A stretch of DNA of 64,000 bases from Pseudomonadota bacterium (lineage in GTDB: Bacteria > Pseudomonadota > Gammaproteobacteria > Steroidobacterales > MnTg04). The DNA lies in assembly GCA_022572885.1 (NCBI GenBank), contig JACZVC010000013.1:1-64000 (forward strand), written 5' to 3'. Position numbers and translations under genes: made by a program. Within the stretch, counting starts at the first letter, position 1. Each line of letters starts with the position of its first letter. Under the pieces are notes generated by a model, which had not been told where the DNA came from, did no database searches, and worked only from the letters and a program-made list of their open reading frames with translations. This document shows, piece by piece, positions 1 through 64,000 of this stretch.

Positions 1-2718
1 GTCCTCGATGAATCCCATCGCCGATCCAGCCGGAGGGACTGTCGTTGTGTAGGCTGAATCGTCCTTGGCGAAAATCACACTGATTCCGTTGGCAGAATTA
101 TAGCGTTTCCCCCAGCTCGTACCCCCGTCATCGTCCCAAATATTGAACTCAAACGTGAGAACAAATGGCGTTGTTGTTGGCTCTTTCATGAGGGCAACAG
201 CCGATGCGCCGTACGCATCGACCGGAGTCAGGGTGAGGACACCGGACTCAGGATCAAGCGACGGGTAACCCGGGTTCTTGGGATTGCCGTACAGATTGTA
301 TGTAGACGAAGTATCGGGTCTCTTGTGTGTATTCCTGGAGTTGTCTTTGACGACGACTCGGTTGGTTTGGTAGGGCGTGTCTGTCGTATTTAGCTCATTG
401 AAATCCCAATACGCCAGAATTCGGGTGCTCGCCGCCAACGTGGTTGGCGAGTCGCCTCTGGCCAGCGCTCGAATGTCGGCTTCGCCAAGCGCAGTCGCGA
501 ACACTGAGTAGTCATCCAGCATGCCGTGCATGTGGTTTTCCATTCCCAGCCTTTTGGCGCCAAGCCAGATTTCCGTAAAATCGCTTGGCAACGGTTTCGT
601 GTTCTTCCCGGCGAGGAACAGTTGCCCATCGATCCAGATTTCCTTGTGCGAACCCTTCTTTGTAAAAACAAAATGATGCCATTGGTTCCACCACTTGACG
701 TCACCGGAGTAACCGGGAAATGATGCGATGCTGGCTTCGATACGCTGGGTGTTGGCATTGCAGCAACCCGCAGTGTCGAAAACGATAGCGTTATTTCCCC
801 AGGGAATGTGCGCTTGAAAACCACGCTTTGACTTGCCGCCGGAGGGTGAAGCTACCCAAAACACGGAACTGTTGACGATCTCGTAATTTTTTACCCAGAT
901 CGAAAACGTCAGCTCGTCTGCTTCTGCGGTCGCCGCGTTCAGGAAATCGGCGTCCGGAATCACAATCGACGGATTGCCCTTGCCCATGCCCAGGTCTACC
1001 CCACGATCACCTGGGTTACCCGAGAAACCACTGGCGTCGTCGGCGAGTCGAGCGGTGCCCAGAATAAATGCCACGATATTATTGAGCTTGTCCGAAACCG
1101 ACTGAGGGCGCGGGCACCGGCTGAGGTCGCTGAGTTTTCTGCCCCGGTCGTAACAGCTTTCCGTCGCGTTGTCCTCGATGTCCCAGTCAGTCCAGTGCCC
1201 CTGGCGATAGTTTGCAAACCGCTGGCCTCGCGAGTTCTTCATGTAAGGCGGTCTGTAGCGTATGTATAATCCTTCCGCTTTTTTGCCGCCGCTTTCATAC
1301 CACTGGGTCCAGTAGACGCGTCCCCATTCCTTCAAATAGCCGAGCTCCGGCCGAGCCCGCTGCAGGTGGTTTTCCTCAGATTTCTTTTGCCCGGTCTGAT
1401 AGTACTCGGTCCAGGGACCATCCCTGAGGCCAGTACTTTTTTTGATCATGCCCTCCGACTGCTTTTCGCCGTTTTCGTACCAGCGGGTCTGGAGCCCGTC
1501 TGCAAGGCCTCCATCCATGTTTTTCACCGCGGATTTGTTCCCGTTTTCGTACCAAGTGGTCACTGGACCCTTGATCCTTCCATTGACGTAATTCGCCTCC
1601 TGCTTCTTGGTCCCGCTCTCGTACCAACTTACGAAAAGCCCTTCTTCTTTCCCATTGACGAAACTGACTTCACTGTGTTTCGACCCGTCTTCGTGCCACC
1701 ATGTTTTCAGACCCTCTCGCTTTCCATTAACATAGTTAACTTCAAACCATTTTTGTCCGTTTCCATACTTCCACATGGAAGAAAGGCCCTCTTTCTGCCC
1801 ATCAACATAGTTTGCCTCGGTATATTTTCTCCATTTCCTTTGGAATCTCGGCCCACCAGTCCATTGGGTCCTGATGCCATGTATGTTTCCGTTCAGGTAG
1901 CTCGTGAATATCGGAGAACCCCCGAAGTTCTTTCGGTCCCAGGTACAGCCGGTCAATGGCCCGCCATGCCCTTTCATTTGATTACTGTGTAGAAATGCAC
2001 CACTTGACGAGTCCGCCACGATTGGCTCCAGGCACTCCAGTAGTTGCTGCGCTACGGGGTCTCCTTGCGCGGCGGCCAACCGATACCACTCAGCGGCAGT
2101 TTGGTCGTTTTCCTCGACACCCACACCAAACACGTAGCTGTCACCAAGCAACGATTGTGCATTGAGGTTGCCCTGCTCGGCCGCTTTCTTGTACCACTGA
2201 ACGGCTGTAGCGTCGTTTTTCTTGACGCCTTCTCCCCGGTTGTACAGAACACCGAAGTAATATTGCCCCTCGGCGTCTCCATGTTTCGCAGCCAGGCCGA
2301 ACCACTTCGCCGCGTTCTTGTAATTTTTGCGCTGGATCTTGTCCCGCAACGCTTTCAGTCCCGAATCACGTTGGGCAGCTCGTTTTTTCGAACTGTCCAT
2401 TTTGGCCCAGGCCTGCTCAGCCTGTTCAATTGGATCCGGGGACTTTTTGCCAACTACTTTGTCCCAAATCTTATCGGCAAGCCACTCAGTATCCAAAATC
2501 GACCCGCGGGAACCCTGGCGAATTGATTCACCAATGGCCTCGACCCAGATCCCTTCCTCAGAAGCGCTTCTGCCCTCGTAGTAAATCAGACCGATGTTGA
2601 ATTCCGCGTTGGCGTCACCCTGTTTCGCCAGAGCACGATATTTCGTCAAGGATTCCGTTTCCGCGAGCGCCGACAACGGAACTGTTACAAGCAATACAGC
2701 CAGAAAAAGCTTTTTCAC
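1..2718 (-). CDS. Secreted Sel1-repeat / MORN-repeat / LamG-domain protein (3' end outside window)
   Basis: An open frame of 906 codons runs from a GTG at 2718 off the left edge without a stop. The GTG has GGGGAG six bases upstream and begins VKKLFLAVLLV, followed by a signal-peptidase-type site (SALA/ET, about residue 19). Sel1-like repeats lie at about 27-50 and 133-222 (AAKWFGLAAKHGDAEGQYYF and similar). MORN/YwqK-type repeats of about 24 residues (ANYVNGRIKGPVTTWYENG) fill about 270-490. A LamG/concanavalin-like domain covers about 543-763 (WNQWHHFVFTKKG, WIDGQLFLAG), and a second lectin-like fold starts near 815 (FEFNIWDDDGGTSWG). The product is probably exported and binds carbohydrate or protein; its substrate is unknown. 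I do not recognise a named gene. The 3' end is not visible. Confidence 0.85.
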   Translation of the reverse strand, partial: MKKLFLAVLLVTVPLSALAETESLTKYRALAKQGDANAEFNIGLIYYEGRSASEEGIWVEAIGESIRQGSRGSILDTEWLADKIWDKVVGKKSPDPIEQAEQAWAKMDSSKKRAAQRDSGLKALRDKIQRKNYKNAAKWFGLAAKHGDAEGQYYFGVLYNRGEGVKKNDATAVQWYKKAAEQGNLNAQSLLGDSYVFGVGVEENDQTAAEWYRLAAAQGDPVAQQLLECLEPIVADSSSGAFLHSNQMKGHGGPLTGCTWDRKNFGGSPIFTSYLNGNIHGIRTQWTGGPRFQRKWRKYTEANYVDGQKEGLSSMWKYGNGQKWFEVNYVNGKREGLKTWWHEDGSKHSEVSFVNGKEEGLFVSWYESGTKKQEANYVNGRIKGPVTTWYENGNKSAVKNMDGGLADGLQTRWYENGEKQSEGMIKKSTGLRDGPWTEYYQTGQKKSEENHLQRARPELGYLKEWGRVYWTQWYESGGKKAEGLYIRYRPPYMKNSRGQRFANYRQGHWTDWDIEDNATESCYDRGRKLSDLSRCPRPQSVSDKLNNIVAFILGTARLADDASGFSGNPGDRGVDLGMGKGNPSIVIPDADFLNAATAEADELTFSIWVKNYEIVNSSVFWVASPSGGKSKRGFQAHIPWGNNAIVFDTAGCCNANTQRIEASIASFPGYSGDVKWWNQWHHFVFTKKGSHKEIWIDGQLFLAGKNTKPLPSDFTEIWLGAKRLGMENHMHGMLDDYSVFATALGEADIRALARGDSPTTLAASTRILAYWDFNELNTTDTPYQTNRVVVKDNSRNTHKRPDTSSTYNLYGNPKNPGYPSLDPESGVLTLTPVDAYGASAVALMKEPTTTPFVLTFEFNIWDDDGGTSWGKRYNSANGISVIFAKDDSAYTTTVPPAGSAMGFIED

Positions 2719-2748
2719 TTTTGTCTCCCCAAAACAAGGTCTCTTATT

Positions 2749-2765
2749 ATGGTCTGTACGACCAT
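2749..2765. promoter_or_regulatory. Inverted repeat upstream of the Sel1/MORN/LamG gene
   Basis: ATGGTC-TGTAC-GACCAT is a perfect 6-bp inverted repeat 30 to 47 bases upstream of the GTG start on the minus strand. It has the size and position of a repressor or activator operator, but no matching regulator is known and no clear -35/-10 pair was found. Confidence 0.3.
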
Positions 2766-2874
2766 GTTTACATCTTTCGTGATTCTAGGGTCAGTGTCAG
2801 AGTACTCGTTTCAACACAATCAGGCGAAGCCCCCAGAAATACAGTATGTTACTGAGCGCCTGAACGCGGGCTGA

Positions 2875-3207
2875 ACATGGAGCGTCCGAGCTTCATCGCT
2901 GACGAATACCGAAAAGGGCACGTATTGGGCAAGCGGAGTAGTTGCAATCATCGAATGCAGCCGCTGGGCTGACAAAATAACGGTGTTGATCGGTATACAA
3001 CCGAACCCTGATGGAATCGTTTCGGCCTTTAGCGTTGCAGGACTTGAGTCATACCAAAATTTCTCCGAGTTCCAAAATTCATACTCGAGAGCATTTTTGG
3101 CAAGCATCGATGGCGGAGGCGGGTATAGCATCGATGGCGGCGGCGGCCGAACTGTTTTTAGCCAAGCTGTATGGCCACGATTGGAATGCCCATATCCTTG
3201 CCTTTAA
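2875..3207 (+). pseudogene. Relic of a GGGD-repeat exported protein (paralogue of the 23.9-24.9 kb gene)
   Basis: The plus-strand frame between stops at 2872 and 3205 contains VLIGIQPNPDGIV, then ESYQNFSEFQNSYSRAFLAS, then two SIDGGGG units. The intact minus-strand protein at 23914-24855 reads AVFTGVQPNQDGIM, ESYANFSEYQNLKAGMFLAS and SIGGGD units in the same order. The part upstream of 2960 no longer aligns convincingly, there is no signal peptide, and no start codon with a ribosome-binding site. Only two repeat units are present against twelve in the intact copy. I read it as a decayed, 5'-truncated paralogue; a short expressed protein from GTG 2983 cannot be excluded. Confidence 0.65.
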
Positions 3208-3288
3208 AGGTTGAGGCTGCTGCGGAAAGCAGACATCGATACCGCTCCTAACCTCCTGCCTCGGGGCGGAATAGAGACTGATTTTGAG

Positions 3289-3317
3289 TGAAAAAGGGTT
3301 TTATGCGGCGATATACT
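3289..3317 (+). promoter_or_regulatory. Candidate promoter for the rimP leader
   Basis: A good -10 (TATACT, 3312-3317) lies 17 bases after a weak -35 (TGAAAA, 3289-3294). Transcription would begin near 3324 and run through the leader towards rimP. The -35 match is poor, so this rests mainly on the -10. Confidence 0.4.
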
Positions 3318-3323
3318 AGGGTA

Positions 3324-3456
3324 ATATGCGCGCTCAGCGGGTCACTCAAGCTTGAGTAGAGGGTGATCCGGCGTTAGATCGTAGCGCCGAATATACGGGC
3401 TGCAACGTGCCCCCGCTACCAAATTGGTAGAAAGCCCCGCTGGCCGGGGCTTTTTA
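3324..3456 (+). ncRNA. Candidate leader RNA ahead of the rimP operon
   Basis: The roughly 130 bases between the candidate promoter and the terminator at 3431 hold no open frame. They contain a perfect 14-base palindrome (ACTCAAGCTTGAGT, 3344-3357) and a CGGCG...CGCCG hairpin. In E. coli this position holds a tRNA gene transcribed with rimP; I find no tRNA here. It may be an attenuated leader or a stand-alone small RNA. Confidence 0.35.
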
Positions 3457-3458
3457 TT
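3431..3458 (+). terminator. Intrinsic terminator upstream of rimP
   Basis: AGCCCCG (3433-3439) pairs with CGGGGCT (3445-3451) over a five-base loop and is followed by a T-rich stretch (TTTTTATTT). It would end the upstream leader RNA before rimP. Confidence 0.7.
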
Positions 3459-3515
3459 TGCAGCAGGCTCGGTGGCATGCTGGTTTGGCATGGAAAGTAG
3501 CGGGGCAGGACCGGG

Positions 3516-3536
3516 TGGGCTATAGGCCCATTTTTT
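3516..3536 (+). terminator. Second terminator-like hairpin (possible attenuator) before rimP
   Basis: TGGGC (3516-3520) pairs with GCCCA (3526-3530) and is followed directly by six Ts, 17 bases before the rimP start. The stem is short, so it could be a weak terminator or attenuator. The E. coli nusA operon leader also contains terminators and is autoregulated by NusA; extending that to this leader is inference. Confidence 0.45.
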
Positions 3537-3553
3537 GTACGCGAGGCAAAAGT

Positions 3554-4000
3554 TTGATCAGAGAGGAATTGATAGCGCTGCTTGAGCCGACCGTGAACGG
3601 TATGGGCTACGAGTTGATCGATATCGATCTGGATCTGGGCGGCACTGGCCTGCTCAGGTTGTTTATCGATGGCCCGGATGGCGTCGGCCTGGATGACTGC
3701 ACGAAAGTCAGCCACCAGGTCAGTGCATTGCTCGACGTGGAAGACCCGATTCCCGGGCACTACACGCTCGAAGTGTCGTCGCCGGGCTTGAACCGGATTT
3801 TGCGGACTGCGGATCACTTTCGGCAGTTCACCGGCAAACGCGTCAAGGTTCGCATGGAGCGCGCCGTTGACGGGCGAAAAAGGATTATTGGCCGGTTGCT
3901 GGGTCTCGATGAGGAACAGGTACTGGTAGTGATGGCAGACCATGAATACCGGCTGCCGATTGAGGATATCAAGAGGGCGCGGCTGGCGCCGGAGTTGTGA
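3554..4000 (+). CDS. rimP: Ribosome maturation factor RimP
   Basis: RimP assists late assembly of the 30S subunit. The 148-residue product (E. coli 150) reads IREELIALLEPTVNGMGYEL at the N-terminus and has the family segment DVEDPIPGHYTLEVSSPGLN, followed by the C-terminal SH3-like domain. I chose the TTG at 3554: it follows GAGG by about seven bases and gives the family length, while the longer frame from 3458 begins inside the upstream terminator. It is the first gene of the rimP-nusA-infB operon, and nusA follows four bases after its stop. Confidence 0.9.
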   Translation: MIREELIALLEPTVNGMGYELIDIDLDLGGTGLLRLFIDGPDGVGLDDCTKVSHQVSALLDVEDPIPGHYTLEVSSPGLNRILRTADHFRQFTGKRVKVRMERAVDGRKRIIGRLLGLDEEQVLVVMADHEYRLPIEDIKRARLAPEL

Positions 4001-4004
4001 GATC

Positions 4005-5519
4005 ATGAGTTTGGAAATGCACAAGGAAATTCTGCTTGTTGTCGATGCTGTTTCCAATGAAAAAGACATCGACAAGGAAATTATTTTCGAGGCGATTGAA
4101 GCAGCGCTCGCCTCGGCGACACGCAAGACCCACAAGGACGATATTGACGTTCGGGTCGCGATCGACCGCCAGACCGGTGACTACGAGACCTTCCAGCGCT
4201 GGCTGGTGTTCGCGGACGACTCGACCGAGCTGGAAATACCGGATCACGAACTGCGCATGATCGACGCCGTTGACATCGATCCGGACGCCCAGCCGGGCGA
4301 ATATGTCGAAGTGCCGATGGAGTCGGTCGATTTCGGGCGCATTGGCGCCCAGACCGCCAAACAGGTCATCGTCCAGAAAGTCCGCGAAGCAGAACGTAAA
4401 CAGGTCTTCGAAGAATACCAGGAACGGGTTGGCGAGTTGCTCAGCGGCATGGTCAAGCGCGTCGATCGTAATGGCGCCTATGTTGATTTAGGCGGCAATG
4501 CGGAGGCGTTTATTCCACGCGAGCACCTGATTCCGCGCGAGCCCCTGCGTAATAATGAACGGGTCAAGGGCCTGTTGCGTGAGGTTCGTGAAGAAATCCG
4601 CGGACCACAACTGTTTCTGACCCGAACATCTTCTGAGTTTTTGCTCGCAATGTTCAAATTGGAAGTGCCCGAGGTCGGGCAGGGCCTGGTCGAGATTCTG
4701 GGGGCCGCGCGCGATCCGGGACTGCGCGCGAAGATTGCCGTGAAAAGCAATGACAACCGGATTGACCCGGTCGGCGCCTGCGTGGGTATGCGCGGGTCCA
4801 GGGTGCAGGCGGTATCCAATGAGCTGGCTGGCGAACGAGTCGATATCATTCTGTGGAACGAGGACCCGGCGCAGTTCGTGGTCAATGCGATGTCGCCGGC
4901 CGAGGTGCTTTCCATCGTGGTCGACGAAGATAAACACAGCATGGACATATCGGTCGATGCCGAAAAACTCTCCCAGGCCATCGGCCGGGGCGGGCAAAAT
5001 ATTCGGCTGGCCAGCGAGTTAACCGGCTGGGAACTGAACGTAATGGATGAGGCGGATGCCCAGACCAAGACAGAGGAAGAAGCCAAAGAACTGACCAACA
5101 TGTTCATGGAACAGCTCGATGTCGATGAAGACGTCGCAATCATCCTGGTCCAGGAAGGGTTTTCTTCGGTCGAAGAGATAGCCTATGTGCCTAACTCTGA
5201 ATTGCTCGGTATCGAGGAGTTCAACGAGACCATTGTCACCGAGTTGAGGAACCGGGCGAGGGACGTACTGCTGACCCAGGCAATTGTCAACGAAGAACGC
5301 CTGGATGAAGTTGAGCCCGCGGCTGACTTGCTGGAACTGGAAGATATGGACAAAGCGCTGGCATTTCAGCTGGCCAGCCATGGGGTCATAACCCGTGAAG
5401 ACCTGGCCGAGCAGGCGGTGCTGGATCTGGAGGACGTCGAGGGTCTGGATGAAGAGCGGGCGGCCAGGCTGATCATGGCGGCACGAGCCCATTGGTTTGA
5501 GAACGAAGAGAGTACCTGA
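4005..5519 (+). CDS. nusA: Transcription termination/antitermination factor NusA
   Basis: NusA binds RNA polymerase and nascent RNA and modulates pausing, termination and antitermination. The 504-residue protein has the N-terminal polymerase-binding domain ([15 protein letters not shown]), an S1 domain at about 135-200 ([20 protein letters not shown]), two KH domains ([13 protein letters not shown] and [14 protein letters not shown]), and two acidic C-terminal repeats as in E. coli. The ATG at 4005 has a GGAG ten bases upstream; the ATG at 4017 matches the E. coli N-terminus and is an alternative. It is co-transcribed with rimP and infB. Confidence 0.97.
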
Positions 5520-5536
5520 CGCGCTGGAGCGTATAT

Positions 5537-8053
5537 ATGTCTGATGTGACTGTTAGCCAATTTGCCGAAGTACTGAAGGTACCGGTCGACCGTTTGCTGG
5601 TTCAGCTTGAGAAAGCCGGCATTGAGGTCGCCGGTGCGGATGACAGTATCTCGGATGAATCGAAAATGGAACTGTTGACGTTTTTGCGCAGGAGTCACGG
5701 TCAGTTTGGTGACGATGCGGCAATGGGTCCGAGAAAAATTTCATTGAAACGCAAGTCGCACACCGAACTGAGGTTGCCAGGCGCGCAAGGCAGAGCCCGT
5801 ACGGTCAGCGTTGAAGTCAGGCGCAAGCGAACATACGTCAAGCGTGACGATCTCGAAAAAGAAGCCAAAGCGCGGCAGGCAGAGCTGGAAAGCATTCGCG
5901 CCGAGGAGCTGGCCGAGAAAAAACGCCAGGACGAGGAAATCCGCGCCAAGGCTGAGTCTCGTGAAGAGCAGCGCAATCGGCAAGAGCAAGAAGAAAAAGA
6001 ACGCATCGAGGACGAGCGATCCAAAAAAGAAGCCGATATCGACCGCCGGGTGGATGAAGAATCCAAGAGACAGCAGGAAGCCCGCGAGACAGAGCGTCAG
6101 GAGAAAGAAAAGAAACACCGCGAACATGCCGCCCGCGCCGAGCGCGACCGCAAACGCAGCCGGACCAAGTATGGCCGCGAGGAACTGCATATTGGTTCGA
6201 TCAGCGCCCGGCGCAAACGCAAGCCGCAGCGACGCCGGCCCAGCCATATCAACGTCGACCAGAAGCACGGGTTCGAAATGCCAACCGAGCCCGTGGTTCG
6301 CGAGGTCAAGGTGCCGGAGACCATTGCGGTCGGCGAGCTGGGCAAACTGATGGCGATCAAATCCGGCGATTTGATCAAGGCGCTGATGGGCATGGGTGTT
6401 ATGGCTACGATCAACCAGGTACTGGATCAGGACACTGCCTTGCTGCTGGTTGAGGAACTGGGGCACAAGGCAATTTCTGTCAGTGAAGATCACGCTGAGG
6501 AGAAGCTCGTTGAGGCGGCCGGCGAAAGTGAAGCCAAGGAGCTACCGCGCGCGCCGGTGGTCACCGTCATGGGTCACGTCGACCATGGCAAAACTTCACT
6601 ACTCGACTACATTCGCAAGAGCCGGGTCGCTGCCGGCGAAGCCGGCGGCATTACGCAGCACATTGGCGCCTACAGCGTGGAGACGGAGAAAGGAACGATC
6701 ACTTTCCTGGATACGCCGGGTCATGAAGCGTTTACCGCGATGCGCGCACGCGGTGCGCGGGCGACCGATATCGTGATCCTCGTCGTTGCTGCGGATGATG
6801 GCGTGATGCCGCAGACCATAGAAGCCATTCAGCACGCCAAAGTTGCGGGAGTTCCGCTGGTAGTGGCGGTAAACAAGATTGACAAACCGGAAGCGGATCT
6901 CGAGAAAGTCCGCAGCGAACTTTCGCAACACGAAGTGATATCGGAAGAATGGGGCGGCGAACACCTGTTTGCCAATGTGTCGGCCACCAGCGGCGAAGGT
7001 GTGGATAAGTTGCTGGACATCATCCTGCTCCAGGCGGAGGTTCTGGAACTGCAGGCCCGGCGCGAGGGTCCGGCGGCCGGTGTGGTCATTGAATCCAGCC
7101 TGGAAAGAGGCCGTGGCCCGGTGGCGACAGTGCTGGTCAGGAAAGGCACACTGCGTTGCGGCGACGTACTTCTGGCGGGCCAGGAGTTGGGGCGCGTCCG
7201 CGCCATGTTCGATAATGCCGGCAAGGCGATAAGCGAAGCGGGTCCATCGATGCCTGTCGAAGTCCTGGGATTGTCGGGCACGCCGGCGGCGGGCGATGAC
7301 GTGCTCGTGGTCAGCAGTGAACGCAAGGCAAGGGAAATTGCCGACCTGCGCCGCAACCGGAGCCGGGATCTCGATCTGGCCAGCCAGCAGGCTGCTCGTC
7401 TGGATGACGTATTCTCGCAAATGGAAGCCGGGCTGGTCAGTTCGGTTCAGATACTGATCAAGGCGGATGTCCACGGCAGTGCCGAAGCGATACGCGATGC
7501 CTTGGGCAAACTTCCCAGCGATGAAGTCAAGGTCAAGATTATCGCCTCGACCGTCGGTGGTATTACCGAATCGGATGTCCACCTGGCGGCCGCGTCCGAC
7601 GCGATCATTCTCGGGTTCAATGTCCGCGCCGATGGCGCCGCACGCAAGACGATCCAGGAAATGGGCGTCGATGTTCGGTATTACAGTGTCATCTACGAAG
7701 CGATCGATGACGTAAAGGCGGCGCTCAGTGGCTTGTTGAGTCCGGAAATCCGGGAGCAGATCGTTGGGCTGGCGGAGGTCAGGGAAGTCTTCAAATCACC
7801 AAGCTTTGGCCAGATCGCAGGTTGCCTGGTCACCGAGGGCGCCGTCAGGCGCAACAACCCGATTCGCGTGCTTCGCGACAACGTAGTGATCTATGAGGGA
7901 GAACTGGAGTCGTTGAGGCGCTTCAAGGACGACGCCAATGAGGTTCGCTCGGGTACTGAGTGCGGCATCGGCGTGCGCAATTACAACGACGTCAAGGTTG
8001 GTGACCAAATCGAGTGTTACGAACGGGTCGAGATAGCCCGGACGCTGGATTGA
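5537..8053 (+). CDS. infB: Translation initiation factor IF-2
   Basis: IF-2 is the GTPase that brings initiator tRNA to the ribosome and promotes subunit joining. The 838-residue protein has an N-terminal IF2_N domain ([20 protein letters not shown]), a long charged Arg/Glu/Lys coiled-coil linker at about 95-235, a second IF2_N segment ([20 protein letters not shown]), and the GTPase domain with GHVDHGKT near 346, DTPGH and NKID. The C-terminal domains that bind fMet-tRNA follow. The order between nusA and rbfA is canonical. Confidence 0.98.
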
Positions 8054-8063
8054 GCGGCGCGAT

Positions 8064-8447
8064 ATGCCAAGAGAGTTTTCACGTACAAAAAGAGTCTCGG
8101 AGCAGGTAAGGCGTTTGCTCAACCAGCTGATCCTGACCGAGCTGAAGGATCCTCGTGCTGCCTCGGTCACCGTGACCGAGTGTGATGTCTCGAGGGACCT
8201 GTCGCATGCGACCGTGTTTTTCAGTCTGCTGGACCCGGATTCAGACCCGGAACCGACGGCAAAGGCGCTCAAGGGGGCTGCGGGCTTTTTGCGCAGCCAG
8301 CTGCGCAAGGCGATGGATACCAGGCAAGTGCCGGCGCTCAAGTTCGTCCACGATCAGTCGGTGGCGAGCGGGGTCCGGATCAGTGCATTGATTGACGAAG
8401 CGGTGAGCAAGGACAAGTCTCGCACGCAGGACAACGAACATGAGTAG
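8064..8447 (+). CDS. rbfA: 30S ribosome-binding factor RbfA
   Basis: RbfA is a KH-like protein needed for 16S rRNA 5'-end processing and cold-adapted 30S maturation. The 127-residue product has the family start ([20 protein letters not shown]) and the segments [20 protein letters not shown] and [18 protein letters not shown]. The gene follows infB by ten bases and overlaps truB by eight, indicating translational coupling inside the operon. Confidence 0.96.
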
Positions 8448-9363
8448 GCTGCGCGGCCGCAGACAAAAAGGCCGGGCGATCGACGGTATATTGTTGCTGG
8501 ACAAGCCGATCGGCCTGACTTCGAACCAGGCATTGCAGCGGGTCAAGCGCCTGTTTGACGCGAGAAAGGCGGGGCATACCGGGAGCCTTGATCCGCTGGC
8601 CAGTGGACTGTTGCCGATATGCCTTGGCCAGGCGACCAAGGTATCCGGGTTCCTGCTCAATGCCAGCAAGCGATACCAGGTTACTGCCCGGCTTGGGCAG
8701 CGTAAAGATACCGGCGATGCCGATGGCCGGGTCGTCGAGGAAGAGCCGGTACCGGCCCTGGACAATGACGCCGTCAAGCGGGTTCTTGCGCAGTTTGCAG
8801 GATTGCAGAAACAGGTGCCGCCGATGTATTCGGCGATAAAACACCAGGGCCAGCGCTTGTACAAACTGGCGCGCAAGGGCATAGAAATAGAGCGTCAGGC
8901 ACGTGAAATCGAGATCTACGGACTCGAGTTGCTCAGCCTCGAAGACGATGCCCTGGAACTGGACGTGGCGTGCTCAAAAGGAACCTACATCCGGACATTG
9001 ATCGAAGACATTGCCCAGGCGCTGGGCACGGTGGCTCATGTCATCGCGCTGAGGAGACTGAGCGTTGGCCCATATGCCGAGGGGCGTATGTATAAGCTGG
9101 AGGAGCTTGAGGCTCTGGCAGAGCAGGGTATGGAACGGCTGGATGACATTTTACTGCCGGTGGACAGTGCGCTCGGCCACTGGCCGTCCGTCGAACTGGG
9201 TGCAGACAGCGCCTATTACCTGATGCAGGGGCAGGCGGTGATGGCGCCCGGTGCCCCGCGTAGTGGAAAAGTGCGGCTTTACGATGAAAGCCATGGTTTT
9301 CTGGGAATTGGCGAAGTAAAACTGGATGGGCGGGTGGCTCCCACGCGGCTGTTTCCACGTTGA
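8440..9363 (+). CDS. truB: tRNA pseudouridine(55) synthase TruB
   Basis: TruB makes pseudouridine 55 in the T loop of tRNAs. The 307-residue protein starts with the typical [20 protein letters not shown] and carries the catalytic segment [17 protein letters not shown], whose Asp is the nucleophile. [20 protein letters not shown] and [14 protein letters not shown] are also family motifs, and a PUA-like C-terminal domain is present. The ATG at 8440 lies inside the end of rbfA. Confidence 0.96.
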
Positions 9364-9396
9364 GCGTCGTGAATGAATATTTATTTGTATTTCAGC

Positions 9397-9425
9397 TTGT
9401 TAGCTGCGCGGCAGCAACTTAGAAT
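9397..9425 (+). promoter_or_regulatory. Promoter for rpsO-pnp
   Basis: TTGTTA (9397-9402) and TAGAAT (9420-9425) are separated by exactly 17 bases, upstream of rpsO in the gap after truB. Transcription would start near 9432. E. coli rpsO also has its own promoter at this place. Confidence 0.7.
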
Positions 9426-9466
9426 AGCGGGCTGATTTGTGCCGGTGCGCCGGCCAGGGAGTGAAA

Positions 9467-9736
9467 ATGCCTCTTTCAACAGAGCAGAAAAGCGAAGTAA
9501 TTGCCGAATTCAAACGGGGAGATCTTGATACCGGGTCTGCCGAGGTGCAGGTTGCCCTGCTCACCAAGCGGATCACCGAGCTAAGCGATCATTTTGCCGG
9601 ACACAAGAAAGACCACCATTCAAGGCGTGGATTACTGCGCATGGTTAACCAGCGCCGCAAGTTGCTGGATTATCTCAAGAGCAATGACCTGGAACGTTAC
9701 CGGGCACTTATTGCCAAACTTGGGTTGCGCAGATAG
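9467..9736 (+). CDS. rpsO: 30S ribosomal protein S15
   Basis: S15 is a primary 16S rRNA-binding protein of the 30S platform. The 89-residue product matches the family length and motifs ([52 protein letters not shown]). The ATG at 9467 gives MPLSTEQK, the conserved start, and has GGGAG upstream. A longer frame from 9437 has no support. The gene has its own promoter and is followed 32 bases later by pnp. Confidence 0.98.
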
Positions 9737-9768
9737 GCCGCACAGCCCGTATCAGTGAAGGAAAAAAT

Positions 9769-11856
9769 GTGAAAAGTATTAAGAAGAGTTTTCAGTATGG
9801 TGAGCATGAAGTCACCATCGAAACAGGCGAGATAGCGCGTCAAACGGATGGCGCGGTCCTGGTCAGTGTCGCGGATACCGTAGTCCTGGTAACCGCTGTT
9901 GGCCGGAAGGAAGCTGCAGCAGGCAGGGAGTTCTTTCCGTTGACAGTCAACTATCAGGAAAAAACCTACGCGGCCGGCCGGATACCCGGTGGCTTTTTCA
10001 AGCGCGAAGGGCGGCCCAGCGAGAAAGAAACGCTGACTTGCAGGCTCATTGACCGGCCGATACGTCCGCTGTTTCCCAAAGGTTTTTACAACGAAGTTCA
10101 GGTCGTCGCGACCGTCGTTTCGGTCAACCCCGATGTGGATCCCGATATCCCGGCCATTCTGGGAGCGTCGGCGGCACTGGCGTTGTCCGGTATGCCGTTC
10201 GCTGGTCCGATCGGTGGCGCACGGGTCGGATATATTAACGGCGAGTACGTGCTCAATCCCTCGATGAGCCAGTTGACCGAATCCAAACTGGACCTGGTCG
10301 TAGCGGGTACCGAGCGTGCCGTGCTAATGGTCGAATCGGAAGCGGATTGTCTAGACGAAGAGGTGATGCTCGGCGCAGTAATGTTCGGGCATGAGCAAAT
10401 GCAGACGGCGATCAAGGCGATTGCAGAACTTGCGGCCGAAGCCGGCAAACCTGCCTGGGACTGGCAGCCGGCGGAAAAAGACGAAGAACTGGCAAAAGCG
10501 GTGGCCGAACTGGCGAGCGAAAAACTGGCGGCCGCGTACCAGGTTACCGAAAAGCAGGCGCGGTATTCGCAGGTAGGTGAAATCCGGGATGCCGTGGTCG
10601 AGGGACTGAGCGACGGCGATGACGCACGCTGGGATGCAGGAGATGTCGCAGGCGAGTTCAAATCGCTGGAGAGCAAGGTCGTACGCTCACGCGTCCTGGC
10701 TGGAGAGGCCAGGATAGACGGACGCGATACGACGACTGTCCGGCCGATCCATGTCCGGGTCGGTGTGTTGCCGCGAACCCATGGTTCAGCGTTGTTCACC
10801 CGCGGTGAGACGCAGGCAATCGTGGTGACCACGCTGGGGACCGGACGCGATGCGCAAATCATCGACGCGCTCGAAGGCGAGCGTCGCGAACGCTTCATGC
10901 TGCAGTACAATTTCCCGCCGTATTGTGTCGGTGAAACCGGTTTTATGGGCTCGCCAAAACGACGCGAGATTGGCCACGGCCGGCTTGCCAAGCGCGGAAT
11001 TATGGCGGTCATGCCCGATCTGGATGAATTTCCGTATGTGATTCGCGTGGTATCGGAGATCACCGAGTCAAACGGCTCCAGTTCCATGGCTTCCGTTTGC
11101 GGCACCAGCCTGTCGCTGATGGACGCCGGTGTGCCGGTCAAGGCGCCGGTTGCCGGTGTTGCCATGGGACTGATCAAGGAAGGGGATAAATACGTCGTGC
11201 TGACCGATATTCTCGGCGACGAAGATCACCTGGGCGACATGGATTTCAAGGTAGCGGGTACCACGGATGGGATAACCGCTTTGCAAATGGACATCAAGAT
11301 CGACGGGATTACCCGGGACATCATGGAAGGCGCATTGGCCCAGGCCAAAGATGGCCGTCTTCATATTCTTGGGGAGATGGCCAAGGTTATCGATCAGCCG
11401 CGTAAGGAAATGTCTGAATGGGCGCCCAGCATCATCACCATGCACATCGATCCCGAGAAGATTCGCGATGTCATCGGTAAAGGCGGCAGCGTTATTCGCC
11501 AGATTACCGAAGAGACGGGCGCCACTATCGATATCGAAAACGATGGCACGATCAAGATTGCTTCCGTTGAAGGTCTTTCCGGCCAGGAGGCTCGCAGGCG
11601 GATCGAACTGATCACCGCCGAGGTCGAGGTTGGCAAGATCTATGATGGCAAGGTGGCCCGGTTGATGGACTTCGGGGCGTTTGTCACGATTCTGCCGGGC
11701 AAAGACGGCTTGGTGCACATCTCCCAGATCTCGGAAGAGCGCGTCGAAAAAGTCAGCGACAAGTTGTCCGAAGGTGACAATATCCGGGTCAAGGTACTCG
11801 AGGTGGATCGCCAGGGCCGCGTTCGCCTGAGCATGCGTAACCTGGATGCTGAATAG
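9769..11856 (+). CDS. pnp: Polyribonucleotide nucleotidyltransferase (PNPase)
   Basis: PNPase is the phosphorolytic 3'-5' exoribonuclease of the RNA degradosome. The 695-residue protein has two RNase PH domains ([36 protein letters not shown]), a KH domain ([20 protein letters not shown]) and a C-terminal S1 domain ([20 protein letters not shown]). The start is GTG at 9769 after GAAGG; an overlapping ATG one frame away is followed at once by TGA. The rpsO-pnp gap has no long stem-loop like the RNase III site that controls pnp in E. coli. Confidence 0.98.
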
Positions 11857-11886
11857 GCATTCGCCAGCAGAACCAGGCAAGACACG

Positions 11887-11911
11887 AAAAGGAGCCGGGA
11901 GGCTCCTTTTT
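11887..11911 (+). terminator. Intrinsic terminator after pnp
   Basis: AAAAGGAGCC (11887-11896) pairs with GGCTCCTTTT (11901-11910) around a GGGA loop and ends in a T-run. It closes the rimP-pnp transcription unit. Confidence 0.9.
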
Positions 11912-11994
11912 CGTCTGTAGACCTCAATCAGATCAATCATGCCTCTATGGGTTAAAATAACTCTCAGCAACAGACAGGATCGTTTGCATTCTGG

Positions 11995-13707
11995 ATGGCA
12001 AAAAAAATTAAACCGCTTGTCTCCTTATTCAGAGAACTAAAGCGCCGCAAGGTGTTTGAAGCGGGTGCGTTCTATGCCGCTGGCGCCTGGCTGGTTGTCG
12101 AAGCTGTCTCCGTTGTGGTGCAGACCTATAAAGCGCCCGCCTGGGTAATGCAGGTGCTGGTCGCGCTCGCTTTCGCGGGATTCCCGGTAACGTTGATACT
12201 TTCCTGGTTCTTCAAGTTCGGCCAAAAAGGTATTTCACGCGACGAGGCAGGGAAGGTGGAGTATCAGGACGGGTTGTCAGCTGATCATGCTGCTGTGCCA
12301 GGTTCAATAGCGGTATTGCCTTTTGGCAACATGAGCACAGGCTCGGATAACGATTATTTTGCCGATGGATTAACCGAAGTCCTGATAGCCAAGCTCGCGG
12401 GTATTCAGTCTCTGCGTGTTATTTCGCGCACAACGATCATGCGATACCGGGAAACCAAGAAAGACTTGCGGCAAATTGGCCGCGAACTCCAGGTTGCGCA
12501 CATTATTGAAGGATCGGTATTGCTGTCGGATCAGAGCGTGCAAGTCGTCGTGCAGTTGATCGACCCGTTGACCGACCACCATCGCTGGGCCGAGACCTAT
12601 ACCCGACCCGTGCAGGATTTTATTGGATTGCTAAACGAAATCGCTTGCATTGTTTCGGTTGAAATCGGCGCGCGGATTAGCACGGCAGAGCAGAAACGTC
12701 TGGATTCCGCTGCACCAGTCGATTCCAGGACTCTCAGGTCATATCTGAAAGGCCGCCATTTCTTCAGCAAGCGCACGCAACCGGGGTTTCAGGCTGCGTT
12801 GCAGTATTTTTCAGATGCGATCGGACAAGAAGCAGACCACGTGCCCAGCCTGGTCGGAATGGGAGAGGTCTTCCTGCTCCAGGGAATCTACGGATCCTTG
12901 CCGGCCAGCGAGTGTTTTCCTCAGGCAAAGCATTATTTTGAAGCAGCCTTGCGCCTGGATGACAAAGAGTATGCCGCGTTGTCAGGCATGGCAGCAGTAA
13001 AGATGTTTTTCGAATGGGACTTCGTTTCCGCCCGTTCCATTTTTCAAGCCAGCATTGCGCAAAATCCCAGTCAGATTATAGGCAGGATAGGGCTGGGTGA
13101 TTTATTGGTGGTCGTCGGCGAGCAACAAGGGGCTATGGAGCAGATTCATACAGCCTTGCGGCTGGACCCGTTGGACGTGGGCGTATCGATGAATGTCGGC
13201 GATTTTCTTTTTTTCGGCCGCAAGTATGAACAAGCCATTGCACAATGGGAAAAGACGCTGGGGATCGCCGAGCATTTTGTACCGGCATACCTGAGACTGG
13301 CAGAAGCTTATGCGTTCCGGGGTGAATCGCTGGCCGCAAGGAAGCACATAAAGCGGGCAATGGAGCTTGATAGCGGGAACATCCAGGTTCTGGTCAGCGC
13401 CGTTTTTGTGTCTGCAGTGACCGGCGAGCATGGCAAAGCGAATTCGCAACTTGAAGAACTGCTGGCGCTGAGCGCTGAACGATATGTTGCACCCTGGGTA
13501 TTCGCCCGCGCATACGCAGCGATGTGCGATACCGAGAAAGCGTATGAATGGCTGGACCGCTCGATCAATGACAGACACGGAGCGGTAATTTTTCTTGGGG
13601 TCAATCCGGCCTTCGACAACATCAGGACCCAGCCCGGGTTTAGCGATTTTCTTGACCGCATCGGTATCGCAGATGGCGGCGGTCTGGCCGCCAATACGAC
13701 AGACTAG
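11995..13707 (+). CDS. Membrane-anchored TolB-like / tetratricopeptide repeat protein
   Basis: This 570-residue protein begins RELKRRKVFEAGAFYAAGAW with two membrane segments at about 22-44 and 51-72. A TolB-N/FlgO-like domain follows at about 102-235 (SIAVLPFGNMSTGSDNDYFA, DGLTEVLIAKLAG, HIIEGSVLLSDQSVQVVVQL). The rest is helical TPR repeats to about 540 (EAALRLDDKEYAALSGMAAV; AIAQWEKTLGIAEHFVPAYL). Such proteins are often annotated as adenylate-cyclase-like or TPR proteins, but no cyclase or DNA-binding domain is present here. The role is unknown; a scaffold facing the periplasm or cytoplasm is plausible. It stands alone after the pnp terminator, convergent with phaR. Confidence 0.85.
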   Translation: MAKKIKPLVSLFRELKRRKVFEAGAFYAAGAWLVVEAVSVVVQTYKAPAWVMQVLVALAFAGFPVTLILSWFFKFGQKGISRDEAGKVEYQDGLSADHAAVPGSIAVLPFGNMSTGSDNDYFADGLTEVLIAKLAGIQSLRVISRTTIMRYRETKKDLRQIGRELQVAHIIEGSVLLSDQSVQVVVQLIDPLTDHHRWAETYTRPVQDFIGLLNEIACIVSVEIGARISTAEQKRLDSAAPVDSRTLRSYLKGRHFFSKRTQPGFQAALQYFSDAIGQEADHVPSLVGMGEVFLLQGIYGSLPASECFPQAKHYFEAALRLDDKEYAALSGMAAVKMFFEWDFVSARSIFQASIAQNPSQIIGRIGLGDLLVVVGEQQGAMEQIHTALRLDPLDVGVSMNVGDFLFFGRKYEQAIAQWEKTLGIAEHFVPAYLRLAEAYAFRGESLAARKHIKRAMELDSGNIQVLVSAVFVSAVTGEHGKANSQLEELLALSAERYVAPWVFARAYAAMCDTEKAYEWLDRSINDRHGAVIFLGVNPAFDNIRTQPGFSDFLDRIGIADGGGLAANTTD

Positions 13708-13754
13708 CAGGCTGTTGAAAGGCGGTCAGAATTTCTGCTAAGCGTGTGGGCTTG

Positions 13755-14285
13755 CTATGCAGCCGGACGGTCATTGCTGTTGTCGTCATCCTTATCGTGG
13801 TGGCGTTTGTCTCGATCGTTTCCCTGCCCACCGATGTCGGTCAGCGTGCGAAAAATCTCGTTTTGCACTGACTTCCAGCGCTCATAATTTTTTTGTGCAA
13901 TATCCGTCATTACGCCAACCGGATCCACGCCGACCACATCTTTTACCTTATCCCGGATCTGTTGTTGCTGGGTCATAAACAGGCGCAGGCTCTGTTCCAG
14001 GTAGCTGCTCATCATACTTTGCATCGTGCCGCCATAAGACCGAATGACCTGCGCCAGGAAGTCCTGGCTCATGACCGGTTCACCATGCCCTTCCTGGTCG
14101 GCGATCACCTGCAATAAAATGCTTCGGGTAATATCTTCCTGTGATTTTTTGTCGATGACGACAAATTCGGTTTTTTCGAGAACCAGCCGGCGGATGTCAG
14201 CCAAAGTGATGTATCGACTTTCTTCGGTGTCGTATAGTCTGCGGTTCGGGTATTTTTTTATTATTCGGCTGCTGCTGTCATTCAT
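13755..14285 (-). CDS. phaR: Polyhydroxyalkanoate synthesis repressor PhaR-type regulator
   Basis: PhaR represses phasin and polyhydroxyalkanoate genes and binds PHA granules. The 176-residue product has the PHB/PHA accumulation regulator DNA-binding domain at the N-terminus (IIKKYPNRRLYDTEESRYIT, residues 8-27) and the accumulation domain (GEPVMSQDFLAQVIRSYGG). A Gln/Met-rich helical region and an Asp/Asn/Arg-rich tail follow. No PHA synthase or phasin gene lies nearby, so its targets must be elsewhere. Confidence 0.9.
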   Translation of the reverse strand: MNDSSSRIIKKYPNRRLYDTEESRYITLADIRRLVLEKTEFVVIDKKSQEDITRSILLQVIADQEGHGEPVMSQDFLAQVIRSYGGTMQSMMSSYLEQSLRLFMTQQQQIRDKVKDVVGVDPVGVMTDIAQKNYERWKSVQNEIFRTLTDIGGQGNDRDKRHHDKDDDNSNDRPAA

Positions 14286-14418
14286 TTTTTTCTCTTTCTG
14301 GAGAACGGATCAAGAATTGCCGCAATTTTGCTCTGCCGTGATGCTGCACCGGGTTGCACAAAGGAATCTGGTTTGCTCGAAGCATAGTACATTTTTGTGC
14401 GATACGGAAAAATATTCG

Positions 14419-15342
14419 CTAGCCTGCATTTTTTACTAAGCCCGCATCCCTGATTAGGCTTGGTCGCCAGTTTGCTATTGCCCACTCCAGGATTTCTGTA
14501 TTCAGCGCCTTTGAGAGCTCGGCAGGCGGGTTTTGATGCAGAAATGCCAGGGCGGAAAGTAACGAATCAGACAAGGTTTTGTCGGTGAGTGGGTGGGCGC
14601 CGGTTTGTTTGCTCAGTTTTTGGCCGGTGTTGTTTAACACGACCGGCAAGTGCATATAGGCCGGCCTGGGGTAGCCCAGAACCGATTGCAGGTAAGCCTG
14701 GCGGCCGGTATTGTCCAGCAGGTCCGCGCCGCGGACCACATGGGTTATGGCTTGCTGAAAATCGTCGACAACCACCGCCAGCTGGTACGCAGGCAGGCCA
14801 TCGCGGCGCTTTACGATGAAATCGCCGCACTGTGTGGCCAGGTTTTCCATAAAATTGCCGTAAATCCGGTCCGTGTATCCAATATGTACGCCGCTGGTTT
14901 TGATTCTCAGGCTGTGGGCCTGGTCGTTTCCTGGTGTCCGGGTCACGCAGGTTCCGGGGTAAATGCCGGCCGCATGACCAGGTTCGCCAACCGTTTTCCT
15001 CATTGATTTCCTGGAGCAAACACAGCGATAGAGCAGTTGCTGTTCGATCAGCGACTCCAGGGCGCGATCGAAATATGCCAGGCGCTGACCCTGGTATATA
15101 ACCTCCCCATCCCAGTGCAGTCCCAGTGCGTCAAGAGTTCCTTTGATGCTGTCGGCTGCACCGGGGCGCTCCCGTGGGGGATCGATATCCTCGATCCGCA
15201 ACAGCCAGGTTCCCTTGTTGGCACGTGCATCGAGCCAGCTTCCCAATGCGGTAACCAGAGAACCGAAATGCAGCGGGCCAGTGGGGGAGGGAGCAAACCG
15301 GCCGATATAGCCCGCAAACAAATCGGGGCCCTGAGAATTCAT
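14419..15342 (-). CDS. gluQ: Glutamyl-Q tRNA(Asp) synthetase
   Basis: GluQ-RS attaches glutamate to queuosine 34 of tRNA-Asp. The product resembles the catalytic half of GluRS: YIGRFAPSPTGPLHFGSLVT (HIGH-like), WLLRIEDIDPPRERPGA, a zinc site with CVC and YPGTC as in E. coli YadB, DFIVKRRDGLPAYQLAVVVD, and KLSKQ. It lacks the anticodon-binding domain. The ATG at 15342 gives 307 residues, against 308 in E. coli; an ATG at 15369 is possible but has no ribosome-binding site. The 15342 ATG lies in the loop of the terminator-like hairpin after dksA, and the gene is read from the dksA side. Confidence 0.92.
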   Translation of the reverse strand: MNSQGPDLFAGYIGRFAPSPTGPLHFGSLVTALGSWLDARANKGTWLLRIEDIDPPRERPGAADSIKGTLDALGLHWDGEVIYQGQRLAYFDRALESLIEQQLLYRCVCSRKSMRKTVGEPGHAAGIYPGTCVTRTPGNDQAHSLRIKTSGVHIGYTDRIYGNFMENLATQCGDFIVKRRDGLPAYQLAVVVDDFQQAITHVVRGADLLDNTGRQAYLQSVLGYPRPAYMHLPVVLNNTGQKLSKQTGAHPLTDKTLSDSLLSALAFLHQNPPAELSKALNTEILEWAIANWRPSLIRDAGLVKNAG

Positions 15343-15354
15343 CTCAGAGCCCCG
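15324..15354 (-). terminator. Terminator-like hairpin between dksA and gluQ
   Basis: On the minus strand CGGGGCTCTGAG pairs with CTCAGGGCCCCG (12 pairs, one G-U) around a seven-base loop, ATGAATT. A modest T-rich stretch (ATTTGTTT) follows. The loop holds the probable gluQ start codon. A terminator between dksA and gluQ is known to limit gluQ expression in Shigella. Confidence 0.75.
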
Positions 15355-15379
15355 ATGATGCTTTGCCATTCGAACTGAG

Positions 15380-16099
15380 TCAGCGATAGCGGTCGTCCCG
15401 ATCCCGGTATTGACGTTCCGCCATTTCGCGGCGCTCCTGTGCATCGAGACACAGTGTTGCAACCGGGCGCGCCTCAAGTCGTTTCAGCCCGATTTCGTCG
15501 CCGGTCTCATCGCAATAGCCGTAGCTGCCTTCCTCGATGCGGGTCAGAGCCTGTGAAATCTTTCGGATCAGCTTGCGTTCGCGATCCCGTGTTCTGAGTT
15601 CGAGGCCGAATTCCGATTCCTGGGTCGCACGGTCATTCGGATCGGGAAAGTTCGCGGCCTCGTCTTTCATGTGATCGACAGTCCGGTCGACTTCTTCCAT
15701 CAACGCCTGCCGCCAGGCCTTCAGGATATTCCTGAAGTGTCCAAGCTGGCCAGCGTTCATATATTGCTCGCCGCGTTTGGCTTTGTAAGGCTGGAAACCG
15801 TGTAAGGGTCCAGTCATCAATTGATTACGCCGTGTCCCGGTCTTGGCCGCGGCCTTTTTCCTTGCTTTCTTTTTGGCGGTTGTCTTTTTCGCCAGCTTTT
15901 TCTTGCCAGCGGCTTTTCTCTTAGCGGTTTTTTTGGTCGCCGTTTTTCTTATCGGCTTAGTTTTCTTGCCAACCTTCCTGGTCGTTTTCCTGGGGCTCTT
16001 TTTTTTGCTCGCCTTTTTTTTGGCAGCATTTTTAGCAGCGGTTTTTTTCCTGGCGGGCAATGCGCTATCTCCATCTTCGGCAAATGCCGAACGCGGCAT
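15380..16099 (-). CDS. dksA: DksA-type RNA polymerase-binding factor with Lys/Ala-rich N-terminal tail
   Basis: DksA binds the RNA polymerase secondary channel and, with ppGpp, adjusts rRNA and amino-acid promoters. From about residue 100 on, the protein is a normal DksA: coiled coil (FRNILKAWRQALMEEVDRTV) with the tip motif DPNDRATQE, then the zinc-finger region. Only two of the four zinc cysteines remain (YGYCDETG and ATLCLDAQE, i.e. C-x2-T and C-x2-A), like Pseudomonas DksA2. The first 95 residues are Lys/Ala-rich and resemble histone H1 tails. The ATG at 16099 overlaps a -10 box; the TTG at 16060, eight bases after GGAG, may be the true start. Confidence 0.93.
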   Translation of the reverse strand: MPRSAFAEDGDSALPARKKTAAKNAAKKKASKKKSPRKTTRKVGKKTKPIRKTATKKTAKRKAAGKKKLAKKTTAKKKARKKAAAKTGTRRNQLMTGPLHGFQPYKAKRGEQYMNAGQLGHFRNILKAWRQALMEEVDRTVDHMKDEAANFPDPNDRATQESEFGLELRTRDRERKLIRKISQALTRIEEGSYGYCDETGDEIGLKRLEARPVATLCLDAQERREMAERQYRDRDDRYR

Positions 16100-16125
16100 T
16101 ATACAACCCCCGCAGCCACTGTCCA
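16098..16125 (-). promoter_or_regulatory. Promoter of dksA
   Basis: On the minus strand TGGACA (16125-16120) and TATAAT (16103-16098) are 16 bases apart. The -10 overlaps the annotated ATG, so transcripts from here would start inside the first codons. An inverted repeat (AATGCCG, four bases, CGGCATT; 16083-16100) covers the -10/start region and could be an operator. Confidence 0.6.
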
Positions 16126-16159
16126 GAGGCAGCTTTTCGCAAAAAAAACAGCTTTAATA

Positions 16160-16615
16160 TCAGGGGGTTGCAGTCCGCATGGGCGCCTGCCATCCGGGTT
16201 TTCGGTGTTCTGCGACGACGGTGGTATAAATGCCGCCCCGCACATTGAATTCGGCGGTCAGACACATGTATCGGGGTTCGATCGCGGCGACACAATCGTC
16301 GAGAATCTGGTTGGTCACGGTTTCGTGGAATGCGCCCTCGTTGCGATATGACCAAATATAATTCTTCAATGATTTCAATTCAATACATAGCTTATCAGGA
16401 ATATACTCGAAGTTTAGAGTCGCAAAGTCGGGTTGTCCGGTCTTTGGGCACAGGCAGCTAAACTCCGGAACCCGAATCCGAATGGTGTAGTCGCGGGCGG
16501 GGTTCGGGTTGGCGAAGGTTTCAAGACCCCGGACGGGGCGCGCCGGCTTGGATTTTTGCGGGTTTAAGGGCATCGGGATCGGCTCCTCCGAATCGGGCAA
16601 GCAAGGCGTATTCAT
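16160..16615 (-). CDS. queF: NADPH-dependent 7-cyano-7-deazaguanine reductase
   Basis: QueF reduces preQ0 to preQ1 in queuosine synthesis. The 151-residue protein is the short (unimodular) type. It has the catalytic cysteine segment [20 protein letters not shown], the NADPH-binding QueF motif [20 protein letters not shown], and VRGGIYTTV near the end. It lies upstream of dksA on the same strand, with gluQ, which acts later on the same modification, on the other side. Confidence 0.95.
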
Positions 16616-16684
16616 TCAACAATAATTACTTTACACTACCGCTAATCAAGGAACCATCAGCCTCAGGGATTGGCGTCAGGGCAT

Positions 16685-19600
16685 ATGCGACTCAGCAAAA
16701 TCAAGCTGGCGGGTTTTAAGTCTTTCGTAGACCCAATCACGATCTTTTTTCCAGGCAACCTGACCGGAATCGTTGGCCCGAACGGCTGCGGCAAATCCAA
16801 TGTGATCGATGCCGTGCGCTGGGTGATGGGGGAAAGCTCGGCCAAGAACCTGCGCGGTGATTCCATGGCGGATGTCATTTTTAACGGTTCGAGCGCCCGT
16901 AAACCGGTTGGCACTGCCTCCGTGGAACTGGTATTTGACAATGCGGATGGCGCAATGGGCGGGCAATACGCCAGCTATGCGGAAATCTCCATTCGCCGGG
17001 TCGTATCGCGTGATGGCACTTCCGTCTATTACCTCAATAATGCGCGCTGCCGCAGAAAGGACATCACGGCCGTTTTCCTTGGCACCGGGCTGGGGCCACG
17101 CAGTTATGCCATCATTGAGCAAGGCATGATATCCAGGCTGATCGAGGCCCGACCCGAGGAATTGCGGGTATTCCTCGAGGAAGCGGCGGGTATTTCGAAA
17201 TACAAAGAAAGAAGGCGAGAAACCGAGAACCGGATGCGGAGTACCCGGGAGAATCTCGAACGGTTGCATGACCTGATCGACGAGATCGAAAAACACATCA
17301 AGCACCTGCAGCGCCAGTCAAGAACCGCGAAGCGGTACAAGAATCTGAAGTCGGAGGAAAGAAAGCTGGGCGCCGAACTTATCGCTTTGAAACTGCGTCA
17401 CCTGGATGTCAAGGCAGCCGTGGCCCGAAAGGAAGCCTCCGAAGTAGAAAATCGTTTGCAGGCGGCTGTGTCCGGGCAGCGGGCGGTCGAGGCTAAAATA
17501 GAGGAATTCCGCGACAATCATGATTCCCAAACCGATGTCTTCAACGAGGTTCAGGCGCGCTATTACCAGGTAGGCGCGGAGATCGCCAGGCTTGAGCAAA
17601 ATATTCAGCACGCGCGGGAACTGAAAAAGAGACAGGAAACAGACCTTGAGCAGGCTCGGGCAAACCTGGGCGATATCCAGTCACACATTGTGCAGGACAA
17701 AAGCCGGTTGCATGGACTGGCCGAGGCGCTGGACGAACTGGGTCCGGACCTCGAAAAAGCCCGCCGGCAGGAAGTCGATTCGACAAATGCGTTGCGTGGA
17801 GCAGAACAGGCAATGGCTGACTGGCAGGAGAACTGGGAAAGTTTTGGCCGTGAAAACCATGTTGAGCAAAACCAGGTACAGCTGCACAAAGCGTCTATCG
17901 AGCACCTGGAGAGCCAGCTTTCCCGGATGCTGCAGCAGAAAAACAAAATGGGCCAGGAGCAACTATCGATATCCAATACCGATCTGGAAGAAAAGCTTGC
18001 TGAACTGGTCAAGGAGGAGCAGCAGGCCGAGGTCAAGGCCATGGCTTTGCAGCAGCAATTACAGCAAATCTCCTCACGGGTGGCGCAATTGCGTACCCAA
18101 GACCAGGAATTAACCAGCGAGCTCGACCTGGGCCGGTCGGATCTACAGAAAATCCGCGGTCAGCTGGCTACGCTCGAAGCGATGCAACAGGCAGCGCTGG
18201 GGCAGACCGAGGGTGAAGTCGTTGAATGGCTTGAGGGCAAGAACCTGGGTGACCGCCCGCGACTGGCGCAGGAGCTAGAGGTAGAAGCCGAATGGGAGGC
18301 AGCGGTTGAGACAGTGCTGGGTTCCTACCTGGAAGCGGTTTGCGTCGAGGGAATCGACGCCGTCGCCGAAGTCCTGGGCTCGTTGCAGGCAGGTTCAATC
18401 GCATTTATAGAGCGTAAGAAAGCGGTCGATCCGGTCGCCGACCACACGTTGTTGCTGAGCAAGATTCAAAACGGCTCGGGTCTGGAAGCGCTGCTCGGCG
18501 GCGTCCATGTCGCTGATTCGTTGGAGCAGGCGCTGGCAACCCGGGAAAATTTGGGGCCGGGTGACTCGATCGTTACCAGAGACGGCATCTGGCTTGGCGG
18601 GGGCTGGTTGCGAGTCGCTCGCGCCAAGGATGAGCATTCCAGCGTCATTCATCGTGAGCAACAAATCAGGCTGCTGCGCGAGCAACACGGTGAGTATGCC
18701 GCTCGCGTAACTGGCGACGAGGACAAGCAAGGGGCGGTCAGGCGCGATCTCGATAAACTCGAGTCTGAAAGGGAGGAAGTCCGGGAAGAGGGTGGGCGGC
18801 TGCAACGATTGCACGCAGATTTGTGTGGACAACTGAAAGCGGAGCGGCACCAGGCGGAGCAAACCGCTAGCCGGACGCGCAGCCTGGGAATCGAGCTTGC
18901 GGAAGTATCGCGCGATATCGAAAAAACGACTCAGCAATTGAGAAACTCACGAGCGGCAGTCGAAAGCGGCATCGAGATTCTGGCGGCCTTGGAGGAAAAA
19001 CGCGGCATCCTGGAAGAGCAGCGCGTGGAGCTTCAGTCGAAGTTTGAATCTTCTCGTGAAATTGCGAAAAAAGGTCAGCTCGCATGCCAGGAGATTGCGA
19101 TCAAAGTCGAATCGAGGCGCAGTACCCGCGAATCGGCCAGCGCCAACCTGTCGCGCATGGAAGATCAGCTCCGGGGATTCAGGGACCGTGTCGATGAGCT
19201 CGAGGAACAGCTTCGGGGCGGTGAAGAACCGTTTGTAGAAAGCCGTCAGCGACTCACCGAGTTTTTGGAAAATCGCATAACAGTAGAGCAAAAGCTGGCG
19301 GATGCGAGAAAGCGGCTCGAGGAGATAGAACAAGCGCTTCGCGAACATGAACACGAACGGACCGAGGCTCAGTCAACCGTCGAAGAGATTCGCCAATCGT
19401 CGGATCGGGTGAGGATGACGGTTCGGGAAATCAGTGTGCGACAGGAAGGTGTCAGCGAACAATTTGACGAAACCGGTTTTTCGATCGACGAAATTACCAG
19501 CGAAATACCGGATGACGCCAGTGTAGAACAGTGGGATGAGCAGTTGGAACGCCTGGCGAGTCGGATAAACCGTCTTGGACCGATCAACCTGGCCGCCATT

Positions 19601-20188
19601 GGGGAATACCAGGAGCAGCTCGAACGGAAAGAGTACCTGGATAAGCAAAATACCGACTTGAGCGATGCGTTGGAGACGCTGGAAAACGCGATTCGAAAAA
19701 TCGATCGCGAGACGCGTACGCGATTCAAGGAGACCTTCGATAACATAAACGACGGCCTCAAGGCGAAATTCCCGAGGCTTTTTGGCGGTGGTCATGCCTA
19801 TTTGGAACTGGTCGGCGACGATTTGCTGAATTCCGGCGTCACGATCATGGCGCGGCCGCCGGGCAAGCGCAACAGCACGATTCATCTGCTTTCAGGCGGC
19901 GAAAAGGCGCTGACGGCGGTGGCGCTGATATTCAGTATCTTCGAATTGAATCCGGCGCCATTCTGCCTGCTGGACGAGGTTGATGCGCCACTGGATGATG
20001 CCAATGTCGCCCGTTTCTGCGAGCTCGTGCGTGAGATGTCGGAGCAGGTGCAGTTCGTCATCATTACGCACAACAAAACGACAATGGAAATGACGGCCCA
20101 GCTTACCGGCGTCACTATGCACGAAGCCGGCGTTTCCAGGCTCGTGTCGGTCGATGTTGACGAAGCGGTGCAAATGGCGGCCAGTTAG
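16685..20188 (+). CDS. smc: Chromosome segregation ATPase SMC
   Basis: SMC is the core ATPase of the bacterial condensin that compacts and segregates chromosomes. The 1167-residue protein starts with RLSKIKLAGFKSFVDPITIF and carries Walker A GPNGCGKSN near 32. Two long coiled coils flank a hinge at about 505-660. The signature LLSGGEKALTAVALIFSIFE and Walker B FCLLDEVDAPLDDANV are at the C-terminus. The ATG at 16685 gives the conserved N-terminus; an in-frame TTG lies 15 bases upstream. Its partners scpA and scpB are at 30-32 kb. zipA follows after eight bases. Confidence 0.97.
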   Translation: MRLSKIKLAGFKSFVDPITIFFPGNLTGIVGPNGCGKSNVIDAVRWVMGESSAKNLRGDSMADVIFNGSSARKPVGTASVELVFDNADGAMGGQYASYAEISIRRVVSRDGTSVYYLNNARCRRKDITAVFLGTGLGPRSYAIIEQGMISRLIEARPEELRVFLEEAAGISKYKERRRETENRMRSTRENLERLHDLIDEIEKHIKHLQRQSRTAKRYKNLKSEERKLGAELIALKLRHLDVKAAVARKEASEVENRLQAAVSGQRAVEAKIEEFRDNHDSQTDVFNEVQARYYQVGAEIARLEQNIQHARELKKRQETDLEQARANLGDIQSHIVQDKSRLHGLAEALDELGPDLEKARRQEVDSTNALRGAEQAMADWQENWESFGRENHVEQNQVQLHKASIEHLESQLSRMLQQKNKMGQEQLSISNTDLEEKLAELVKEEQQAEVKAMALQQQLQQISSRVAQLRTQDQELTSELDLGRSDLQKIRGQLATLEAMQQAALGQTEGEVVEWLEGKNLGDRPRLAQELEVEAEWEAAVETVLGSYLEAVCVEGIDAVAEVLGSLQAGSIAFIERKKAVDPVADHTLLLSKIQNGSGLEALLGGVHVADSLEQALATRENLGPGDSIVTRDGIWLGGGWLRVARAKDEHSSVIHREQQIRLLREQHGEYAARVTGDEDKQGAVRRDLDKLESEREEVREEGGRLQRLHADLCGQLKAERHQAEQTASRTRSLGIELAEVSRDIEKTTQQLRNSRAAVESGIEILAALEEKRGILEEQRVELQSKFESSREIAKKGQLACQEIAIKVESRRSTRESASANLSRMEDQLRGFRDRVDELEEQLRGGEEPFVESRQRLTEFLENRITVEQKLADARKRLEEIEQALREHEHERTEAQSTVEEIRQSSDRVRMTVREISVRQEGVSEQFDETGFSIDEITSEIPDDASVEQWDEQLERLASRINRLGPINLAAIGEYQEQLERKEYLDKQNTDLSDALETLENAIRKIDRETRTRFKETFDNINDGLKAKFPRLFGGGHAYLELVGDDLLNSGVTIMARPPGKRNSTIHLLSGGEKALTAVALIFSIFELNPAPFCLLDEVDAPLDDANVARFCELVREMSEQVQFVIITHNKTTMEMTAQLTGVTMHEAGVSRLVSVDVDEAVQMAAS

Positions 20189-20196
20189 AGCCTGGA

Positions 20197-22951
<2,755 letters not shown>

Positions 22952-23011
22952 TGCCTTGCTGCGGTATATATATGGGCTAATTATTAAACCTGACCTCCCG
23001 AGTTAGTCACC

Positions 23012-23830
23012 ATGTCCGAACTCCCAAGACATATTCAGCTCCTTGATGCCAGCAGAAATGCGCTCAAACCCTTGTTCAGAATTTTTCTGCGCTCGGGCAT
23101 TTCCTACAAAGATTTTACCGAAGTGGCCAAATCGTTGTTTGTCGAAATCTCGACCGACGAATACGGCCTGAGGGGCAGGAAGACGAATATATCGCGGGTT
23201 GCGATCATGACGGGCCTGACGAGGAAGGAAGTCAAGAAGATTCGCGATGACGGTTGGGAAAAAATGCGGGAAGACAAGATAAGCAACAAACTGAGCCCCG
23301 CATCGGCTGTCTTGCATTTCTGGCATACGGATTCAGATTACCTGGATGACAAAGGGTCGCCCATTCCGCTGGCCTATGACAACGGTAATCCGTCCTTCCT
23401 AACGCTGGCCAAAAAATATGGGGGTGACGTACCATCAGGCGCGCTTTTCAAGGAACTGATACGAGCCGATGCTATCGAGTCGGATGGCGATAGTTTTTAT
23501 CCGATAAAGCGGCATTTCATCGCAGTTGAGGTAGATGACATACTAATTTGGGCGCTGAGAAATTCTGTCAGGCACAAACTAGGTACGCTAGAATATAATA
23601 CTAGACCTGGCCGACTTCCTGAGGCGAGAAGATTTGATCGGCGTGTTTTTTTAACTGTTCCGAAGAGTAAACTAAAGAAAGTAAGTGAAATAGCAAGAGA
23701 GAAACTTCGGAAGTATACCGAAGACTTAGATGATGAATTGTCTCGTTATGAAACTGGGGATAGCCTGAATCCTGACAAGAACTCAAAAATAGTGGGTGCT
23801 GGGTTTTATTATTTTGAGGACGAGGACTAA
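23012..23830 (+). CDS. DUF6502-type protein A
   Basis: This 272-residue soluble protein has no signal peptide or membrane segment. It shares a plan with the protein at 24833-25738: LLDASRNALKPLFRIFLRSG, then FTEVAKSLFVEIS, then a helix-turn-helix-like segment SRVAIMTGLTRKEVKK, then LAKKYGGDVPSGALFKELIR, and a C-terminal motif KIVGAGFYYF. I place both in the DUF6502 family from memory of its pattern; the function is unknown and the HTH-like segment suggests nucleic-acid binding. From about 23520 on, the DNA is clearly richer in A+T than the first half. It is convergent with the GGGD-repeat gene. Confidence 0.8.
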   Translation: MSELPRHIQLLDASRNALKPLFRIFLRSGISYKDFTEVAKSLFVEISTDEYGLRGRKTNISRVAIMTGLTRKEVKKIRDDGWEKMREDKISNKLSPASAVLHFWHTDSDYLDDKGSPIPLAYDNGNPSFLTLAKKYGGDVPSGALFKELIRADAIESDGDSFYPIKRHFIAVEVDDILIWALRNSVRHKLGTLEYNTRPGRLPEARRFDRRVFLTVPKSKLKKVSEIAREKLRKYTEDLDDELSRYETGDSLNPDKNSKIVGAGFYYFEDED

Positions 23831-23913
23831 CGAATATGGATTTGAAACAGCAGTACGCTTCTATTGACCCTTAACAGTTTGGCGATTAGAAGGTAAAAGA
23901 CTAAAACAGCACT

Positions 23914-24855
23914 TCAAAGAAAATCACGATCACTGATGTAGTTAGGATAATCGCCGCCACCAATGCTCAGGGGCGAATCGCCGCCACCGATGCTCAAGGG
24001 CGAATCACCGCCACCAATGCTCAAGGGCGAATCACCGCCACCGATGCTCAAGGGCGAATCGCCGCCACCAATGCTCAAGGGCGAATCGCCGCCACCGATG
24101 CTCAAGGGCGAATCGCCGCCACCGATGCTCAAGGGCGAATCACCGCCACCGATGCTCAAGGGCGAATCGCCGCCACCAATGCTCCAGGGCGAATCACCGC
24201 CACCGATGCTCCAGGGCGAATCGCCGCCACCGATGCTCAAGGGCGAATCGCCGCCTCCGATGCTGGCCAAGAACATGCCTGCCTTAAGATTTTGGTACTC
24301 GGAGAAGTTCGCGTATGACTCAAACCCTCGTGTGCTATTCGCCAACATTATTCCATCCTGGTTCGGTTGCACACCGGTGAATACGGCAATTTGGTTGGAA
24401 TCGATTTGGGTTGGCGCAGAAAGAGACGGTGTGACGTCTATAGTCAAATCACTGAGGGATACATGACCATTTTCGTCCAATGATTCAAAGAGCATCCCGG
24501 ATACCATAACTGGCGATGACCCTGGTACATATTGAGATTCCAGTACTTCGATATGTGTAGACGATATTTGGCCAGTTGCCGAAATATACCCAAATACAGC
24601 GGTATACGAACCAGATTCCATATGCTCGACAAAACTCTTCGCATCGGAAAATTCGACGGTCACGAGCTGACCCATTATTTCGAGGGTTCGACCTTTTGCT
24701 CTCGATACCGGGCCAACTAACAACAATGCCTCGGGTTGCGAGCCTTCGAGCCTCTTTTCGTTTTTTGGCATTCCAACTGTCGCACCAGAAAGAAATAAGG
24801 CCATTGCGGTAAATACCGATACTGCAATTGCTTTAGTCATCTTCCTGCTCATCAT
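23914..24855 (-). CDS. Exported protein with twelve C-terminal GGGD nonapeptide repeats
   Basis: The 313-residue protein begins MTKAIAVSVFTAMALFLSGA, a signal peptide. A domain with beta character follows (LLLVGPVSRAKGRTLEIMGQ, TAVFGYISATGQISSTHIEV), faintly like the DUF5666 pattern. After SEYQNLKAGMFLAS comes a run of SIGGGDSPL/SIGGGDSPW units to the C-terminus. The start lies inside the end of the upstream DUF6502-type gene (about 20-base overlap), so the two are probably translationally coupled. A decayed paralogue is at 2875-3207. The nine-residue period recalls RTX repeats, but Asp and Gly are placed differently. I do not recognise a function; calcium or surface binding is a guess. Confidence 0.8.
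   Translation of the reverse strand: MMSRKMTKAIAVSVFTAMALFLSGATVGMPKNEKRLEGSQPEALLLVGPVSRAKGRTLEIMGQLVTVEFSDAKSFVEHMESGSYTAVFGYISATGQISSTHIEVLESQYVPGSSPVMVSGMLFESLDENGHVSLSDLTIDVTPSLSAPTQIDSNQIAVFTGVQPNQDGIMLANSTRGFESYANFSEYQNLKAGMFLASIGGGDSPLSIGGGDSPWSIGGGDSPWSIGGGDSPLSIGGGDSPLSIGGGDSPLSIGGGDSPLSIGGGDSPLSIGGGDSPLSIGGGDSPLSIGGGDSPLSIGGGDYPNYISDRDFL
23954..24268. repeat. Tandem 27-bp repeat, eleven full units plus one partial
   Basis: Consecutive 27-base units (CCGCCACCGATGCTCAAGGG then CGAATCG on the plus strand) run without spacers, each coding SIGGGDSP[LW] on the minus strand. Units differ only at a few positions (A/G third bases, CAA/CCA giving Leu or Trp, and CAG in the first). Near-identity points to recent slippage or recombination; each change of copy number keeps the reading frame. 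Confidence 0.95.
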
Positions 24856-25738
24856 AATAACCCCCGAAAATTTCAGTTAATTCTTGAAAACGGCTTTTGC
24901 TTCTTACAAAGTGATATACGCCCGCACCTGCAATTTTTGCATTCGAAGGAACGAAATCACTGGTTCGGCGTGCTATCTTTTTTCCTAACCAATCATCCAT
25001 TTCTTCAAGGTATTTTTGCCCGGACACCCGGACAAAGTTCTCAAAATCTACGAGTTCGCCCTCTGTAAGTTTTTCATCAGACCAAACGGTTCGTTGAAAT
25101 CGCCCAACACCACCAGCTACTTTTTTCTCCAAATTAATAATTACGGTCTGATGGAAGTCGGCTAAAGCTTTCTGCATCATTTCCAGACCGCCGGGCGCCA
25201 GGCTTGGTGGGATGTATGTCCGCATCAAAACCCGGTACAAACTGTCTTTTGTTTCTTCTACCGCTCCAATTCTCAGTAACTCATCGAGCATCGCTCTCGG
25301 TGGCATGTCGCCGCTGTGGCGCTTTACCAGGTCCGAAAAAGTCAGCCCTTCTTCCGCGTCGAAGGGCAGATCATTCGGCGTGCCATACGGTCCAATAAAG
25401 TCGTCGTCCATGTGCCAGCCAAGTAACACCCTGGCGGCTCGACCCTGCGGTGATCCCTCGTATCCGTACAGGCGGCGATGCTCCTCCTTAATAACTCTGG
25501 CCACTTCCTTGCGGGTCAGGCCGGTAACGATGGCCACCCGCGATTGGGACATTTTTTTCCCGGGCACCTCGAATTCGTTTGCCGCGACCTCCACAAAAGC
25601 GGTCTTGATCAGTTCTATAAACTCTGCGATCGACACGCCGTTTCTGAGCAGCACGCCGATAAACGGGCGAAAAATCTTTTTAAACGCATCCAGCAGGCTA
25701 TTTTTGGGCGTCTGATTCATGCCTGTTGTAGGAAACAT
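24833..25738 (-). CDS. DUF6502-type protein B
   Basis: This 301-residue protein parallels protein A at 23012: LLDAFKKIFRPFIGVLLRNG, FIELIKTAFVEVAANEF, SRVAIVTGLTRKEVARVIKE, LVKRHSGDMPPRAMLDELLR, and KIAGAGVYHFVRSK near the end. It has no signal peptide or membrane segment. I chose the ATG at 25738 because AGAGGG lies nine bases upstream; a TTG at 25780 and an ATG at 25720 are alternatives. Its last codons overlap the start of the GGGD-repeat gene, so the pair forms an operon. A regulatory or nucleic-acid-binding role is inferred only from the HTH-like segment. Confidence 0.8.
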   Translation of the reverse strand: MFPTTGMNQTPKNSLLDAFKKIFRPFIGVLLRNGVSIAEFIELIKTAFVEVAANEFEVPGKKMSQSRVAIVTGLTRKEVARVIKEEHRRLYGYEGSPQGRAARVLLGWHMDDDFIGPYGTPNDLPFDAEEGLTFSDLVKRHSGDMPPRAMLDELLRIGAVEETKDSLYRVLMRTYIPPSLAPGGLEMMQKALADFHQTVIINLEKKVAGGVGRFQRTVWSDEKLTEGELVDFENFVRVSGQKYLEEMDDWLGKKIARRTSDFVPSNAKIAGAGVYHFVRSKSRFQELTEIFGGYYDEQEDD

Positions 25739-25862
25739 CGAGCGGAACCCTCTGAATCCGCAGCATATTACATAACCCAACCTTTGGGGGACTTTAATCC
25801 CAAACTTTTTAGACAGTCAAGCGAAAAACGTCATAACTGGTTAGTTTGCAAGGGAATCTTGC

Positions 25863-25892
25863 TTGACAGTCTCGAGTGAGACTGGTTAAACA
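25863..25892 (+). promoter_or_regulatory. Consensus -35 box with internal palindrome
   Basis: A perfect TTGACA (25863-25868) is followed 17 bases later by a -10-like TTAAAC. The spacer contains CAGTCTC-GAGT-GAGACTG (25867-25884), a perfect 7-bp inverted repeat where a repressor would block polymerase. On the minus strand a TTGACT near 25820 could serve the DUF6502-B operon, so this may be a divergent control region. Confidence 0.45.
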
Positions 25893-25898
25893 TAAGGC

Positions 25899-26030
25899 AT
25901 GATTGAATGTATTATGTTAATAAAAGGCGGTAAGTCTTTGAAGAAAAAGATAAAAAAGAGTGTTAAAGCGATTCAACACCGTACTTTGCCCCAAAAATAT
26001 TTGATCGACTTAGAGATTTTGCCGATTTGA
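25899..26030 (+). CDS. Possible small basic protein (43 codons)
   Basis: An ATG at 25899 opens 43 codons ending at TGA 26028. The sequence starts MIECIMLIKGGKSLKKKIKK and ends YLIDLEILPI; it is Lys-rich and predicted soluble. The ATG has no convincing ribosome-binding site; a TTG at 25938 after AGGCGG would give a 30-residue product. Support comes mainly from the TTGACA/palindrome promoter just upstream. It may be chance. Confidence 0.25.
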   Translation: MIECIMLIKGGKSLKKKIKKSVKAIQHRTLPQKYLIDLEILPI

Positions 26031-26134
26031 CCTGACGACGGACAAAACCGGGAACAAAACGATGGATTTGCGCGACCGATATGCCGCGGGAAGGCACTGT
26101 CTTGCGGAGAACGAGCGTTTCGCAGGGCCAGACA

Positions 26135-26163
26135 TAAAAAAAGGCCGGCATCCTTGCCGGCCT
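26135..26163 (-). terminator. Strong intrinsic terminator of the candidate sRNA
   Basis: Minus strand: AGGCCGGCA pairs with TGCCGGCCT (9 bp, four-base loop) and is followed by seven Ts. No protein gene ends just before it; bolA stops more than 200 bases upstream. Confidence 0.9.
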
Positions 26164-26229
26164 GGGTCTCACCTTAGCAGGGGAGATCTGAGGGTTGGAG
26201 CGGCTTGCCCTGAGCGATAGAGAAAGCCA
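26135..26229 (-). ncRNA. Candidate CRP-activated small RNA (about 95 nt)
   Basis: On the minus strand a -10 (TATAAA, 26241-26236) predicts a start near 26229, and a strong terminator ends the RNA at about 26135. A perfect CRP-type operator is centred 41 to 42 bases upstream of that start, the class II activator position. The body has a C/U-rich unstructured segment (AACCCTCAGATCTCCCC) that could pair with Shine-Dalgarno sequences. A 20-codon frame starting MNLAF begins upstream of the predicted start and lacks a ribosome-binding site, so I treat the RNA as non-coding. Confidence 0.55.
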
Positions 26230-26235
26230 GGTTCA

Positions 26236-26241
26236 TTTATA
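26236..26241 (-). promoter_or_regulatory. -10 box of the candidate sRNA
   Basis: Minus-strand TATAAA with no recognisable -35, as expected for an activator-dependent promoter. The CRP-type site sits immediately upstream at the activating distance. Confidence 0.5.
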
Positions 26242-26262
26242 GAAAAATTGCGGGCGCAAAGG

Positions 26263-26278
26263 TGTGAACCACGTCACA
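26263..26278. promoter_or_regulatory. CRP/Vfr-type operator
   Basis: TGTGA-ACCACG-TCACA is an exact match to the CRP half-site consensus with a six-base spacer. Flanking AAAGG and CTTT extend the symmetry. It is centred at 26270.5. Confidence 0.75.
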
Positions 26279-26371
26279 CTTTGGCAAAGGCAAGGGCATC
26301 GTCCGGAAATCTGGCCTGATGAGCCACCTGAGCCCTCGACCAGAATCTGCAATCCTTGCTGATACAGCCTG

Positions 26372-26629
26372 CTAGTATCGCGCGTCGATCTGCAAAGCGT
26401 GAATATCAGAGTTCATCAGATCGCCCACGGCATCATAGACAAGCTGGTGTCTTTCGAGGGCGGAGCGTTCTTTGAATTTCGGCGATTCGATCAACACGAA
26501 AAAATGCGAGCGGCCGTCGCGTGCGCCCGTATGGCCAATATGCTTTTCACTGTCATCCCTGATTTCCAGTCTGGTTGGCTCAAGCGTTTCCAGTCTTTCC
26601 CTCAACAACCGGATGCGTTCTTTATTCAT
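26372..26629 (-). CDS. bolA: BolA family protein
   Basis: BolA proteins work with monothiol glutaredoxins in iron-sulphur trafficking and some affect transcription. The 85-residue product has the family core SHFFVLIESPKFKERSALER, then HQLVYDAVGDLMNSDIHALQ. It lacks the conserved cysteine of some subfamilies. It follows yciB and a yciI relic, matching the yciB-yciI-bolA order seen in relatives. Which BolA subtype it is cannot be settled here. Confidence 0.85.
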   Translation of the reverse strand: MNKERIRLLRERLETLEPTRLEIRDDSEKHIGHTGARDGRSHFFVLIESPKFKERSALERHQLVYDAVGDLMNSDIHALQIDARY

Positions 26630-26735
26630 GGCAAAACCTTGTTTTTGAACGGAGTGACTTCAGTTGGCTTTTAGACGCCAGCTTCAAGTCAGGGATCTTT
26701 TGTTGGTCCAGTCCGAAGCTGTCTCCAAGAATACT

Positions 26736-26845
26736 TTATACCGCGCAGATTGCTCGGTGGGCAAATTCCGCCACAATCAATAAGCCGGACGCGCCGGATT
26801 CCGCGCTTTCTGGCACACATCCTTGCCAATAATGGCGTACAGCGT
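26736..26845 (-). pseudogene. yciI: Decayed yciI remnant
   Basis: Directly after yciB, the minus strand reads ACG-CTG-TAC-GCC (TLYAIIGKDVCQKARNPARP then a stop), matching the YciI start MLYxI..D....R.ARP with the ATG changed to ACG. About 30 bases on, another frame gives SGLLIVAEFAHRAICAV and a stop, like the SxxIAEF segment from later in YciI. The middle of the gene is missing. Position between yciB and bolA supports the identification. Confidence 0.55.
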
Positions 26846-26847
26846 GA

Positions 26848-27429
26848 TTAATCCTCGTTTGTTGGTGACGCCGCAGACCCCTTGTCTTCCGTGGCGTCCG
26901 GAATATGCCTGATTTTTGAGTGTATCCAAAAACCCTGCGCAAGAGCGAACAAAAAGGTCATGCCAAGAAATCCGAATAACTTGAAGTTGACCCAGGTGTT
27001 TTCATCGTAATTGTAAACCACGTAGAGGTTCACAAAACCCATTACCAGGAAAAAGCCAACCCACATCCGGTTCAAAAAGCGCCACGACCCGGCATCCATG
27101 TCAACCGCGTGGTTCATCATCCGCTGGATTATTGTTTTGTCGCTAAAAAATTCGCTGCCAAGTGCTACCGCGGCAAAAAGCCAATACAAAACGGTGGGTT
27201 TCCACTGGATATACAGGCTATTCTGCAAATAGAGCGTGATACCGCCAAAAACAATAATCAGGGCTGCGGAAATGACGTGCGTCTTGTTGACGCTGCGGGT
27301 GCGTAACCAATGCACACTAACCTGCAACACCGATGCCACGATGATGACGCCGGTTGCGACATACATGCCGTAAAACTTGTATGCGGCGAAGAAAGCCACG
27401 ATGGGAAAGAAATCGAACAGGAGTTGCAT
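26848..27429 (-). CDS. yciB: Inner membrane-spanning protein YciB (septation protein A family)
   Basis: YciB is a small inner-membrane protein linked to envelope synthesis and septation. The 193-residue product starts MQLLFDFFPIVAFFAAYKFY and has five or six membrane segments, with the family motifs KPTVLYWLFAAVALGSEFF and RMWVGFFLVMGFVNLYV. The ATG at 27429 gives the conserved N-terminus; the longer frame from 27465 does not. The C-terminus is a short charged tail. Confidence 0.93.
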   Translation of the reverse strand: MQLLFDFFPIVAFFAAYKFYGMYVATGVIIVASVLQVSVHWLRTRSVNKTHVISAALIIVFGGITLYLQNSLYIQWKPTVLYWLFAAVALGSEFFSDKTIIQRMMNHAVDMDAGSWRFLNRMWVGFFLVMGFVNLYVVYNYDENTWVNFKLFGFLGMTFLFALAQGFWIHSKIRHIPDATEDKGSAASPTNED

Positions 27430-27566
27430 ATCGTTTCCGAAGATTGAGTAACGGGAGACTACCAAGGCCGAGCATCATAGCCGACCCAAGGCCCTGGCCC
27501 AACCCGGCAGGCGTGGCGAGACGGCAAAAAGCTCGAATTCATGGTCGACATCGTTACAATTCACCA

Positions 27567-28190
27567 ATGGCAGAGTTTCTTGTGATTCACCCGGACAATC
27601 CCCAGCCCAGGCTCATCAGGCACGCGGCCAGCGTGCTGCGCGCTGACGGCCTGGTCGTGTATCCCACCGATTCGTCCTACGCGCTTGGCTGCGCGTTAAC
27701 CAACAAGTCAGGCGCCGAGCGCATCAAGAAAATTCGTGAGGCCGACCGCCATCACCAACTGACGCTGGTTTGCCCTGATCTGAGTACGATCGGCGTGTAC
27801 ACCAGGCCGGATAACTGGGCGTACCGGCTGCTTCGGTCATTAACGCCGGGACCGTATACATTGATTCTGAAAGCGACCCGGGAGGTTCCTGCTCGCCTGC
27901 GGCACAAGCGGCGCAAGGCAGTCGGGATCAGGGTTCCCGATAACCCGATTTGCCAGGCGTTGCTGACCGAACTCGGTGCGCCGGTGCTAAGCTCGACGTT
28001 GTTGATGCCAGGCGACGATATGCCATTAAACAGGCCGGCCGAAATTCTCGACCGGCTGGGCGACAAAGTGGATCTGATTATCGATGGCGGGCTCTGCCCG
28101 GCAGAACCGACCACGGTTCTCGACCTGACCGGGGCCACTCCGACCTTATTGCGCGCAGGCAGGGGGCCAGTGGAATCCTTGCTTTTATAA
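27567..28190 (+). CDS. yciO: Sua5/YciO/YrdC family protein
   Basis: The 207-residue protein has the YrdC fold: VVYPTDSSYALGCALTNKSG, ERIKKIREADRHHQLTLVCP, LTPGPYTLILKATREVPARL and VGIRVPDNPICQALLTELGA, with PTTVLDLTG near the end. Sua5/TsaC members make threonylcarbamoyl-AMP for tRNA t6A; YciO members have the fold but their role is less clear. The length matches E. coli YciO (206). The ATG at 27567 begins the conserved part; the longer frame from 27354 is not supported. Confidence 0.88.
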   Translation: MAEFLVIHPDNPQPRLIRHAASVLRADGLVVYPTDSSYALGCALTNKSGAERIKKIREADRHHQLTLVCPDLSTIGVYTRPDNWAYRLLRSLTPGPYTLILKATREVPARLRHKRRKAVGIRVPDNPICQALLTELGAPVLSSTLLMPGDDMPLNRPAEILDRLGDKVDLIIDGGLCPAEPTTVLDLTGATPTLLRAGRGPVESLLL

Positions 28191-28226
28191 CGGGCCTTGT
28201 CGCCGCCGGATGCGTATAATGAGTCG

Positions 28227-28880
28227 ATGGAAAGTTTGAATCTAATCCAGAAAATCGCCGTTTACGCAATTCCGACGATTCTGGCTATTACCATCCACGA
28301 AGCCGCGCACGGATATACCGCCCGGTATTTTGGTGACCGAACCGCCGAAATGCTCGGTCGCCTGACCCTGAATCCGCTAAAACATATAGATCCGGTCGGT
28401 ACGATACTGGTGCCGGTGAGCTTGTTGCTGCTTGGCTTTCCCTTTCTATTCGGCTGGGCAAAACCGGTACCGGTAGCGGCCCGAAATTTGAGGAAGCCAC
28501 ATCGGGACATGGCGATAGTCGCAGCAGCCGGACCGGGATCAAACCTGGCGATGGCGGCAGGCTGGACAATGATTCTAGCGTTTGTAGTAGCTTTCGCGGG
28601 GGGGTCTTCACTATTTCATCCATTGAGGCTGATGGCCGAATGGGGTGTTTTTTTCAATGTCCTACTGGCAATTTTTAATTTATTTCCGTTGCCTCCACTG
28701 GACGGCGGACGGGTGTTGAGCGGATTGTTGACACCCAGGGCCTCAGCCAGCTTCGACCGAATCGAACCCTATGGCTTGTTTATCATTGTTGGATTACTAG
28801 CGACCGGTATTCTCTGGAAAATAGTCGGTCCGGCTATCTATCTAGTCACCGGGTTCTTTTTCGGTTTGATTGGCGGATAA
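28227..28880 (+). CDS. Site-2 protease (M50) family metalloprotease
   Basis: The 217-residue integral membrane protein has the zinc motif HEAAHG in the first segment (AITIHEAAHGYTARYFGDRT) and the second metal motif NLFPLPPLDGGRVL. Five or six membrane segments are visible. Such short M50 proteins occur next to trpS/scpA in many proteobacteria; their substrates are mostly unknown. The ATG at 28227 is preferred to the frame start at 28197. Confidence 0.88.
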   Translation: MESLNLIQKIAVYAIPTILAITIHEAAHGYTARYFGDRTAEMLGRLTLNPLKHIDPVGTILVPVSLLLLGFPFLFGWAKPVPVAARNLRKPHRDMAIVAAAGPGSNLAMAAGWTMILAFVVAFAGGSSLFHPLRLMAEWGVFFNVLLAIFNLFPLPPLDGGRVLSGLLTPRASASFDRIEPYGLFIIVGLLATGILWKIVGPAIYLVTGFFFGLIGG

Positions 28881-28899
28881 AAATCAGCAGGAGATTTTC

Positions 28900-30114
28900 T
28901 TGGCGAATTCCGGACAAAATAATCGCGTCGTTTCGGGTATCAGACCGACGGGCGGGACCCACTTGGGCAATTACCATGGCGCGTTGAAAAACTGGGTCGC
29001 CCTGCAGCACGAATACGAATGTTATTTTTTTATCGCTGACTGGCACGCGCTGACCACCCATTATGACGATTCGGCCGATCTGGATAATAATGTCCGGGAG
29101 ATCATCATCGACTGGCTGGCGGCCGGCCTGAACCCGAGCATGTGCACGATGTTTATTCAGTCACGGGTTGTCGAACACGCCGAATTACACCTGCTTTTGT
29201 CGATGTTGACGCCGTTGAGCTGGCTGGAACGTGTGCCGACCTACAAAGACCAGCAGGAAAGACTCAAGAAAAAGGACCTGTCCACCTACGGGTTCCTGGG
29301 TTATCCGCTGCTGCAAAGCGCGGATATCCTGTTGTACCGGCCCGCCTTTGTCCCGGTCGGCGCCGACCAGGTCGCTCACGTGGAAATTACCCGGGAAATT
29401 GCCCGACGCTTTAACCACCTGTACGGTCGCGAGCCGGGGTTTGAAGACAAGGCCAATGATGCGGTCCGGAAACTGGGCGGCAAGAACGCGAAACTGTACC
29501 GGCAGATGCGCAGGAACTACCAGGAAAAGGGCGAGCTGGAGGCGCTGGAAAAGGGCAAGGCGATGGTCATGGATCATGCCAACCTGACCCTGGCGGATCG
29601 CGAACGGTTACTGGGTTACCTGGAAGGCGGCGGGCGCAACATCCTCGTGGAGCCGGAGGTCTTGCTGACCCCGACGCCGAAAGTTCCCGGGCTGGATGGG
29701 CAGAAAATGTCGAAGTCGTACAACAACACGATTGGTTTGCGGGAAGACCCGGATTCGGTCAACAAGAAACTGCTTACTATGCAGACTGATCCGGCAAGAG
29801 TACGGCGAACCGATCCGGGAACGCCGGAGAAATGCCCGGTCTGGGAGTTGCATAAAATATACTCGGACGAGCAGACCCTGGAATGGGTGCAAGAGGGTTG
29901 TACGACCGCTGGAATCGGTTGTATCGATTGCAAGAAGAAACTGATTGACCGGGTGGTGACGGAGATCGAGGAAATGAGGGCGCGCGCCAGTGAATTCGAG
30001 GAAAATCCGGAATTCGTTCGCAGTATCATTGCCGAAGGATGCGAGGACGCAAGAGATGCGGCGCGCGATACCATGGATGAAGTTCGCCACGCCATGGGCC
30101 TGCACTACAGGTAG
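28900..30114 (+). CDS. trpS: Tryptophanyl-tRNA synthetase
   Basis: TrpRS charges tRNA-Trp. The 404-residue protein has VVSGIRPTGGTHLGNYHGAL (HIGH equivalent), FFIADWHALTTHY, and LDGQKMSKSYNNTIGL (KMSKS). It is longer than the 334-residue E. coli enzyme, with an insert containing YRQMRRNYQEKGELEALEKG that resembles the longer TrpRS of Pseudomonas. The TTG at 28900, six bases after GGAG, gives the best start; the frame extends to 28870 inside the M50 gene. Confidence 0.95.
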   Translation: MANSGQNNRVVSGIRPTGGTHLGNYHGALKNWVALQHEYECYFFIADWHALTTHYDDSADLDNNVREIIIDWLAAGLNPSMCTMFIQSRVVEHAELHLLLSMLTPLSWLERVPTYKDQQERLKKKDLSTYGFLGYPLLQSADILLYRPAFVPVGADQVAHVEITREIARRFNHLYGREPGFEDKANDAVRKLGGKNAKLYRQMRRNYQEKGELEALEKGKAMVMDHANLTLADRERLLGYLEGGGRNILVEPEVLLTPTPKVPGLDGQKMSKSYNNTIGLREDPDSVNKKLLTMQTDPARVRRTDPGTPEKCPVWELHKIYSDEQTLEWVQEGCTTAGIGCIDCKKKLIDRVVTEIEEMRARASEFEENPEFVRSIIAEGCEDARDAARDTMDEVRHAMGLHYR

Positions 30115-30126
30115 GCCGGGACTCCG

Positions 30127-31044
30127 ATGGAAGAGAAAAAACCTGATCTGAAACTGGTTCACAGCGGGCCGCCCCCGTTGCATGAGGGTGATGACGGCGG
30201 TATTCCGCAGCAAGGCGAAATGCCGTTCGCGGTAGTCCAGGGCGAAGCAGTTACCGAGTTGCCCAGGGATTTGTATATACCGCCCTACGCACTCGAAGTA
30301 TTCCTGGAAGCGTTTGAAGGTCCGCTTGATCTGCTGCTCTACCTGATCAAACGCCAGAACCTGGATATCCTGGATATTCCGATCGCCGAGATTACCCGCC
30401 AGTATGTGGAGTACATCGAGCTGATGAAAGAGATTCAGCTCGAGCTGGCCGGCGAGTATCTCCTGATGGCGGCGATGCTGGCCGAAATCAAATCACGCAT
30501 GCTGTTGCCACGGCCCGTTGAAAGCGGCGACGAAGAGGATGATCCGCGAGCCGAGCTGGTCAGGAGACTACAAGAGTACGAAAGGTACAAGAAAGGTGCG
30601 GAAGAAATCAGCCGGATGCCGCGCATGGAGAGGGATATTTTCCCGGTTGAAGCGGAACTGGTCGACAAGAAAATCGTTCATGTGCTGCCGGACCTGGACC
30701 TGAAAGAACTGTTGGTCAGTCTGAAAGAGGTGCTGGCAAGGGCCGAGCATTTCGAACATCACCTTATCCATCGAGAGGCATTGTCGGTTCGGCAGCGAAT
30801 GGGTGAGTTGCTGCTCACCATAAAAGGCGACGAATTCGTCGAGTTTAGCCGCTTGTTCGATCCACGCGAGGGGCGCATGGGTGTCGTCGTGACTTTTCTG
30901 GCCCTGCTTGAGTTGTTAAAGGAGCGTCTGGTGGAGTTGGTGCAGGCGGAAAGCTTCGGGCAGATCCATGTCAAGTCGGCAGCAGCGGAAACCGGCGCAA
31001 AGATCGACCCGGATGACCAGGATGCCGACGAGACTAGGGGGTAG
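30127..31044 (+). CDS. scpA: Segregation and condensation protein A
   Basis: ScpA is the kleisin that bridges the SMC heads. The 305-residue protein has an extra 55-residue N-terminal region before the conserved start VFLEAFEGPLDLLLYLIKRQ, then LDILDIPIAEITRQYVEYIE and EYLLMAAMLAEIKSRMLLP. The C-terminal winged helix includes VVVTFLALLELLKERLVELV. It follows trpS by 12 bases and precedes scpB; smc is 10 kb away. Confidence 0.95.
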   Translation: MEEKKPDLKLVHSGPPPLHEGDDGGIPQQGEMPFAVVQGEAVTELPRDLYIPPYALEVFLEAFEGPLDLLLYLIKRQNLDILDIPIAEITRQYVEYIELMKEIQLELAGEYLLMAAMLAEIKSRMLLPRPVESGDEEDDPRAELVRRLQEYERYKKGAEEISRMPRMERDIFPVEAELVDKKIVHVLPDLDLKELLVSLKEVLARAEHFEHHLIHREALSVRQRMGELLLTIKGDEFVEFSRLFDPREGRMGVVVTFLALLELLKERLVELVQAESFGQIHVKSAAAETGAKIDPDDQDADETRG

Positions 31045-31054
31045 GGCTGAAAAA

Positions 31055-31846
31055 ATGGATGAAACGCAAATAAAAAACATTATCGAGGCAGCATTGATGG
31101 CATCGGGCCAGCCGCTGAGCATTGACCGGATGCTGGCGCTGTTTGAAGATGCCGACCGTCCGGAGCGAAAGACCATACGCGAAGTTATAGTAAAGATTCA
31201 GGCGGACTATGCGGACCGTGGGATCAAGCTGAATGAAGTTGCCAGTGGTTATCGAATTCAAGTCAGGACTGCGTATAGCGAATGGGTGTCCCGCTTGTGG
31301 CAGGAGAGGCCGCCTCGCTATTCACGCGCGTTAATGGAAACCATGGCGTTGATTGCCTACCGGCAACCGATTACCCGCGGCGAAATCGAGGAAATCCGCG
31401 GGGTCAGCGTCAGTACAAACATTATCAGGACGCTTCTGGAAAGGAGCTGGGCGCGAGTGGTGGGTCATCGGGATGTGCCGGGAAAACCGGAGATGTTCGG
31501 GACGACGCGTGAATTTCTGGACTATTTTGACCTCAAGAGTCTTGATGAACTGCCGACGCTCGGTGAGATCCAGGATTTTGACAGCCTGAATGTCGAACTG
31601 GATCTGCAGGCGCTGGTTGATCCTGCCATTGCCGGGTCAACGCCGATGGCGGTCAGTGAGGACATGCCATCCGCAGAAACGGGTGAGGAGAGCGCGGCTA
31701 TTCAGGAAACGGACGAGCAGCCTCAACCATTGACGGTCGTCAGCACGGAATCTGCTGCCACCGGGCAGCAGGCAGAAGACCCGGCCGATGTTATCGCATC
31801 GGATCCGAATGCCATTGAGGAGTCCGGTGACAAGTCGATTGCCTGA
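31055..31846 (+). CDS. scpB: Segregation and condensation protein B
   Basis: ScpB dimers bind ScpA in the SMC complex. The product has two winged-helix domains (IIEAALMASGQPLSIDRMLA; MALIAYRQPITRGEIEEIRG; GTTREFLDYFDLKSLDELPT) and a Glu/Ala-rich C-terminal extension of about 70 residues. The ATG at 31055 starts the conserved region. The 3' end overlaps rluB by 20 bases, suggesting coupled translation. Confidence 0.94.
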   Translation: MDETQIKNIIEAALMASGQPLSIDRMLALFEDADRPERKTIREVIVKIQADYADRGIKLNEVASGYRIQVRTAYSEWVSRLWQERPPRYSRALMETMALIAYRQPITRGEIEEIRGVSVSTNIIRTLLERSWARVVGHRDVPGKPEMFGTTREFLDYFDLKSLDELPTLGEIQDFDSLNVELDLQALVDPAIAGSTPMAVSEDMPSAETGEESAAIQETDEQPQPLTVVSTESAATGQQAEDPADVIASDPNAIEESGDKSIA

Positions 31847-32633
31847 CAAGCAACGCATTCAGAAATTCCTTGCGGCTCGGGGCGTCGGTTCGCGACGGCA
31901 GGTGGAACGCTGGATTGCGGATGGCCGCATAAAAATTAACGGGCGTCTCGCGGTCGCTGGCGATCCGGTAAGTCCGGATGACAAAATCCAGATCGATGGC
32001 AAACCGGTAAGCTCCAAAACCCTGGCTGATCATCAGTACCTGATGTATCACAAGCCGGTTGGCGAGATTTGCACGAGAACCGATCCGGCAGGGCGGAAAA
32101 CGGTTTTCGATCGATTGCCGCCGCTAAAAGGCGGCCGCTGGATCAGTGTCGGCCGCCTCGATATCAACACCGATGGCTTGCTTATTTTTACTACCGACGG
32201 TGAATTGGCCAATGCTTTGATGCACCCGTCTCGGGAAGTGGTCCGCGAATACGCGGTCCGGGTGCTCGGTGACCCGGGCGCTGAAAGCATCCAACGGCTG
32301 GTGGACGGCATGGAGCTCGATGACGGGCAAGCGAGGTTCAAGTCGGTGGTCGCCGGGGGCAGCGGCGAGGGTGCTAACCGTTGGTTCCATGTGACCCTGG
32401 CGGAAGGTCGAAACAGGGAAGTCAGGCGCTTGTGGGAGGCGGTTGGCGTGACTGTCAGCCGATTATCTCGTACTCGTTATGGCTCTTTACGCCTGCCGCG
32501 GAACCTGGCGCGGGGACGATACCGGGGTTTATCCGCCCATGAAGTGCGTGGGCTCTACCAGGCCGCTGGCCTGCAGCAAGAGCCCAAGAAACCACAACCG
32601 CGCAAAGCCTCGGCCAGGAGTCGGCGCAAGTAG
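31827..32633 (+). CDS. rluB: 23S rRNA pseudouridine(2605) synthase RluB
   Basis: RluB modifies U2605 of 23S rRNA. The 268-residue protein has an N-terminal S4 domain (RIQKFLAARGVGSRRQVERW), the catalytic segment VGRLDINTDGLLIFTTDGEL with its Asp, and the family motif EGRNREVRRLWEAVGVTVSR. A Lys/Arg-rich tail ends the protein. The GTG at 31827 follows GAGGAG by four bases; its start lies inside scpB. It converges on the yciK frame with a ten-base gap. Confidence 0.93.
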   Translation: MTSRLPDKQRIQKFLAARGVGSRRQVERWIADGRIKINGRLAVAGDPVSPDDKIQIDGKPVSSKTLADHQYLMYHKPVGEICTRTDPAGRKTVFDRLPPLKGGRWISVGRLDINTDGLLIFTTDGELANALMHPSREVVREYAVRVLGDPGAESIQRLVDGMELDDGQARFKSVVAGGSGEGANRWFHVTLAEGRNREVRRLWEAVGVTVSRLSRTRYGSLRLPRNLARGRYRGLSAHEVRGLYQAAGLQQEPKKPQPRKASARSRRK

Positions 32634-32643
32634 ACAGCCAAAC

Positions 32644-33398
32644 TCATGGCTGAGAGTCCACACTCAAATTGCTGACGCCACGGCTGTCCGGCCCGAGAAA
32701 ATAAAGAAACGGCGCCAGTACGTCATCGGGTTGCGCCGATTGAGCGGCGTCTTCGGCCGGAAAAGCAGCGCGTCTTAGTCTTGTGCGGGTCGCACCGGGG
32801 TTGACCGTATTGACCCGGATTGGAATATTCTCGGTTTCGTCGGCCAGAACCTGGGCCAGCCCTTCAATGGCAAATTTTGAAACCGAATAAGCGCCCCAGT
32901 GAGCCCGCCCCTTGCGCCCGACCGTACCGTACTGGAGACGAAAATCACCGACGGATCTGCCGATTTTCTCAATAACGTCATGCCGGCCCGAGTGAGCAGA
33001 AACGGCGCATTGAGATTGACCTGCAAGACCCGGTACCAAAGATAAGGATCATGGTGTTCGATCGGGCTCAGCTCCCCCAGTATCCCGCCGCAATGAACCA
33101 GGCCGTCAAGACGCCCATACTCGTCGCCCAGCACCTCGGTAATTTTCTCGTACTCCGCCCATTCGGTCGTTTCCAGGTTAAAGGGGAAAATGCCCGGGCG
33201 GGGTCCACCGGCTTCGGTAATTTCATCATGCAGGCTTTTCAGGCGGGATACGTTGCGGCCCAGCAACACGATCGTTGCTCCCAGTGCGGCGCATTTGGCG
33301 GCCAGCGCACGGCCTATCCCCTCGGTCACGCCGCTGATCAAAATGACGCGGTCAACCAGCAACTGGTCCGGCGCTGTGTATTTGTCTATACCTCGCAT
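32644..33398 (-). pseudogene. yciK: YciK-type short-chain dehydrogenase, frameshifted
   Basis: From ATG 33398 the frame reads as an SDR: RVILISGVTEGIGRALAAKC (nucleotide-binding Gly motif) and LDGLVHCGGILGELSPIEHH. After VIFVSSTV the reading frame breaks. The remainder (GRKGRAHWGAYSVSKFAIEG, with the catalytic YxxxK) continues in another frame to the stop at 32644. The break coincides with a 5-bp tandem duplication, ACGGT-ACGGT on the minus strand (32921-32930); removing one copy restores a full YciK. It is the last gene of the ubiG operon. Confidence 0.88.
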
Positions 33399-33410
33399 AT
33401 CTCTGCCTGC

Positions 33411-34286
33411 TTAATCCTGCCTGGCAGCTCGTCTGGCTGCCCGCCATGAAACTCGCATCATCTCAAATGCAGACAAAGCCGTCCTGCCCTGAAAAACATC
33501 CTGGTAATCACTGTTGTGCATCTTGTCGAACATGCGCCGGTGCATAGCGAGGTTGGCCGCGGCGAACGGGTGTGTGCTCAGTTTGTTGGCAGCATCATTA
33601 TCCGCGTGGTCCGCAATCTGCTCGCGAGTCAGTTTCCCCAGGAGTCTCATGACTTCAATGGCGGCTGGTTGCGGGTGATCGCTGTTCAGATCCACAACCG
33701 TCAGTCCGGACTCGTCGAGCCACTGCAAGGGCAGGTAAACCTGTCCAACCGCCAGGTTCACCCGCAGGTCGCGTAGCAATTCAATCAGCCTGATCCCCGA
33801 ACCGATGGTCAGCAGCCGGTCTTTTTGATCCGCCGCAAACGCTTTGCCATGCAAGATTTCGGCTTGCAGGGAGAGCAGGCTGCCGCCGCCAAGGCGGCAA
33901 TAATGCAAAAGATCGTCCGGTTTCGGATAGCGGGTCTTCACGAGGTCCATTTGCGCCGCATCGATAATGTTGGCCATCGTTGCCGAGTCGAGCAAGGGTT
34001 CGTCGTGCCCATCGAGCAAGGACTTGCAGACTGGGTGGACGGCGCTGCCCTTAGCGTAACGGCCGATCTCCTCGCGCCACCAGGCCAGTTTTATGCGCGC
34101 AATATCCGGCTCATGGACCCGGTGAACGGCCATCTCGCAAGCGTGGCGAAAAGAAAACAGCGCGTGCAGACGCGCGCGCAGCCCGGCCGATGCATAAAGG
34201 CAGGCGAACCAGTTCAGCGACCCAGGCCGGACGGCTTCCGACAGCAGTGACTGCATGGGGTCTTGCTCGCGAGCCGGGCCGGACAT
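33411..34286 (-). CDS. Squalene/phytoene synthase-fold protein, probable pseudoenzyme
   Basis: The 291-residue protein has the trans-isoprenyl diphosphate synthase-like fold (HALFSFRHACEMAVHRVHEP, IKLAWWREEIGRY, VYLPLQWLDESGL). The two Asp-rich motifs that bind Mg-diphosphate are gone: the first reads EMAVH and the second RDLRVNL where active enzymes have DxxED. This matches the COG1562/NDUFAF6-like branch, which aids respiratory complex I assembly in mitochondria. A non-catalytic role is therefore likely. It sits five bases after rmuC in the ubiG operon. Confidence 0.8.
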   Translation of the reverse strand: MSGPAREQDPMQSLLSEAVRPGSLNWFACLYASAGLRARLHALFSFRHACEMAVHRVHEPDIARIKLAWWREEIGRYAKGSAVHPVCKSLLDGHDEPLLDSATMANIIDAAQMDLVKTRYPKPDDLLHYCRLGGGSLLSLQAEILHGKAFAADQKDRLLTIGSGIRLIELLRDLRVNLAVGQVYLPLQWLDESGLTVVDLNSDHPQPAAIEVMRLLGKLTREQIADHADNDAANKLSTHPFAAANLAMHRRMFDKMHNSDYQDVFQGRTALSAFEMMRVSWRAARRAARQD

Positions 34287-34291
34287 CGTTT

Positions 34292-35605
34292 TCAGGATCC
34301 GGCTGCGTCTTTTTCGTCCGGAGTGTCGTCGTCCTGAGGCGACTGGAGCTGACGCACTGTTTTGTCAACGGGATCGAGTTCGGGCATTTCCCTGGGCGCG
34401 CTAATGCCCATCTCGATAAATTTCCGCGCGCCGGGCAGGACCTGTCGCTCCAGCGATCCCACCGCGCTGTTATAAGCCTCGATACTATTGCCGAGCTGTC
34501 GGCCCAATTTTGACAAGTGGCCGGTAAAGGTCGTGAGCCGGCGATACAAGTCCTGGCCAAGATCTCTGATTTGCTCGGCGTTTTTGGCAAGCGTCATCTG
34601 GCGCCAGCCATAAGCGACCACTTTCAACAGCGCAACCAGGCTGTTGGGTGTAGTCAGCAGGACTTTCTGTTTGATCGCTTCTTCATTGAGGTTGGGTTCC
34701 ATATCCAAAGCGGCTGACAGGAACTGCTCGCCGGGGACGAACAAGATGACGAATTCCGGGCTGCCATCGAATTGCGCCCAATAGTTTTTGCTCGACAACT
34801 CGCGTACCCGTTCGCGCACATGCCTCGCGTGACGTTTCAGGGCGACTTCGCGGCTCTTGGCGTCTTTGGCCGCGGTAGCATCGAGATAGGCATCGAGAGG
34901 CGTCTTGACATCGACCACTACGGTCCTGCCCTCCGGTAAATGAATGATCATGTCCGGGCGCATGGATCCCTCATCGCCGTCGGTCTGGGCCTGTTCCGAG
35001 AAATCGCAGTGATTGACCATGCCAGCCAGTTCCACCACGCGCCGCAGGGTGAGTTCTCCCCACTGGCCACGCACCTCGGGCCGGCGCAGGGCATTGACCA
35101 GGTTTTGCGTTTCTTCCTGCAGTGCCCGGTGACTTCTGCTGACCATTTCCAGTTCCTTGTAGATGCTGCCGTAAGCTTCTTTGCGCTCTTTCTCTATGCG
35201 CAGCAATTGCTCCTCGGTTTTCTTTAGCGCTTCGGCGACCGGTTTGATCAGGGCTGCAATCGCTTGCTCCTTGGCTTGCAGCTGACCGTGCGCTTTTTCC
35301 TGATGGCTGCCGAGATTTTCCTTGGCCAGTTTGAGGAAAGTTTCACTGTGATCGCGGAAGGATTTTCCCGTTTGCTCGATCATGCTGGCAGCCAGCCTTG
35401 TTTCCGCTTGTTTCAGGATTTCCTGCCTCTCTTCGTGCAGCTGGTCCTGCGATTTGAGTTGTGCTTTGAGGGCGCTGTTGCGGGCTCGCATGTGGCCGAT
35501 TTTGTTCAGCAAGTACAAACTGGCGGCCATGGCGCCGACCATGAGGCCAGCGAGGCCCGCCGCAGCCAGGATCCAGAACAGGTTTTGTGTTGCAGCAGCA
35601 GTCAT
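34292..35605 (-). CDS. rmuC: DNA recombination protein RmuC
   Basis: RmuC limits recombination at inverted repeats and has a nuclease-like core. The 437-residue protein has an N-terminal membrane anchor (LFWILAAAGLAGLMVGAMAA), a coiled coil at about 35-165, and the RmuC domain (RGQWGELTLRRVVELAGMVN, PDMIIHLPEGRTVVVDVKTP, YWAQFDGSPEFVILFVPGEQ). The Asp/Lys of VDVKTP resemble the restriction-endonuclease active site. It follows the mupP-like gene by four bases. Confidence 0.94.
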   Translation of the reverse strand: MTAAATQNLFWILAAAGLAGLMVGAMAASLYLLNKIGHMRARNSALKAQLKSQDQLHEERQEILKQAETRLAASMIEQTGKSFRDHSETFLKLAKENLGSHQEKAHGQLQAKEQAIAALIKPVAEALKKTEEQLLRIEKERKEAYGSIYKELEMVSRSHRALQEETQNLVNALRRPEVRGQWGELTLRRVVELAGMVNHCDFSEQAQTDGDEGSMRPDMIIHLPEGRTVVVDVKTPLDAYLDATAAKDAKSREVALKRHARHVRERVRELSSKNYWAQFDGSPEFVILFVPGEQFLSAALDMEPNLNEEAIKQKVLLTTPNSLVALLKVVAYGWRQMTLAKNAEQIRDLGQDLYRRLTTFTGHLSKLGRQLGNSIEAYNSAVGSLERQVLPGARKFIEMGISAPREMPELDPVDKTVRQLQSPQDDDTPDEKDAAGS

Positions 35606-35609
35606 GGGT

Positions 35610-36308
35610 CTATTTTAAGCCAATCAGGCCGCTCAGTTCGCCGGGTTTTTTAATCGTGGCTGCGGCCGGCCATGCCGACGGGTCCGTCCCTGCCGGAATA
35701 TACCCGTATGCAGCCACGATCCCGGCCATATTCGCACTTTCCGCGGCTTCCATATCACGGCTGGCGTCGCCGACATAAACGCACCCTTGCGGTTTTGCGT
35801 TCAGCAGACCGGCCGCATGGAGCAACGGCGCCGGATCGGGCTTGCGCTGCGCCAGCGTGTCGCCGCAGACCAGACAAGCGCTGCGCCGATCGATGCCGAG
35901 ATGCCGCAGCAGCGGCTCGGTCAGCCAGGCGGGCTTGTTGGTCACGATTCCCCAGGCGATGCCGCTGGTATCCAGCCAGTCCAGAACCTCGGCGAAGCCA
36001 TCGAACAATACCGATTGGTGCCCGTTCAAACCGGCATAAATCTCCAGGAACCTTTGTTTGAGCGCCGCAAATTTGTCTTTGTCCGGTTGGCGCGCCCAGG
36101 CAAGGCCAAGCAGCCCGGCAGCGCCTTGCGAGACATGCGGTCGGATTTCCCGATAGGCCATTGGCGCCTTGTTTTCCTCCGCCAGCAACTGGTTTAGCGC
36201 GGCGGCCATATCCGGAGCGGTATCGACCAGGGTCCCATCCAGATCGAGCAGCACGGCCGAAACCAGGATGATGGGCAGCGAGTTCAGGGTGCCTGCTCGC
36301 GACTGCAA
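35610..36308 (-). CDS. mupP: HAD phosphatase, MupP/Gph type
   Basis: The protein has the HAD motifs LLDLDGTLVDT, IVTNKP, and VYVGDASRDMEAAESANMAG. In Pseudomonas the gene directly after ubiG encodes MupP, the N-acetylmuramic acid 6-phosphate phosphatase of cell-wall recycling; the same order here favours that role over phosphoglycolate phosphatase. The start is uncertain: a TTG at 36308 overlaps ubiG by 25 bases, and a GTG at 36254 would begin just before the DLDGT motif. Substrate assignment is inference. Confidence 0.85.
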   Translation of the reverse strand: MQSRAGTLNSLPIILVSAVLLDLDGTLVDTAPDMAAALNQLLAEENKAPMAYREIRPHVSQGAAGLLGLAWARQPDKDKFAALKQRFLEIYAGLNGHQSVLFDGFAEVLDWLDTSGIAWGIVTNKPAWLTEPLLRHLGIDRRSACLVCGDTLAQRKPDPAPLLHAAGLLNAKPQGCVYVGDASRDMEAAESANMAGIVAAYGYIPAGTDPSAWPAAATIKKPGELSGLIGLK

Positions 36309-37012
36309 TGCATCAGGTAGTTGACATCGGTATCGCGCTTGAGCCGAAACCGATCGGTCAGCGGGTTATATGTCATGCCGGTAATGTCGTGGACTGCAAG
36401 CCCGGCATCCCGGCACCAGGCCGCCAATTCGGACGGCCGGATAAATTTGCGATAGTCGTGAGTTCCCTTTGGCAACATGCCGAGCACATATTCGGCGCCA
36501 ATGACTGCCAGCGCATAGGCCTTCGGGTTGCGATTGATGGTAGAGAAAATCACCTGGCCGCCCGGTTTGACCAAGCCCGCGCATGCGCTGACCACCGCAG
36601 ATGGGTCGGGCACGTGCTCGAGCATCTCCAGGCAGGTAACAACGTCAAACTTCTCCGCGTGCGTTTCCAGCAGCTTTTCTGCCGTGGCCAGCAGGTAATC
36701 GACCTGCAGACCGCTTTCCAGCAGGTGCAGCCTGGCCACCTGCAATGGCGCATCGGCCGCGTCCACTCCGGTTACCTCGGCGCCTGCTGCGGCCATCGCT
36801 TCGCTCAGCAAGCCTCCGCCACAGCCAATATCGGCGATAACGGCTCCGCGCAATTCACAGCGTTGCGCAATGTAATCCATCCTTAGCGGATTGAGCCGGT
36901 GCAGCGGCTTGAAATCTCCTTCCGGATCCCACCAGCGCGCCGCCATTGCCGCGAATTTTTTTACTTCGCCGGCATCGACATTGTCCAGGCGAGTTTCTGC
37001 AGGTTCATTCAT
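36284..37012 (-). CDS. ubiG: Ubiquinone biosynthesis O-methyltransferase UbiG
   Basis: UbiG performs both O-methylations in ubiquinone synthesis. The 242-residue protein has AARWWDPEGDFKPLHRLNPL, the SAM-binding motif VIADIGCGGGLLSEAMAAAG, and LEMLEHVPDP with FSTINRNPKAYALAVIGAEY. Length matches E. coli (240). It lies downstream of the mscS-like gene on the minus strand. Confidence 0.96.
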   Translation of the reverse strand: MNEPAETRLDNVDAGEVKKFAAMAARWWDPEGDFKPLHRLNPLRMDYIAQRCELRGAVIADIGCGGGLLSEAMAAAGAEVTGVDAADAPLQVARLHLLESGLQVDYLLATAEKLLETHAEKFDVVTCLEMLEHVPDPSAVVSACAGLVKPGGQVIFSTINRNPKAYALAVIGAEYVLGMLPKGTHDYRKFIRPSELAAWCRDAGLAVHDITGMTYNPLTDRFRLKRDTDVNYLMHCSREQAP

Positions 37013-37033
37013 GGTCCGTCACCGGTATCGAGA

Positions 37034-37861
37034 TTACTCTCCAGCCTTGTATAGATGCACGTCTTGTTGCGGGTAGGGGAGGCTGCAACCACCCTCTTCC
37101 AGGCCCGTTTTGATGTTTTCCAGCAAGTCGCCGCGGGTGGCCGAGTAATCTTCCTTGCGCACCCACGGGCGCACCGCCAGGTCGACGCTGCTGGCGCCCA
37201 GTTCCAAAACGAGGATCACCGGCGCCGGTTCTTTCAGGATTCGCTCATCCGCGCTCAGTATGTCCTCGATGATCTGTTTGGCCGTGCCGATGTTGTCGTC
37301 GTAACCGATGCCGATGACCAGGTCGATCCGCCGCGTGGCCTTGGCCGAGAAATTGGTTATCGTTCCGCCGAAAATCTGCGCGTTGGGGACGATGATTTCC
37401 CGGTTGTCGCCGGTCTTCATGACCGTATTGAATACATTGATCTGTTCCACGGTGCCGGTGGTTCCGCCGGCTTCGACGAAGTCACCGACCTTGAACGGGC
37501 GAAACAGGATCAGCATGATGCCCGATGAAAAGTTCGCCAATGACGACTGCAAGGCCAGGCCGACAGCCAGGCCGGCAGCGCCGAGTATCGCCAGGAACGA
37601 AGTGGTTTTGATGCCGAGCTGATCGACTGCCGCGATGATCACCGCGATCAGCAAGGCGCTGTATACGACGTTGTGCAGGAAATGGGTCAACGTGGCATCG
37701 ACGCCGGCTTTTTCCATCATCTTGTCGATGCCGTTGGCGGCCATTTTGGCGGCCCAGCGACCGACCAGGAAAATCAATGCCGCGAGACCGATCTTTATGG
37801 CCCATGGCATCAGTAGTACGGTTAACTGGCCGGAGGTGATTAATTCATTGAGCTGATCCAT
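37034..37861 (-). CDS. mscS: Small-conductance mechanosensitive channel (MscS type)
   Basis: MscS channels open under membrane tension and release solutes during osmotic downshock. The 275-residue protein has three membrane segments; the third is the Gly/Ala-rich pore helix (TSFLAILGAAGLAVGLALQS). The beta domain follows (GIMLILFRPFKVGDFVEAGG, IIVPNAQIFGGTITNFSAKA), then the alpha/beta cytoplasmic domain. Length matches E. coli MscS (286). It is probably the first gene of the ubiG operon. Confidence 0.92.
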   Translation of the reverse strand: MDQLNELITSGQLTVLLMPWAIKIGLAALIFLVGRWAAKMAANGIDKMMEKAGVDATLTHFLHNVVYSALLIAVIIAAVDQLGIKTTSFLAILGAAGLAVGLALQSSLANFSSGIMLILFRPFKVGDFVEAGGTTGTVEQINVFNTVMKTGDNREIIVPNAQIFGGTITNFSAKATRRIDLVIGIGYDDNIGTAKQIIEDILSADERILKEPAPVILVLELGASSVDLAVRPWVRKEDYSATRGDLLENIKTGLEEGGCSLPYPQQDVHLYKAGE

Positions 37862-37974
37862 TTTTGCTCCAGTGTTTTCTTCGTTTTTTCAGCCGCCTGT
37901 ATATCAGCAGGGATCGTCGACCGGCCGCCGGTTGTCTGCGCGGGTTTATCACGGGAGAACCAGCGGGTCCAGGG

Positions 37975-37984
37975 TATTATAATA
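37975..37984. promoter_or_regulatory. Palindromic -10 between mscS and mtnA
   Basis: TATTATAATA reads TATAAT on both strands, midway in the divergent gap. No good -35 is visible in either direction, so activators or extended contacts would be needed. Weak evidence. Confidence 0.3.
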
Positions 37985-38051
37985 TGTGATCCAGATCGTC
38001 TGTTGAACGATTTGCGCCACCCATTTTATCCAGAGCCAAAGATATTCCGAT

Positions 38052-39074
38052 ATGCTGCCTAAAAGCCAGATTTGCCCGATTCGCTGGCAGGACAATGCAT
38101 TGTTTCTGCTGGATCAACGGCGCCTGCCCGCGACGGAGACCTGGTTGCGTCTGGAAAGCGCGCCCGAGGTTGCCGAGGCGATTCGCGACATGGTCGTCCG
38201 CGGCGCGCCGGCGATCGGTTTTGCGGCGGCTTTCGGCGTCGTTCTATCGGTTCAGCAGCACGGCACGGCGGCAGGCTGGCGGAATCGGGTCGACTCTGAC
38301 ATCGAAACGCTGGTGGCCGCAAGGCCCACGGCGGTCAATCTCGCGTGGTCGCTCGGTCGCATGACGAAGCTGCTGGCAACGGAGTCCGACAACCTGGCGG
38401 CAAGTCTGCTCGATGAAGCGCAGGATCAACTGGCGACCGACCGTGAGCAAAATCTGCATCTGGGGCAATTAGGCGCCGCGCTGATCGAAAAAGGCAGCAA
38501 GGTCATGACCCATTGCAACGCCGGCGCCCTGGCCACGGCTGGTTACGGGACCGCCCTGGCGGTGATTCGCGTGGGCCACTGGCAGAAGAAAATCGAGCAG
38601 GTCTTTGTTGGCGAAACCCGGCCATGGTTCCAGGGTTCTCGCTTGACCGCATGGGAGCTGGCCAAAGACGGCATACCGGTAACTTTGCTGGCTGATTCCG
38701 CCGCCGCCCAGGCGATGCGCCAGGCCGGGATTAACTGGCTGATCGTCGGTGCCGACCGGATAGCGGCCAATGGCGATGTCGCAAACAAGATCGGCACCTA
38801 TGGTCTCGCGGTTGCCGCACGCTACCACGGTGCGAAAGTGATGGTGGTGGCGCCCCACGCTACGGTGGATATGAGGGTCAGCGATGGTTCCGGAATCCCG
38901 CTCGAGCAGCGCCCGGCAAATGAAATTCTCGATGCAGCGGGCATCGAAAACTGTTTGCCGGATATCACCGTAGCCAATCCCGCTTTCGATATAACGCCGG
39001 CCGGGTTGGTCGATTTTATCGTGACCGAAAAAGGCGTTTTTCAGGCGCCTTTTACAGAGGCATTCAAGGCCTGA
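38052..39074 (+). CDS. mtnA: S-methyl-5-thioribose-1-phosphate isomerase
   Basis: MtnA isomerises methylthioribose-1-phosphate in the methionine salvage pathway. The 340-residue protein has VVRGAPAIGFAAAFGVVLSV, the active-site cysteine segment MTHCNAGALATAGYGTALAV, and the Asp segment GADRIAANGDVANKIGTYGL. No other salvage gene is adjacent, but the mtnA-gyrA neighbourhood is also seen in Pseudomonas. Confidence 0.96.
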   Translation: MLPKSQICPIRWQDNALFLLDQRRLPATETWLRLESAPEVAEAIRDMVVRGAPAIGFAAAFGVVLSVQQHGTAAGWRNRVDSDIETLVAARPTAVNLAWSLGRMTKLLATESDNLAASLLDEAQDQLATDREQNLHLGQLGAALIEKGSKVMTHCNAGALATAGYGTALAVIRVGHWQKKIEQVFVGETRPWFQGSRLTAWELAKDGIPVTLLADSAAAQAMRQAGINWLIVGADRIAANGDVANKIGTYGLAVAARYHGAKVMVVAPHATVDMRVSDGSGIPLEQRPANEILDAAGIENCLPDITVANPAFDITPAGLVDFIVTEKGVFQAPFTEAFKA

Positions 39075-39100
39075 AAATAGGCAAAATGGCCTGATTTAGC

Positions 39101-39129
39101 TAGGGCGAAATTGCTCCCTGTGCTAAGAT
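39101..39129 (+). promoter_or_regulatory. Probable gyrA promoter (extended -10)
   Basis: TGCTAAGAT (39121-39129) is an extended -10. A weak -35 (TAGGGC, 39101-39106) lies 17 bases upstream. Transcription would start near 39136. Confidence 0.45.
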
Positions 39130-39144
39130 ATAAACTTATTCAGA

Positions 39145-39177
39145 TGGCCTGGGCGGAGTGGTTCTCCGACCAGGCCA
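39145..39177 (+). promoter_or_regulatory. Stable hairpin in the gyrA 5' leader
   Basis: TGGCCTGG pairs with CCAGGCCA, and inside it CGGAG with CTCCG around TGGTT, with one G-A mismatch: 13 pairs. No T-run follows on either strand, so it is not a terminator. It would begin about ten bases into the gyrA mRNA. Confidence 0.6.
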
Positions 39178-39208
39178 AAATATTATTTGGAACCCCTTAA
39201 ATTCCCTT

Positions 39209-41761
39209 ATGGCCGAAATCGCAAGCGGAATAATTCACGTAAATCTCGAAGACGAAATGCGTCAGTCCTACCTGGACTACGCGATGAGCGTCATCGTTGG
39301 ACGGGCCTTGCCCGATGTGCGCGACGGGCTGAAACCGGTGCATCGCCGGGTCCTTTTTGCGATGAAGGAACTGGGCAACGACTACAACAAATCCTATAAG
39401 AAATCGGCCCGCATCGTCGGCGATGTGGTCGGCAAATATCACCCTCATGGCGACTCCGCCGTTTACGACACACTGGTGCGGATGGCGCAACCGTTTTCGA
39501 TGCGTTTTATGCTGGTCGACGGGCAGGGAAACTTTGGCTCGGTGGATGGTGATGCGCCGGCTGCGATGCGTTACACCGAGGTCAGAATGTCGCGCATCGC
39601 CCATGAATTGCTTGCCGATATCGACAAGGAAACCGTCGATTTCGTCGCCAACTACGATGAGTCGGAATTCGAACCATCGGTAATGCCGACCCGGGTTCCG
39701 AATCTCCTGGTCAATGGCTCGACCGGCATCGCCGTCGGCATGGCGACCAATATTCCACCCCACAACCTGGGGGAAGTCGTGGCGGCTTGTATGGCTTTGA
39801 TCGATGATCCGGAAATCGAAATCCGCGATTTGATCAAGCACCTGCCTGGCCCGGATTTTCCGACCGCTGCGATGATCAATGGCTCGAGCGGGATCTACCA
39901 GGCCTATACCACAGGCAGGGGGCGCATACACCTGCGTTCGAGGACGCATATTGAAGATATCGGCAGCCACGACAAGCAGGCCATTATCGTCACCGAGCTG
40001 CCATACCAGGTCAACAAAGCGAGATTGCTGGAAAAGATTGCTGAACTGGTGCGCAATAAAAAGATTGAAGGCATTACAGAACTGCGCGACGAGTCCGACA
40101 AGGACGGCATGCGGGTCGTCATCGAGCTGCGCCGCGGCGAAATTTCCGATGTTGTTCTGAACAACCTGTACAAACACACGCAGCTACAGACCGTGTTTGG
40201 TATCAACATGGTCGCTTTGGTAGACGGCCGGCCAAAACTCCTCGGTCTCAAACCGATTCTGGAAGCATTTTTGCGACACCGTCGCGAGGTCGTAACCCGG
40301 CGCTCGATATTCGAGTCGAAAAAGGCGCGCAGCCGCGCACACATCCTGGAAGGGCAGGCGATCGCGTTGGCGAATATCGACGAGATTATTGCCCTGATCA
40401 AGGGATCGCCATCGCCCACCGAAGCCAAGGCCGGCCTGCTGGCCCGGTCGTGGCAAGCGGGTCCGGTAACCGCGATGCTCGCCCAGGCGGGTGGCATCGA
40501 GTCTCGTCCGGACGATCTTGAGGAAAAATATGGCCTGGACAACGATAAATACCAGTTGTCGCCGGCGCAGGCACAAGCCATCCTGGAATTGCGACTGCAC
40601 CGGTTGACTGGTCTTGAGCAAGATAAAATACTTGGTGAATACAAAGGGTTACTAGAACTAATTAAAGGTCTTACTGAGATACTTTCCAATCCGGACCGGC
40701 TGTTGCAAGTCATCCGCGATGAGCTTCGGGTGATATCCGAGCTATATGCCGATGCCCGGCGAACGGAAATCCTCGAAGACCACAGTGACCTGACCATTGA
40801 GGACCTGATCCAGCAGGAAGACGTCGTCGTTACTCTTTCGCACGGTGGCTACGCAAAGGCACAGCCGTTGACGTCATACCAGGCGCAAAAACGCGGTGGG
40901 CGTGGGCGCACGGCGACCAAGGTCAAGGGGGAAGATTTCGTCGACCACCTTTTCGTCGCCAACACCCACGATACCTTGTTGTGCTTTTCCAGCCGGGGGA
41001 AACTTTACTGGCTCAAGGTTTACCGCTTGCCACAAGCCGGCAAGGGCGCGCGGGGCAAACCGATTGTCAACCTGCTGCCGCTGGCGCCGGATGAGCGCAT
41101 CAATGCCGTTCTACCGATCAAGGAATTTACCGAGGACCGGTTTGTCTTCATGGCAACCAGTAACGGTACTGTAAAGAAAACGGCGCTGAGCGCGTTTTCG
41201 AGACCGCGTACCAACGGCATCATCGCCCTGGACTTGAGAGACAACAATCACCTGGTCGGCGTCGCGATTACCGATGGCAGCCAGGATATCCTGCTGTATT
41301 CGAGTTCGGGTAAAGCCATTCGCTTCAACGAGAAAGACGTCAGGCCAATGGGCCGGCTGGCGGCCGGTGTCAGGGGCATCAGGCTGGCGCCCGGGCACGA
41401 GTTGATCGCGCTGATCATCGCGGCGGACGGTGCAATCCTTACAGCGACCGAACGTGGCTTCGGTAAACGCACCAGGCTCAGCGAATTCCCCATCCGCGGC
41501 CGGGGTGGCCAGGGCGTGATCGGCATCCAAACATCCAGGCGCAACGGGCGTCTGGTGGGTGCGCTGCAGGTTGCCGACGATGATGAGATCATGCTGATCA
41601 GCGCCGGTGGAACCTTGGTGCGCACACCGGTTTCGGAAATTTCCCTGCTTGGCCGCAATACCCAGGGTGTCAGACTTATCCGCTTGTCTGCAGGACAGAA
41701 ACTTGCCGGCATAGAACGAATCGCTGCGCTGGTCAATGATGAGGATGCTGGCGAAGAATGA
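39209..41761 (+). CDS. gyrA: DNA gyrase subunit A
   Basis: GyrA is the breakage-reunion subunit of DNA gyrase. The 850-residue protein has the active tyrosine in [12 protein letters not shown] and the quinolone-determining region [20 protein letters not shown], where Ser83 and Asp87 (E. coli numbering) are unchanged, i.e. the susceptible form. The GyrA-box [13 protein letters not shown] and beta-pinwheel repeats make up the C-terminus. The ATG at 39209 gives the conserved start MAEIASGI. It begins the gyrA-serC-serA-hisC-aroA series. Confidence 0.98.
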
Positions 41762-41806
41762 CGCGGACAGTTTCTCGGGTCTTTTTCAGGTTGGGAGCTT
41801 GTGACC

Positions 41807-42901
41807 ATGAAGCGGGCATATAATTTCAGTCCGGGGCCGGCGATGTTGCCGGATCCGGTCATTGAACGCCTGCGGGAAGAGGCGGGCGACTGGCATGGCT
41901 CCGGCATGGCGGCGATGGAAATGGGCCATCGTAGCGCGGAGTTTACTTCGATAGCCGAAAAGGCCGAAGCCGATCTGCGGGACTTGCTGTCCATTCCCGA
42001 TAGCTACAAAGTGTTGTTCATGCAAGGCGGAGCGACCGCACAGTTTGCGGCCGTGCCGATGAACCTGTGTACGCCGGACGATACAGCCGACTACCTGGTG
42101 ACCGGTTACTGGTCGAGAATGGCAGTCAAGGAAGGCGCCCGTTTTTGTCAGGCAAATATCGTTCTGGATACGGCAGACAACGGCGACACGAGCATCCCGG
42201 AGGCAGACCAATGGCGCCTGTCTGACCAGGCCGCGTTTTTTCATTACGTCGACAATGAAACCATTGGCGGCGTCCGTTTGCCGATTGTGCCGGTGACCCA
42301 GGCGCCGCTGGTGGTGGATATGTCGTCGAGCATCCTGTCGGAACCGATTAATGTGCAAGACTACGGGGTCATCTACGCCGGGGCGCAAAAGAATATTGGC
42401 CCGGCGGGCCTGACGATTGTCATTGTCCGTGACGAGTTGATTATTGAAAAAAAGGGAAGCGCTCCAAAGGGCGCAATACCGGCCGTTTTGGATTACCGGA
42501 AAATGGCGGATGCCGGGTCCATGCTGAATACGCCCCCGACTTTTTCCTGGTACGCGGCAGGGTTGGTTTTCGAGTGGCTCAAGGTGCAAGGTGGGGTCGA
42601 GAAAATGGCTGCCCGTAACCGGGCCAAGGCGGATCGCCTTTACCGGGCGATAGACAACAGCGATTTTTACGCCAACCCGGTTGCAATCAAATACCGATCG
42701 GTGATGAATATTCCGTTCATGCTGGCTGACGAGACTCTCGATGCTTTGTTTCTCGAGCAAGCCGCGGAGCGTGGCCTCACTTCGCTAAAGGGGCATCGTT
42801 CGATCGGCGGTATGCGAGCCAGCATTTATAATTCGATGCCTGATGAGGGCGTCGATGCGCTGGTGGAATTCATGGGCGAGTTCGAGCGCACCAATGGTTA
42901 A
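41807..42901 (+). CDS. serC: Phosphoserine aminotransferase
   Basis: SerC converts 3-phosphohydroxypyruvate to phosphoserine and also serves pyridoxal phosphate synthesis. The 364-residue protein starts KRAYNFSPGPAMLPDPVIER and has VLFMQGGATAQFAAVPMNLC and the PLP-lysine region GVIYAGAQKNIGPAGLTIVI. The ATG at 41807 is two codons inside an alternative GTG. serA, the preceding enzyme in the pathway, follows 27 bases downstream. Confidence 0.97.
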   Translation: MKRAYNFSPGPAMLPDPVIERLREEAGDWHGSGMAAMEMGHRSAEFTSIAEKAEADLRDLLSIPDSYKVLFMQGGATAQFAAVPMNLCTPDDTADYLVTGYWSRMAVKEGARFCQANIVLDTADNGDTSIPEADQWRLSDQAAFFHYVDNETIGGVRLPIVPVTQAPLVVDMSSSILSEPINVQDYGVIYAGAQKNIGPAGLTIVIVRDELIIEKKGSAPKGAIPAVLDYRKMADAGSMLNTPPTFSWYAAGLVFEWLKVQGGVEKMAARNRAKADRLYRAIDNSDFYANPVAIKYRSVMNIPFMLADETLDALFLEQAAERGLTSLKGHRSIGGMRASIYNSMPDEGVDALVEFMGEFERTNG

Positions 42902-42928
42902 GCCTTCGCCGGGTATCAGGCTACGGTC

Positions 42929-44107
42929 ATGAACCACAAAACACGATTCAAGATTCTGACTTTGAATAATATAGCGCTGGCGGGGCTGAAACGGTTTCCG
43001 CGTGAGCGCTATGAAGTGGCGTCGGATATGTTGCACCCGGATGCAATCATGCTGCGCTCCCACAACATGCATGACATGGAAATTCCCGATACGCTGCTTG
43101 CGGTCGCAAGGGCGGGCGCCGGGGTCAACAATATTCCCGTCGAAAGGTGCAGCGCCGCCGGCGTACCGGTATTCAATGCCCCGGGCGCAAACGCCAATGC
43201 CGTCAAGGAACTGGTGTTGACCGCAATTTTTCTTGCCGCCAGGAACATCTGCCAGGCGGCGGATCACGTCAAGAACCTCCGGGTGGAAGGCGCGGAACTG
43301 GATGCGGCCGTTGAAGCGGGCAAGAAAAAATTTGTCGGCTTTGAGATACCGGGCAGGACTCTCGGTGTCGTGGGTCTGGGCGCCATCGGCGTCGAAGTGG
43401 CCAATGCGGCGCTGAATCTTGGCATGAAAGTTGTGGGTTTCGACCCGCAGATAACCGTCAGGCGTGCCTGGCAAATGTCATCCGGCGTGGAACAGGCGAG
43501 CAGTCTTGACGATCTCTTTTCGCGAGTCGACGTCTTGACCACGCATGTGCCGGTTACCGAGGAAACCCGGAACCTGGTCAACGGCGACCGGCTTCGACTG
43601 ATGCGCGATGGCTCGGTCTTGTTGAATTTCGCCAGGGCGCCGATCGTGGACGAGGATGCGGTGGCAAAAGCGCTCGAGAGCGGTAAATTGCATGCTTTTG
43701 TCACCGATTTTCCCAGCGCCGCGCTGAAGAATCATCCGCGGGTGACGGCGCTTCCCCACCTCGGCGCATCGACCTATGAGGCCGAGGAGAACTGCGCCAT
43801 CATGGTCGCCGACAATCTCCGGGATTTCCTGGAGAACGGCAATATTCGGCATTCCGTGAATTTCCCGGAGGCCGTCTTGTCCCGCAATGGCCGCCAAAGG
43901 CTGGTCGTTGCCAATGCCAATGTGCCCAATATGGTCGGTCAGATTTCCACGACTCTTGCCGAGGCGAGCCTGAATATCGCGGATCTTCTGAACAAATCCA
44001 AGGGTGGCCTGGCTTATACGCTGGTTGACATCGATGGCAAGGCGGATGCGGAGACAGTGGACAAGATTGGCGGTATCGACGGTGTTTTATCGGTGCGCGC
44101 CTTATAA
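42929..44107 (+). CDS. serA: D-3-phosphoglycerate dehydrogenase
   Basis: SerA catalyses the first step of serine synthesis. The 392-residue protein has the 2-hydroxyacid dehydrogenase pattern: VARAGAGVNNIPVERCSAAG, LGVVGLGAIGVEVANAALNL (NAD site), HVPVTEETRNLVNGDRLRLM, and the catalytic His in LPHLGASTYEAEENCAIMVA. A C-terminal ACT domain is present (NMVGQISTTLAEASLNIADL), so serine feedback is likely. Together with serC it gives two of three serine-pathway steps in tandem. Confidence 0.93.
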   Translation: MNHKTRFKILTLNNIALAGLKRFPRERYEVASDMLHPDAIMLRSHNMHDMEIPDTLLAVARAGAGVNNIPVERCSAAGVPVFNAPGANANAVKELVLTAIFLAARNICQAADHVKNLRVEGAELDAAVEAGKKKFVGFEIPGRTLGVVGLGAIGVEVANAALNLGMKVVGFDPQITVRRAWQMSSGVEQASSLDDLFSRVDVLTTHVPVTEETRNLVNGDRLRLMRDGSVLLNFARAPIVDEDAVAKALESGKLHAFVTDFPSAALKNHPRVTALPHLGASTYEAEENCAIMVADNLRDFLENGNIRHSVNFPEAVLSRNGRQRLVVANANVPNMVGQISTTLAEASLNIADLLNKSKGGLAYTLVDIDGKADAETVDKIGGIDGVLSVRAL

Positions 44108-44224
44108 CGGGCTGAATGTTTAGCGAACGCCAGGCGACCGCGGTTGGTTCCTGCGTCATGACCCGCAGCGATGGTTTTTTGTTTGTTACCATGAAATTTT
44201 CCAAACACGAGTCGGGAGAAAAGC

Positions 44225-45340
44225 ATGCCTCGATCACCGCTTGATCTTGCCGCCCCCGGTGTTCGGGAAATTGACCCGTACCAGCCCGGCAAGCCCATCG
44301 ATGAACTCGAGCGCGAGTACGGGATCAGTAACAGCATCAAGCTGGCCTCAAACGAGAATCCGCTGGGACCGGGCGCAAAAGTCATGGCCGCGATCGCCAA
44401 GGCCGCGCCACAGGCAGCCTTGTACCCCGACGGCAACGGGTTTCATCTGAAGGAAGCGCTGGCGGCGCATCACCATGTCGGCATCGACAGGATCACGCTT
44501 GGTAATGGTTCGAATGATGTATTGGTGTTGCTTGCGGAAGCGTTCCTGACGCCGAGTCACGAGGCAATCTACTCCGAGTACGCGTTCGCGGTTTATCCAC
44601 TGGCCGTGCAGGCGGTCGGTGCCACCGCGAAAGTCAGCGCCGCGCAGCCGGGAGATTCTTTTTCACCGTTGGGCCATGACCTCGGTGAAATGGAAACCTT
44701 GATCGGCGACCGGACCCGCCTGATTTTTATTGCCAATCCAAACAACCCCACCGGTACCTGGATAAAAAGCCGCGAACTTAGAGATTTTATCGGGCAGGTG
44801 CCTGATCACGCGCTGGTTGTCGTGGACGAAGCCTATTTCGATTACCTGGAAGAGCAGGACTATCCGGATACCAGCCAATGGCTGGACGATTTTCCGAACC
44901 TGGTCGTTACCCGAACCTTTTCCAAAGCCTACGGCCTGGCAGGCCTGCGCATCGGTTATTCGCTATCGCATCCGGATGTGGCCAATGTCCTGAACCGGAT
45001 TCGCCAGCCGTTCAATGTCAATTCCCTGGCGCTGGAAGCCGCGTGCGCCGCGATCAACGATAAAATGCACCTGCAACGCTGTGTCTCCCTGAACAACGAG
45101 CAGCGCGACATTGTGGGGGCTGGATTGAAGAAACTGGGCTTGCGGTTTATCCCGTCGGTGGCCAATTTCATATTGGTCGATATGGGCCGGCCGGCCATGC
45201 CGGTTTACGAAGACTTGCTGCGCCAGGGCGTCATCGTACGGCCGGTTGGCAACTATGGCTTGCCCGAGCACCTGAGAATTTCGATCGGCACGGCAGAGCA
45301 AAACCAGCGCTTGTTGCAGGCACTGCGCCAGGTGTTTTGA
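44225..45340 (+). CDS. hisC: Histidinol-phosphate aminotransferase
   Basis: HisC makes histidinol phosphate in histidine synthesis; the HisC2 type here is common next to aroA and may also act on aromatic amino acids. The 371-residue class I/II aminotransferase has IKLASNENPLGPGAKVMAAI, IFIANPNNPTGTWI, VVVDEAYFDY, and the PLP lysine in RTFSKAYGLAGLRIGY. The ATG at 44225 follows GGAGAAAAGC. Confidence 0.94.
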   Translation: MPRSPLDLAAPGVREIDPYQPGKPIDELEREYGISNSIKLASNENPLGPGAKVMAAIAKAAPQAALYPDGNGFHLKEALAAHHHVGIDRITLGNGSNDVLVLLAEAFLTPSHEAIYSEYAFAVYPLAVQAVGATAKVSAAQPGDSFSPLGHDLGEMETLIGDRTRLIFIANPNNPTGTWIKSRELRDFIGQVPDHALVVVDEAYFDYLEEQDYPDTSQWLDDFPNLVVTRTFSKAYGLAGLRIGYSLSHPDVANVLNRIRQPFNVNSLALEAACAAINDKMHLQRCVSLNNEQRDIVGAGLKKLGLRFIPSVANFILVDMGRPAMPVYEDLLRQGVIVRPVGNYGLPEHLRISIGTAEQNQRLLQALRQVF

Positions 45341-45377
45341 GCCGGCTTATTCATGAATAATCCGGGTTAGGGGTCAG

Positions 45378-46733
45378 TTGAGCAGCGCGTCACATCGCCA
45401 CACCGCCGATGCCGGTCGCCTGACCATCGCCGGCGGCCATGTCGGCGGCACCATTCGTGTTCCCGGCGACAAATCGATCAGTCACCGGGTTGCGATGTTC
45501 GCGGCCATGGCCAGCGGGACCAGCGTCATCAAAGGATTCTGTCACGGCGACGATTGCCTGGCGACGCTGTCTGCGTTGCATGGTCTGGGGGTCGAGCATG
45601 CGTGGGACGACCAGGTCTTGAGCATATATGGCAATGGACGTGACGGTCTGGGCGCGCCGGGGGCGGCGATAGACTGCGGTAATTCGGGAACCACGATGCG
45701 CCTGTTGTGCGGGTTGCTGGCGCCGCAAGACTTTGCCAGTACCTTGGTCGGCGATGATTCGCTGAGCCGGCGGCCGATGGAGCGTGTGGCGGAGCCGCTA
45801 CGGCAGATGGGTGCGCGGATCGCCACGACCGACGGGTGTCCTCCGCTGCGGATAGATGGCAATCCACGGCTCAGGGCGGCCCGGATAGACGTCGAGGTTG
45901 CCAGCGCGCAGGTCAAGACCGCGCTAATGCTGGCCGCGCTTTATGCCGATGGCGAAAGCAGGATTTCCACCCCGGGCAGGGTCAGGGATCACAGTGAGCG
46001 GTTGTTGCCCTTGTTCGGCTGTCCGGTCCGCGTCGACGGGCAAGCCACGGTGGTGCCCGGGCGCGTAGGTTTGCGGGCGATCGAATTCAGCGTACCCGGG
46101 GATATTTCGGCCGCCGCATTTTTTATGGTTGCCGCCTGCCTGGCAGGTCATGGGCTTACCCGGATTGTCGATGTGGGTCTGAACCCCGGACGCAGCGCGC
46201 TGATCCGATTGTTGCAGGGCATGGGCGCGCGGATCGAAGTAACGGAGCGTCCCGCCGGCGCAGCGGAACCGATCGGCGAGATTCATGTCTGGCGTTCGAG
46301 TTTGACCGGGGTTGACGTGCCGCGGGAACTGGTGGCGCCTGCAATAGACGAGTTTCCGGCGCTTTGCGTAGCGGCGGCCTGCGCCAGTGGCGAAACGACG
46401 ATTCGGGGCGCGGGTGAATTGCGTTTCAAGGAGAGCGATCGAATCGCAACCATGGCCGTTGCTTTGCGCACCCTGGGCGTTTTCGTAGAGACCAGCTCTG
46501 ACGGGCTGCTCATCCGGGGCGGCGAAATCAGCGGGGGCACCGTCGATTGCGGCGGCGATCATCGCATCGCGATGGCATTGAGCGTTCTTGGCCTGGTATC
46601 CCGGGATCCGTTGACAGTGACCGGGACGGAATGCATCCAGACCTCGTTTCCCGGGTTTCAGGATTTGCTGGCAAAAGCGGGGGCGAACATCATCGCCAGT
46701 CCGGAAATTCGATTATCCGGTGAGGTTCAGTAA
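45378..46733 (+). CDS. aroA: 3-phosphoshikimate 1-carboxyvinyltransferase (EPSP synthase)
   Basis: AroA makes EPSP in the shikimate pathway. The 451-residue protein has VPGDKSISHRVAMFAAMASG, IDCGNSGTTMRLLCGLLA and ELRFKESDRIATMAVALRTL. DDSLSRRPMERVAEPLRQMG and VASAQVKTALMLAALYADGE resemble the Bacillus-like (class II) branch rather than E. coli. The Gly of GNSGT, which matters for glyphosate contact, is retained. The start is TTG at 45378 after AGGGG. cmk overlaps its stop by one base (TAATG). Confidence 0.96.
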   Translation: MSSASHRHTADAGRLTIAGGHVGGTIRVPGDKSISHRVAMFAAMASGTSVIKGFCHGDDCLATLSALHGLGVEHAWDDQVLSIYGNGRDGLGAPGAAIDCGNSGTTMRLLCGLLAPQDFASTLVGDDSLSRRPMERVAEPLRQMGARIATTDGCPPLRIDGNPRLRAARIDVEVASAQVKTALMLAALYADGESRISTPGRVRDHSERLLPLFGCPVRVDGQATVVPGRVGLRAIEFSVPGDISAAAFFMVAACLAGHGLTRIVDVGLNPGRSALIRLLQGMGARIEVTERPAGAAEPIGEIHVWRSSLTGVDVPRELVAPAIDEFPALCVAAACASGETTIRGAGELRFKESDRIATMAVALRTLGVFVETSSDGLLIRGGEISGGTVDCGGDHRIAMALSVLGLVSRDPLTVTGTECIQTSFPGFQDLLAKAGANIIASPEIRLSGEVQ

Positions 46734-47434
46734 TGGGGGACACTGTGGGCGACCAGGACATTGCTGTCGTCGCGATCGACGGGCCCAGCGGGTCGGGTAA
46801 GGGAACCATTGCGCAACGATTGGCGGGCTACCTGGGCTGGCATTTCCTGGACAGCGGCGCTTTGTACCGGCTGGTCGCGGTCGCCGCGAAAGAGTCCTCC
46901 GTCGACCTGGATGATGAAGCCGGGCTTGGTCGCCTGGCGGCTGGCCTGGACGTCAGATTCGACAGCACGGCGGACGGGACCGAGCAAATATTTTTGGGTC
47001 AGACTGATGTCGCCAGCGAAGTCAGAACCGAAGAAACCGGGAAAATTGCTTCGAAAATCGCTGCGATGCCGCAGGTGCGCGCGGCCTTAATGGAACTGCA
47101 AAAAAGATTCCGCCAGACACCGGGCCTGGTCGCCGATGGGCGCGATATGGGTAGCGTGGTTTTCCCGGATGCGACGGTAAAAATTTTTCTCACGGCCAGC
47201 CCCGAAGAAAGGGCCCGGAGACGACATAAGCAGTTGAAGGACAAGGGAATTGATGTTAGCCTTCCGGCCGTTTCCGCAGACATCGCGGAGCGTGATCGCA
47301 GGGATAGGGAACGTGCGGTTGCGCCGTTAAGGCCGGCTCCGGATGCGGTGATTCTGGATACCACCGGCCTCTCGATAAGCGAAGTGGTAGAACAGGCGAA
47401 GAAAATAGTCGCCACGACTTTGGCTGACCGGTGA
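46733..47434 (+). CDS. cmk: Cytidylate kinase
   Basis: Cmk phosphorylates CMP and dCMP. The 233-residue protein has the P-loop [30 protein letters not shown], and [20 protein letters not shown] with [20 protein letters not shown]. Its ATG overlaps the aroA stop, so the two are coupled. A terminator-like hairpin separates it from rpsA. Confidence 0.96.
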
Positions 47435-47467
47435 ACCGGTAGCGAAAGCCCGCGGGGGCAATGGAGC

Positions 47468-47497
47468 GCTTTCCAAGGATTGGGGAGCATTTTTTTT
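47468..47497 (+). terminator. Intrinsic terminator between cmk and rpsA
   Basis: GCTTTCC (47468-47474) pairs with GGGGAGC (47482-47488; two G-U pairs) around AAGGATT and is followed by eight Ts. It may end the aroA-cmk message or act as an attenuator ahead of rpsA. Confidence 0.7.
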
Positions 47498-47538
47498 GAC
47501 GACGTTGCAGCAAGGATGTGGGCAACGAATTAAATGGC

Positions 47539-47550
47539 GGGCGCAAGCCC
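47539..47550 (+). promoter_or_regulatory. Hairpin in the rpsA leader
   Basis: GGGC-GCAA-GCCC forms a short stem with a GNRA tetraloop 15 bases upstream of the rpsA ATG. No Shine-Dalgarno sequence follows it. In E. coli the rpsA leader also lacks a good Shine-Dalgarno and is bound by S1 itself; the parallel is inference. Confidence 0.4.
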
Positions 47551-47564
47551 TTGGTATTAACAAA

Positions 47565-49241
47565 ATGACTGAAAGTTTCGCAGAATTATTTGAAGAAAGC
47601 CTGGCTACGCAACAAATGAAGCCTGGCACCATTCTCACCGGCAGTGTCGTATCGATCAGCCCGGAAGCCGTTATCGTACATGCGGGCCTCAAATCGGAAG
47701 CCGTGATACCGGCACACCAGTTTCGTAATGAAAAGGGTGAGATGGAGGTAGAGGTCGGCGACAAAGTCGAGGTGGCCCTGGACGCAGTTGAAGACGGATT
47801 TGGGGAAACCCGATTATCCCGTGAGAAAGCCAAACGCGCCCGTACCTGGTCGCGTCTTGAAGAGTCCTTCAATAACCAGGAGATCGTCACCGGCGTAATT
47901 ACCGGTCGCGTGAAGGGCGGGTTTACCGTGGAAATCGAATTTGTGCGCGCCTTCCTTCCTGGCTCGCTGGTGGATATCCGGCCGGTGCGCGATCCCAGCT
48001 ATCTGGAAGGCAAACCGCTGGAATTCAAAGTGATCAAACTGGATCAAAAACGTAACAATGTGGTGGTTTCCCGTCGTGCCGTGGTCGAGCAGGAATTCAG
48101 CGCCGAGCGCGAAGAAATGCTCAAAAACCTGCAAGACGGCAACGTCGTCAAAGGCGTCGTCAAGAACCTGACCGAGTACGGCGCGTTTGTCGATCTCGGC
48201 GGTATCGATGGTTTGCTTCACATTACCGACATGGCCTGGAAACGAGTCAAGAACCCATCCGAAGTGGTTGAGGTCGGCCAGGAAATAGACGTCAAAATTC
48301 TCAAGTTTGATCGTGAACGCATGCGGGTTTCGCTGGGCATGAAACAGCTCGGTGACGATCCGTGGCGCGATCTTGGGCGCCGTTATCCGCCGCAGACTCG
48401 CTTGTTCGGCAAGGTCACGAATGTTGCGGACTACGGTTGTTTTGTCGAGATCGAGGCTGGTGTCGAAGGCTTGGTGCACGTCTCGGAAATGGACTGGACC
48501 AACAAGAATGTCAGCCCGGCAAAGGTCGTGCACATCGGCCAGGAAGTCGAGGTCCTGGTACTGGAAATCGACGAAGAGCGACGCCGCATCTCACTGGGCA
48601 TCAAGCAATGTCAGCCGAATCCGTGGACCGAGTTTTGCTCGAACCACAACAAGGGCGACCGCGTGCAGGGCCAGATCAAATCGATTACCGATTTTGGCAT
48701 CTTTATCGGCCTGGACGGCGGCATCGATGGCCTGGTCCATTTGTCGGATATTTCCTGGGACATCCCGGGCGAAAAGGCCGTGCGCAATTACAAAAAGGGA
48801 GATGATCTCGAAGCTGTGATTTTGTCGATCGACCCGGAACGGGAGCGCATTTCTCTCGGTATCAAGCAGATGGACAAGGATCCGTTCTCGAGCTATCTGG
48901 CGGAAAATCCGAAAGGAACCATCGTTACCGGCACTGTTTCGGAAGTCGATGCGCGCGGTGCAGTGATCGCTTTGGCTGATGGCGTAGAAGGCTATCTGCG
49001 AGCGTCCGAACTGTCGCGCGACCGGGTCGAAGATGCGCGCACGGTGCTGAAACCAGGCCAGGAAATCGACGCGAGATTCACCGGTCTCGATCGCAAAACC
49101 CGACGGATTGCCTTGTCTGTCAAGGCCAAAGAAGTACACGAAGAAGCCGAAGCCGTACAGCAGTACCAAACGGAATCGAGTAGTGGCACGAGCCTCGGTG
49201 ATTTGCTGAAAGCGCACATTTCAGGCAAGGACGACAAGTAG
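47565..49241 (+). CDS. rpsA: 30S ribosomal protein S1
   Basis: S1 binds mRNA leaders and helps initiation on structured messages. The 558-residue protein (E. coli 557) has six S1 domains, e.g. [60 protein letters not shown] and [20 protein letters not shown]. The ATG at 47565 begins [13 protein letters not shown], the conserved start. The longer frame from 47496 starts at the terminator and is not credible. Confidence 0.98.
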
Positions 49242-49245
49242 AAAA

Positions 49246-49289
49246 CAGGCCGCCGTTGCAAATAATTGCACCGGCGGCCTTGTTTTTTT
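49246..49289 (+). terminator. Intrinsic terminator after rpsA
   Basis: CAGGCCGCCG pairs with CGGCGGCCTTG, with an inner TGCA/TGCA stem, followed by seven Ts. It separates rpsA from ihfB. Confidence 0.9.
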
Positions 49290-49344
49290 GGCGCAGATGT
49301 TAGATAAAGACATATAAATCAAAGGCATAAAAACCGGGATAAGA

Positions 49345-49647
49345 ATGACAAAATCAGAACTTATAGAAGTCATCGCTCGTAAACAGAAACATTTACCGAC
49401 CAAGGACGTCGAATTGGCAATCAAGCATTTGCTCGAAACCATGAGCGATGCGTTGGCCAACGGCAACCGGATAGAGATCCGCGGGTTCGGTAGTTTTTCT
49501 TTGCATTTTCGGCCGCCCAGAATCGGCCGCAATCCGAAGACTGGCGAATCGGTTGCCCTCGAAGGGAAGTATGTTCCGCATTTTAAGCCCGGCAAGGACC
49601 TGCGCGACCGGGTCAACCAGAGCCAGGATATTCCCATCCGGGGCTAG
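49345..49647 (+). CDS. ihfB: Integration host factor subunit beta
   Basis: IHF-beta bends DNA with IHF-alpha and supports recombination, replication and sigma54 promoters. The 100-residue protein has [20 protein letters not shown], the signature [20 protein letters not shown], and the DNA-intercalating arm [20 protein letters not shown]. rpsA-ihfB adjacency is standard. IHF would be relevant for the sigma54-type promoter at 53385. Confidence 0.97.
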
Positions 49648-49820
49648 CCTGTGTTCCCAGCCCGACCGGGAATTCCGGATCCCTTTATGCGGCATGAAGG
49701 TTAGATTCGGGGCGAAGCGTTTTTTGTCTGAAACTGTCCCACTGAACTCTTTGCGGCCGCGGCTGCGGGTTCTTGGTTATTGTTGTTAAATAGTGCTCTG
49801 AAAACTGACAGGCACGGATC

Positions 49821-50183
49821 ATGTTGCGCAGAATTATTATTATTTCCCTGGTCATGGCGGTTGCCGCTTTTGCGGCATTTTTCGCCAGCCTGAATCCTGC
49901 CGTTATTCCTCTCGACTTGGCTTTTGGCGAAATCGACGCGCCATTGACCCTGGTTCTCGTTGTCTGTCTGGCTCTTGGTTGGGTACTCGGGTTGGTCAGC
50001 GCTTCTTTCATGATTTTCCGCATGATGGCGCAACGCAGGACATTGCGTCGTTCATTGGTGCTGGCGGAAAAGGAAATAGACAATCTGCGGACCATGCCAG
50101 CACCGGGAGCCGATGGTGGGTCAGCGCACCCGCAGCGTGAAACTGATGCGGGTTTCCTGGCCAGAACCGGCAATGCTGACTGA
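49821..50183 (+). CDS. lapA: Lipopolysaccharide assembly protein A
   Basis: LapA works with LapB in control of lipopolysaccharide synthesis through LpxC turnover. The 120-residue protein has two membrane segments (IIIISLVMAVAAFAAFFASL and VLVVCLALGWVLGLVSASFM) and a short basic cytoplasmic tail. Its 3' end overlaps lapB by 11 bases. Confidence 0.9.
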   Translation: MLRRIIIISLVMAVAAFAAFFASLNPAVIPLDLAFGEIDAPLTLVLVVCLALGWVLGLVSASFMIFRMMAQRRTLRRSLVLAEKEIDNLRTMPAPGADGGSAHPQRETDAGFLARTGNAD

Positions 50184-51351
50184 ATCCGCACTGCTACTCG
50201 CCAGCCTTTTTGTCATTGCCGCGGCTTGTGGCTGGGCATTTGCAACCTATTACCCGGGTCACAAAAAAGAGCCGGGCGAACAGAAACTCAGCGCGAAATA
50301 TTCAAAAGGCCTCAATTTCCTGCTCAACCAGCAGCCTGACAAAGCGCTCGAAGTATTCTTGCGAATTGCGGAAATGGATACCGAAACCGTCGCGACCCAT
50401 TTTGCGCTGGGTAATTTGTTCAGGCGCCGGGGCGAAGTCGATCGTGCCATCAGAATTCATGAGAACCTGTTGAAAAGAGAAGAGCTTTCTGTCGAACACC
50501 GGGCGCATGCGGTACTCGCTCTTGGTGATGATTTTATGCACGCAGGTCTGTTGGATCGTGCCGAGGAAAACTTTCTGGAATTGCGCCAGTTTGAGTTATT
50601 TCGAGAAACCGCATTGAAACGGCTGGTGTCAATCTATGAGCTGGAACAAGAATGGCGAAGAGCGATCGACACCAGGCGTGAGCTGGAGGCCGGGAAAGTC
50701 GCTGGCCAGGCGCCTGTTATCGCGCACTACTACTGCGAACTCGCGCAACTTTGTATCGACGAGGGCAAGACCGACAAGGCCAGACGACGGCTGCGCCGAT
50801 CGAAACAGATACACAAGGACAATCCGCGCGCGATGCTGATGCGGGCCGAAATTGCGCGCGATGCGAAAGATTACCCGCTGGCGATCAAGCTTTATCGAAA
50901 GCTCCTTGACCGGGATCCCGAATTCGTTGCCGAAGTGTTGCCGTGGTTGCTGGCCTGTTACGAGGCGACGGGTGCGGCCGCCGACCTGGACAAGGCCCTC
51001 CAGGCGCTGGCCAGGAAAGGTCAGAAGAACAGGACGGCGATCGCCTATGCAGCAATCATGGATGACATACTCGATTACCCGGTAATCAAGGAATGCTTGC
51101 GTGAATACTTGGCAAAAAATGAGGCGTTTCGCGAGTGGTTCGCTGCGTTTCAGATGAGTTCGGATAAAATTGTTGCGAACCCCGACATGCTGAGGCGGGT
51201 TGCCGGAATTCTGCGAAAGACTTCTGCCGATGGCCGTATGTACCAGTGTAATCAATGCGGTTACATCGGCGTACACCTGTACTGGAAGTGTCCGAGCTGC
51301 AAAAAGTGGGACACCATGCGACCCAACACCAGTTTCAGTATCCAGACCTGA
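50173..51351 (+). CDS. lapB: Lipopolysaccharide assembly protein B
   Basis: LapB (YciM) is the inner-membrane adaptor that links LPS synthesis to FtsH-mediated LpxC degradation. The 392-residue protein (E. coli 389) has an N-terminal membrane segment (ALLLASLFVIAAACGWAFAT), TPR repeats (FLLNQQPDKALEVFLRIAEM, AIKLYRKLLDRDPEFVAEVL) and a C-terminal rubredoxin-like zinc site (CNQCGYIGVHLYWKCPSCKK). The ATG at 50173 begins the membrane segment. Confidence 0.95.
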   Translation: MLTESALLLASLFVIAAACGWAFATYYPGHKKEPGEQKLSAKYSKGLNFLLNQQPDKALEVFLRIAEMDTETVATHFALGNLFRRRGEVDRAIRIHENLLKREELSVEHRAHAVLALGDDFMHAGLLDRAEENFLELRQFELFRETALKRLVSIYELEQEWRRAIDTRRELEAGKVAGQAPVIAHYYCELAQLCIDEGKTDKARRRLRRSKQIHKDNPRAMLMRAEIARDAKDYPLAIKLYRKLLDRDPEFVAEVLPWLLACYEATGAAADLDKALQALARKGQKNRTAIAYAAIMDDILDYPVIKECLREYLAKNEAFREWFAAFQMSSDKIVANPDMLRRVAGILRKTSADGRMYQCNQCGYIGVHLYWKCPSCKKWDTMRPNTSFSIQT

Positions 51352-51378
51352 GCACGATGCTTGCGCGGCAGTCGCCCC

Positions 51379-51474
51379 GAGCTGTGGGTAAACCAGGCTT
51401 CCACAACGGTCGGCGTTGATGCTTCGATGGGCGGTGGTGGTATTGGGAGCGGAGTTCATTTGTAGATCGGGGGG
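51379..51474 (+). repeat. Intergenic repeat, copy 1
   Basis: About 95 bases beginning GAGCTGTGGGTAAACCAG and ending near TTTGTAGATCGGGG, imperfectly repeated 144 bases downstream. GTGG...CCAC inside can form a short stem. An inverted piece of the same core, CTGGTTTACCCAC, lies between the copies at 51485-51497. No open frame; looks like a REP-type element. Confidence 0.75.
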
Positions 51475-51522
51475 TTGCGGGCCGCTGGTTTACCCACTGC
51501 TAGATGAACTTCGTTCCGAATC

Positions 51523-51616
51523 GAGCTGTGGGTAAACCAGCGTCCCACAACGGTCGGTATTGATGCTTCGACAGGAGATGGTGGTATTTGGATTGGGGTT
51601 CGTTTGTAGTTAGGGG
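51523..51616 (+). repeat. Intergenic repeat, copy 2
   Basis: Second copy of the 95-base element, beginning GAGCTGTGGGTAAACCAG and containing CACAACGGTCGG and TTGATGCTTCGA as in copy 1. Here GTGGG and CCCAC flank the core exactly, giving a five-base stem. The rest of the gap (51617-51824) holds nothing recognisable. Confidence 0.75.
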
Positions 51617-51824
51617 ACTTTCGATCGGGGTTTCCGCTTAGCCATTCGAGCGCTCGCCAAGGATCGGTATCCTGAGTATCCGGTCTTAATCGGCAGATTA
51701 ACCAACTGCACTCTCAATGGCGGCGCGCTAGCTTGTTCTCGTCGAGTTGTTTCGGCGAAGGCGGGCGACAACTGCCCGGCATGGCATCCAGGTCATGCGC
51801 AAGATTCATCAGGAGGATCAAGCA

Positions 51825-52112
51825 ATGAAAAAAGCACATCTGATTACCGCTTTGCTGGCCGCGATCTGCAGTTTTCCGTTACTGGCGGGACCGGTCGATA
51901 TCAATACCGCCGATGCGGCGACGCTGGCCAGGGAACTCAATGGCGTGGGCATCAGCAAGGCTACGCTAATCGTGGAGTACCGGGACTCACACGGCGCGTT
52001 CAAAACGGTGGATGACCTGGCCAAGGTCAAGGGCATCGGCAAGGCGACCATCGAGAAAAATCGCGAGAATATTTTGCTTGGCAGCAAGAAAGAAGCAGTG
52101 AAAAAGAAATAA
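51825..52112 (+). CDS. comEA: ComEA-like helix-hairpin-helix exported protein
   Basis: The 95-residue product has a signal peptide (KKAHLITALLAAICSFPLLA/GP) and one HhH DNA-binding module (VDINTADAATLARELNGVGI; FKTVDDLAKVKGIGKATIEK). ComEA-type proteins bind DNA in the periplasm during uptake; single-module versions are widespread and not always in competence. The ATG at 51825 follows a perfect AGGAGG by eight bases. No other competence gene is nearby. Confidence 0.88.
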   Translation: MKKAHLITALLAAICSFPLLAGPVDINTADAATLARELNGVGISKATLIVEYRDSHGAFKTVDDLAKVKGIGKATIEKNRENILLGSKKEAVKKK

Positions 52113-52220
52113 CCGGGCTGGCTGGGCGGGGCCGGCCGGGCGGCCCCGCTCATTGCGGTTGGATTCCAGCCCGCCACCTGCTGGGTTATGATCGCGCTCG
52201 GGATGCAGAACGGGCGGTCG

Positions 52221-53102
52221 ATGGTGAGCAAAACAGTGAGGACAGCAGTTTTCCCGGTAGCGGGCAGAGGAACCCGGTTTCTGCCGGTGACCAAGGCCAG
52301 TCCGAAGGAAATGTTGCCGGTGGTGGATAAACCGCTTATCCAGTATGCGGTCGAAGAGGCGCTCGCGGCCGGGGCCGAGCGGCTGATTTTTGTCACCGGG
52401 AGCGGCAAGCGGGCGATCGAGGATCATTTTGACCGCGACCATGAACTCGAAGCGGCCCTCAGGGCGCAGGACAAGCCTGAGCTGTTGCAGGCGATCAGGA
52501 ATATCATTCCGGATTCCGCGACCTGCATTTATGTCCGGCAGAGCGCGCCGCTTGGCCTGGGGCACGCCGTATTGTGCGCTCGTGACTTGGTCGGCGACGA
52601 ACCCTTCTACGTGCATCTGGCGGACGACCTGATAGACGCCGAAGTCCCTTGCCTGGCGCAAATGCAGGAAGCTTTTTCGAGCTGCGGGGGCAGCGTAATC
52701 GGTGTGCAACCGGTGCCCGCGGACCAGACCGATCAGTACGGCATCGTCGAGGTTGAGGATGCCAGCGAGAAAACAACGCGCATCAAGCGCATCGTGGAAA
52801 AGCCGGCGCCGGACAAAGCACCATCCAATCTCGGCGTGGTCGGGCGCTATCTGTTGACGCCGGCCATCTTCAGGCAACTGGCAACCACCGGCAGGGGAGC
52901 GGGCGGAGAAATTCAGCTAACCGACGGGATCGCCGGCCTGATGACCGAGGAACCGGTGTACGCCTATCGTTATGACGGCAAGCGTTACGACTGCGGCAAC
53001 AAACTGGGTTACCTGCAAGCGACGGTGGAATATGCGCTCAAGCATGCAGAGGTGGGCCCGCGGTTCGAGAAATATTTGTCCGATCTGCTAAAAAGCAATT
53101 AA
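52221..53102 (+). CDS. galU: UTP-glucose-1-phosphate uridylyltransferase
   Basis: GalU makes UDP-glucose for exopolysaccharide, LPS core and glycosylation. The 293-residue protein has [40 protein letters not shown], and the sugar-binding segments [20 protein letters not shown] and [20 protein letters not shown]. The ATG at 52221 gives a family-like N-terminus; the frame extends to 52188. A terminator follows. Confidence 0.95.
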
Positions 53103-53135
53103 CGCGGCTTGGGAGACCAGAAAAGTTGGCTCATC

Positions 53136-53163
53136 CAGTGCTCGGGTGATAGCACTGTTTTTT
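53136..53163 (+). terminator. Intrinsic terminator after galU
   Basis: CAGTGCT (53136-53142) pairs with AGCACTG (53151-53157) over an eight-base loop, followed by six Ts. From 53164 to 53384 the gap is A+T-rich with nothing else recognisable. Confidence 0.85.
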
Positions 53164-53384
53164 AATTGACTTTAATAAAGCCCCGTAACCTGCCTGAATA
53201 TAAAACCAAAAGATGGAACAGTCCTGAATGGTATTTGTGACCAGGCATTCTCTTGTTCATATGGGCGCCCCCGCATCGTTGCTGGTTCACAATCTAAGAA
53301 TTGTGTCGGATTTTCTTACATCCACCGATTCCATATTCATAATCAACATAGAAAAAATCATATAAAACAATAGCTTGGTAAAGC

Positions 53385-53399
53385 TGGCATGCTAATTGC
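53385..53399 (+). promoter_or_regulatory. Sigma54 (RpoN) promoter of the PEP-CTERM gene
   Basis: TGGCATGCTAATTGC matches the -24/-12 consensus TGGCACGNNNNTTGC at all fixed positions but one, with GG and GC ten bases apart. Transcription would start near 53411, 37 bases before the ATG. PEP-CTERM genes are known to be driven by RpoN with the PrsK/PrsR system. Confidence 0.75.
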
Positions 53400-53447
53400 T
53401 TTGTTCAAGCAGACGCGAGAATAAAGAACAAGACAGAGAAACGACGA

Positions 53448-54116
53448 ATGAGGAAAATTGGATACTTACTCACGCTGGCCCTTTTTTGGGTCAGTGGCGC
53501 AACCGTTGCCGTACCACTGGATATCGATTTTGTTGCATGCACATTGGGTACCGGCACCAATGGGATAGCCGTTACCGATGTCACTGGAAATAATGGCGGT
53601 GCGACCCAGTGCTATGGCACGTTCGACGGCAACGATCCAGGGCCGTCTGCAGATGGTATAAAAACTGGTGGCATGATTTTTGACTTCATAACAAAAGTCG
53701 ATGTCGCAGATAATGGTGATTTAACGATCGACCCTTCGGGTACGGGCATTGGTATTTCCCTCACATATGACTCGGGTGTGGCAGACGCGACGGGAACCTG
53801 GTCATACGATTCGAGCCTGTTTTCAGCGGAAGCCTTTATCATTGTTATTAAAGCAGCCAATGAACCTGGTTGGGCTGCCTGGTTATTTGAAGGTACACAT
53901 GCGACGTCAACTTTTGGGGACTGGCTTATCGCATGAGGAAATGGTGCCGATTGTACGCCGGCGTTAGACCCAACGACGACAGATGACGATTGTAAAGACA
54001 TTTCCCACTTCGGTATTTACGCAAAGAATGCAAGGGTTCCCGAACCTGCAACCGCCGCATTACTCGGCCTGGGTCTGATCGGATTTGGTCTGGCTCGACG
54101 CCGGAAAATCAAATAA
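53448..54116 (+). pseudogene. PEP-CTERM sorting-domain protein interrupted by an in-frame TGA
   Basis: The frame opens with a signal peptide (RKIGYLLTLALFWVSGATVA) and an extracellular beta-rich region (GTGTNGIAVTDVTGNNGGAT, WLFEGTHATSTFGDWLIA). A TGA at 53934-53936 stops it at 162 residues. The same frame then continues for 59 codons with GNGADCTPALDP, SHFGIYAKNARVPEPATAAL and LGLGLIGFGLARRRK, a complete PEP-CTERM exosortase signal. A Trp codon (TGG) is expected at the stop position, so a point mutation is likely; readthrough or a base error are alternatives. Truncated product would be secreted without the anchor. Confidence 0.85.
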
Positions 54117-54150
54117 CAACAACAATCAGTCGCAATTCCATCCCTCTAAA

Positions 54151-54177
54151 GCCCTGTCTCCGGCAGGGTTTTTTTTG
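54151..54177 (+). terminator. Intrinsic terminator after the PEP-CTERM gene
   Basis: CCCTG (54152-54156) pairs with CAGGG (54164-54168), followed by eight Ts. It ends the sigma54-driven transcript, 35 bases after the TAA. Confidence 0.75.
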
Positions 54178-54365
54178 TGCAGGGTGTCTCCTCACATGGT
54201 CGGCAATATTGAAATAATGATCGGCCCAAGCCAGATGGTATTAGATGTTATCTATGTGCTAGGTTTGCGCATGTACGGGATAACGAAGTCACCGGCAGAC
54301 GATGCTGGCGTTGTTATTTATCTGTGGACCGGTGGTTCAAGATCGATTCGACAGCGAACATAGAC

Positions 54366-54419
54366 GACATAGACGAGGACATCGACATAGACGAGGACAT
54401 CGACATAGACGAGGACATC
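54366..54419. repeat. Three tandem 18-bp units
   Basis: GACATAGACGAGGACATC is repeated three times exactly, without spacers. On the plus strand it would code DIDEDI units, but no start codon or ribosome-binding site precedes them. The rest of 54178-54575 shows nothing else I can support. Confidence 0.9.
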
Positions 54420-54575
54420 CACGAGCCTTTCGGCGAGACTATGGGTGTCCTCCTGTCTCGACGGGCATAGTGTGAGGGAGTTCGCACTATAGTTCTGGAA
54501 ACTGTGAGGTTTATTGGCCTTGTCATATGCAAAGGTTATATTATCCACTGACCCCTATTATGTAAGGAGCTTGTT

Positions 54576-54902
54576 GTGGCGGAACCAAAAGGACTCATGA
54601 AACCAGTGAAACTAAAGGCTGATATGGCTGAATTTTGTGGAGTCAGTGAACTAGCCCGCACTGAGATCACAAAAAAACTTTGGGACTATATCAAAGCCAA
54701 TGGACTTCAAACGAAGTCTGCCAACGGCAAACCGGAAAACGCCGGAAAATTCATCGTCGCCGACGGGAAATTGCTCAAGGTGTTTAAAAACACGAATTCC
54801 ACGAGCAAATCGGGCAACCTTACCGATCTGCGCAACATGAACGAAGGCGACACCATCGATATGATGCAAATGGCCGCTGTGGTCAGCGCAAACGTAGAAT
54901 AG
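54576..54902 (+). CDS. SWIB/MDM2-domain protein
   Basis: The 108-residue protein has a SWIB fold: LKADMAEFCGVSELARTEIT, KKLWDYIKANGLQ, GKFIVADGKLLKVF. SWIB domains are best known from eukaryotic chromatin remodelling and from chlamydial proteins; stand-alone bacterial versions are common but uncharacterised. It has no signal peptide. A GTG start follows AAGGAG by six bases. It stands alone between two terminators, so it is probably a single-gene unit. Confidence 0.85.
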   Translation: MAEPKGLMKPVKLKADMAEFCGVSELARTEITKKLWDYIKANGLQTKSANGKPENAGKFIVADGKLLKVFKNTNSTSKSGNLTDLRNMNEGDTIDMMQMAAVVSANVE

Positions 54903-54905
54903 CCA

Positions 54906-54930
54906 ACAGCGCCCACGGCGCTGTTTTTTC
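54906..54930 (+). terminator. Intrinsic terminator after the SWIB gene
   Basis: ACAGCGCC pairs with GGCGCTGT across a CAC loop and ends in TTTTTT. A second hairpin with ACCCCGG and CCGGGGT follows at about 54963-54985. Confidence 0.9.
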
Positions 54931-54993
54931 GTGCCGTTGGTGGGTGGGATCCTTAGCGGATGACCCCGGTTTTTCCGGGGTTTTCCGTATCTG

Positions 54994-55069
54994 GCGAATC
55001 AAGTATGCATCTGAACAAACAAAAAAGCCCTCAGGTAGAGGGCTCTTCAGAAATATGGCTCCCCGGCGC
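54994..55069. repeat. Direct repeat A: duplicated tRNA-Asn 3' end and terminator
   Basis: This 76-base copy is identical except for one base to 55161-55236, exactly 167 bases away. It includes the tRNA-Asn 3' end (14 bases with CCA on the minus strand) and the tRNA terminator. The 90 bases between the copies contain no tRNA body, only a fragment resembling a T-arm and a CAATCCGC/GCGGATTG inverted repeat. Confidence 0.85.
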
Positions 55070-55160
55070 AATCCGCCTGCCATATCAAGAACCACTGTGC
55101 TGGTTAGTGCGGATTGATCTTTAGCGCCGGATTCATTCGAGCAATCATTTGTTTGTCCGC

Positions 55161-55236
55161 GCGAATCAAGTAGGCATCTGAACAAACAAAAAAGCCCTCA
55201 GGTAGAGGGCTCTTCAGAAATATGGCTCCCCGGCGC
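55161..55236. repeat. Direct repeat B: 3' part of tRNA-Asn and its terminator
   Basis: The resident copy of the pair, overlapping the functional tRNA-Asn gene. The 167-base spacing equals one tRNA (76) plus spacer (91), which fits a former tandem tRNA-Asn duplication. Confidence 0.85.
55188..55211 (-). terminator. Terminator of tRNA-Asn
   Basis: Minus strand: AGCCCTC pairs with GAGGGCT across a five-base loop (TACCT), followed by six Ts. It lies 12 bases after the tRNA CCA end. Confidence 0.9.
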
Positions 55237-55298
55237 GGACTCGAACCACGGACCAATTGATTAACAGTCAATCGCTCTACCAACTGAGCTACCGGGGA
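55223..55298 (-). tRNA. tRNA-Asn (anticodon GTT)
   Basis: Minus-strand cloverleaf of 76 bases with encoded CCA. The acceptor stem pairs TCCCCGG with CCGGGGA; the D arm reads GCTCAGTTGGTAGAGC; the anticodon loop ACTGTTAAT carries GTT; and the T arm is GTGGTTCGAGTCCGC. It has its own promoter and terminator. Confidence 0.97.
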
Positions 55299-55327
55299 AT
55301 TGCTGCGCTTGTTGGCACAGGGCGCGC

Positions 55328-55356
55328 ATTTTCCACTACCGTGCTCGACCAGTCAA
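55328..55356 (-). promoter_or_regulatory. Promoter of tRNA-Asn
   Basis: Minus strand TTGACT (55356-55351) and GAAAAT (55333-55328) are 17 bases apart. A G+C-rich discriminator (GCGCGCC) follows, the mark of stringently controlled stable-RNA promoters. Confidence 0.6.
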
Positions 55357-55408
55357 GGTATCACACGACAGTCCCGATAGCCTCCTGTTTTCATCCTGCA
55401 AGAAGCGC

Positions 55409-56599
55409 TTACTTGACGTGGAGACAGCCCCTTATCCGGCCCATGGCATCTTCCAACACAGCGATACTGGTGGCAAATGAAATACGGACATGGCCGGGCG
55501 CAAAAAACGCCGATCCGGGCACGACGGCGACGCCAGCCTGTTCGAGCAGGTGGGTGGCAAAACCGGTATCGTCTTCGATGCCGTCGATGCTCTCGATCGC
55601 GCCGGACACATCGGCAAAGGCATAAAAGGTACCCGCACCGGCCAGGCAGGAAATTCCGTCCATATCGTTGAGCGCTTTGAGCACGAAATCGTGGCGTTCG
55701 CGGAAGGCCCGGTTCATTTTGGCGATACACGATTGATCGCCGTTCAAGGCCTCAACCGCTGCTTTTTGTGAAATCGACGATGGGTTCGATGTGCTTTGCC
55801 CCTGGATTTTTTTCATTGCCGCGATGATTTCGCGCGGCCCGCCCGCGTAGCCGATGCGCCAGCCGGTCATCGCATAACACTTGGATACGCCATTTATGGT
55901 CATCGTCTGTCCATACAGATCGGGGCAAGCGCTCACCAGGCTGCAAAATGGCTCGTCCGCCCAGTAAATATGCTCGTAAATATCATCGGTGGCGATCACG
56001 ATGCCTCGATGGCGGGCCATCACCGCACCCAGTTCCTGCAATTCCACACGGCTGTAAGCGGCGCCGGTCGGGTTGCTGGGGCTGTTCAGGATCAGCATGC
56101 GGGTTTTTGGGGTAATCGCGGCTGCGAGTTGATCCGCCGTCATCTTGTATCCCTGGTCGGGTCCTGCATAGACGATTACCGGCTGGGCATCGGCCATCAG
56201 GACTATATCGGGATAGGAGACCCAGCACGGGGCCGGGATGATGACTTCATCGCCCGCGCTCAGGACCGCCTGGCAGAGATTAAAAATGGTCTGCTTGGCG
56301 CCAGCCGAAACCAGGATCTGGTCGCGTTGGTAGATAAGCTGATTGTCACGGCCAAACTTGTCGATGATCGCGTCTTTGAGTTCATCGATACCATCGATCG
56401 CGGTGTACTTGGTAAAACCATCCTCGATCGCCCGGGTTGCCGCCTGCTTGATGTGGTCCGGCGTATCGAAATCGGGCTCGCCGACTCCCAGTCCGATGAC
56501 GTCCTTGCCCTGCGCTTTGAGTTCCCTGGCCCGCGCGGTCACGGCCATGGTCGCCGATGGTTTGACTTTTTTCACGCGGGCGGAGAGGGGCAGGCTCAT
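55409..56599 (-). CDS. aspC: Aspartate aminotransferase (class I-beta)
   Basis: The 396-residue PLP enzyme interconverts aspartate and oxaloacetate. It resembles the Rhizobium/Thermus type rather than E. coli AspC: MAVTARARELKAQGKDVIGL, EPDFDTPDHIKQAATRAIED, LNSPSNPTGAAYSRVEL, DDIYEHIYW, and the PLP lysine in INGVSKCYAMTGWRIGYAGG. The ATG at 56599 is preferred to the frame start at 56635. It is divergent from uvrB. Confidence 0.93.
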   Translation of the reverse strand: MSLPLSARVKKVKPSATMAVTARARELKAQGKDVIGLGVGEPDFDTPDHIKQAATRAIEDGFTKYTAIDGIDELKDAIIDKFGRDNQLIYQRDQILVSAGAKQTIFNLCQAVLSAGDEVIIPAPCWVSYPDIVLMADAQPVIVYAGPDQGYKMTADQLAAAITPKTRMLILNSPSNPTGAAYSRVELQELGAVMARHRGIVIATDDIYEHIYWADEPFCSLVSACPDLYGQTMTINGVSKCYAMTGWRIGYAGGPREIIAAMKKIQGQSTSNPSSISQKAAVEALNGDQSCIAKMNRAFRERHDFVLKALNDMDGISCLAGAGTFYAFADVSGAIESIDGIEDDTGFATHLLEQAGVAVVPGSAFFAPGHVRISFATSIAVLEDAMGRIRGCLHVK

Positions 56600-56714
56600 T
56601 CGTTCTTTCCAGGTGGCATAATGCAGGGTCAGCATATTTTAGTGGCATCGCGATCAAAGGCAACAAACACTTTTCAGGCGTCCTTAGGAGCAAGCAGAGA
56701 GCCTGCCGGCATCG

Positions 56715-58751
<2,037 letters not shown>

Positions 58752-58914
58752 CCGGGCGAGCCCATGGAAGAACAATTCAAGATGGCGGACAAAGTTGAAT
58801 CGGGCATGGAATCAGCTTGCCGGGCGGAGGCGCATCCGGTATCTTTTAGCGCCCTCGGACAAGCCCAGGCAGACAATGGGATGTGCGAGCGAGGATTGCG
58901 GACAAGGGAACGAC

Positions 58915-58989
58915 AGGCGCGTAGCTCAGTGGTAGAGCACTACCTTGACATGGTAGTGGTCGGTGGTTCGATCCCACTCGCGCCTACCA
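58915..58989 (+). tRNA. tRNA-Val (anticodon GAC)
   Basis: Cloverleaf of 75 bases with encoded CCA. The acceptor stem pairs AGGCGCG with CGCGCCT; the D arm is GCTCAGTGGTAGAGC; CTACC-TTGACAT-GGTAG gives anticodon GAC; the T arm is GGTGGTTCGATCCCACT. It lies between uvrB and thrS. Confidence 0.97.
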
Positions 58990-58996
58990 GATACCC

Positions 58997-59030
58997 GGGG
59001 TGTTCTCAGCGATAGAGAACGCCCCTTTTT
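58997..59030 (+). terminator. Terminator between tRNA-Val and thrS
   Basis: GGGGTGTTCTC pairs with GAGAACGCCCC (11 bp, one G-U) across a seven-base loop and is followed by five Ts. It lies eight bases after the tRNA and 20 before thrS. Confidence 0.9.
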
Positions 59031-59050
59031 GTGCTTTGACGGAAACGATT

Positions 59051-60976
59051 ATGCCGGTCATTACGCTGCCAGATGGGAGCAAAAAAGAATACGCCAAACC
59101 AGTCAGCGTAGCTGCCGCTGCGGCGGATATCGGAGCGGGTCTGGCCAGGGCCGCGCTGGCTGGGCGTGTCGATGGCCGTCTGGTCGACACCGACCATGTC
59201 ATTGCCGATGACGCCAGCCTGGAAATCGTTACCGGCAAAGACCCGGACGGCCTCGAAATCATTCGCCATTCGACTGCGCATCTGCTGGCCCAGGCGGTCA
59301 AGGATCTGTTCCCGAAAGCACAGGTGACGATTGGACCGGTCATCGAGAATGGATTTTTCTATGATTTTGCGTTCGAGCGGGCATTTACCCCGGAAGACCT
59401 GGTCGCCATCGAGAAAAAAATGCATGAACTGGTCAAGGCGGATCTGAAAATCAGCCGCGAGGTGTTTAACCGTGACGACGCGGTTGCGTATTTCCGTGGC
59501 ATTGGCGAGGAGTACAAGGCGAAGATCATCGAACGCATCCCGGCAGACGAGGAAATCGGTGTCTATCGCCAAGGCGGCTGGAAAGACCTTTGCCGTGGAC
59601 CGCATGTGCCCAGCACCAGCCGGCTGAAGGCGTTCAAGCTGATGAAAGTCGCCGGCGCCTATTGGGAAGGCGATTCACAAAACGAGATGCTGCAGAGGAT
59701 TTATGGCACCGCGTGGGCCACCAAGGATCAGTTGAAGGCCCATTTGTACCAGCTGGAAGAGGCCGAAAAAAGAGACCACCGCCGCCTTGGCAAAGTGATG
59801 GATCTTTTCCATACCCAGGAAGAGGCGCCCGGTATGGTGTTCTGGCATCCGAATGGCTGGCAGTTATATCGCACGATCAAAAACTACCTTCGCGAGCAAC
59901 TCTCCAGGCGCGGTTACCAGGAAATCCAGACACCCCAGATCATCGCTCGGTCGCTGTGGGAGAAATCCGGCCACTGGGACAAGTTTCGCGATGCCATGTT
60001 TACCACCGGGTCCGAGGATCGGGAGTTCGCGATCAAACCGATGAACTGCCCGTGCCATATCGAGGTCTACAAGCAGGGTTTGCACAGCTATCGTGAGCTG
60101 CCGTTGCGGCTGGCTGAATTCGGTTCCTGTCATCGCAACGAGGCCAGCGGGACGCTGCACGGGTTGATGCGGGTACGCGGTTTCGTCCAGGACGACGCCC
60201 ACATTTTCTGTACCGAGGATCAGGTTCAGGCGGAGGTCTCGGATTTTATCGACCTGTTGTTCGAGGTCTACCGGGATTTCGGTTTCGACGATGTGCTGAT
60301 CAGCCTGTCGACTCGCCCGGAACAGCGGGTCGGCGAAGACGCGCTGTGGGATCGTGCCGAGCAAAAGCTAAAAGACGTGCTCGAAAGCAAGAAACTCGAT
60401 TACGAATTGGACGAAGGTGGCGGGGCGTTCTACGGTCCGAAAATCGATTTTTCGCTGCGCGACAGCATCGGTAGGGTCTGGCAGCTGGGCACCATGCAGC
60501 TCGATTATGCGCAGCCCGGTCGCCTGGGGGCGGTCTATGTCGCCAAAGACAGCAGCCGGCAGACGCCAGTCATGCTGCACCGGGCAATCCTGGGGTCGCT
60601 GGAGCGATTTATCGGGGTTTTGCTCGAGCATTACGCGGGAAACCTGCCGACCTGGCTGGCGCCAAGACAGACCGTTGTGATGGGGATTACCGACAGAAAC
60701 TGCGAATATGTCACTAAAGTTGCCGAATCCTTGAGAAATCAGGGATATCGGGTCGATGAGGACTTGAGAAACGAGAAAATCGGCTTTAAAATTCGCCAAC
60801 ACACGATCCAGCGTATCCCTTATATGATTATTATCGGGGATCGCGAGCAAACAGCAGGAACCGTGGCCGTGCGCACGCGTGGCGGTGAGGATCTCGGTAG
60901 CATGAGTCTTGAGGCTTTTGCGCAGATTCTGACCGATGACATAGCGAGCCGCGGCCGCGCTGGTTTGGAGGACTAG
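59051..60976 (+). CDS. thrS: Threonyl-tRNA synthetase
   Basis: ThrRS charges tRNA-Thr and edits mischarged Ser-tRNA. The 641-residue protein (E. coli 642) has an N-terminal TGS domain ([20 protein letters not shown]), the editing domain with [20 protein letters not shown], zinc-site segment [12 protein letters not shown], class II motif 2 [20 protein letters not shown], and a C-terminal anticodon domain. The ATG at 59051 gives [10 protein letters not shown]. infC follows directly in the same frame after TAG. Confidence 0.98.
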
Positions 60977-60979
60977 CGA

Positions 60980-61498
60980 ATCGCCACAGTAAAACGCGTC
61001 AGACGTAACGATGAAATCAGTGCGTCACAGGTCCGGGTCATCGATGCGGACGGGGAACAGGCAGGAATACTTGACCTGGAAGATGCCAAGCAAAAAGCTT
61101 ATGACCTGGGCCTGGACCTGGTTGAAGTGTCGCCGAACGCGGAACCGCCGGTCTGCCGGATCATGGATTTTGGCAAATACTTGTTTGAGCAGAACAAGAA
61201 GGCTCATTCGGCGCGCAAAAACCAGCGGACGGTTCATGTCAAGGAAGTCAAATTCAGGCCGGGCACGGATGAAGGCGATTACCAGGTGAAAATGAAAAAC
61301 CTGGTCAAGTTCCTAACCCAGGGGGACAAGACCAAGGTCACGCTGAGATTTCGCGGCCGTGAAATGGCGCACAAGGACCTGGGAAGAAAATTGCTGGAGC
61401 GCGTACGCAGCGATCTTGAGGAAATCATGGTCGTCGAGCAGATGCCTCAGCTGGAAGGCCGCCAGATGGTGATGGTTCTGGCGCCAAAGAAAAAGTGA
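60980..61498 (+). CDS. infC: Translation initiation factor IF-3 (ATC start)
   Basis: IF-3 checks start-codon/initiator pairing and keeps 30S free of 50S. The 172-residue protein has [20 protein letters not shown], the linker, and [20 protein letters not shown] with [20 protein letters not shown]. The frame is bounded upstream by the thrS stop, and the only possible early start is ATC at 60980, eight bases after GGAGG. The first in-frame ATG/GTG/TTG (61127) would remove the conserved N-domain. A near-cognate start is the basis of IF-3 autoregulation (AUU in E. coli). Confidence 0.95.
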
Positions 61499-61565
61499 GT
61501 GCTGGCCACGGCCGGTATTCCGCCTGCAGCGAATAGGCGCGAACAGGCTATAACGGAGTAAAAAA

Positions 61566-61763
61566 ATGCCGAAGTTGAAAACCAATCGCGGGGCGGCCAA
61601 GCGCTTCCGCCGTACTGCAAAAGGGGGCTTCAAGCGGGGCCAGTCCTTTCGCAGTCACATTCTTACCAAGAAAAGCACCAAGCGGAAACGGCACCTGCGC
61701 GCGACCGAGCGGATTGCCGACGCCGACCTGAAGTCGGTACGCCAGATGCTTCCATACAGTTAA
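61566..61763 (+). CDS. rpmI: 50S ribosomal protein L35
   Basis: L35 is a small basic late-assembly 50S protein. The 65-residue product is typical: [20 protein letters not shown], then [20 protein letters not shown]. It lies between infC and rplT, 17 bases before the latter, and is expected to be repressed with rplT by L20. Confidence 0.97.
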
Positions 61764-61780
61764 GCGAGGAGGGATAAACG

Positions 61781-62140
61781 ATGGCACGAGTAAAACGTGG
61801 TGTTGTGGTCCGTGCTCGCCACAACAAAGTACTTAAGAAAGCCAAGGGCTATTACGGCGCCCGAAGCAAGATTTTCCGGGTGGCCAAGCAGGCGATAACC
61901 AAGGCCGGCCAGTATGCCTATCGCGACAGGCGTCAGCGCAAGCGACAGTTCCGCGCCCTGTGGATCACGCGGATCAATGCAGCCGCGAGGCTGAATGGTC
62001 TGTCGTACAGCCGGATGATAAACGGCCTGAGTCTTGCCGGTATCGAGCTGGACCGGAAGGTTCTTGCCGATATGGCGGTCCGTGACGCAGATGGTTTTGC
62101 GGCGCTTGCCGAACAGGCCAAGGCCAGCCTGCCAGAATAA
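61781..62140 (+). CDS. rplT: 50S ribosomal protein L20
   Basis: L20 starts 50S assembly by binding 23S rRNA and represses its own operon. The 119-residue protein has [57 protein letters not shown] and [20 protein letters not shown]. The ATG follows GGAGGG. Confidence 0.98.
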
Positions 62141-62179
62141 ACGCTGGTTTCAGCCCGGTCGGGCTGACGCGTTTTATCG

Positions 62180-62214
62180 AAAGGAGGAGGCCTTGGGGCA
62201 TCCTCCTTTTTTTT
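62180..62214 (+). terminator. Intrinsic terminator between rplT and pheS
   Basis: AAAGGAGGA pairs with TCCTCCTTT (9 bp) over a 12-base loop, then Ts. In E. coli a Phe-rich leader peptide (pheM) controls an attenuator at this place; I see no such peptide here, so it may be a plain terminator. Confidence 0.8.
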
Positions 62215-62228
62215 AGGGGAGAGGGTAA

Positions 62229-63212
<984 letters not shown>

Positions 63213-63221
63213 GGAAAACGG

Positions 63222-64000
63222 ATGAACATATCCGAGCGATGGCTGCGTGAGTGGGTTAACCCGGACACGGATGCCGAGGGCCTGGCCCATCAGCTCACGA
63301 TGGCGGGGCTGGAAGTCGACAGTGTGGCGCCGGTTGCCGCCGAGTTCAGCAAGGTCGTGATCGGCAAGGTGCTATCGGCGGAACCTCACCCGGATGCCGA
63401 CAAACTGACGCTGTGCCAGGTCGATGCCGGTACCGGCGATGCGTTGCAGATCGTTTGTGGCGCTGCCAATGCGCGCAAGGGCATGAAGGCGGCAGTCGCC
63501 CTGGTCGGTGCACGCCTGCCCGGCGGGGTAAAAATCAGCGCTGCGAAGATTCGCGGCGTACGATCGCAGGGCATGCTCTGCTCGGCTCGCGAGCTTGGGC
63601 TTGGCGACGAACACGAGGGGGTCCTGGACCTGGATCCGTCAGCGCCGGTGGGCGAGTCTTTCCGCGAATGGATGAACCTGGACGATCGCGTCATCAAGTT
63701 CGATCTGACGCCGAATCGCGGCGATTGCTTTTGCGTGGCTGGCGTTGCAAGGGATCTTGCGGCGATCAATCGTCTGCCTTTGAACGAGCCGGAGATCAGC
63801 GATGTTCCCGAGCAGACCAACACGGTTTTTCCAGTCGATGTGATCGCCAAGGATGCCTGCCCGAGTTTCTCCTCGCGGGTGGTCAGCGGCATCCGGCCGG
63901 ATGCGCGCACGCCGATGTGGATGTGCGAAAAGCTGCGCCGCTCGGGGCTGCGGCCGATCCACCCGGTCGTCGATGTCACCAACTATGTCATGCTCGAATT
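63222..64000 (+). CDS. pheT: Phenylalanyl-tRNA synthetase beta subunit (3' end outside window)
   Basis: PheT holds the tRNA-binding and editing domains. The visible 259 codons start MNISERWLREWVNPDTDAEG and include the tRNA-binding (EMAP-like) domain (FSKVVIGKVLSAEPHPDADK, IVCGAANARKGMKAAVALVG) and the start of B3/B4 (FDLTPNRGDCFCVAGVARDL). The ATG at 63222 has AAGGAAAACGG upstream and lies nine bases after pheS. The remaining two thirds lie beyond the window. Confidence 0.97.
   Translation, partial: MNISERWLREWVNPDTDAEGLAHQLTMAGLEVDSVAPVAAEFSKVVIGKVLSAEPHPDADKLTLCQVDAGTGDALQIVCGAANARKGMKAAVALVGARLPGGVKISAAKIRGVRSQGMLCSARELGLGDEHEGVLDLDPSAPVGESFREWMNLDDRVIKFDLTPNRGDCFCVAGVARDLAAINRLPLNEPEISDVPEQTNTVFPVDVIAKDACPSFSSRVVSGIRPDARTPMWMCEKLRRSGLRPIHPVVDVTNYVMLE

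Follow-up and report, generated by a model that had tools for sequence, protein, structure and literature searches.

A predicted cAMP-CRP-activated small RNA gene in Woeseiaceae and related families, with a probable neighbouring target in Woeseiaceae

What is made from a locus that has a perfect CRP operator, a terminator and no protein gene between them, and what would the product act on? The question arose from the minus strand of a 64,000-nucleotide contig segment, referred to here as the window. Woeseiaceae and their relatives belong to an order of marine bacteria, most of them uncultured, and are known largely from metagenomes; our literature search found no sRNA described for them. Families are labelled by f-numbers, f7 being Woeseiaceae and f1 the group that includes the window's genus. 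Comparative analysis strongly supports a regulatory RNA gene of ~95 nt on the minus strand, predicted to be switched on by the cAMP sensor CRP. We consider it very likely that the gene founds a new family of trans-acting sRNAs, which would be activated by cAMP-CRP at a class II promoter and, in Woeseiaceae, would block a repeat-protein mRNA through loop 1 and the linker, probably with Hfq.

The operator (TGTGACGTGGTTCACA; 26263-26278, minus strand) is an exact TGTGA-N6-TCACA palindrome, and a -10 element, TATAAA (26236-26241, minus strand), follows 21 nt past it. The operator centre (26270.5) lies 29.5 nt from the first base of the -10 element; this puts the predicted +1 at 26229 and the operator centre at -41.5, which bore out the geometry that the earlier note had proposed from the operator and the minus-strand TATAAA. 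Class II CRP promoters are not expected to have a -35 hexamer, and this promoter, having none, is absent from the sigma-70 scan listing. The sRNA gene (26135-26229, minus strand) was delimited by a covariance-model match (26137-26230), by covariation and by the fold of its own strand. The intrinsic terminator (26163-26142, minus strand) has 9 pairs, 7 of them G-C, and is followed by Ts to 26135. Thus, the 9-bp G+C-rich stem and the T run described earlier both stand, but the 95 nt take in the whole terminator instead of stopping where it begins, and the seven Ts include one that is counted in the stem.

The exact operator pattern occurs once in the 64-kb window, compared with 0.02 expected from dinucleotide shuffles. 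A perfect operator was present in 4% of 200 Markov-shuffled windows, and the layout of operator, -10 element and terminator in none of the 200; these shuffle counts are not probabilities, and the related genomes discussed below are not independent of one another.

All four other species of the window's genus carry the block at 83-92% identity, and weaker matches led to Woeseiaceae. A scan of contigs with CTCCAACYCTCRN{1,2}ATCTCC returned 107 stretches, which split cleanly in two: a majority set, from Woeseiaceae and (gamma)proteobacterial genomes, with a 10/10 CRP site 78-81 nt before the motif, and the remaining stretches, without a CRP site. Among 61 distinct sequences from f1 and f7, all ten half-site bases are present in 60 and nine of ten in one. 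Anchored on the operator, these 61 loci gave 1.9-2.0 bits per column in the half-sites and 0.2-0.6 bits in the N6 spacer; the -35 region held almost no information, and the -10 element was conserved again, with conserved positions 37-38 and 41-43 counted from the operator start. Conserved half-sites with a drifting spacer and -35 region mark a class II CRP promoter as being under selection, as judged from this alignment. The operator-to-terminator block, on whose conservation in relatives the earlier note had staked its proposal, is kept in the 61 distinct loci. The boundaries and the conservation of the gene were read directly from the sequences, and its transcription and the binding of CRP are predicted from them.

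A covariance search, also suggested earlier, extended the family. A first model built from 13 sequences gave a single strong copy in every f1 genome (5/5) and in most Woeseiaceae genomes, and weaker copies in f5, f16, f9 and f11. Members from these four families carry CGTGA-N6-TCACA (9/10) at identical spacing, and we regard the weaker copies as real since the operator was in place though the model did not use it. A second model (R2), built on divergent members, added none from outside the order; of the class-wide matches that were read, most were terminators lacking an operator. A possible second copy in one genome (G037, C20:5959) was rejected, having no model match. Rfam 15, searched at the gathering score and at E values up to 10, gave nothing credible; none of its families, CyaR, McaS and Spot 42 included, matched at the gathering score.

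The RNA is predicted to form three helices. In the consensus from 50 distinct sequences, 97.3% of cells are paired and 20 of the 23 pairs have two-sided changes. Double-change cells numbered 148; shuffling left 26, and slid controls never exceeded 19. Fitting the alignment to the covariance model favours structure, but the slid controls still fell far below. The mean fold z was -4.1. Hairpin 1 (26201-26229, minus strand) has two-sided changes in all 11 consensus pairs across the 50 distinct rows, and the terminator stem covaries as well. Over 58 members, the mean unpaired fraction was 0.97 for UCGCUC of loop 1 (26212-26217, minus strand), which is kept in f1 and f7, and 0.96 for CUCCAAC(C) of the linker CUCCAACCCUC (26190-26200, minus strand), the probable seed. 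The value for AUCUCC was only 0.26. The C/U-rich segment ATCTCCCC (26180-26187), put forward earlier as the targeting stretch, lies mostly within hairpin 2 (26167-26186, minus strand) and is mostly base-paired (mean accessibility 0.26), so that role passes to the exposed and conserved CUCCAACCCUC and UCGCUC. In f5, f16 and f9, it is the hairpin-2 loop, AAUCCCCC, that is unpaired instead (~0.9).

The window's genome encodes a plausible activator. Its sole protein with a Crp helix-turn-helix (PF00325) passes the NCBIfam equivalog model NF008732 with 315.7 bits against a cut-off of 266. The closest solved structure is Vfr of Pseudomonas, and the recognition helices are near-identical (CSREMAGR versus CSREMVGR in Vfr). 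The crp gene adjoins speD-like and trpG-like genes, recognised by eye. Class III adenylate cyclases are present in this genome, class I is absent from it, and Hfq is encoded; the sRNA has a U-rich tail. The earlier reading of the layout as that of a cAMP-CRP-activated sRNA gains support from the conservation, the covariation, an insulating upstream terminator in relatives, the lone CRP orthologue and Hfq. In the mechanism that we propose, cAMP-bound CRP of the Vfr type would occupy the operator at -41.5 and activate the class II promoter without a -35 box, and the ~95-nt RNA would stop at the intrinsic terminator with loop 1 and the linker displayed unpaired.

The predicted target in f7, f5 and f16 is the orthologue of a secreted tandem-repeat protein gene (23914-24855, minus strand, in the window). 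In two genomes, a seed search matched the 5'UTR of this gene on the contig that also carries the RNA. When all Woeseiaceae loci were read, GAGGGUUGGAG, the complement of the linker, or a shortened form of it was found to precede the Shine-Dalgarno (SD) sequence. Of the 23 Woeseiaceae 5'UTRs, 19 contain GUUGGAG and 20 contain GAGCGA, which is complementary to loop 1 and lies either at the SD or across AUGAGCGA; the flanks are random. Anchoring on a motif inflates that motif's own columns, and it is the counts that matter. The order of the two sites on the mRNA is collinear, that is, the order required by antiparallel pairing. We propose CUCCAACC in the RNA and GGUUGGAG in the target as the probable segments of linker pairing. 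A genome-wide search of 29 genomes with the two-site pattern GGTTGGAG-N-GAGCGA found one AGGAGCGA-type site, before the repeat gene, in each of 12 genomes; four of these sites are on contigs other than the RNA's and were confirmed by reading, and the other matches were the RNA gene itself and chance matches. GGTTGGAG before an ATG was not enriched genome-wide (40 versus 53 in the reversed control) and gave no recurring orthologues; therefore, the regulon may be a single gene.

The repeat-gene starts of f16 and f5 carry GTTGGGGATTCT, TGGGGGATTC or TTTGGGGGAT, and these match the RNAs of those families, whose loop differs, over 9-10 nt. Because whole-sequence RNAduplex energies did not separate cognate targets from shuffles, the longest accessible complement was used in their place. 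Its mean was 9.2 nt for cognate pairs in f7 and 9.4 nt in f5/f16, compared with 5.6-6.0 nt across clades, the f5/f16 swap comprising three loci only. RNA and target in f5/f16 appear to have changed together with the match at the SD retained. The earlier expectation of pairing with SD regions thus holds as complementarity to the SD or start codon in f7, f5 and f16, but in f7 through UCGCUC and CUCCAACCCUC and not through ATCTCCCC; its description of the gene as an orphan was too strong, the cognate target adjoining it in most relatives.

While the complementarity is a direct reading of the sequences, the repression and the role of Hfq are predictions built on it. Loop 1 and the linker in Woeseiaceae would base-pair with the repeat-protein mRNA in its 5'UTR and at its SD or start codon, probably assisted by Hfq, and this should block its translation at high cAMP. 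The SD or the start codon is always covered, and therefore repression is the likely outcome. In most relatives, then, the RNA probably pairs with the ribosome-binding site of the neighbouring repeat gene and shuts the protein off at high cAMP. We lean, by a small measure, towards coevolution of the sRNA and its neighbour over an order, in which loop 1 and the linker pair in one branch and the hairpin-2 loop in another, and the target gene, encoding a fast-changing secreted repeat protein, and the covered site, SD or start codon, stay constant.

The repeat protein has many tandem repeats of 7-9 residues beside a weakly DUF5666-like domain and occupies the same place in five families. We compared the window's gene with the loci L186, L187, L036, L067, L120, L122 and L362-L365. 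The repeat unit varies by genome (SIGGGDSPL, AIDGTDAR, GISGTGSR, GIDGSSIL, GISGGDVR, GIDGMGVA), the repeats are C-terminal in the window's protein versus N-terminal in Woeseiaceae, and several contigs break off inside the gene. In the window, the gene is flanked by two DUF6502 genes (23012-23827, plus strand; 24833-25780, minus strand), and some relatives have two or three at the locus. In one Woeseiaceae genome (G263, locus L183), the repeat gene is missing, with a DNA ligase-like gene in its place, and the RNA has diverged in its linker and loop (CCCCCAAGCUC) despite a perfect CRP site; loss of the target may free the seed to diverge.

The target claim does not extend to the window's own genus. 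In f1, as in f9, the repeat gene overlaps the DUF6502 stop codon, and the repeat-gene starts of both hold no complement to the RNA beyond chance. Loop 1 and the linker, the Woeseiaceae seed, are nevertheless unaltered in the f1 RNA, whose own repeat gene has no complement to them; therefore, this RNA probably has another target, elsewhere than the repeat-gene start. This feeds a reading to which we give somewhat less than even weight, namely that distant mRNAs are the main targets in the window's genus and that repeat-gene pairing is a specialisation of Woeseiaceae and f5/f16. A weak candidate is a 7-nt site at 25746-25752 in the leader of DUF6502, GAGGGUU, which three f1 genomes share, but this site is short and partly structured. 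Exact-seed searches of the f1 genomes gave no usable start region: every match fell within another reading frame, on the strand opposite one, or ahead of a very short one.

The gene order yciB-(yciI)-bolA-isomerase-[RNA]-secreted repeat protein/DUF6502 is common to five families. In the window, the upstream neighbour is a bolA-like gene (26372-26629, minus strand; Pfam PF01722), part of the conserved yciB-(yciI)-bolA-(ppi) block, and downstream lies the nearer DUF6502 gene (PF20112, 146.8 bits, supported by synteny), whose reading frame as listed begins at 25780 with a likely ATG start at 25720. No paper mentioning DUF6502 was found in our literature search. Since the genes on both sides share the RNA's strand in f1, f5, f9 and f16, the RNA might be the 3'UTR or terminator of a bolA/ppi operon, or a leader or attenuator of a DUF6502 operon. 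We judge this improbable: a conserved CRP promoter sits directly at the RNA's 5' end, the repeat-protein and DUF6502 genes of Woeseiaceae face the RNA, and the terminator lies ~400 nt before DUF6502. Furthermore, a terminator-like hairpin is present upstream in 52 of 60 loci, mostly ending ~20 nt before the operator; in Woeseiaceae it usually closes the isomerase gene, and therefore the sRNA is a separate unit.

The terminator loop, GGCARGGAYGCC, is conserved and fits the CsrA pattern, and McaS titrates CsrA through two GGA motifs (PMC4098024). That our RNA acts in this way is slightly less probable still, given that it has one such site only, that near-copies of the stem-loop occur elsewhere in the genome and that the terminator differs in some members. 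Near-copies (~90%) of the stem-loop GGCCGGCAAGGATGCCGGCC were located at G000:C10:1878-1906, G000:C25:937-964 and G004:C32:1677-1705, all three with a CsrA-like GGA in the loop; terminators of this type are common in the lineage. The operator and RNA body are kept with a different, swapped hairpin in L059 and L188 (AAAGGCCACCGAAGTGGCCTTT) and in L182 (GGCCGACTCTTTTGAGTCGGCC).

A short protein-coding gene, suggested by a GTG or ATG just before the linker in some members, is the least credible reading, as the start codon is unconserved (present in only about half of the members and explained by the covarying stem), the loop-2 length of 8-13 nt breaks the frame and base pairs change on both sides, in agreement with the earlier statement that no protein gene fits between operator and terminator.

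McaS, like the RNA proposed here, is activated by CRP. It is an Hfq-binding sRNA that pairs with surface and biofilm mRNAs (csgD) and exposes GGA motifs (PMC4098024); it has no Rfam relation to our RNA, whose one GGA is in the terminator loop. CyaR (RyeE) is likewise a cAMP-CRP-activated sRNA, acting on mRNAs that include one for a cell-surface protein, ompX (PMC4098024), but it has no sequence or covariance relation (Rfam up to E 10) and belongs to another lineage, and here the predicted target is next door. Spot 42 (spf) is under CRP control and, within an operon, targets the ribosome-binding site of galK by pairing (PMC4098024); unlike our candidate, it is repressed by CRP, and there is no homology. 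To judge from the title of a study on Yersinia, CRP is a master regulator of sRNAs in that gammaproteobacterium (PMC4376681), a likeness in CRP control.

The locus thus would provide a new sRNA family whose activator can be named, whose seed is defined and whose target can be tested, together with a covariance model. It would tie cAMP to a secreted repeat protein that is conserved yet evolves fast, and the shift in pairing site from branch to branch would lend itself naturally to the study of joint change in an sRNA and its target.
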